Assembly: GCA_015228925.1 (NCBI GenBank)
Contig: JADGCQ010000001.1
Span: 114,669-148,025 of the forward strand
Reading direction: 5' to 3'
DNA: 33,357 bases
Source: Magnetococcales bacterium
GTDB taxonomy: Bacteria; Pseudomonadota; Magnetococcia; Magnetococcales; UBA8363
The notes beneath the pieces are model-generated. The model searched no databases, was not told where the DNA came from, and worked only from the letters and a program-made list of their open reading frames with translations. Positions 1 to 33,357 of the stretch are shown piece after piece. Each line of letters begins with the position of its first letter. The first letter of the stretch is position 1. The translations under genes were made by a program, and so were the position numbers.

Positions 1-106
1 CCAACACGCGCTCCACGGGCAATTGACGCTGGATCTTGTTCCAATGCTCAACGCTAAACGTGACCAAGCGAATTGACAATCAATTACTGTAATAGGAATG
101 GACGAA

Positions 107-352
107 ATGAACACTTACGAAGAACTCAGGCGGGAACATGGGTGGGGATTGATGGCATCCTCAGAGCAAGTGGCTTCGATCTTTGGTTTTTCTGGCAAAC
201 TGACAGCTTTTAATCGGCTCGTTCGGGAAGGGAAGGACGACTTGTTTACAGAACTGCGGAAAATAAGAATCACAGCAGGACGGAAAAGCCTTTATCCTAC
301 AAAATTGATAGCAGATCTTATTGAAAGACTAAATCTCGGTGAAAACAAATAA
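107..352 (+). CDS. Small protein of unknown function, possibly DNA-binding (excisionase-like)
   Basis: The product is 81 residues and I do not recognise a family with certainty. The central part (LMASSEQVASIFGF, then a basic stretch and SLYPTKLIADLIERL) has the look of a short winged-helix or AlpA/excisionase-type DNA-binding fold; that is inference from pattern only. The ATG at 107 is preferred over the one at 98 because AGGA at 94-97 lies about nine bases before 107 but directly abuts 98. The gene lies in accessory DNA ending at an integrase, where a recombination directionality factor would be expected. A short inverted repeat, AATTG/CAATT (71-85), lies just upstream and could be an operator. 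The 97 bases before the gene hold nothing else I can identify. Confidence 0.5.
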   Translation: MNTYEELRREHGWGLMASSEQVASIFGFSGKLTAFNRLVREGKDDLFTELRKIRITAGRKSLYPTKLIADLIERLNLGENK

Positions 353-400
353 TTTACCGATCTGCATCCAACCTTTAACGAGTAAAAAATAGACTTGCGC

Positions 401-414
401 TATTATCGATAATA
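401..414. promoter_or_regulatory. 14-bp perfect palindrome in AT-rich intergenic DNA
   Basis: TATTATCGATAATA reads identically on both strands. It lies in a very AT-rich gap (353-552) between the two small island genes, upstream of the gene at 553. A symmetric site there is suited to a dimeric regulator. No clear -35/-10 pair could be fixed around it, so the operator role is inference. Confidence 0.3.
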
Positions 415-552
415 TGCTACGTATCATTTTTATGTAGAAAAACAACATGAAAATATCGTTTTTTGAAAATAGTTTTTGTTGATTTTGCCTTCATATATTT
501 CTACCCTTTCAGGAGATTGTTATGTAAAACTAATAACATTAAGGGAAAAGCA

Positions 553-921
553 ATGCTAAACATGGAAATGCATCAAGAAAGAAAGTCGAACCTGACGATG
601 TGTGGTTTAAAAACTGGAAATACTCATTGCGTTCATCGCAATACGTGTTCAGATGATCGCAATGAAGGGAAAAGACTGCTCCCTGAATGCGTGGAAACAC
701 ATATTGGTCATATGTTGAAACTTTCCAACGATCTTTACGATGTGAGCAGTGGCATTTGCCAAGATATGGGGCAGTTCGTTTTAAAGAATAATTGTTACAC
801 TCTCGCAAAAACCCTAACGGCACTTGCTACCGAACTTCTCGCTTCTGCCGACCGGGTTGCACCTTTTGATCGGATTGGCCATTTAGACGTTTTTGCCCCG
901 CCCCCATCACCACCCTCATAG
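553..921 (+). CDS. Hypothetical cysteine-containing island protein
   Basis: The 122-residue product matches no family I recognise. The start at 553 is supported by AGGGA at 542-546; the reading frame extends upstream to 463, but that start has no ribosome binding site and lies in AT-rich DNA. The N-terminal half holds several cysteines and histidines (CGLKTGNTHCVHRNTC, then a later CVETH), which could bind a metal or form disulfides. The middle (HMLKLSNDLYDVSSGICQDM and LAKTLTALATELLASAD) looks helical, and the C-terminus is proline-rich (APPPSPPS). There is no signal peptide or membrane segment. It converges on the integrase and ends just before a strong hairpin. It may be cargo of the integrated element. 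Confidence 0.45.
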   Translation: MLNMEMHQERKSNLTMCGLKTGNTHCVHRNTCSDDRNEGKRLLPECVETHIGHMLKLSNDLYDVSSGICQDMGQFVLKNNCYTLAKTLTALATELLASADRVAPFDRIGHLDVFAPPPSPPS

Positions 922-933
922 AGGGATAAATCA

Positions 934-975
934 GATTCCCGACACCTACCGGGACATTGGTGGGGGTCGGGAATC
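934..975. terminator. Long hairpin between converging genes, overlapping the integrase stop codon
   Basis: GATTCCCGACACCTACC (934-950) pairs with 959-975 across an eight-base loop. This gives a 17-bp stem with one mismatch and one G-U pair. The right arm shares position 975 with the integrase stop codon (TAG, complement of 975-977). Neither side has a long U tract, so it is at best an atypical bidirectional terminator. Its position between two converging genes supports that role. It could equally be a mobile palindromic repeat or a recombination site. Confidence 0.5.
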
Positions 976-2060
976 TACTTTGATCCAGTTCCATCCTTCA
1001 CCGACAAAACCACCCGCTTCTTAGATCGAAGAACCTCCCCCAAGTCTTCGCCACGTAGATGGGTGTAGCGTTTCAGCATTTGTAAAGTCTGATGGCCTGA
1101 GATCGCTGAAACTTGCTGATCTGACAGCCCCATTTCAACCATCCTTGAGACGGCTTCATGCCTTAGATCGTGGAAATGGAAATCTTTCAGTCCAGCTTTT
1201 TTAACTATTAAATTCCAGTTTTTATCCATCAAATAGGGACGAATCTGCCCATCCTTCCCCGGCGATCCAAAAAAAATATAATCGGTCTCAAGAAAATTTG
1301 CTGCAAAATTGACGGCCTCCAGGATAACCTCTTCTGCAACTTCGGTGAGTGGAACTTCCCTTGGTGATTTTGCATGTCCACGTTCTTCATGCTCCCGGAC
1401 GATGATGATCTTTCTTGAAAGCTTCACGTCGGATTTTTTGAGTTTCAGGATCTCATTTTTCCGCATCCCGGTTTCCAGTGCCAACCGGACTATCTGGCTC
1501 ATCATTCTATTTGTGGCTTCATCAAGGGCTTTGAATAGCCGGATTTCTTCTGCCGGGAGTAACCGTCTGCTGCGGCCCCTTGGCAAACGTGGTTTTGCAA
1601 TTTGATCAACTGGATTGAATGTCAAACCGATTCGCCATTCTCGGATGGCTGTTTTGATCATGTGTCCAAGAAGCGCAAATTCAAGACGAATGGAATTTGC
1701 TGATACCGTTTTCAACCTCTTGTCCCGGTACTGAGCCAGCACGTCTACCGTCAAATTTGCGAGCGCATAATCCCCCAGATGGCTAATCAGGGTTCTTGCT
1801 CTGAGTTGTTCTCTGCTTTCCGTTGAGGCAGCCTTTTTTACAGAAACTTCTTCCAGATATTTTTTCATGGCTTCTTTTACCGACATTTGCTCGGCAACAG
1901 TCTTGGCGACATGCGAACCAGAAGACATGGACTCTTCGACTTGCGCAGCCCACCGGGACGCATCGCCTTTGCGCTCAAAGCTTTTTGATTGCGCCGGGAA
2001 GCCTCTTTTCCTGACTTCCGCTCGCCAACGGCCAGAAGATGTTTTTCGTATAGTCGCCAT
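975..2060 (-). CDS. Tyrosine recombinase / integrase of a tRNA-Arg-associated element
   Basis: The 361-residue product is a phage-type integrase that cuts and rejoins DNA through a tyrosine intermediate. The N-terminus (MATIRKTSSGRWRAEVRKRG) is the usual arm-binding start, followed by a SAM-like core-binding region (about 60-150) and the catalytic domain (about 165-345). Visible catalytic residues are Arg200 (ETGMRKNE), Lys232 (AKSPREVPL), His297 and Arg300 (FHDLRHE), His323 (SGHQT) and nucleophile Tyr332 (KRYTHL), so the enzyme looks intact. The frame continues upstream to a GTG at 2123, but the ATG at 2060 matches the family start. The gene begins about 420 bp from the 3' end of tRNA-Arg and is transcribed away from it. 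Direct repeats between gene and tRNA may be its binding sites. Confidence 0.93.
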   Translation of the reverse strand: MATIRKTSSGRWRAEVRKRGFPAQSKSFERKGDASRWAAQVEESMSSGSHVAKTVAEQMSVKEAMKKYLEEVSVKKAASTESREQLRARTLISHLGDYALANLTVDVLAQYRDKRLKTVSANSIRLEFALLGHMIKTAIREWRIGLTFNPVDQIAKPRLPRGRSRRLLPAEEIRLFKALDEATNRMMSQIVRLALETGMRKNEILKLKKSDVKLSRKIIIVREHEERGHAKSPREVPLTEVAEEVILEAVNFAANFLETDYIFFGSPGKDGQIRPYLMDKNWNLIVKKAGLKDFHFHDLRHEAVSRMVEMGLSDQQVSAISGHQTLQMLKRYTHLRGEDLGEVLRSKKRVVLSVKDGTGSK

Positions 2061-2185
2061 GCGGGAAATGGTACGTGATGATTGATCGTTATTCAACAGG
2101 TGCAAACATTTTTTATTCGGCACAGCAACAGAATACTTAAAAATAGTAAACTATATCAAAGATAAGCAGGAATTTTTCAAAATAG

Positions 2186-2246
2186 TTGCGCCTGAATTGC
2201 GCCTGAATTGCTCAAAAACGATCAAAATTGCTCAAAAACGATCAAA
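2186..2246. repeat. Two back-to-back tandem repeats upstream of the integrase
   Basis: An 11-bp unit, TTGCGCCTGAA, occurs twice in tandem (2186-2207). It is followed immediately by a 20-bp unit beginning TTGCTCAAAAACGATCAAA, also twice (2208-2246, the second copy lacking the final A). All four units start with TTGC. They lie 125-190 bp upstream of the integrase start, between it and the tRNA target, the usual place for integrase arm sites, excisionase sites or operators. That function is inferred. Confidence 0.75.
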
Positions 2247-2402
2247 TATGTCTCTACTTTTAGAAAAATGCGATAGCCAAGATTTGCAGTGCGAAACCAA
2301 ACAATCAGAATGTTTGACTTACGATCAAGTTGCTCTGGCATTTTTAAATGATCAGACAGGAGCAACAAGCATGTTTAACCCCGATCAGATTTTTGCTGCA
2401 AC

Positions 2403-2423
2403 TGCGCCGAAATTGCGCCGATA
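2403..2423. repeat. Second pair of TGCGCC direct repeats with 11-bp pitch
   Basis: TGCGCCGA occurs at 2403-2410 and again at 2414-2421, an 11-bp period. This is the same core (TGCGCC) and the same spacing as the 11-bp tandem at 2186-2207. It lies about 60 bp from the tRNA-Arg 3' end. The two pairs may be arm-type sites on one side of the crossover; this is inferred from sequence and position. Confidence 0.5.
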
Positions 2424-2438
2424 TGGGTTTTTGGAACG

Positions 2439-2462
2439 AAAAAAGCCACCCCGAAGAGTGGC
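2439..2462 (-). terminator. Intrinsic terminator downstream of tRNA-Arg
   Basis: Read on the minus strand, GCCAC, an eight-base loop and GTGGC form a short hairpin (2445-2462) followed by six T residues (2439-2444). It lies 21 bp after the CCA end of tRNA-Arg and would end that transcript. If the integration crossover is in the tRNA 3' end, this terminator is carried by the element; otherwise the element boundary lies further left. Confidence 0.65.
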
Positions 2463-2482
2463 CTAAGTGCTTGATTTTTAAC

Positions 2483-2559
2483 TGGTGTCCCCGGCGCGAT
2501 TTGAACGCACGGCCTACGGATTAGGAATCCGTTGCTCTATCCGGCTGAGCTACGGGGAC
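2483..2559 (-). tRNA. tRNA-Arg (anticodon CCT)
   Basis: This is a 77-base tRNA on the minus strand with the CCA end encoded (2483-2485). The acceptor stem is GTCCCCG paired with CGGGGAC. A D-arm (GCTCAGCCGGATAGAGC), an anticodon stem-loop with loop TTCCTAA and a T-arm (TTCAAATC) are all visible. The CCT anticodon reads the rare arginine codon AGG. The 3' end faces the integrase, as expected for a gene used as an integration target. It lies 110 bp downstream of ccoP in the same orientation. Confidence 0.97.
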
Positions 2560-2669
2560 TCTGACTGTCTCCTCAACCACCCGACCCCATCCTGGCACAA
2601 AACACAGTCATTTTCCAGTAACGATCATGAACCGACACAACTTGGAACACAACCCAAACAAACCCCGAC

Positions 2670-3584
2670 TTACTGCCCTCCTCCCAGGCTGTGAACATAA
2701 ACAGCCACCTGCTTGACAGCCAAAGGAGAAAGTTTACGGTTAAGCCCTTCCGAACCCACTCTCCAAGCCGGCATCCGACCACTGCGACCCTTGGCAATGG
2801 AAAGACGTACCGCCGCCGCATCCCCACCATATAGCCAAATACCATCCGTCAAGTTGGGGGCACCAATGGTCTTTTCCATCGGCGATCCACCACTGGTATC
2901 CTTGGCAGACCCCTTGCCATTGTCACCATGACAACCCACGCAGCCCGCATCACCCTTAAACAACACACCACCGCGAGCCTGTGCCTCCTTATCACCCTCC
3001 CGACCACTCAGGGAGAGAACATAGGCCGCCAAATCATCCACCTGACTGGCCGTAAACGCACCACCAAACTCCGTCTGATGCGCAGGCATCATCGCCGTAT
3101 GACCCGTCTGGATGGTCTCCTGAATCCCCTCGATGGTTCCAGAAATCAGCCAATCATCATCCACCAATACCGGAAAACCACCCGCCAGCGAGCCGACACC
3201 ACCACTGCCATGGCACGGGGCGCAATTGTCACCAAAAATAGCCTTGCCCCCCGATATGGCATACTGCTGCAACTGCGGATCCCGGGTGATATCCGCCAAA
3301 GACATCTGTTCCAAACGATCATTGAAGGGCTTCTGCTGCACCTGGGCTTCCGCCATCTCCTCGTCCAATTGCTTGTGCATACTCCATCCCAAAAGACCCC
3401 GCGTGTAATCATCAACCATAGGCCATGTGGGATAAAAAAACCAATAGACAACCGCCCATACGATGGTTGCATAAAAGGTGTACAACCACCATTTGGGCAG
3501 TGGATTGTTGTATTCCTTGAGTGGATAGCCTTCGTCATCATCCCACTGATGCCCCGTGGTTTCCACTTTGCTCTTATCTGACAT
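2670..3584 (-). CDS. ccoP: cbb3-type cytochrome c oxidase subunit III (CcoP), diheme cytochrome c
   Basis: CcoP carries electrons from cytochrome c to the CcoN catalytic subunit of the high-affinity oxidase. The 304-residue protein has a charged cytoplasmic N-terminus, one membrane segment (about 32-52, WWLYTFYATIVWAVVYWFFY) and two periplasmic cytochrome c domains. Heme sites are CAPCH (121-125) and CVGCH (215-219), with methionine ligands likely in TAMMPAH (about 165) and GRMPAW (271). Length and order are typical. The ATG at 3584 has AAGGAGA upstream at good spacing. It is last of ccoN-ccoO-ccoP and only 37 bp follow ccoO, so there is no room for ccoQ between them. Confidence 0.97.
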   Translation of the reverse strand: MSDKSKVETTGHQWDDDEGYPLKEYNNPLPKWWLYTFYATIVWAVVYWFFYPTWPMVDDYTRGLLGWSMHKQLDEEMAEAQVQQKPFNDRLEQMSLADITRDPQLQQYAISGGKAIFGDNCAPCHGSGGVGSLAGGFPVLVDDDWLISGTIEGIQETIQTGHTAMMPAHQTEFGGAFTASQVDDLAAYVLSLSGREGDKEAQARGGVLFKGDAGCVGCHGDNGKGSAKDTSGGSPMEKTIGAPNLTDGIWLYGGDAAAVRLSIAKGRSGRMPAWRVGSEGLNRKLSPLAVKQVAVYVHSLGGGQ

Positions 3585-3621
3585 GAAAGGGTCTCCTTGT
3601 TATCCGGGCCACGCTCGGTTC

Positions 3622-4338
3622 TCAATGGGTTTCGGGTTGAGGGGTGGAAAAATCCACCAGGGTACCCAACATTTGCATATACGCAATCAGTGCGTCCAAC
3701 TCGGTGATCTTCTCTGGATGGCCGTCAAAATCATCAAAAGCGATCCGCTCACCATACCGCTGACGCAACGTGGCGTTATCACTCTGAAAGACCGCCTGTG
3801 CCTTAAGATCATCCACGGCATGGGCAATCTGATCCGAAGTGTAGGGAACACCAACCTTCGCCAATGCCTCCATGCGACTGCCAACATCGGCAAAATTCAA
3901 CTCGTTCTCCTCCAACCACGGATAACGCGGCATCACAGACTCCGGTGCAACATCCTGGGGACGACGCATGTGGGCTTGGTGCCAAAGACTGGAATATTTC
4001 CCTCCAACCCGGGCTAAATCGGGTCCGGTCCGTTTGGAACCCCACTGGAACGGGTGATCATACATGCTCTCCGCCGCCAAAGAATAATGGCCATAACGCT
4101 GTGCTTCATCGCGAAAAGGCCGGATCATTTGGGAATGGCAGTTGTAACACCCCTCGCGCAGATAAATGTCGCGTCCCTTGAGTTCCAAAGGGGTGTAAGG
4201 TCGCATCCCGTCCACCTTGACCACGGTACTCTTGAGATAAAACAACGGCACAATTTCAACCAATCCACCGATAGCCACCACAAGCAAGGTGAGTATGGCC
4301 ATCAGTGGGATACTTTTTTCAATCGTTGCGTGATTCAC
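3622..4338 (-). CDS. ccoO: cbb3-type cytochrome c oxidase subunit II (CcoO), monoheme cytochrome c
   Basis: CcoO is the membrane-anchored monoheme cytochrome c of the cbb3 oxidase and is needed for stability of the complex with CcoN. The 238-residue protein has one N-terminal membrane segment (about 12-34) and a CYNCH heme site (64-68) in the characteristic context [17 protein letters not shown]. The family block [20 protein letters not shown] follows, and MPRYPWL probably supplies the methionine ligand. The start is GTG at 4338, chosen because AAGGAGAA lies about six bases upstream. It lies between ccoN and ccoP on the same strand. Confidence 0.96.
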
Positions 4339-4393
4339 GGTGTTCTCCTTACCAGCTCAAAAATGCGCTGTAACGATCTTTATGAGTCCTCTC

Positions 4394-5809
4394 TTAACCG
4401 ACACGGACGGACGAGACTGTTTTATTGCCGATTGTCTTGACAACGTTAAACGCCATCAAAAGTGCCCCAACCAGAAAAATAATCCCACCCACAGCCCGGA
4501 AAACATAGTAGGGATGCATCGCCCCAACAGTTTCCGCAAAAGAATAGGTCAGGTTGCCGTAGTGATCATAGGCTCGCCACATAAGTCCCTGCATGACCCC
4601 CGAAATCCACATGGAGACGATATAAATCACGATGCCGATGGTCGCCAACCAAAAGTGGACGTTGATCAAACGAACCGACCACGTTGTCGTACCCCACAAT
4701 TTGGGGACAAGATGGTAAATCGCTCCAAACGAAACCATCGCCACCCATCCCAATGCACCCGAATGGACATGACCAATCGTCCAATCCGTGTAATGGGACA
4801 GGGCATTCACCGACTTGATCGACATCATCGGTCCCTCAAAAGTGGACATTCCATAAAATGAGAGGGAGATAATGAAAAACCTCAAGATGGGATCGGTACG
4901 CAGTTTATCCCAAGCACCACTCAAGGTCATGATGCCGTTGATCATCCCACCCCAGGAGGGGAGCAGCAACATGATGGAAAAAGTAGCACCCAAGGTGCTA
5001 GCCCAGTCTGGAAGTGCCGTATAGTGCAGATGATGGGGGCCAGCCCAAATGTACAAAAAGACCAAGGCCCAAAAATGGACAATGGAGAGACGGTAGGAAT
5101 AAACGGGGCGTTCCGCCTGCTTGGGGACAAAATAATACATCAGCCCCAAAAAGGCTGCCGTCAAAAAGAAACCTACCGCGTTGTGCCCATACCACCATTG
5201 AATCATGGCGTCTTGCACCCCAGGATAAATCGAGTAGGAATCGGTCAGATTCACCGGAATCGCCAGATTGTTGACAATATGCAACATGGCCACGGTGATA
5301 ATGAAAGCCAGATAAAACCAGTTGGCGACATAAATATGCCTTTCCTTGCGCTTGGCCAGTGTCCCAACAAAATTGATGAAGTAGGCGACCCACACCACGG
5401 TGATCAGAAGATCAATGGGCCAAATGGTCTCCGCATACTCCTTGCCCTGGGTCAACCCCAGCGGATACGTGACCACCGCCCCCACAATCACCAAATTCCA
5501 GCCCCAAAACGTCAGGCGACTGAGAAAATCAGAAAATAAACGCGCCTTGCACGTCCGCTGCACCACATAATAGCTGGTGGCAAACAGCACCGATCCCCCA
5601 AACGCAAAAATCACCGCCGATGTGTGCAGCGGTCGCAACCTTCCAAAGGAAATGTATTCAATACCTCCGTTCAATTCTGGAAACGCCAACTCCAGGGCGA
5701 TAATCACCCCAATCAAAAAACCAACGATTCCATAGATGACTGACATGATGGTAAACATTTTTACCACATCATAGTCATACTGCTCAGTTCCCACCCGTTG
5801 AGTGATCAT
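4394..5809 (-). CDS. ccoN: cbb3-type cytochrome c oxidase subunit I (CcoN)
   Basis: CcoN is the catalytic subunit, with a low-spin heme b and a binuclear heme b3-CuB site that reduces oxygen to water. The 471-residue protein is almost wholly membrane-spanning (about 12 segments). Conserved histidines are visible: H62 in [10 protein letters not shown] (low-spin heme), [11 protein letters not shown] and [13 protein letters not shown] (CuB region), and [12 protein letters not shown] (HxH heme pair). The start at 5809 has GGGAGGT a few bases upstream. It leads the ccoNOP operon and is divergent from ccoG across a 164-bp AT-rich gap, which probably holds both promoters. Confidence 0.97.
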
Positions 5810-5973
5810 TATACCTCCCTAAAACGCATTGATCATCTGAATGTTCAGTAATCACGAAGATGATGCAATAAAAACACGAATTCTGATTTGAAAACATCCT
5901 CATTTAAAAATATAATCAACCAGTAATCAAGAAAAAAAATTCCTTTCCCAAAAATAAAAAAGGAAACACGACC

Positions 5974-7386
5974 ATGGCAACCCATACCGATTCCCTCTAT
6001 GCCGACTGGAAAAAACAATATCCAAAATATCAGTCGGGATTTTTCCGTAATGTACGATGGGCTTCTGTGATAGTACTCCTGGGGATCTATTATATATTAC
6101 CATTTATCCGTTGGGATAGACCTGGAAGTCTACCTGATCAAGCTGTATTATTTGACTTGCCAGAGCGCAAATTCTACATCTTTGATATCGTAATTTGGCC
6201 TCAGGAAATTTTCCTCCTCGCCCTGCTTTTAATCGCCGCCGCCTTGGGATTATTCTTCATCACCGCCCTGGCGGGCCGAGTGTTCTGTGGCTACATGTGT
6301 TTCCAAACCGTCTGGACCGACCTGTTCCTCCAGGTGGAACGATTCTTCGAAGGCAATCGCAAACGTCGTATCAAGTTGGATCAAGCACCCTGGAACTTGG
6401 AAAAATTGGCCCGAAAATTGGGCAAACACTTGGTGTGGTTACTGATCGGCTTGGTGACCGCAGGTGTGTTTGTCTTCTACTTTTCCGATGCCCCAACCTT
6501 GTTGCGCGGATTCCTCTCAGGAAACGCCCCCTCATCGGCATGGATCACCCTGGCATTTCTGACTCTGACTACTTACACGATGGCAGGCTTCGCGCGTGAA
6601 CAGGTCTGCATCTACATGTGCCCCTATGCCCGGTTCCAAGGGGCAATGTTTGATGATGATACCATTATCGTCGCCTACCATCCCGAACTGGGCGAACCCC
6701 GTCAAGCCAATCGCCGCATCCGTAATACCACACCAGAAAAAGTGGGCTTGTGCATCGATTGCCGAGAATGCGTCACGGTGTGTCCTACCGGAATTGACAT
6801 ACGCAATGGCCAGCAGTACGAATGTATCACCTGTGGTGCCTGTATCGACGCCTGTAACACCATCAAGGATAAACTCCACCTCCCCAACGAACTGATCCGT
6901 TACACCTCCCTGAGAGAGATGGGGGGGCAAAAAACCCGTTGGTTCCGCTTTCGGATTTTGGCGTATGGTATATTGTTGACTGGGTTCCTGGGAGCCATTG
7001 CCGCCTGTCTTGTACTGCGCCCCCCCGTGGAACTCAACGTCGTTCACCACCGACAACCCACCTACATCACACAATCCGATGGCAGTATTCAAAATAATTT
7101 CACCATTAGGGCATTGAACATGAGTTCCAGCCAACAAACCTACTCGCTGGGTGTATCCGGTCTGGAAGGGGCTTCCCTAAAAGTGGCAGCCATTGCCGAT
7201 GTCGATCCTCAGGGACGACCACTCTTGACCCTCGCCCCCGGTGAGGTCGCACCCTATACCGTTTATCTCAAACAAGCCGCAAACCATGTCCAACATGGAC
7301 CCCAAGAAATTATCTTTCAATTGACTGCCATCGATCCCCAAGGGGGAGAAAACAGTTACCAAAGCGTCTTTATGAGGCCACAATGA
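5974..7386 (+). CDS. ccoG: Cytochrome oxidase accessory iron-sulfur protein CcoG (FixG/RdxA)
   Basis: CcoG helps deliver copper to the cbb3 oxidase; family members reduce Cu(II) during assembly. The 470-residue protein has several membrane segments (about 31-47, 70-98, 152-172, 188-206 and 325-348). Membrane-associated cysteine motifs are FCGYMC (104-109) and CIYMCPY (212-218). A ferredoxin-type double cluster has C260, C263, C266, C270 and C284, C287, C290, C294. The C-terminal third is the periplasmic immunoglobulin-like FixG domain. AAGGAAA precedes the start. It overlaps ccoH by four bases (ATGA), so translation is probably coupled. Confidence 0.96.
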   Translation: MATHTDSLYADWKKQYPKYQSGFFRNVRWASVIVLLGIYYILPFIRWDRPGSLPDQAVLFDLPERKFYIFDIVIWPQEIFLLALLLIAAALGLFFITALAGRVFCGYMCFQTVWTDLFLQVERFFEGNRKRRIKLDQAPWNLEKLARKLGKHLVWLLIGLVTAGVFVFYFSDAPTLLRGFLSGNAPSSAWITLAFLTLTTYTMAGFAREQVCIYMCPYARFQGAMFDDDTIIVAYHPELGEPRQANRRIRNTTPEKVGLCIDCRECVTVCPTGIDIRNGQQYECITCGACIDACNTIKDKLHLPNELIRYTSLREMGGQKTRWFRFRILAYGILLTGFLGAIAACLVLRPPVELNVVHHRQPTYITQSDGSIQNNFTIRALNMSSSQQTYSLGVSGLEGASLKVAAIADVDPQGRPLLTLAPGEVAPYTVYLKQAANHVQHGPQEIIFQLTAIDPQGGENSYQSVFMRPQ

Positions 7387-7913
7387 ATCACAATCATGTC
7401 GAAAATACCGAAAATACAAAGAAATTCCACCTGAATCCATGGCTAACTGGCCTGGTCCTATTCTTTGTCTGTGTTTTTATCGCCAACGGTGTCATGATCA
7501 TCCTGGGAATGGAAACATTCAACGGTGTGACAACAGCCAACCACTATGAAAAAGGGCTGGCATTCAATGAAACGTTGCAACAAAGACAAAAACAAAAAAA
7601 CCTGGGCCTGTCGGTGGACATGCCCAATCCAGGTCTCATCAGCGGTGTCACAGGCCTGGTACGTATGACGCTGAGGGACCGAACAGGCCAACCCATCACG
7701 GGCGTTATCGTCCATGGCTCCTTATATCGCAACGTCCAGGAAGGGACCGATCAACCTGTCGTCATGCAAGAACGAGAACCCGGCCTCTATGAAGCCCAGG
7801 TCAAGCCGCCATTACCCGGTCACTGGGAACTGCGCCTTGCATTGGATAGTGCCATGGGGCCGGTGTTCTACAATCTGCCGCTGGAAGTGATGGATAATCC
7901 AAAAGGAGCATGA
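7383..7913 (+). CDS. ccoH: cbb3 oxidase assembly protein CcoH (FixH family)
   Basis: CcoH is a small membrane protein that interacts with the cbb3 subunits during assembly. The 176-residue product has a short cytoplasmic N-terminus, one membrane segment (about 20-42) and a periplasmic beta-rich domain. The family signature follows the membrane segment (TANHYEKGLAFNETL), and the distal part (GHWELRLAL) is typical FixH. Its start overlaps the ccoG stop (ATGA). No ccoI (copper ATPase) or ccoS follows; instead the next gene is ccoQ. Confidence 0.93.
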   Translation: MNHNHVENTENTKKFHLNPWLTGLVLFFVCVFIANGVMIILGMETFNGVTTANHYEKGLAFNETLQQRQKQKNLGLSVDMPNPGLISGVTGLVRMTLRDRTGQPITGVIVHGSLYRNVQEGTDQPVVMQEREPGLYEAQVKPPLPGHWELRLALDSAMGPVFYNLPLEVMDNPKGA

Positions 7914-7918
7914 TTTAT

Positions 7919-8080
7919 ATGGAATTTAATACGCTGATGCTTTACTCAAAAGAATTTTCTCTGATCGTGTTCTTCCTGGTATTCCTGGGGATTGTGTTCT
8001 GGGCTTACTGGCCAGGAAATCGCGACCGCTTCAAAAAAGAAGGGGAAAAAATTTTGGAAGATGATGACAATGCTCGGTAA
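7919..8080 (+). CDS. ccoQ: cbb3 oxidase small subunit CcoQ, displaced to the ccoGH locus
   Basis: The product has 53 residues. One membrane segment (about 14-31, LIVFFLVFLGIVFWAYWP) is followed by the CcoQ/FixQ hallmark: PGNRD, a basic stretch and an acidic tail (EGEKILEDDDNAR). CcoQ stabilises the cbb3 complex, chiefly the contact with CcoP. AGGAG at 7904-7908 lies about ten bases before the ATG, and only five bases separate it from the ccoH stop, so it is probably third in a ccoG-ccoH-ccoQ operon. The usual order is ccoN-O-Q-P; here no ccoQ lies between ccoO and ccoP, so this copy is the obvious candidate for the missing subunit. FixS/CcoS is also tiny, but the PGNRD and acidic tail favour CcoQ. 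Confidence 0.88.
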   Translation: MEFNTLMLYSKEFSLIVFFLVFLGIVFWAYWPGNRDRFKKEGEKILEDDDNAR

Positions 8081-8140
8081 ACATACCCAAAAATAAACAA
8101 CAACATTCTTCTGAAGTAACCATTCCGACACCCCATGGAT

Positions 8141-8183
8141 TTTTTCCCTCTCCCTCTGGGAGAGGGGCAGAGGTGCGGAAACC
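8141..8183 (-). repeat. GC-rich palindromic intergenic repeat, copy A (inverted)
   Basis: CCCTCTCCCTCTGGGAGAGGGG (8146-8167) is a strong imperfect palindrome followed by CAGAGGTGCGGAAAC. Its reverse complement resembles copy B (8293-8340), making an inverted pair about 110 bp apart. It lies in the roughly 305-bp gap after ccoQ, which holds no gene. The two palindromes could also act as transcription stops between the converging ccoQ and Rpn genes. Confidence 0.7.
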
Positions 8184-8292
8184 GGCACTTTGATCAACGG
8201 TAACTCCATAGAAAGAACTTGTCACGAAATCAAGCAATTGGAATGGTTCTCCAAGGATCGCCACACCCCTTGGAATGGTGGAGTTTCCGTTT

Positions 8293-8340
8293 CCCCTCAC
8301 CCTGCCCTCTCCCAGAGGGAGAGGGGGTCTGAACAATTCC
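8293..8340 (+). repeat. GC-rich palindromic intergenic repeat, copy B
   Basis: The unit is CCCTCACCCT, then CCCTCTCCCAGAGGGAGAGG, then GGGTCTGAACAATT. It has the same order of elements as copy C on the far side of the Rpn gene and is inverted relative to copy A. Between A and B the decamer TTGGAATGGT occurs twice (about 8239 and 8270). The pattern fits a REP/MITE-like repeat family. Copies elsewhere in the genome cannot be checked here. Confidence 0.7.
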
Positions 8341-8385
8341 TTTGGGTACCAGAAGAATTTCGCAAACTTTGATCCGAAAACGATG

Positions 8386-9342
8386 TCACACTTCGTCCGA
8401 AAAAATTTTATCCAGTGACTGGGCATCGAAGATGCGGAGGCTCCACGCCTCCAAAGAAGAAAGATCGGCTTTGGCGATCTTTTCGCTGGCCCAGTCGGGC
8501 ACAGCACCGAAACGGCGTTGCAACTGGCGAGTCAGGATTTTTGCCTCACCTCGCAGTTCGCCTCGCAGTTCGCCTCTCAGTTCGCCAATCTGCTCGCCTT
8601 CCCATTTACCAGCACCATAGGTGGAGAGTACAAAGCTTGCTTGGTCGTGCAGTTCTTCCTGATAACGTTCGTAGGCCCGACGCTCTGTCTCTGGCAATTG
8701 CAGGACATCAAGCCTCTCTTTGGCCTTTTTGAGGCCACGCGCTGTAAAATCATCCCGAATATCAGAATTTTTCAAGAAATAGACCCACTCGTCCAGGGTA
8801 TCGCGGGCAACATCATCAAAATTTTTCACCTTGATCAAGTAATGCTCTGGGAAAATGGCGGCTACCGAAGGGCGTTGGAATAGAGCCTTCTGCCCCTCGT
8901 CCAAGGCCAGTTCCTCCTGGGTATGCAATCCCCTGAAAGAAGTATTGCCCACATAGATATAATCGCTGCCGCGCCCCAGATCAAAATAAAGAATACTAAT
9001 GGTGATGACCTTGATGACACTGGCGTAAGGCTTGCCTTCCGTCATATGTTCAGTAATGGCCTTGGCCGTGCTGAAAAGTAACCTTTGTAGATAATCCCAC
9101 TCTCGTTCATATTGCAACTCAACGATAATTATTTCATCTCGGGCGTTTTTGATCTTGAGATCGACACGGTTGAATTTATCGTGACGGGCCTCCTGATTAC
9201 TTTCGCTCTCCAAAATTTCAACAATACGCACATCCTCGCGAAGAAGTTCGGTGAGGAACCCTTCAAGGATTTCAAAATTGGCCTTACTGCGCAACAGGCG
9301 TTTCAAGGCCCAGTCAAAGCTGATCAACTGTCGTTGTTTCAT
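8386..9342 (-). CDS. Rpn family recombination-promoting nuclease / putative transposase (PD-(D/E)XK)
   Basis: The 318-residue protein matches the Rpn family of PD-(D/E)XK DNA endonucleases, often labelled transposase_31. Members promote RecA-independent recombination, and some act in phage defence. The N-terminal signature SFDWALKRLL is followed by the likely active site: Asp61 in NRVDLKI and Glu75-x-Gln77 in IVELQYE, consistent with D-(x)n-ExQ. The C-terminal region has a GELR motif three times in a row (GELRGELRGELRGEAK), then a helical tail (ILTRQLQRRFG) like DUF4351. The repeat is written in near-identical 12-bp DNA units at about 8550-8590, so its number may vary by slippage. Related palindromic repeats flank the gene. 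It appears intact. Confidence 0.85.
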   Translation of the reverse strand: MKQRQLISFDWALKRLLRSKANFEILEGFLTELLREDVRIVEILESESNQEARHDKFNRVDLKIKNARDEIIIVELQYEREWDYLQRLLFSTAKAITEHMTEGKPYASVIKVITISILYFDLGRGSDYIYVGNTSFRGLHTQEELALDEGQKALFQRPSVAAIFPEHYLIKVKNFDDVARDTLDEWVYFLKNSDIRDDFTARGLKKAKERLDVLQLPETERRAYERYQEELHDQASFVLSTYGAGKWEGEQIGELRGELRGELRGEAKILTRQLQRRFGAVPDWASEKIAKADLSSLEAWSLRIFDAQSLDKIFSDEV

Positions 9343-9500
9343 CTTATTAGCCCTCCGTTCTGAAAGGCAACCTGGATTTCTCTAGAAAATTTCCGACGAG
9401 GTGCCACCCAAAGGAGATCCGCGCAGTTGCTGCCTGGGTGCGATATCATCGTTTTCTGCGGATTTCAAAACCAGACGTAATCCAATCACCCCGGCCCGCT

Positions 9501-9564
9501 CCCTCACCCTTACCCCTCTCCCACAAAGGGGGAGGGGCAAAGCAAGGTGGGGTCTGAACGATTA
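9501..9564 (+). repeat. GC-rich palindromic intergenic repeat, copy C
   Basis: CCCTCACCCTTACCCCTCTC leads into an arm pair (CCCCTCTCCC with GGGGGAGGGG, 9513-9537) and ends GGGGTCTGAACGATT (9550-9564). Copy B ends the same way (GGGTCTGAACAATT). Copies B and C are in the same orientation and bracket the Rpn gene. The hairpin may also serve as a terminator for the chemoreceptor gene. The rest of the 9343-9607 gap holds nothing I can identify. Confidence 0.65.
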
Positions 9565-9607
9565 CAACCAGACTATCCCGGTGGAAACATCCAACGGTCG
9601 TTCCAAC

Positions 9608-11671
9608 TCAAAAACTTTCAAACTCATCATCCCCTGATTTCCCGTGACCAAGATCCAAATTGGCCCCTCCAGAGTGACGCGCAACCGAAGTCAATTTCCT
9701 GGACCCACCCCCTGAAAGATGCGCAACCTGCACCTTCCCCTTGGTCGCGGCACTCTGCGATTTTTTAACCGGATGCCGATCAACCGCTGAACGCTGCACA
9801 CCAATATTAAAGTAAGACATGGACTGATTCATCAACTCAGCCTGCGCACTCAATTCCTCCGCCGTTGCCGCCATCTCTTCAGAGGCCCCCGCATTTTGCT
9901 GAATCACCTGATCCAGTTGTTGAATCGCCGTGTTGATCTGGGATGCACCCTGATTTTGTTCCTTGCTGGAGATGGCTATCTCCTGAATCAATTCCGCCGT
10001 CCTCTCAATGTCAGGTACCAGCTTTCCGATGATGCTACCCGCCCTCTCGGCCACACCCACGCTCGTCGTGGAAAGTTGGCTGATTTCGCCTGCCGCCGTC
10101 TGGCTCCGCTCCGCCAGCTTGCGAACTTCGGCGGCAACCACCGCAAAACCCTTGCCATGCTCACCCGCACGCGCCGCCTCAATGGCCGCATTCAACGCCA
10201 ACAAATTGGTCTGACGGGCAATTTCTTCGATAATGCCAATCTTTGAGGCAATTTCCTTCATGGCGCGCACCGTCTCGCCAACCGCCGTCCCACCCGCTTG
10301 GGCATCCTTGGCGGCATTGCTGGCAATCGTCTGCGTCTCCGTCGCATTGTCGGTATTCTGTTGGACATTGGAAACCATCTGTTCCATAGCCGCAGAAGTC
10401 TCCTCGATCGATGCCGCCTGTTGCGTCGATCTTTGGGAAAGATCTTGCGCAGAGTCCGAAATCTGTTTGCTCCCCGTCGCCACCTGATCAGACGCATTAC
10501 TCAACTCGCCGATCACCTTTTTCAGGTGGTCCACCATCATGTTCATCGCATGAACCAACTGCCCCACTTCATCTTTCTGATTCAATTCCAACGTTTGCGT
10601 CAAATCACCCTGCGCAACCTTCTCCACAAATCCAAGACCCATCAGGATTGGCCGTACCACCGACCGTGGGATCACAATAGTCAGGAAAATTCCAATGAAC
10701 ACAGCCAACAAAGTCACGGTCATCACAATGGACTTGGTATGAACAGCCCCTTCCAACATACTCTTTTCAGATAAAATATTCTCGGATGTCTTGGTGATGA
10801 CTTCTTCAAAGATTCCTTTGACTTCCTTGAGAGCAACCTGGGTTTCGGCAGCAAAAATGTCTTCCGCTTTCTTTTTCCCCTCCAAGTTCTCACGCGCCCT
10901 GGTCTGCATCTTGTCCAAAACGCCCCGAACCTCAGCCAGGGCGGGTACAACCGAATCTTGATAAAGCTTAAGGGCCGTCTCACGGTCACCCGCCTTCAAC
11001 GCCGCATTGATCTTTTCCCCGGCCACATGAAGCTTGTTATGCGCCGGTTCGGCGGCATCCAATAAACGCCCCAGTTCCGCATCAGACTGGCGCATCTCTT
11101 TCCCAGGTGCCCCGTACATAAATTGACCTAACCCACACTTGGTTGGGTCGAATTGTACCTTGGCTTCATTTTGTCCCAACAAAAGTGCTTCCTGGACCTT
11201 GCCAACCCATACCAAATGATCCACAACTTTCTGGCTAAGAAATTCAGGCAATTTGGCATCGGCCCGTTTGAATACCTTGGAAATCTTATCCGCCGATTCA
11301 TGCAGCATCTGGTGCGGCTTCTCGACGGCTGCCAATAAAGGTGCCAGAATGGGTACCAGCTCCTCCGCTTTCTTCCGCCCCTCCCCGTAATACCACTTAC
11401 CAAAACCACACTGTTTAGGGTCCAGCTGTACATCCAAATCCTTAATGGTAGGATCATTGATAAAGGAACTGACCTTGTTGACCCAGTTCAGATGGTCCAC
11501 TTCACGTTGAAGAATTTCACCACGAAGCTTGTTACCCTCGGCAACCACCATGCCGTTATCGACGATCTCACCAATGCCACTGACGGACCATACCCCAGTC
11601 ATGATGACAAGCAGCAGAACAATGCCTATTCCGATGCCAACTTTCTTCCCAATCGAAAGATCTTTCCACAT
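9608..11671 (-). CDS. Methyl-accepting chemotaxis protein with two tandem CZB (zinc-binding) sensor domains
   Basis: The 687-residue chemoreceptor has TM1 (about 10-30), an external sensor (31-313), TM2 (about 314-335), HAMP (about 336-388) and a cytoplasmic signalling domain. The signalling hairpin carries the hallmark [20 protein letters not shown] (about 483-502). The external part holds two CZB units: H60, C88 (CGFGKW), H120/H124 (HxxxH), then H152, C179 (CGLGQF), H211/H215. The pattern H-x26/27-C-x-[FL]-G-x-[WF], then HxxxH, keeps all four metal ligands in both. CZB domains bind zinc and can sense zinc or hypochlorous acid; most described ones are cytoplasmic. No CheR-binding pentapeptide ends the protein. 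AGGGGA precedes the ATG. No other che genes are nearby. Confidence 0.93.
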
Positions 11672-11815
11672 AGTAAGTCCCCTAATGACAAAATGGCACT
11701 ATGATCCACAGTACGGCGGAGGGTGAGAATAGCACAACCATAAACCTTCAGTAAACACCCCACGCCCGCGCAAACATAACTTATTGAAAATTAAAGTTCT
11801 GACAAATATTCCCCA

Positions 11816-12460
11816 TTACCCAAGAATTTCGGCCACCGGCTTGAAAGTGCGGCGGTGATGGGGGGTCACGCCGTATGCACGCAAAGCTTTTCGATGCTCT
11901 TGGGTTGGGTAGCCCATGTTGCGCTCCCAACCATACCCAGGACACGCCTCAGCCAGGGTACGCATAATGCGGTCGCGGGTCTCTTTGGCAATCACGGAGG
12001 CGGCGGCAATACTGGCGGAAATGCCATCACCCCCCTTCACCGCCCTGGCGGGGATAGGGCATAATTCCAGCAAATCACGACCATCAATCAAAAGAAAAGA
12101 GGGGGGTAGCGCAAGGGCCTCCACGGCACGTCTCATCGCAAGGAGACTGGCGCGGCGTATATTGAGCGTGTCGATCTCGGCCACATCCGACTGCCCCACC
12201 CCCACGGACAACGCAACCCGATAAATCATCGCCTCCAACCGACCCCGTTGGTCCGAAGTCAAGCGTTTGGAGTCATCCAGGCCAGGAAGATCCGAAGCCA
12301 AAGGCAAGTCCGGCGGCAAAATCACCGCTGCCGCCACCACCGGTCCCGCCAAAGGCCCTCGACCCGCTTCGTCTACACCACAAACGTGCGTCTTCCCTTC
12401 CCGCCAAAGGCCGACCTCAATGTCCAGATCTGGCCTCTTCCTGACAACCATACGTTCCAT
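11816..12460 (-). CDS. rnhB: Ribonuclease HII
   Basis: RNase HII removes ribonucleotides misincorporated in DNA and the RNA of RNA-DNA hybrids. The 214-residue product has the N-terminal catalytic signature CGVDEAGRGPLAGPVVAAAV (Asp-Glu near residue 30), LIDGRD (third acidic residue) and ASIAAASVIAKETRDR (fourth acidic region), followed by the usual GYPTQEHRKAL near the C-terminus. It is 56 bp downstream of rplS on the same strand, so it probably ends the rpsP-rimM-trmD-rplS-rnhB operon. The Shine-Dalgarno is weak, and a start at Met4 is possible. Confidence 0.95.
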   Translation of the reverse strand: MERMVVRKRPDLDIEVGLWREGKTHVCGVDEAGRGPLAGPVVAAAVILPPDLPLASDLPGLDDSKRLTSDQRGRLEAMIYRVALSVGVGQSDVAEIDTLNIRRASLLAMRRAVEALALPPSFLLIDGRDLLELCPIPARAVKGGDGISASIAAASVIAKETRDRIMRTLAEACPGYGWERNMGYPTQEHRKALRAYGVTPHHRRTFKPVAEILG

Positions 12461-12516
12461 ATGGCATCATCCGTATGGGCGGCACAATACCACCGTCCAT
12501 CGCCAAAACATGAAAC

Positions 12517-12864
12517 CTACCAATCACGTTTTTCCTTGATGCGTGTCGCCTTGCCGGTACGATCTCGGAGATAATACAGTTTGGAACGGCGTACATCCCC
12601 TTGACGAATCCGTTCAATCTTGGCCAACTTGGGAGAATGCAGGGGAAATACCCGCTCCACCCCCTCGCCAAAAGAAACCTTGCGCACCGTGAACGTGGAA
12701 CGAAATCCCGCGTTGTGACGCCCGATGCATACACCTTCAAAAATCTGCACCCGCGCACGTCCACCTTCCTCAACCTTCACGTGGACACGAAGCGTGTCCC
12801 CGGGACGGAAAACGGGAGGGGTGGTTTTGGTTTGGGCTTGTTCAAACTTCATCATTTCATTCAT
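12517..12864 (-). CDS. rplS: 50S ribosomal protein bL19
   Basis: bL19 sits at the 30S-50S interface of the ribosome. The 115-residue product has the family blocks [45 protein letters not shown] and [15 protein letters not shown]. The frame extends six codons upstream to a GTG at 12882, but the ATG at 12864 has AGGA nearby and gives the typical family length. It follows trmD at 109 bp within the conserved ribosomal and tRNA-modification cluster. Confidence 0.97.
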
Positions 12865-12973
12865 GGCTTCCTGTCCCGCCACTGCCGACCGTTGATCTTA
12901 TCCGCATAACTCCATGAAAAGAGGGTCCGGCACTGCTTTTCATTTCGGAATTCAAGTTCATCACCGATATCGC

Positions 12974-13780
12974 CTACTCTCTTCCATCAGGGAATTCCTC
13001 TTCCCTCACGTCCCATTGTTCCACATCCTGCTTCAAAGCCATCAGCAGACGGCGTTCTTCCTTGGTCAACCGCGCCGACTCCAGCAGATCGGGCCGACGA
13101 ACCCAGGTACGCAACATCGCCTGCCGCCTGCGCCAACCGGCAATCGCCCCATGATTCCCGGACAACAACACCTGCGGTACATCGATCCTCTCCGCGTTTT
13201 CTCCACCCCGCCCCGCCCCAACACGCCAGGAGGCTGGTCGGGTATAGTGGGCATGATCCAACAATCCGTTGTAAAACGAATCGTTGCGATAGCTCTCTGC
13301 ATCCCCCAACACCCCAGGGAGCAACCGGGCCGAAGCATCCAACACCGCCATGGCGGCAATTTCCCCACCGGTCAGGACAAAATCTCCCAAAGAGATTTCC
13401 TCATCCACATACCGCGCCACAAACCGTTCATCCACCCCCTCATAATGGCCACAAATCAAAATCGCATGTCCGTATCCACCCAGGCGGACGGCATCCCCCT
13501 GACCAAACCGGCTTCCCTGGGGCGAAAGATAGACGACACGGGCCTCGCGCCACCCCTCGATGCTGAACAGGGCACTCTCCAACACATCCGCCTTAAGAAC
13601 CATCCCCGGACCACCGCCAAACGAGGCATCATCCACCGTCCGATGCCGGTCGCCGGCAAAATCGCGCAAGGGAACCAACGCGATCTCCAGATGACGGTCC
13701 TTCACCGCCCTGCCCAGTATGGAATGTCCCACGACCCCAAGAAACATCTCCGGGAAAAGGGTCACTATGCTAAACCGCAT
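12974..13780 (-). CDS. trmD: tRNA (guanine-N1-)-methyltransferase TrmD
   Basis: TrmD makes m1G37 next to the anticodon of tRNAs reading CNN codons, which prevents +1 frameshifting. The 268-residue product begins MRFSIVTLFPEMF, and the knotted SAM-binding core is visible (ILICGHYEGVDERF, EISLGDFVLTGGE), then SYRNDSF and the C-terminal tRNA-binding part. The start at 13780 has GGAG about seven bases upstream and matches the family N-terminus, so the upstream in-frame start at 13813 is rejected. It lies between rimM and rplS as in most bacteria. Confidence 0.97.
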   Translation of the reverse strand: MRFSIVTLFPEMFLGVVGHSILGRAVKDRHLEIALVPLRDFAGDRHRTVDDASFGGGPGMVLKADVLESALFSIEGWREARVVYLSPQGSRFGQGDAVRLGGYGHAILICGHYEGVDERFVARYVDEEISLGDFVLTGGEIAAMAVLDASARLLPGVLGDAESYRNDSFYNGLLDHAHYTRPASWRVGAGRGGENAERIDVPQVLLSGNHGAIAGWRRRQAMLRTWVRRPDLLESARLTKEERRLLMALKQDVEQWDVREEEFPDGRE

Positions 13781-13854
13781 CACCCTCTCCCCTGGCAAGG
13801 CATCGCATACCACACAACAAAATCACCACACCAGCATTCCCACGGGCGCGATCC

Positions 13855-14424
13855 CTAAACCATGCCAGGGAGAGGATTGACCGTAATGATCCTCTCTTCG
13901 TTGTCCACCGCATCGACAAACGCAGCGACGAAGGGGATCAAGACCTCATGTCCCGCCTCATCCACGATGGTCATGACATCTTGGGCACCGGTCTCAAACA
14001 AATGAGCCACGCGACCCAACGAGCGACCCGCCCGATCCATCACCACCATCCCCACCAGATCGGCCCAATAATAATGGTCCCGTTCACATTCAGGCAGTCG
14101 CTCCCGGGGGATCCAGATGGCAAACCCAGCCATGGCGGCAGCCCGGTCACGGTCGGTGACATCCCGCAAACTGGCGATCAAACCTTTCCCATGCGGTTTG
14201 CACCAAAGAACCTCATGGGCAACCTTGTCCCGATCCGCACCCCCCAGCCACCACGTATCCCACTGACCCAAATCCACGGGATCGCTCATGCCGGAATAAA
14301 TTTTCATCGCCCCCTGCACACCAAACGGGCCGGCGATCTGGCCTACCTTCAACCAACGATCACCGGACTGGGTGCAACAAACTGGCTCATCGGAGGGTGC
14401 CAAAAACTTTTTGGGATCGTTCAA
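13855..14424 (-). CDS. rimM: Ribosome maturation factor RimM
   Basis: RimM binds uS19 and assists 30S head assembly. The 189-residue product has the N-terminal RimM domain (KVGQIAGPFGVQGAMKIYS, about 26-44) and a C-terminal PRC-barrel (YYWADLVGMVV to HEVLIPFVAAFVDAVD). The likely start is a TTG at 14424 that overlaps the rpsP stop (TTGA), implying coupled translation. No separate ribosome binding site is clear, and no better in-frame start precedes the conserved domain. Confidence 0.93.
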   Translation of the reverse strand: MNDPKKFLAPSDEPVCCTQSGDRWLKVGQIAGPFGVQGAMKIYSGMSDPVDLGQWDTWWLGGADRDKVAHEVLWCKPHGKGLIASLRDVTDRDRAAAMAGFAIWIPRERLPECERDHYYWADLVGMVVMDRAGRSLGRVAHLFETGAQDVMTIVDEAGHEVLIPFVAAFVDAVDNEERIITVNPLPGMV

Positions 14425-14675
14425 GCCTGGGCTGCGGCTTCGGTGCCACTCTTTAACAACTTGGCCAATGGCGGCGAGGGTTGCGCCCCCACGCTAAGCC
14501 AATGGTTGACCCGATCCATGTCCAGATCAAGCCCTCCCGCTTCCTTGTGGGGATCAAACGTACCCAGCTTTTCCAAAAAGCGACCATCCCTGGGCATCTG
14601 GGAGTCAGCCGCTACGACCGCATAAAAAGCTCTTTTCTTTGAACCCCGACGTTGCAACCTGATACGTACCGCCAT
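14421..14675 (-). CDS. rpsP: 30S ribosomal protein bS16
   Basis: bS16 is a small-subunit assembly protein. The 84-residue product starts MAVRIRLQRRGSKKRAFY and continues with VVAADSQMPRDGRFLEKLGT and FDP, the family signature. The frame extends 21 codons upstream, but the ATG at 14675 matches the family start and has AGAGGA upstream. The stop overlaps the start of rimM. It lies 120 bp after ffh, a common neighbour. Confidence 0.97.
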   Translation of the reverse strand: MAVRIRLQRRGSKKRAFYAVVAADSQMPRDGRFLEKLGTFDPHKEAGGLDLDMDRVNHWLSVGAQPSPPLAKLLKSGTEAAAQA

Positions 14676-14795
14676 GTTATAAATCGTCCTCTCGAAAAGT
14701 GCCGGTCCCCGCAATGGAGACCGTGAAGTTTCCAACAAACTGGAACAAGATACAAAAACGTCGCATTATGTTGACAGTGGCACAGAAAGTCAAGC

Positions 14796-16202
14796 CTATC
14801 TCTTTGGCCCCAATCCCGGAAGTTTCAATCCTCCCAGCCCCCCCAGGTTCAAACCTTTGGGCAGACCCAACCCGGAGAGTGCGCCACGAAGCCCCCCTTT
14901 TCCACCCATCTTGCCAAGCGTTTTCATCATCTTCTGCATCTCCACAAATTGCTTGAGCAACCGGTTGATATCCTGCACACTCGTCCCCGAACCCATGGCC
15001 ACACGCCGTTTTCGGGATGCATTGAGCAGTTGATGTTTTCGGCGTTCCTGGGGTGTCATCGACAAAATCATGGCCTCAATGCGCTTGAGTTGTTTTTCAT
15101 CACCATCCATCGCCCTCCCCTTCATCGCCTGCTTGACCCCTGGAATCATCGCCATCAAATCGCTCAACGGACCCATCTTTTTGATCTGCTGCAATTGCAC
15201 CAAAAAATCATCCAGCGTAAACGACGACGACAATATTTTTTCCTGAAGTTTGGCGGTCTCCAGAAAATCAACCTTTTCCATGGCCGTTTCCACCAAACTG
15301 ACCACATCCCCCATCCCCAGGATGCGCGATGCAATCCGGTCGGGATGAAAAGGTTCCAATCCCGACAAGGTTTCCCCCGTACCCAAAAACTTGATGGGTT
15401 TGCCGGTCACATGCCGGATGGACAAGGCGGCACCACCACGCGCATCACCATCGGTCTTGGAAAGAATCACACCGGTGATGTCCAACCGTTCATTGAAACG
15501 ACGGGCGATCCCCACGGCATCCTGACCCGTCATCGCATCGGCCACCAATAAAATCTCCAGTGGATCCAGCAACTTTTTTATATCTTCCAGTTCCTGCATC
15601 AGGTCATCGTCCACATGCAAACGACCCGCAGTATCCAAAAACAAAATATCCTGACCACCGCGCCGAGCCGCTTCCAACGCCTGTTGGGCGATATCACGGG
15701 GATCAGCATCGGGCCGTCCGGGAAACACATCAACACCCGCCTCCCGGCCCACCGTCGCCAATTGCTCCATGGCTGCCGGGCGGTAAACGTCCAACGAGGC
15801 CAATAAACTTTTCTTCTGGTGCCGATCCAACAACCGTTTGGCAAGCTTGGCCGTTGTCGTTGTCTTCCCCGACCCCTGCAACCCCACCATCATCACCACC
15901 ACCGGCGGTTGCGCCGCCAAGTTCAACTGTTCGTTGCGCTCCCCCATGATGGCGACCAGTTCATCATGCACCACCTTGATGACCTGTTGGCCCGGCGTTA
16001 AGGAATTGAGTACCTTCTGCCCCGAAGCCTCATCCTTGACCTTAGCGATAAACGATTTGACCACCGATAAATGGACATCCGCCTCCAACAAGGCGCGCCG
16101 CACCTCACGCAGGGCATCCTCCATGTTTTTTTCACTCAAAGATCCTTGACCCTTCAATGTTTTGAAGACTTGATCCAGTCGATCTGAAAGCGCATCAAAC
16201 AT
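14796..16202 (-). CDS. ffh: Signal recognition particle GTPase Ffh
   Basis: Ffh binds signal sequences of nascent membrane proteins and, with 4.5S RNA and FtsY, targets ribosomes to the membrane. The 468-residue product has the N domain, then the G domain with P-loop GLQGSGKTTTTAKLA (about 107-121), LDVYRPAA, DTAGR (190-194) and SKTDGDARGG (248-257), then the methionine-rich M domain (from about 330) with MTPQERRKHQLLNASRKRR. The tail is rich in glycine and leucine. AGGGAGA precedes the ATG. It leads the rpsP-rimM-trmD-rplS group. The 4.5S RNA gene is not in the window. Confidence 0.97.
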   Translation of the reverse strand: MFDALSDRLDQVFKTLKGQGSLSEKNMEDALREVRRALLEADVHLSVVKSFIAKVKDEASGQKVLNSLTPGQQVIKVVHDELVAIMGERNEQLNLAAQPPVVVMMVGLQGSGKTTTTAKLAKRLLDRHQKKSLLASLDVYRPAAMEQLATVGREAGVDVFPGRPDADPRDIAQQALEAARRGGQDILFLDTAGRLHVDDDLMQELEDIKKLLDPLEILLVADAMTGQDAVGIARRFNERLDITGVILSKTDGDARGGAALSIRHVTGKPIKFLGTGETLSGLEPFHPDRIASRILGMGDVVSLVETAMEKVDFLETAKLQEKILSSSFTLDDFLVQLQQIKKMGPLSDLMAMIPGVKQAMKGRAMDGDEKQLKRIEAMILSMTPQERRKHQLLNASRKRRVAMGSGTSVQDINRLLKQFVEMQKMMKTLGKMGGKGGLRGALSGLGLPKGLNLGGLGGLKLPGLGPKR

Positions 16203-16278
16203 GTTCGTATCTCCCTATACCCCAACAAAATCCAACCGCGCACGAAAAAGGTTCAACTTCAAGCTGCGACGCCAATCC

Positions 16279-17130
16279 TCAAGCCTCCTGCGTCACGGGC
16301 AAGCCCAACACACGCCACTCTGCGATGGAACCATCATAAAGCCGCACTTTTTCATATCCAAGATGCAGCAGCAACAACCACGTATGCGCGGCACGGTGTG
16401 CCGTTTCACAGTATAGGATCACCTCTTTGCCGGTGTCCGAAATCCCAAGACGATGCAACTGCGCCGTAAGCTCTTCTTGTTTTTTGAGCCACAGATCCTT
16501 GGCACCCACAAGACTTTGGGTCCAATCATAATGGACCGCCCCCCGAATATGTCCTCTGGGGCCACGCAGCGTCAAACCCTGATATTCCTTGGATGATCGG
16601 GTATCCACCAGAATGGCCTCTTGCCGTCCCTCGGAAACGGCCAAAACCTCTTCATATTCCGCCAACCAGCGCGTATCCAATGCCCCCTGGAACGTCACCT
16701 CGGCAACACGCACCGCCCCCGATTCCTGCGGACGATTTTGGGAATACCAAAGCGGCAAACCACCATCCAGTACCCCTTTGAAGCCGGTATGCCCCAAAGA
16801 CGCCAACGTCCACAAAAACCGGGCCGCATCCAAACCGCCTGTCAAATCGTAAGCGACCACCGGGGTCGTGGTCGCGATACCCAAGCGACCAAACTCCTGC
16901 GCCAAATCGGAGGGATCCGCCATGACACCCGGAACCTCATCACGCTTGGTCACCAGTTTGGCATAGGAAATCGGCAACGCGCCGGGGATGTGAACCTGAT
17001 GGTAATATTTTTCCCCATCCACCTGCACCACCCGCAAACGGGCATCTCCCAAGACAGTTTCCAACCAATCGGCGGTTACAAACCCCATGGTTGCGGGATA
17101 GGTATATTCGGTCTCAGCAGTTGTCTTCAT
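16279..17130 (-). CDS. Two-domain rhodanese / sulfurtransferase
   Basis: The 283-residue protein has two rhodanese folds. The N-terminal inactive-type domain (about 20-135) has VHIPGALPISY and VVAYDLTGG; the C-terminal domain (about 150-275) has ILVDTRSSKEY, HIRGAVHYDW and the active-site strand VILYCETAHRA. Cys241 is the likely persulfide cysteine. Such enzymes move sulfane sulfur from thiosulfate or 3-mercaptopyruvate to acceptors. The loop after the cysteine (CETAHRA) departs from the usual CGxGVTA/CRVGVTA forms, so the substrate cannot be predicted. No signal peptide is seen, so it is probably cytoplasmic. It lies 76 bp upstream of ffh on the same strand. Confidence 0.88.
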   Translation of the reverse strand: MKTTAETEYTYPATMGFVTADWLETVLGDARLRVVQVDGEKYYHQVHIPGALPISYAKLVTKRDEVPGVMADPSDLAQEFGRLGIATTTPVVAYDLTGGLDAARFLWTLASLGHTGFKGVLDGGLPLWYSQNRPQESGAVRVAEVTFQGALDTRWLAEYEEVLAVSEGRQEAILVDTRSSKEYQGLTLRGPRGHIRGAVHYDWTQSLVGAKDLWLKKQEELTAQLHRLGISDTGKEVILYCETAHRAAHTWLLLLHLGYEKVRLYDGSIAEWRVLGLPVTQEA

Positions 17131-17258
17131 AGATCGTTCAATATCGGTAGGGATCGGAATAATGGACTCTCAAGGGTCCGTAACCATGGCTGCAAAAATA
17201 ACCAACCGTTCACCATGCAACATACGGGTTTTAGAGTTCGGAGGGAGTAACCTACACT

Positions 17259-17286
17259 AAAAAATCGCCCTTGTCGGGGATTTTAT
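17259..17286 (-). terminator. Intrinsic terminator after the response regulator gene
   Basis: On the minus strand AAAATC, CCC, loop GACAA, GGG, an unpaired C and GATTTT form a hairpin extended by a short run of T residues (17259-17264). It is about 30 bp beyond the response regulator stop, so it should end the binding-protein/kinase/regulator operon. The near-symmetric A/T flanks would let it work from either side. Confidence 0.6.
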
Positions 17287-17316
17287 CTTGGATAGCCAAA
17301 TTTTTTGGCATCCGCA

Positions 17317-18297
17317 CTACGGCCCAAGAGTGCGAAAAGCCAACGCCACCTTGGCCATAAACATGTCCAATAAAGATTGACCAAGACCATTAAAATTGAA
17401 TTTATTTTCAAAATATAGGAGGTGCCGCCCACGCGACTCTCCCGGAAACATCGTCATCATCCAGTTGGACGCGAACACAGGCTGTGGCCCGGAATGCCGC
17501 ATCGATGCCACCATGGCCATGATCTCCTGGGAGGCACAGGTCTCCAAGTTTTGTCCGATCATGGATCCATACCCCCCCTGGCCCGCATAAATGGCCCAAC
17601 GTCCCCCCTCCTCCTCCCGTGCGGCAAACCCCACGGGTGATGGGTCACAACAGCGACCTGCCACCGTAAGGAGGATGGTATCCAGACTCTTCAACACCGC
17701 ATCGGCCAATGTTTTCTCCGAACGCAGTCCAAAAAGATTTCCAATGACCTCCACCACCGTTTCCAACCCTATTTTATGTTGCGCGATCTCGGTCAAATCA
17801 CGAAAAGAACGCAATCCCGTAACGATGGCTGTGAGCAATTTTTCCTGAGTGAGTTCGGTCTTTTCACGATAATCATTGATATCATACTGGGTGATGACCT
17901 CCAACGCCGGTGCCACCCCCGGCTGCCCCGTGCGCAGGATGATCCGTACCTGACGGTTCTGCAACCCCTCCCGGACAAAACGGACCACATCCAGACCCGC
18001 ATGTTCCCGCTCCATCACGACATCCAGCAACAAAATCGCCGTATCTGGATGCTGCTGCATCAGCATTTGGGCCTCGCCCCCGGAATACCCCGAAACCAAA
18101 TTCAGCCCCCTCCCCTCAAATTGAAAACGCCGCAAGACCAGCGATGTCAGTTCATGGACGCCCAGGTCGTCATCGATGATCATGACCTTCCACGGGTCAC
18201 CCGATAACGATTTGCCGCTGTCAGTCCCTCCCACCGGACCATCTTCTGGAAAAAACAACGGCACATCCCCGTCATCGATCCTAGAGGTATTATCCAT
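17317..18297 (-). CDS. Response regulator with REC and DUF3369 domains
   Basis: The 326-residue protein has an N-terminal tail, a receiver domain (about 36-160) and a C-terminal DUF3369 domain (about 165-326). Receiver residues are the acidic pair in MIIDDDLGV (42-44), phospho-acceptor Asp92 in LLLDVVMEREHAG, Thr123 in ILRTGQPG and Lys146 in YDINDYREKTEL. The block from LDVVME to YDINDY is the hallmark of DUF3369 regulators. There is no DNA-binding domain, so output is through the unknown DUF3369 domain or a protein partner. Its start overlaps the 3' end of the kinase gene by 8 bp, so the two are almost certainly partners. Confidence 0.92.
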   Translation of the reverse strand: MDNTSRIDDGDVPLFFPEDGPVGGTDSGKSLSGDPWKVMIIDDDLGVHELTSLVLRRFQFEGRGLNLVSGYSGGEAQMLMQQHPDTAILLLDVVMEREHAGLDVVRFVREGLQNRQVRIILRTGQPGVAPALEVITQYDINDYREKTELTQEKLLTAIVTGLRSFRDLTEIAQHKIGLETVVEVIGNLFGLRSEKTLADAVLKSLDTILLTVAGRCCDPSPVGFAAREEEGGRWAIYAGQGGYGSMIGQNLETCASQEIMAMVASMRHSGPQPVFASNWMMTMFPGESRGRHLLYFENKFNFNGLGQSLLDMFMAKVALAFRTLGP

Positions 18298-20245
18298 TTA
18301 AAGATTCCTCGTGTGCCTGAAATTCCATGACGAACGACACGCCGTTACCCGGACTGCTTTGGCAATCGATGCTTCCCCCCAAGGTTTGCGTCACCAGATT
18401 ATACACGATATGCAATCCCAATCCACTACCACCTTGATTTCTTGCTGTCGTAAAAAAAGGTTCAAAAATATGCTGCAATGAATCTTCGGCGATTCCCCGG
18501 CCTGTATCACTGTAGGTCAAACGGATTTTGCCCGCAAACGGCTCGACACTTACGTGTATTTTCCCCGATTCATCTGCGTCAAACCCATGTTTCAGCGAGT
18601 TTTCTACCAAATTGGTAACAATCTGTGATAATACGCCAGGTAGACCATAATATTGTAGGTCTTTCGGACAGACCGTCGAAACAATTATTTTCTTGTTTTT
18701 AAGTCGGGGCTGAAGGCTTTTAAAAATGTGATTGATATAATCATTGATATTAAAGCGTCTCTTTTCTTCATTGCTTTGATCAACCGCCACCTGCTTAAAA
18801 CTACGAATCAACTCTGCCGCCCTCTGCAAATTATTCAGAACCATCTCCGACGATTCCCGGGCATCACCGACAAAGGCGATCAAATCCGATTTTTTCATCG
18901 TCCCCGCCGCGCACAGCGCATGAATATCACGACACTTTTCCTCAAGAAAGGAGGCCGCTGTAATCCCTATCCCCACCGGTGTGTTGATTTCATGCGCCAC
19001 ACCCGCCACCAAACTTCCCAGATAGGCCATCTTTTCCGACTCAAACAATTTCGATTGTGCCCGTTTGACCATCACCAACGATTCCCACAATGATTTATTG
19101 GCCATCGTCAGTTCTCGTTCCCGTTCTTCCAACCGTTTCCGCCCTTCAATAATAGCCTCCTTCATCAACCGAAACTGCTCGCCCATGACGGTCAGATGAT
19201 CACGCCCCACCCCCTGGATTGGCTCCAAGCCCAGATGTTCTTTGGCAAAGGTTGACATCTCGACCGTGTATGCCCGGATGCGCCCAACCCACCATGGGAC
19301 CATCCCAAAAAACAATACCAGCAACATCCCAAAACTCAACGCACGCACATGATGGTCAATCTCATCCACCCTCTGATTCACACGAACCATCCGATCCAAC
19401 GACACCAAGGTCGCCAGAGGGATCCTGGTCGTGGACGGAAAGCTATAGCCAAAAATAATTTGTTTCTGTAAAAGATATTTTTGCTCCAATGAGGCCATCA
19501 AACTGCCCGATGGGACCAGACCCGGGCGGCTGGAGGCCAACACACGACGCCCATCCTGATGGACAAACGCCATGATGACATCCGGGCTGGTCTCCCTGGA
19601 CAGATGAACCAGGAATGACTCCTGCAAAGGGATCAACACAACCAAAAAAGCTTTCAGCATACCGGCGGGATCCATGACTCTGGCATAAATCGACAAATAG
19701 ACCCCATCATCCGACGCAAAAACCGTCTCCCGGTCATCCCGGCTGAGGAGATTGCGCAGCAACTCCGATGGCAACACCTCCACGGTATCGGAACCACCCG
19801 CATGGAAAGTTTCACGCAGCACGCCACCCGCGTCAACCAGGAGGATCTGTGATCCTGGCGTCAAGCCATGCATACCATCCTTGTCGGCAAGCCACTGGGG
19901 GGGATCCCGATGGTGGATGGGGACAACCACCGACTTGCCGCCCTCCGGTTGATCCCAGTGCAAGGTCACATGGGATAATAACGGACCCCGCTGTACCAGC
20001 AACCGAGCAAACCGATCCTGAGTACGCAGATAGTCGTCAAACCTTTCCTGGTTTATGACCGCAATCTGCCGCAATTCCTGCTGGAGGAAATCCTTGAACA
20101 CCCCATCCATGCCACGCCGATGCATCCAATCGCCAGCCAACCAAACCATCGCGCAAAAACTTACGGTCAGTAACACCACCTTCAATGCCAGCGGTAGCAC
20201 GCGCAGATCATTATATAATGTTTTATAATTCATCAGCCCAGCCAT
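18290..20245 (-). CDS. Membrane sensor histidine kinase
   Basis: The kinase (651 residues from the ATG at 20245) has TM1 (about 17-36), a large periplasmic sensor region (about 40-300) of no recognised type, TM2 (about 303-323), a coiled coil (about 365-405) and the kinase core. The H box is GVAHEINTPVGIG (His418), the N box LSQIVTNLVENSLKHG, then G1 DTGRGI, the F box FEPFFTT and G2 GGSGLGLHIV, all intact. There is no clear HAMP domain. The start is uncertain: the frame opens at a TTG at 20296, five bp after the binding-protein gene, and another ATG is at 20233; none has a good ribosome binding site. It sits between the binding protein and the response regulator, forming one operon. Confidence 0.93.
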   Translation of the reverse strand: MAGLMNYKTLYNDLRVLPLALKVVLLTVSFCAMVWLAGDWMHRRGMDGVFKDFLQQELRQIAVINQERFDDYLRTQDRFARLLVQRGPLLSHVTLHWDQPEGGKSVVVPIHHRDPPQWLADKDGMHGLTPGSQILLVDAGGVLRETFHAGGSDTVEVLPSELLRNLLSRDDRETVFASDDGVYLSIYARVMDPAGMLKAFLVVLIPLQESFLVHLSRETSPDVIMAFVHQDGRRVLASSRPGLVPSGSLMASLEQKYLLQKQIIFGYSFPSTTRIPLATLVSLDRMVRVNQRVDEIDHHVRALSFGMLLVLFFGMVPWWVGRIRAYTVEMSTFAKEHLGLEPIQGVGRDHLTVMGEQFRLMKEAIIEGRKRLEERERELTMANKSLWESLVMVKRAQSKLFESEKMAYLGSLVAGVAHEINTPVGIGITAASFLEEKCRDIHALCAAGTMKKSDLIAFVGDARESSEMVLNNLQRAAELIRSFKQVAVDQSNEEKRRFNINDYINHIFKSLQPRLKNKKIIVSTVCPKDLQYYGLPGVLSQIVTNLVENSLKHGFDADESGKIHVSVEPFAGKIRLTYSDTGRGIAEDSLQHIFEPFFTTARNQGGSGLGLHIVYNLVTQTLGGSIDCQSSPGNGVSFVMEFQAHEESLNG

Positions 20246-20301
20246 GAAAATATAAAAATGATCCAACACCCAAAACGCAATAAAACTATTTGGCAAAACA
20301 A

Positions 20302-21315
20302 TTATCGGTTGTTGCCAACCAATTCATCCCCCTCAAAACGCCATCCGTTTTTCCTCAGCCATTCGGATGAAACGATTCTGTAATTATTTTTCAACACCGG
20401 TACATTGTCGCGCAAGTAGGCCACCAAACTGGCGGCGGCATTGTTTTTTGTCCCAGGAGCTTCCCACGAAGTGATATTGGAAACCCGATAAAAAGGATAG
20501 TGCCCTGCCGCCAAAGCCTGATCGTCATCGGGCGAAACGCCATCGACCTGGATGACCTTCACCAATCCACCACGATCAAACCGTTCCCGGTTCCACAACA
20601 CTTCATAACCGATCGCCCCCTGGTTTCCGGCGACCGAAGCGATCATGTCGGGAACGGTTCCCACTTCGACGAGTTGCGCCGAAAACGCATTTTCATCGGG
20701 CAGCAGGGTGCGCCAATGCCCTGGACGCATCTTGCAATGCAAACGGCCAACGGGCCTGATGGGAAAATCCCATCCCCCCCGCTCCTGGACACCCCGCACC
20801 TGGGACCAATGGGTAATGCGACCGGAAAAAATGGCGCGAAGCTCCGCAACGGTCAAATTTTGCACCGGATTTCCATGATGAACGAGAATCGCCAGTGCCG
20901 AAATCCCCAAGGTATGAAAGCGGACGCCGGGGAGACGATCCGTCGTGGCGGGGGGGCAAGCAAATCCGGCAATATCCACCTGTTTTTTGTCCAGCATCGC
21001 CTCCGATGTGCCACATGTCCCCTCCACGACAGCGATACGCAAACCGCTTTTCATGGAAAACATCTGAATGGTCTCCCGGAGGGCCGCATACTGGTGCTGA
21101 TCCAAAGTTACGGCAACATCGGCATTCTGCCCCCAGGAATCATACCGAATGGGACGCGCCTGCCACACTTTTGAGCGTTGCGACTTTTGGGCGGGATCGG
21201 AAAATTCCGGTGCGGAAATCTCCTTCTGGTTTATATCCTGCGTCGGATTGGCCATCGATGACGACACACAAAAGAACATGGCCACAAAAAATCGGATCAA
21301 ACCACTGATTTTCAT
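20302..21315 (-). CDS. PstS-like periplasmic substrate-binding protein
   Basis: The 337-residue product has a signal peptide (MKISGLIRFFVAMFFCVSSS, cleavage near SMA-NP) and a PBP-like (PstS-type) fold. Recognisable blocks are VEGTCGTSEAML and VDIAGFACPP in lobe 1, LTVAELRAIFSGRITHWSQV, the strongest PstS-family motif, and GNQGAIGYEVL. AGGAGG lies eight bases before the ATG at 21315, so the longer start at 21351 is rejected. No pstC, pstA or pstB genes are present; instead a sensor kinase and DUF3369 regulator follow directly. This suggests a ligand-sensing rather than transport role. The ligand (phosphate or another oxyanion) is unknown. Confidence 0.88.
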   Translation of the reverse strand: MKISGLIRFFVAMFFCVSSSMANPTQDINQKEISAPEFSDPAQKSQRSKVWQARPIRYDSWGQNADVAVTLDQHQYAALRETIQMFSMKSGLRIAVVEGTCGTSEAMLDKKQVDIAGFACPPATTDRLPGVRFHTLGISALAILVHHGNPVQNLTVAELRAIFSGRITHWSQVRGVQERGGWDFPIRPVGRLHCKMRPGHWRTLLPDENAFSAQLVEVGTVPDMIASVAGNQGAIGYEVLWNRERFDRGGLVKVIQVDGVSPDDDQALAAGHYPFYRVSNITSWEAPGTKNNAAASLVAYLRDNVPVLKNNYRIVSSEWLRKNGWRFEGDELVGNNR

Positions 21316-21366
21316 GGCAACGCCTCCTGCATTCTTAAGCAGTAACACCATTTCGTATCGAGACCA

Positions 21367-21948
21367 TCAATAAAAAACAACACCCGCCTGTTCCAACATA
21401 CGGCATAATCGAATCAGGGGTAATCCGATGAGTGCCGAAGGATCATCGCCCTCAATTTTGTCAAACAACGTCACCCCCAACCCCTCCGATTTAAAGGATC
21501 CCGCACAATCCAACGGGAGATCCCGGGCAACATAGCGGCGAATTTTATCCTCATCCAACGTTTGAAACGTCACGCGGGTTGAGACAATATCAACCTGGCA
21601 CGTCCCAGCCCCCAGTAAACAACAAACACCCGTATAAAAAACCACTTGGCGTCCCGATGCCTGCCGCAACTGCGCCATCGCATTGGCAACCGTTCCCGGT
21701 TTACCCACAATAGTCCCGTCCAACACCGCCACCTGGTCCGATCCAATGATCACCGCCTCCGGGTAGTCCGACGCCACAGCACGCGCCTTGGCCTCAGAGA
21801 GTCTCACCACCAGTTCAGCTCCCCCCTCACCCATCAAAGGGGTTTCGCTAACATGCGGGCGAACGCACTCAAAATCCAATCCAAGACGCATCAAAAGCAT
21901 CCGCCGATACACGGAGGTGGACGCCAAAATTACCTTGGGACCATTCAT
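21367..21948 (-). CDS. maf: Maf family nucleotide pyrophosphatase (YceF-like)
   Basis: The 193-residue product has the Maf/Ham1-like fold motifs: ILASTSVYRRMLL (substrate loop), VIIGSDQVA (catalytic strand), GKPGT and the C-terminal CAGSFKSEGLG. The last block is typical of the YceF branch, which hydrolyses 7-methyl-GTP, rather than the dTTP/UTP-specific YhdE branch. The likely role is clearing modified nucleotides; branch assignment is by motif only. The ATG overlaps the stop of the upstream membrane-protein gene (ATGA), so translation is probably coupled. Confidence 0.92.
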   Translation of the reverse strand: MNGPKVILASTSVYRRMLLMRLGLDFECVRPHVSETPLMGEGGAELVVRLSEAKARAVASDYPEAVIIGSDQVAVLDGTIVGKPGTVANAMAQLRQASGRQVVFYTGVCCLLGAGTCQVDIVSTRVTFQTLDEDKIRRYVARDLPLDCAGSFKSEGLGVTLFDKIEGDDPSALIGLPLIRLCRMLEQAGVVFY

Positions 21949-22769
21949 GGGATAAAATGATAGGATTGAACCAATACCGCCACCTGCCCCTTCCAGGATG
22001 TCGGCAGATCGGAAGCATCCACTTGAAACATGCGGCTATCTCCCGGCTGAAGGGTTTGAATGCGATCGCCAAAAAGTCCCCCCGAAATCACCAATGGATT
22101 AATCCACCGCGATATCACAACATCTCCATCCGGTTGGGTAAAATCCAACAAGGCGACGACCCGCGACAGACTTTGACGCCCATAATTCACAACCCTCCCC
22201 CGGGCAAGCCGACGGCCAAAATCATCGGTAACAACCTGCAACCGGTCCACCACCACAGTCCCCGTATCCTTCCCTTCCATCCCCAGCCATTTTTTTTCCC
22301 CCTCCGAATAAATGATATCCCCCTTAGCCGTGCGCTCAACATCCTCGTCATCCGCTACCTGGGCAGGTGGGGACAATAAGGCCGCTTTTTCGCCATCACC
22401 CGTTTTTCCCCCAGGGGCGACCTTGTTTCCAACACCCGATTGCCCCCCCTTGGAGATATATTTGGATTGGTACGCCAAGGGCGGCAAAACAGGAATTCTT
22501 CCAGCAAACCAATGGCCACGAATGATGATTTTTCGTGCCAGTTTTTTTTCCTCTTTGAGCTGTTCCAATTTCTTTTTGGCTTCGGTCTTCTCCACACTCC
22601 CAGACTTAAAGAAGATTTGATAAACACCAAAAGCGACGAACTCCAGAACAAGAATCACAATGACGATCAACATCATTTTTCTTTTCCGCTTCTTTTTCCG
22701 GTCCTGTTCACTTTCCTGCGAAGACCCCTCCGAATCGTCTTCCAGTCCCTCTTCATCATCCATTGGCAT
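21945..22769 (-). CDS. Single-pass membrane protein with DUF3426-like C-terminal domain
   Basis: The 274-residue protein has an acidic N-terminus (MDDEEGLEDDSEG), a basic stop-transfer stretch (RKKKRKRK), one membrane segment (about 32-54, MMLIVIVILVLEFVAFGVYQ), a charged coiled linker, a glycine-rich segment and a C-terminal beta-rich domain (about 175-274). In the last domain GRVVNYGRQSLSRVVALLDF and LQPGDSRMFQVDASDLP resemble DUF3426/FxLYD-type domains. Topology is predicted as cytoplasmic N-terminus, periplasmic C-terminus. The ATG at 22769 is chosen because GGAGGTGA lies just upstream; the GTG at 22781 overlaps that site. It is coupled to maf by a four-base overlap. Function is unknown. 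Confidence 0.75.
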   Translation of the reverse strand: MPMDDEEGLEDDSEGSSQESEQDRKKKRKRKMMLIVIVILVLEFVAFGVYQIFFKSGSVEKTEAKKKLEQLKEEKKLARKIIIRGHWFAGRIPVLPPLAYQSKYISKGGQSGVGNKVAPGGKTGDGEKAALLSPPAQVADDEDVERTAKGDIIYSEGEKKWLGMEGKDTGTVVVDRLQVVTDDFGRRLARGRVVNYGRQSLSRVVALLDFTQPDGDVVISRWINPLVISGGLFGDRIQTLQPGDSRMFQVDASDLPTSWKGQVAVLVQSYHFIP

Positions 22770-22843
22770 GTTCACCTCCACAAACCAAAACGCGCAAAGT
22801 CCCTCTTAAATCCCCATGGCGTTTCATGATGCCCCCTTCCACC

Positions 22844-25800
22844 TCACCCAACCCATCCCAATGCATTGCGAAACAAACGGAGCCATGGTCCCTCTTCACC
22901 CCAAGAATCGGGGTACCAACTGTTGGCCACGCTGCGAAATACCCGTTCTGGATGCGGCATCAAGATGGTTGCCCTGCCGTCACGACTCGTCACCCCAGCG
23001 ATGCCAGCAACCGATCCATTGGGGTTGTTCGGATAGCTCTGGGTTGGCACACCATACCCATCCGCATATCGGGCGACGACAAGATTTTGGTCAAGACAAT
23101 ATCCCGCCATGTCTTCCTTTTCAAAAACCGCCCTCCCCTCGCCATGGGCCACCGGCACCGGCAAAATCGACCCTTCCATCCCCGAAAAAAGGACCGACGG
23201 ATTGGGAGGGATCATCAAGGAGACAAACCGCGCCTCAAAGCGGGCACTGACATTGTTTTTAAAGGTTGGCCAATGGTCCGCCCCTGGAATAAGCCCTTTG
23301 AGATGACTCAACATTTGGCAGCCGTTACACACACCCAAAGTGAACGTTTTGGGATGATGAAAAAAAGCCCCAAACGCCTCCTGCAAATCGGCATGAAATA
23401 AAATGGACTTGGCCCACCCCACCCCCGCCCCCAACACATCTCCATACGAAAAACCACCGCAGGCGGCCAAACCATCAAACCCTTGCAGTCTCTGAGGTTT
23501 TTCCAGAAGATCGGTCATCGTGACATCCACCGCCGCAAAACCTGCCCGATGGAAAGCAGCCGCCATCTCCACATGGCCATTGACCCCTTGCTCTCTCAGG
23601 ATGGCCACCCTGGGAAATCGATCCCTCCCCGTTCCGGTCCGTCGTAGCACCGCCGGTTTGGACGGATCAAACGTCAAACGAACCGTCATGCCCGGATCAT
23701 CCGCCTTCAGCAAAGCGTCATATTCCTCCTGGGCGGTGGCGGGATTATCCCGCAAGGTCCGCATACGCCAACTGGTTTCCGACCACAAACGGTGCAAGGC
23801 GGTGCGAGAAGCCTTGTATAACCTCCGAATACTCGAACGAATCTCAATGGAGTCCCCCACCACCGGTTTTCCCACCCAGGCCACATGACCAATCCCTGCC
23901 AACACCGACAACACCGCTTCCCGCTGGCTGACCTTCGATTGGATCACAGCACCCGGCTCCTCATTGAAGAGTGCCCCCATCCAATCATCCCCCAGGGATT
24001 CGACATCAATCTGCAATCCACAATGCCCCGCAAAGGCCATTTCCAATAACGTCACCACCAGCCCCCCATCGCTTCTGTCGTGGTAGGCCAGCAACAACCC
24101 CTCCCGATGCAACGTTTGAATAGCGGAGAAAAACCTTTTTAAATCTTCGGGATGATCCAGATCGGCAGGGTGACCTCCCATTGCGCCATGGACCTGGGCC
24201 AATGCCGAGGCCCCCAGGCGATGACGCCCCCGCCCCAGATCGATCACAATCAGATCGGTTTCCTCATCCAAAGAGACCAATTGCGGCGTCACGGTTCGGC
24301 GGATATCGCTCACCGGCGCAAAGGCGGAGATCACCAGAGAAACCGGTGCCGTCACCGATTGATCCACCCCTTCTGCCCGCCACACCGTTTTTAATGAAAG
24401 AGAATCCTTACCCACAGGGATTCCGATCCCCAAAGCGGGACAGAGTTCCAACCCGACCGCAGCCACCGCGTCAAACAGATTGGCATCTTCCCCCGGATGT
24501 CCCGCCGGTGCCATCCAGTTGGCCGATAATTTAATCAAGGATAAATCATCGATCCGTGCCGCAGCGATATTGGTAATCGCCTCCGCCACCGCCAGACGGG
24601 CCGAAGCCGCCGCATGAACCAGGGCTACAGGGGACCGTTCCCCCATCGCCATCGCCTCTCCCGTCACCCCTTCATAGCCCCGCGCCATCACCGCCACGTC
24701 GGCCACCGCCACCTGCCAGGGAGAGACCATCGGATCACGGCAGACCAATCCTGTCACCGAACGATCACCGATGGTGATCAAAAATCCCTTATCCGCCACC
24801 GTCGGCAACCGCAAAACCCGTCTCACCGCTTCATCCAAATCCAACCAGGGGCGAAATTCGGATGCAACCACGGGCCGATGGGTCACCGCCCGATGCATCC
24901 GAGGCGGTTTGCCAAACAAAAGGTCCATGGGCATGTCAATGGGCAACGTCCCGCTATGCCCATCGGAAAGGATCAATTTTTCTTCCGCCGTCGCATACCC
25001 CAAGATCGCCCAAGGACACCGTTCCCGATGGCAAAATTGGGCAAAACGGTCACGGTCCCCTGCGGCAATGGCCAGGACATACCGCTCCTGCGCTTCATTG
25101 CACCAGATTTCCATCGGGGACATCCCCGGATCCGCATTGGGAATGGCGGTTAACTCAAATCGTCCCCCCACGCCCGCCCCATGGATAATTTCCGGGACGG
25201 CATTGGACAACCCCCCCGCCCCCACATCATGGATGGACAAAATGGGATTATCCTCCCCCAGGTACCGGCAGCGGTTGATCACCTCCTGACAACGCCGCTG
25301 CATTTCTGGATTTTCACGCTGTACCGAGGCAAAATCCAATGCAGCCTGACCCGAACCGCTCGCCTGGGAAGAGGCGGCCCCCCCTCCCAATCCGATGAGC
25401 ATCGCCGGTCCCCCGATCTGGACGATCAAAGCACCCGGTGGGATCGATTTTTTAGAGACGTGTTTCCTGAAAATATGACCCAAACCACCCGCGATCATGA
25501 TCGGTTTATGATAGCCACGCACCTCACCCGCATGGATCATCTCAAAGGTACGGAAATAACCACCCAACCCAGGGCGACCGAATTCATTGTTGAAAGCGGC
25601 AGCCCCCAATGGCCCCTCCAGCATGATTTCCAAGGCGGAGACGATCCGCTCCGGTCTCCCCGTATCGATTTCCCACGGCTGCCTTGCCCCCGGGAGCAAC
25701 AAGTTGGAGACACAAAACCCCGTCAGCCCCCCCTTGGGGATACTCCCGATACCCGTCGCCCCCTCATCGCGCAACTCACCCCCGGAACCCGTTGCCGCCC

Positions 25801-26725
25801 CCGGAAAAGGGGAAATAGCCGTGGGGTGGTTATGGGTCTCCACCTTCATGAGAATATCGATCTCAGCGACGTGGAAATCATAACGCCCCGTTTCGGGATC
25901 GGGATAAAAAGCCCCCTCCGCCCCCCCGCTCATGACCGCCGCATTATCGGTATAGGCACTGATGGTCCCTTGAGGCGAAACCACCTCGGTGTTGCGGATC
26001 ATCCCAAACAAAGTCTCGGAACGTCGCATCCCATCGATGGTCCAGGAAGCATTAAATATTTTGTGGCGACAATGTTCGGAATTGGCCTGGGCAAACATCA
26101 TGAGTTCTACATCGGAAGGATCACGGCCCAGTTTGGTAAAAGCATCAACCAGATAGACCATTTCATCCTCGGAGAGGGCAAGCCCAAGACGCGCATTGGC
26201 AGCCAACAAGGCACCCATCCCCATGGCCATGATCCCCACCCGTTCCAGCGGTTTCGGGTCAGGCATGGCAAACAGTTTATACGCCGATTCCAAATCGGAA
26301 AAAACATCCTGAGTCATACGGTCATGGATCCACCGTTTTACCTCAGTGCCCACCTGCCACGAAGGTTCCTCCCCGGCAAAACGGTAGATGATCCCCCGTT
26401 CCAAGCGGCGTATTCCCACAAAACCGACGTTACGAAGGATCTCCGTCGCTTTGGTGGACCATGGGGAGATGGTTCCCACACGCGGGATGACCAAGTAGTC
26501 CCCCTCCTGGAACATCGGGGCATTGTTTTCCTCGTGAGGACTATCCAGGAGTGCATGAAGACGCACCCGATCTTTTTCCTCCATGGGGGAGGAAAGATCG
26601 GCAAAGAGGACGAATCTGGCCCGAACCGCCCGACACCCCCCACCCACCCGCTGTACCAGGCGTTGTTGTTGAAACAAGGTCAGGGCGGACCCTCCCGGTA
26701 GAACCATCATCGGATCATGGGGCAT
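22844..26725 (-). CDS. purL: Phosphoribosylformylglycinamidine synthase, long single-chain form (PurL)
   Basis: PurL makes FGAM from FGAR, glutamine and ATP, the fourth step of purine synthesis. The 1293-residue product is the large fused form with N-terminal domain, two AIRS-like ATP-binding halves and a C-terminal glutaminase. Visible motifs are [43 protein letters not shown] and [10 protein letters not shown] in the synthase. The class I amidotransferase triad is in [18 protein letters not shown] and [10 protein letters not shown]. It lacks separate purQ/purS partners, as expected for this form. The ATG at 26725 is chosen: TGGAG precedes it and the N-terminus matches the family. An ATG at 26749 overlaps the purC stop (TAATG) but lacks a ribosome binding site. 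Confidence 0.97.
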
Positions 26726-26748
26726 AGCGACTCCAGTGATCAAAAGCA

Positions 26749-27477
26749 TTATGATGAGGTCGTAAACAACCCCATACGGAATGCAACTTCGTGATAAGCC
26801 TCGGAAACTTCACCCAAATCACGCCGGAAACGGTCTTTGTCCAGTTTTTTTCCAGTTTTCATATCCCACAGGCGACAGGTATCGGGGGAAATTTCATCGG
26901 CCAGGACCAGTTTCCGGGGGTCTTCACTGAGTCGGCCAAATTCCAGCTTATAATCGACCAAATGGATACCAATACTGGCAAAATAACCCCGCAGGACATC
27001 GTTGATACGCAATGCGGTCTGTTGAATCCAGGCCACCTCGGCGGCACTGGCCCAACCGAACACTGCGATATGGTCCAGTGTGATGAGAGGATCATCCAAA
27101 GGGTCCGATTTATAATAGAACTCCACGACCGGACGCGGCAAGATTTCCCCTTCCTCCCGGCCCAACCGTTTGGCCATGGAACCCGCCACCCGATTACGCA
27201 CCACCAATTCAACCGGCACAATGTCTACCCGACGGATTTTTTGCTCCCGTTCGCTGATCCGCTCCAAGAAATGGACCGGTATCCCGACCGCTTCCAAGAT
27301 TGTCATCAACCGTTCGGTGATCCTGTTATTGATCACCCCCTTGTCATGAATCGCCCCTTTTTTGACACCGTTAAAAGCGGTCGCGTCATCTTTGAAGTAT
27401 TGGATAAGGACATGGGGATCGTCTGTCGCAAACAATACCTTGGCCTTGCCCTCATATAACTTTTGTCTATCTATCAT
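26749..27477 (-). CDS. purC: SAICAR synthase (PurC)
   Basis: PurC joins CAIR and aspartate with ATP to form SAICAR in purine synthesis. The 242-residue product starts [16 protein letters not shown] and carries [48 protein letters not shown] and [10 protein letters not shown], the signature blocks. AAGGAT lies about seven bases before the ATG at 27477, so the upstream in-frame start at 27516 is rejected. It is immediately upstream of purL, so the two purine genes are probably cotranscribed. Confidence 0.97.
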
Positions 27478-27598
27478 GGCCGGATCCTTAGAAAACAACA
27501 CGCATTTCGGACTCAATCACCCCTCCACCAACCGGGATTGTACCACTTTGAAAGCAATATCCAAGGGTCTCTTTTCCGAACACGTCGTAATGGGGTCT

Positions 27599-28420
27599 TC
27601 AAGGGGTGTGACTCCCCAAAAGATGCCCCCCTTCCAAAACGGGAATCATGTTGAGACAGCGGCCATTGGCACGATCGATTTCGATGACGACCGCCGCCAA
27701 GGTCGCTGCGGAGGTTTCTGGTTCAAAGCGGGTTGGCAAACCTTTCAAAAACCGTGGCATCACCGAAGAGGTTTCCATACCAATAATGGAATCATATGAA
27801 CCGGTCATCCCCACATCGGTGATGAATCCCGTGCCACGGGGCAAGATGCGTGCATCGGCGGTAGGGACATGGGTATGGGTTCCCACCACCGCCGAGACCC
27901 GTCCATCCAGATGGTATCCGAGGGCCATTTTTTCCGATGTCGCTTCCGCATGAAAATCGACGATGATGGCATGGGCATCCCGCCCCAAGGTCAGCTTACT
28001 CAGACAGGCATCCGCCGCCCGGAACGGACAATCCAAGGGGTCCATGAAAACCCGCCCTTGCAGATTCAACACCGCCAAACGAAATCCCATATCCAATTCC
28101 ACCACAATCATCCCATGACCGGGTGCCCCCGGTGGATAATTCAAGGGACGGATCATCCTTTTTTCTTCCTCAAGGAATCGGAATATTTCCCTGTACCGCC
28201 AGACATGGTTACCCGAAGTGAGAACATCCACCCCCTGGGACAACAATTCCCTGGCAATGGCGGGGGTTACACCGATACCCCCAGATGCGTTTTCGCAATT
28301 TGCCACAACGGCTTTGATTTGGTATCGTTTTTTATAATCATTCAGACGATTTTTCAGGATGGTACGCCCCGATTTACCAAAAATGTCTCCAATAAACAAA
28401 ATCGCTTCCGTAGAGGGCAT
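27599..28420 (-). CDS. YmdB family metallophosphoesterase (TIGR00282)
   Basis: The 273-residue product matches the calcineurin-like YmdB family. Its characterised Bacillus member hydrolyses 2',3'-cyclic nucleotides and affects biofilm and RNA turnover. Metal-binding motifs are in order: LFIGDIFGKSGR (Asp), ANCENASGG (Glu/Asn), TSGNHVW (Asn-His), IIVDFHAEATSEK (His) and GTHTHVPTAD (two His). All expected ligands are present. GGAAG precedes the ATG. It lies 121 bp upstream of purC on the same strand and diverges from the porin gene. Substrate in this organism is inferred from the family. Confidence 0.92.
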   Translation of the reverse strand: MPSTEAILFIGDIFGKSGRTILKNRLNDYKKRYQIKAVVANCENASGGIGVTPAIARELLSQGVDVLTSGNHVWRYREIFRFLEEEKRMIRPLNYPPGAPGHGMIVVELDMGFRLAVLNLQGRVFMDPLDCPFRAADACLSKLTLGRDAHAIIVDFHAEATSEKMALGYHLDGRVSAVVGTHTHVPTADARILPRGTGFITDVGMTGSYDSIIGMETSSVMPRFLKGLPTRFEPETSAATLAAVVIEIDRANGRCLNMIPVLEGGHLLGSHTP

Positions 28421-28645
28421 AAGATTTCTTCCAAATCATAAAGTGAAAATACCCAAGACAACACCACCCGTCATGACCCCCAAACGCCCCGATTTTTCTC
28501 CTCAAGTCCCTTTTTCATCAAGCCGATCAATGGAACCTATAACGGGGTTGGGAATTCGGGTAATCATGCAAAAAAATGAGGCCATGCTTTCCCCTTGCCC
28601 CTGGTGCCCTTCGTAACCGAGTCTGTTTTCCAAGGATATTCTTTC

Positions 28646-29890
28646 ATGAAAAAAACATCAGGGACAATGTTCGTATCGTGCATGGTTCTGTCCGTAGCCA
28701 CCACTGCCCTGGCGGATGAATTGCCCAGCCGTGAGGAGATGTGGAAACTACTCCAGCAACAACAACGTGAAATGATCGCGTTAAAGAAACAACTGGAAAC
28801 CACAACGCCATCGCAACCTCCCCAGGTTACCCAATCTACCCCAGAGACACAACCTGAGAAAATCAATCGCTCAGGACTCAAGTGGAGTGATCGTATTTCT
28901 TTCAGCGGGACGGTCGAGGTCGAAGCCAATTGGAATAACAATCATGACGGTGATTTGAGTACCCCCAAGCAGAACACCTCCGATGTGACCGTGGCGACTG
29001 CCGAATTGGTTACCGATGTCAAGATCAATCCCTGGGTTTCCGGTCAGGTTGTTTTGCTCCACGAGGAGGATGGACCCGACAAGGAGGTCGATCTTGACCA
29101 GGCGACCATTACCATCGGCAATGCCGAGGTCACCCCGTTCTTTTTCACCGGCGGCTTGATGACCCTCCCCTTTGGCAGCTATGATACACTCATGGTTACC
29201 GATCCTCTGGGGCTTGATCTGGGCGAAACCCAAGAATCGGCGTTACAGTTGGGGTTTAACACCAGTTACTACAGTGGATCTTTCTATCTGTTTAACGGAG
29301 AGGCGGAAAAGATTGCAAAAAACAGCCATTTGATTGGGTACGGTGGTAATCTGGCCTACAACCGCGAGTATAATTTTGGCACCGTCCATCTGGGTACGGA
29401 TCTTATCAGTGCCATCGAAGATTCCGATGGGTTGACCGACTCCGATTTGGACGAGACCACCATGTTCAAACACATCCCCGGCTTGAGTCTGCACGCCCGA
29501 TTGGATGTGGCTTCGTGGACAGGTTTGGCGGAATATGTCACCGCCCTGAAAAAAATGGATACCAGTGAAATCCTGTGGAACGCCGATGGCGCACGCCCCT
29601 GGGCGGTCAATACTGAACTGGGTTATACCTGGGACATCATGGGGTATGCAACCACGGCAGCCGCCGGATACCAACAGACTGGGGAGGCTGGCGGATTGAT
29701 GATGCCGCAGCACCGGTTGCGCGGTGGATTGAAAATCACCTTATTTGAGAATACCGATATCGCTTTGGAGTGGAACCATGATAAGGACTACAAAACAGGC
29801 GATTCAAGTTCCGTCGAAGGGGGGGCGGTCAGGACAGGGACCGGTACCACATCCGACTCGGCGACCATGCAGTTGGCTGTAGGTTTTTAA
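28646..29890 (+). CDS. LbtU-like outer-membrane porin
   Basis: The 414-residue product has a signal peptide (about 1-23, cleavage after ALA), a short N-terminal coiled coil (EEMWKLLQQQQREMIALKKQ) and a proline/threonine-rich linker. A predicted beta-barrel follows with alternating strands and a terminal phenylalanine (MQLAVGF), typical of BAM-folded porins. The pattern FSGTVEVEANW near the barrel start, then an extended barrel with acidic loops, resembles the LbtU family of siderophore/legiobactin porins. No Fur box or TonB box was seen, so iron transport is only suggested. The ATG at 28646 has AAGGAT upstream; the longer frame from 28595 lacks a signal sequence. The 225-bp gap before it shows no other gene. 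Confidence 0.78.
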   Translation: MKKTSGTMFVSCMVLSVATTALADELPSREEMWKLLQQQQREMIALKKQLETTTPSQPPQVTQSTPETQPEKINRSGLKWSDRISFSGTVEVEANWNNNHDGDLSTPKQNTSDVTVATAELVTDVKINPWVSGQVVLLHEEDGPDKEVDLDQATITIGNAEVTPFFFTGGLMTLPFGSYDTLMVTDPLGLDLGETQESALQLGFNTSYYSGSFYLFNGEAEKIAKNSHLIGYGGNLAYNREYNFGTVHLGTDLISAIEDSDGLTDSDLDETTMFKHIPGLSLHARLDVASWTGLAEYVTALKKMDTSEILWNADGARPWAVNTELGYTWDIMGYATTAAAGYQQTGEAGGLMMPQHRLRGGLKITLFENTDIALEWNHDKDYKTGDSSSVEGGAVRTGTGTTSDSATMQLAVGF

Positions 29891-29916
29891 CTTTTCACCG
29901 TGAGGGAAACAATCCC

Positions 29917-30168
29917 ATGGCCCGTATTTTGTACTTTGCCTGGATTCGCGAGAAGGTTGGGGTTGCCGAGGAGCGGATCACCCTTCCCGAGCAGGTGGGG
30001 ACGGTCGGGCAGGTGATCCAGTTTTTACGCGACAAGGATTCTCCTCATCATGAAGCCTTGTCGGATCCCTCTCTGCGGGTCGCGGTCAACCAAGAGTATG
30101 CCCAGGAGGATACCCCTGTTTCTGACCGGGATGAGATTGCCTTTTTTCCCCCGGTCAGCGGCGGATGA
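29917..30168 (+). CDS. moaD: Molybdopterin synthase sulfur-carrier subunit MoaD
   Basis: MoaD carries a C-terminal thiocarboxylate that donates sulfur to precursor Z, giving molybdopterin. The 83-residue ubiquitin-like protein starts with ILYFAWIREKVG and ends FFPPVSGG; the terminal Gly-Gly is the functional feature. AGGGAAA precedes the start. Its stop overlaps the mobB start (ATGA). No moaE is in the window. It follows the porin gene after 26 bp and may be cotranscribed. Confidence 0.95.
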   Translation: MARILYFAWIREKVGVAEERITLPEQVGTVGQVIQFLRDKDSPHHEALSDPSLRVAVNQEYAQEDTPVSDRDEIAFFPPVSGG

Positions 30169-30707
30169 GACCGACGCCTCCCGTGATTGGATTTGCCGCC
30201 CCCAGCGGCACTGGAAAGACCACCCTCATGGCCCTGGTGATTGCCCAGCTGCGCCATGAGGGGTTCCATGTTGGAGCCATCAAACACGGTCACCATCCCG
30301 CCGACCCCGATAAACCGGGGAAAGATACCCATCGTTTCCGCCAGGCAGGTGCCAAAACCGTGTTATTTGCCTGCCCTGAGCGGTGGTTTTTGATTCAGGA
30401 ACTTGATCCTGGCGCAGAACCGGATTTGGATCAACAACTTACCCTGTTTGCGCACCATGATCTGGTCCTTGTCGAAGGATATAAGGATAATGATCACCCC
30501 AAGATTGCCATCTATCGCGATGGCGTCACCGATCCCGAAACGATCAAAAGATTGTCCAACATCATCGCCATCGCCACCGATATGCCTGAATTGGTCATCG
30601 GCATCGAACCGGAACCGCCATTGCTGGACCTGAATGACCCCCAGGCGGTGTCAAAGTTCATTTGCCATTTCACCGGTTTAGTACAACGGGCGGATGAAAC
30701 GAGTTAA
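30165..30707 (+). CDS. mobB: Molybdopterin-guanine dinucleotide biosynthesis protein MobB
   Basis: MobB is a GTP-binding accessory protein for making the guanylated molybdenum cofactor (MGD). The 180-residue product has a P-loop (APSGTGKTTL, about 12-21), then VGAIKHGHH and DTHRFRQAGA, and LVLVEGYKD, all standard MobB blocks. It is translationally coupled to moaD by a four-base overlap. Its stop codon overlaps tail-to-tail with the stop of the converging pilin-like gene, leaving no intergenic terminator. Confidence 0.94.
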   Translation: MRPTPPVIGFAAPSGTGKTTLMALVIAQLRHEGFHVGAIKHGHHPADPDKPGKDTHRFRQAGAKTVLFACPERWFLIQELDPGAEPDLDQQLTLFAHHDLVLVEGYKDNDHPKIAIYRDGVTDPETIKRLSNIIAIATDMPELVIGIEPEPPLLDLNDPQAVSKFICHFTGLVQRADETS

Positions 30708-31402
30708 AGCGGCACTGCGTAGAATCGCACCGTCTCCGGCTGGTTGTTGGGATCGGGATCGATCGCCAGCGGGGCGGTTGCGTTGATACCCTGCATTCTG
30801 CCCGTCGTGATATCGCCATTATCCAGATAACGATCGACATCTCTGGCGATCTCTACGGGAAGATTTTCCAATTGGATGATATGGTCTGGATGACCGTCCA
30901 GGGCGACATCCTTGAATAGCGATTGCGCGGTCGCCATGATCCGTACTTTGCCAAACCTTGAAACGATATCGCCATCTTTGTCGGGAATCCGTTGAATGAG
31001 TCCTGCTTTGTAGAGGTGGTTTGGTACACAGGTGGCTTCTGAGCCGTGATAAATCACCCGGTTATGGTCAGAATCAATAAGCGTGATCGTCAAAAAAGAG
31101 GTATCAATTTCACCATTCCCGATCTGGACCGTTGCACTATTTGTATTATTATAGTGACAATTCAAGTCTATACCTGTAATATCATTCTTCGCGTCTGGCA
31201 AGTCTCCTGGAAAATAGTGGTAACGTTCTTTAAAATTTTTCACCGCTAGATTCAGATCGGTTGCCAGAGCCACAATCTCTTGAGAATGGCCACTACCGAT
31301 GAGTGATTTACCCAGCAGGATACCAGAACCGACGAGCAACCCCATGATGACCATGGCGATGGCAACTTCGATCAGTGAGAACCCTATCTGTTTGTGATCC
31401 AT
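30704..31402 (-). CDS. Type IV pilin-like / pseudopilin protein
   Basis: The 232-residue product starts with a short leader (MDHKQIG) followed by the prepilin peptidase motif: Gly-1, Phe+1, Glu+5 in G-FSLIEVAIAMVIMGLLVG, with the hydrophobic helix running to about residue 32. The body is a soluble domain with two cysteines (DLNCHYNN, EATCVPN) that could form a disulfide. It is longer than most major pilins. The family is uncertain: a minor pilin, type II secretion pseudopilin or related filament protein. No ribosome binding site is clear at the ATG. No PilB, PilC, PilQ or prepilin peptidase is encoded nearby, so it relies on machinery elsewhere. Confidence 0.82.
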   Translation of the reverse strand: MDHKQIGFSLIEVAIAMVIMGLLVGSGILLGKSLIGSGHSQEIVALATDLNLAVKNFKERYHYFPGDLPDAKNDITGIDLNCHYNNTNSATVQIGNGEIDTSFLTITLIDSDHNRVIYHGSEATCVPNHLYKAGLIQRIPDKDGDIVSRFGKVRIMATAQSLFKDVALDGHPDHIIQLENLPVEIARDVDRYLDNGDITTGRMQGINATAPLAIDPDPNNQPETVRFYAVPL

Positions 31403-31471
31403 AGCGGTTTTTGTCCGAGGAAGATGGGAGACTTAGCCGTGCGGTGTCCATAAATTCCACGACGAGTCGGC

Positions 31472-32824
31472 TTAAGGTCCATGGAACATCAGACAACCCG
31501 CCGGCGTCATACCCGCAGCAATCAGCAGTCCATTGGCTTCAGCCTTCGTCATGGAAAGTGTATGATTTACCGTTGGCGTTACCGTGGATTTAACGGTAAA
31601 AATGGTTGTTGATTCAGGATCTGCCACATTCACTGTCACTGGGATATATTCCAAATTTCCCCCCCACGGGTCCGCAGTCGGTAAACCCAGCTCACCAAGA
31701 GTCTCTGGGAAGGCACACGAATCGGAGGAGAAATGGTTGACCATATAGGCAACCAATGTATGTTTGATCGTAGCAAACAGATCAGCAATGACACCATAGC
31801 CATGGTCCAGACAAGCCGGGAGCGTTTTTCCAGCCGATGTAAACAGACCAATAGCTTGTTGTTTGGTCATTCTGATATCAGGATTGAGCGGGGTGCTGGT
31901 TGAATCTACAGTAATGATATCAGTCTCCGCTGTCATGCTAACAGTAACAACAGCAGTCGTGTAGTCAAAGTTCCCCAATGCGGTCCATGCCCCTGGGAAT
32001 GTACATGATGATCCAGAAAATGATTGTAGAATGTAGCCCTTAAGAAGGTTTCTGATTTCTTCAAGCTGTGCTGCCGATGATTTCACCGAGCCTTCCCCAA
32101 TCAATGGTCCAATCAAATCAGCCACGGTCATGTATTCAACGATATCGTCGAAAGGCCCATTGGGATTCGTCACTAAATCCGTGTTATCTGAAAAATCACG
32201 TTGCACATAGGTGCCATCAAGATTTGTATTTTCCAGTTCGTGGGGATGATCCGTTGGAGGGGCGTTCTGCGTACCTTTGACCGTACCGGCCCCTTTGCCA
32301 TTAGGGCCGTGAGAAACCAAGACGAGAACAACCTCAGTTACTTGCTCTGTTCCCGTTCCATCCGATTTTCTCTGAAGAACGATGAGATCTCCAATGCTGG
32401 CATCATTCAAAGTTCCAGGAGCGGTCCAATTACTGGAACCCGCGCTTGTCTTTGCGGTGACGTGATAGGTAAAAAAATTACCCCAGCCGTCTAAAACGCC
32501 TTCGCGAGGTAAGCCAAGAGTTTGCCAAGGGACAATTCCAGAACTCGTTGCCCCCGTCGTACTGGACGAGCATGTGTCGGCTGCTTGGCCAGTTGGCGCA
32601 GTAACAACGGTGTCCGGGCAAGGCAAACGACCTTTCACCCGAAGGAAGGAAATCATCGCCTCCTTGATCGCCGCCATCCGTTGTTTTGTGACCGTGTGGG
32701 ATGTCTGGCTCATTCGGGCACTTAGGGATGTCATCAGAATCGAGCCGACGACACCCATGATCATGATCACCATGGCCATTTCGGTGAGGGTGAAACCGGC
32801 ATTGCTGCGGAGGATTTTTATCAC
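31472..32824 (-). CDS. Large pilin-like protein with internal duplication
   Basis: The 450-residue product has leader MIKILRSNAG and helix FTLTEMAMVIMIMGVVGS, again Gly-1, Phe+1, Glu+5. The GTG start at 32824 is chosen because GGAAGAG lies just upstream and it gives a normal leader; the frame opens further upstream at a TTG. The middle (about 60-230) has RLPCPDT and a Trp/Gly-rich region (DGWGNFFTYHV). The C-terminal part has two copies of one unit (about 253-339 and 346-446): a helix, then SC-FP, a beta region ending in T(V/P)-T/N, MTK-(A/Q)-A-GL-(T/I)-AGxT and a second cysteine. It is 69 bp upstream of the smaller pilin gene, so the two probably form an operon. Confidence 0.8.
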   Translation of the reverse strand: MIKILRSNAGFTLTEMAMVIMIMGVVGSILMTSLSARMSQTSHTVTKQRMAAIKEAMISFLRVKGRLPCPDTVVTAPTGQAADTCSSSTTGATSSGIVPWQTLGLPREGVLDGWGNFFTYHVTAKTSAGSSNWTAPGTLNDASIGDLIVLQRKSDGTGTEQVTEVVLVLVSHGPNGKGAGTVKGTQNAPPTDHPHELENTNLDGTYVQRDFSDNTDLVTNPNGPFDDIVEYMTVADLIGPLIGEGSVKSSAAQLEEIRNLLKGYILQSFSGSSCTFPGAWTALGNFDYTTAVVTVSMTAETDIITVDSTSTPLNPDIRMTKQQAIGLFTSAGKTLPACLDHGYGVIADLFATIKHTLVAYMVNHFSSDSCAFPETLGELGLPTADPWGGNLEYIPVTVNVADPESTTIFTVKSTVTPTVNHTLSMTKAEANGLLIAAGMTPAGCLMFHGP

Positions 32825-33036
32825 ATGCGCTCTTCCGTTCGTGTGACCTGGCGAGGAATTCAATGATCAAGGGCCGATAAGACTCGGGCATCATAGGCAT
32901 TGTCCCTGGAAAATGTCAATTGTCTGCTCTCTAAGAAAGAAGTGTGGCTCAGGTTGGCCATCCACACTGGAAACTCATCCGGTTTTATGTCAGGATGTAG
33001 GCGGGTTGTGTGAGCGGAGTAGAAAATCCACAAAAA

Positions 33037-33112
33037 GCCGATGTAGCTCAATTGGCAGAGCAACGGATTTGTAATCCGTAGGTTTGGGGTTCGATTCCCC
33101 ACATCGGCTCCA
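33037..33112 (+). tRNA. tRNA-Thr (anticodon TGT)
   Basis: This is a 76-base tRNA with encoded CCA (33110-33112). The acceptor stem GCCGATG pairs with CATCGGC, the discriminator is T, and the D-arm (GCTCAATTGGCAGAGC), anticodon loop TTTGTAA and T-arm (GGGGTTCGATTCCCC) are all normal. The TGT anticodon reads threonine ACA/ACG codons. Its 3' end points toward the integrase at the right edge, which begins to read 73 bases away. The 212 bp between it and the large pilin gene show nothing I can identify. Confidence 0.97.
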
Positions 33113-33171
33113 ATGAAAACAATGACTTACGGACATTAAAACCCAATAAACAACCCCGCCTAAACCGTTTT

Positions 33172-33189
33172 TGTCAACAAAGTGTCAAC
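33172..33189. repeat. Direct repeat TGTCAAC with 11-bp pitch beside the second integrase
   Basis: TGTCAAC occurs at 33172-33178 and 33183-33189; the second copy overlaps the integrase stop codon. It lies 60-77 bp from the CCA end of tRNA-Thr. An 11-bp spaced pair near an integration site may be an arm-type binding site. Chance cannot be excluded for seven bases. Confidence 0.35.
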
Positions 33190-33357
33190 CTAAATTTGCG
33201 AGAGGATTCAAGCTGACCGATTCTTTCAAATGATCGGAAGAAAGGTGAGAATATCGCATGGTCATGGCCAAACTTTGGTGTCCCAGAATTTTTTGCAGAA
33301 CGAGAATATTCCCGCCATTCATCATGAAATGAGATGCAAAGGTATGTCTCAAGACGT
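33185..33357 (-). CDS. Tyrosine recombinase / integrase, C-terminal fragment (runs off the window)
   Basis: Only the last 56 residues are in the window, reading leftward to a TGA at 33185. They contain LRHTFASHFMMNGG (catalytic Arg of the HxLR motif), ILGHQSL (catalytic His) and MRYSHLSSDHL (nucleophile Tyr), with a normal C-terminal tail. This is a XerC/phage-type integrase different from the one at 975-2060. The catalytic end is intact; the N-terminal part lies outside the window. It sits 72 bp from the 3' end of tRNA-Thr, so it probably belongs to an element inserted there that extends rightward. Confidence 0.9.
   Translation of the reverse strand, partial: VLRHTFASHFMMNGGNILVLQKILGHQSLAMTMRYSHLSSDHLKESVSLNPLANLG

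Follow-up and report, generated by a model that had tools for sequence, protein, structure and literature searches.

The locus discussed here raises the question of whether a chemoreceptor carries two CZB domains outside the cytoplasm and, if so, how the two are arranged and what they might sense. CZBs are nearly all cytosolic, with 384 (about 3.9%) regarded as putatively periplasmic (Perkins et al. 2021, PMC8262984), in agreement with an earlier note on this DNA, which had described most CZB domains as cytoplasmic. Periplasmic CZBs on membrane receptors are already a named subgroup (PMC8262984), so location alone is not new.

The window, meaning the whole stretch of 33,357 nucleotides that was analysed, comes from a 4.25 Mb Magnetococcales assembly, in which the receptor gene lies on contig C111 and 22 matches to the MCP signalling domain are present. 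An ORF check of the window returned the gene with exact bounds (9608..11671; this and all other receptor features are on the minus strand), and its product is a methyl-accepting chemotaxis protein of 687 aa. Pfam matches in this protein are CZB twice, HAMP and MCPsignal, with a CZB E value of 1.9e-26 for the protein. When the whole genome was scanned with PF13682, CZB1 scored 60.5 bits and CZB2 41.2 bits, each alone above the curated cut-off of 29.4 bits, which was applied per copy. ORF, Pfam and hydropathy data together give the order TM1 - CZB1[CZB2] - TM2 - HAMP - MCP signalling domain, which fits a membrane-bound methyl-accepting chemotaxis protein.

Membrane topology and signalling domains

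Hydropathy indicates two TM helices only, TM1 at about residues 12-30 (11582..11638) and TM2 at about residues 314-336 (10664..10732, also seen in the AlphaFold2 model), with both CZBs between them. From hydropathy, predicted structure and charge count, TM1 appears to be of the uncleaved-anchor type with a positive N side; its hydropathy peak is 2.3 and it is retained across the family. Among 90 relatives, the more positive flank of TM1 is the N-terminal one in 83, and that of TM2 the C-terminal one in 69, a bias that is expected if the 283-residue intervening region is periplasmic. In addition, the HAMP domain lies directly after TM2 and must be cytoplasmic, which fixes the topology of the receptor. 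The number of TM helices, the charge bias and the position of HAMP thus uphold the earlier placement of both CZBs on the external side. That TM1 is no genuine membrane helix and that the CZB region is cytoplasmic would accord with the cytosolic location of the majority of CZBs, but is extremely improbable given the hydropathy and family-wide retention of TM1, the charge bias at both helices and the HAMP domain after TM2; this reading was rejected on the charge distribution across TM1 and TM2.

The HAMP domain covers about residues 337-390 (10502..10663), with the Pfam stretch at 350-384, and is followed by the cytoplasmic MCP signalling helices at about residues 391-620 (9812..10501), recognised by Pfam and by a PDB sequence search. 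The C-terminal EFESF (9611..9625) resembles a CheR/CheB docking pentapeptide, and we take docking of CheR/CheB to be the function of pentapeptides of this type. The C-terminus of related receptors reads D-D-E-F-E-x-F, and a stricter docking pattern is present in 27 of 82 full-length relatives.

Arrangement of the two CZB units

Profile comparisons and structure prediction argue that CZB2 very probably sits nested within CZB1, between its alpha8 and alpha9 (helix names follow the TlpD structure, PMC12871147). The first part of CZB1, comprising alpha5-alpha8 (residues 45-135, 11267..11539; profiles, conservation and AlphaFold2), has no adjacent last bundle helix, alpha9. Between alpha8 and alpha9 of CZB1 lies an insert of ~125 residues, formed by the complete CZB2 and its own alpha9 (~residues 138-262, 10886..11260; profiles and conservation). 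Repeat and unit profiles assign the alpha9 of CZB2 to return-helix repeat R2 (residues 230-264, 10880..10984) and that of CZB1, parted from its domain by the insert, to return-helix repeat R1 (residues 265-300, 10772..10879).

A profile of single-CZB receptors (15 rows) aligned end to end with that of two-CZB receptors (65 rows), leaving a single insert of ~125 residues precisely at the junction of the return helix with the HxxxH helix of CZB1. Comparison of the double and triple profiles gave about 127 extra residues, distributed over the two sides of the tip as one CZB and 36 aa. When the 35 residues after it are included, CZB2 can be aligned to cytosolic CZBs up to and including the last helix (107 columns, E 2.6e-18), indicating that the return-helix segment is the alpha9 of the CZB fold; one-CZB receptors likewise align with cytosolic CZBs including the last helix.

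Counts of the return-helix repeat follow the same rule. With a profile built from one-CZB receptors only, alpha9 was found once in 16 of 16 singles (which are the training set of the profile), twice in 61 of 71 doubles and three times in 10 of 12 triples. The number of repeats therefore equals the number of CZBs in 87 of 99 proteins and is never above it, and a shuffled-tail control gave at most one weak match per protein (42 in 1980) and two matches in none of the 1980. Unit profiles of triple (T) and double (D) receptors pair outer with outer, C1 with R1 and C2 with R2: the best-scoring partners of T-C1 and T-R1 are D-C1 and D-R1, and those of T-C2 and T-R2 are D-C2 and D-R2. The loop between the TM helices measures about 159, 285 and 409 aa in receptors with one, two and three CZBs, respectively. 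The CZB period is 91-92 aa and the segment from the last CZB to TM2 grows from 55 to 88 to 125 aa, and an added CZB thus costs about 92 aa going up and about 36 aa coming back.

Structure prediction of the sensor region had been proposed beforehand as a check. AlphaFold2, supplied with the 65-row alignment, returned a model (mean pLDDT 92.8) whose helices follow the pattern that two CZBs should give (helices 7-72, 89-95, 97-105, 107-133, 141-164, 180-186, 188-196, 198-226, 230-298 and 302-344). The predicted order of helices, alpha5, alpha6-7, alpha8 and alpha9, agrees with the four-helix bundle of CZB, that of CZB1 being discontinuous at alpha9. Both alpha9 segments fall on one predicted helix of 69 residues (230-298), which returns into TM2; in a three-tier relative the return helix is 105 residues long (pLDDT 87.3). 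Foldseek searches of the two- and three-tier models against the PDB gave no significant match, long helical stacks being poor queries, and the fold claim therefore rests on sequence profiles and predicted secondary structure. In the PDB sequence search the whole protein matched only through its signalling part, and the single-CZB profile gave nothing useful.

The earlier note had spoken of a tandem pair. Two complete units are indeed present, but profile alignments, helix counts and predicted secondary structure place one within the other. Two consecutive Pfam CZB matches with a 92-residue period would suit a simple tandem, in which two self-folding CZBs stand in series before an unrelated coiled-coil stalk. 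Such an arrangement is nonetheless improbable, as only 8-9 residues separate the Pfam-like units, with no space for the alpha9 of CZB1, both alpha9-like repeats are located after CZB2, the return helix lengthens by about 36 aa per extra CZB, and the single and double receptors differ by one insert between alpha8 and alpha9. Loop lengths, alpha9 repeat counts and the single-insert alignment led to its rejection. The simplest reading of profiles and models is a stack of CZBs in which every further domain interrupts its lower neighbour at the alpha8-alpha9 junction, and members with one or three CZBs are as expected if a single CZB, made up of C part and alpha9, is added or lost at the tip.

Predicted metal sites and mode of sensing

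The ligand residues of CZB1 (H60/C88/H120/H124) and CZB2 (H152/C179/H211/H215) show no substitution in the first 13 homologues, whose identity reaches down to 35%. In 65 homologues, each of the eight ligand columns is 97-100% conserved, a site being incomplete in 3 sequences only. This conservation, with both scores above the cut-off, confirms that two complete CZB units retain the His, Cys and HxxxH ligands originally reported. Only 15 of the 283 sensor-region columns reach ligand-level conservation, a set that includes all eight ligand columns (hypergeometric P about 7e-12, a figure that serves as a guide only, since columns are non-independent). The pattern suggests that each tier binds one Zn2+ through three His and one Cys. 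Some relatives have lost ligands and kept the scaffold (L172, L221, L223, L175 and L179), and metal is thus not needed everywhere. L175 and L179 are three-tier receptors in which the scaffold is intact and most metal ligands are gone.

The only cysteines of the whole protein are C88 (11408..11410) and C179 (11135..11137), both predicted from conservation to be zinc ligands. One sensor-region Cys is found in 15 of 15 one-CZB receptors, two in 59 of 65 two-CZB receptors and three to five in three-CZB receptors. One Cys per CZB in most members argues for metal ligands and against disulfides, since the other ligand Cys is usually the only possible intramolecular partner. The concern that these cysteines would face an oxidising compartment is eased in this way, but not removed.

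The receptor shares with the periplasmic subgroup of PMC8262984 an N-terminal CZB region in a membrane-bound chemoreceptor, here between TM1 and TM2, and the replacement by Ala or Gly of the Arg that follows the ligand Cys; in the 65-homologue alignment, the Cys+1 position is Ala or Gly in most relatives. It differs in having two predicted metal sites, with the second domain within the first. Neither tandem nor nested CZBs are described in the text of PMC8262984, and a literature search found no receptor with either, which is weak evidence as its coverage lacks most subscription papers. The 'two CZB domains' of TlpD refer to its dimer (PMC12871147). Periplasmic CZBs were thus already known, and the nested two-tier arrangement, as read from sequence, appears to be new. 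Helicobacter pylori TlpD and Salmonella McpA share the CZB family, ligand set and MCP output, but are soluble and cytosolic with a single C-terminal CZB and typically Arg at Cys+1; the receptor falls outside this soluble class, having TM helices and CZBs that are not C-terminal. The CZB of E. coli DgcZ (3T9O) has the same three-His, one-Cys site and a similar whole-domain length (C part plus alpha9), but belongs to a cytosolic diguanylate cyclase with a single CZB. One three-tier relative has a third CZB with a match to the DgcZ family model. The HBM of McpS/McpK (PMC5126104), PilJ and TorS are likewise elongated two-module helical sensors between TM1 and TM2, but lack metal sites and are not built of CZBs. 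No HBM match was found in the receptor with Pfam at E <= 1, the resemblance being in topology only, and Foldseek similarity to the HBM, PilJ and TorS sensors was not significant.

Taken together, we consider it likely that the protein is a chemoreceptor whose periplasmic part forms a nested CZB sensor of two tiers, each with a metal site, and that these tiers act in series. In the predicted model, TM1 is continuous with alpha5 of the membrane-near CZB1. From alpha8 of CZB1 the chain would pass through the complete CZB2 and come back to TM2 as a single long helix, supplying alpha9 of CZB2 first and alpha9 of CZB1 second. The tiers would act on one signalling helix pair, because all share the path from TM1 to alpha5 and from alpha9 to TM2. 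In TlpD, loss of a ligand bond moves alpha5, alpha6, alpha8 and alpha9 and alters the signalling coiled coil (PMC12871147). By analogy, gain or loss of zinc, through a change in bioavailable Zn2+ or through Cys oxidation, could shift alpha5 and alpha8 against alpha9, and a change at either site could move TM2 against TM1. Coupling may differ from that of TlpD, as the Arg next to the ligand Cys, which there forms the salt bridge R341-D314, is replaced by Ala or Gly in most relatives of this receptor. Extra tiers might add range, gain or a second threshold. Zinc or oxidant sensing and cooperativity, as first suggested, are plausible.

External zinc/redox sensing by the two sites in series appears reasonably probable, and two other functions have to be weighed against it. 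A direct oxidant sensor, in which HOCl or a comparable oxidant attacks the Cys-Zn centre at one site or at both and the ensuing release of zinc leads to signalling, would have precedents in TlpD and DgcZ (PMC6715182, PMC8262984); earlier work on CZB reported oxidation of the Cys by HOCl (PMC8262984), and oxidants from outside would meet a periplasmic Cys first. This possibility is doubtful, since the receptors belong to sediment and sulfate-reducer-type lineages with no HOCl source and, as in the periplasmic subgroup of PMC8262984, lack the Cys+1 Arg of cytosolic receptors. Moreover, a 2026 preprint makes the case that bioavailable Zn2+ is the means by which CZBs report redox, favouring a response to Zn2+ speciation over one to oxidants (PMC13370339). 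Zinc might instead be structural, stiffening a long stalk whose true ligand is something else, either a small molecule held within the helical bundle or a protein that docks at the tip. Organic molecules or a partner protein are recognised by nested two-module helical sensors, for example those of McpS (HBM), PilJ and TorS, and these came up in the Foldseek search, without significance; a few relatives keep the scaffold and lose the ligands, and ligand-free copies without a signalling domain exist. A purely structural role is still unlikely, as no positions in the sensor region are better conserved than the metal ligands and known CZBs use metal as the signal. For external zinc/redox sensing, the everyday signal would probably be Zn2+ speciation linked to the sulfide/oxygen redox state of the surroundings, and not bleach produced by a host. 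Magnetococcales swim along oxygen/sulfide gradients, and zinc speciation as a cue in these gradients is speculation.

Distribution, tier number and gene neighbourhood

A survey of related genomes, also proposed at the outset, located the full-length two-tier sensor in 37 of 48 Magnetococcales genomes, and the two-tier receptor is not unusual within this order. The same form occurs in Malonomonas rubra and further genomes of its phylum (Desulfobacterota), in a Desulfovibrio MAG, and in a gammaproteobacterial MAG and two more genomes of its class; genome sampling is uneven and tier counts depend on the CZB profile built in this analysis. One- and three-tier receptors are interspersed among two-tier ones on a 92-row tree, calculated with inserted parts left out, and branches with good support make 10 changes of the two-CZB label necessary. 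At least 17 changes of tier state imply that gain and loss recur, gains and losses not being separable on this quick, unrooted tree made without bootstrap.

We lean towards regarding these proteins as 'Russian doll' CZB towers, a widespread receptor class in which the external sensor would grow by repeated insertion into its own tip loop and provide tunable zinc/redox sensing through one shared return helix. Such towers would have one, two or three predicted zinc sites, and in some a Cache domain would separate two CZBs. Periplasmic CZBs, a small and nearly unstudied category, would become a defined family with a clear construction rule. Natural one-, two-, three- and Cache-tier receptors offer a ready set for studying the effects of multiple sites on sensitivity, range and cooperativity, and for asking how signals are transmitted through a common helix that becomes longer with each tier. 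Provided that the sites bind zinc, sediment bacteria on oxygen/sulfide gradients would gain a direct external metal/redox read-out.

Several variant forms were observed. Cache-tier receptors have a TM1-to-TM2 loop of 445-470 aa with an sCache_2 domain between two CZBs (L225 2954-5683, L233, L188 and, by loop length only, L224). The receptors of L150 (1381-3288) and L154, the latter from a Desulfopila aestuarii genome, combine one periplasmic with one C-terminal cytoplasmic CZB, giving predicted metal sites on both sides of the membrane within one protein. In Magnetococcales, L230 (3015-4082), L231 and L232 encode proteins of ~357 aa in which a single hydrophobic helix at the N-terminus precedes a two-CZB-like region whose metal ligands have been lost, and which lack a signalling domain; in L232 the gene lies close to that of the two-CZB receptor and on the other strand. 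L012 (3001-3879) and L057 (3001-3882) have, directly upstream of the two-CZB receptor, another MCP-like coding stretch with about 40% identity over 293 aa.

Within the window, the receptor gene is preceded on the same strand by rnhB, rplS, trmD, rimM and an ffh-type gene, identified by Pfam except for trmD and rimM, which are presumed from gene order. Downstream, Pfam identified a PDDEXK-family gene and then ccoNOP with ccoG/ccoH, the genes of a cbb3 oxidase. Of these neighbours, the closest relative, L007, keeps only rnhB-rplS-trmD-rimM beside the receptor, which makes the neighbourhood uninformative on function, and a functional link to the cbb3 oxidase genes was dismissed as unsupported because only this ribosomal side persists. 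At more distant loci no neighbour is kept, except for a 58-aa stretch of the PDDEXK gene in L238. The PD-(D/E)XK family gene carries DUF4351 and lies between the receptor and ccoGH (8386-9342), and a phage-integrase-family gene is present near the left end of the window (975-2123).
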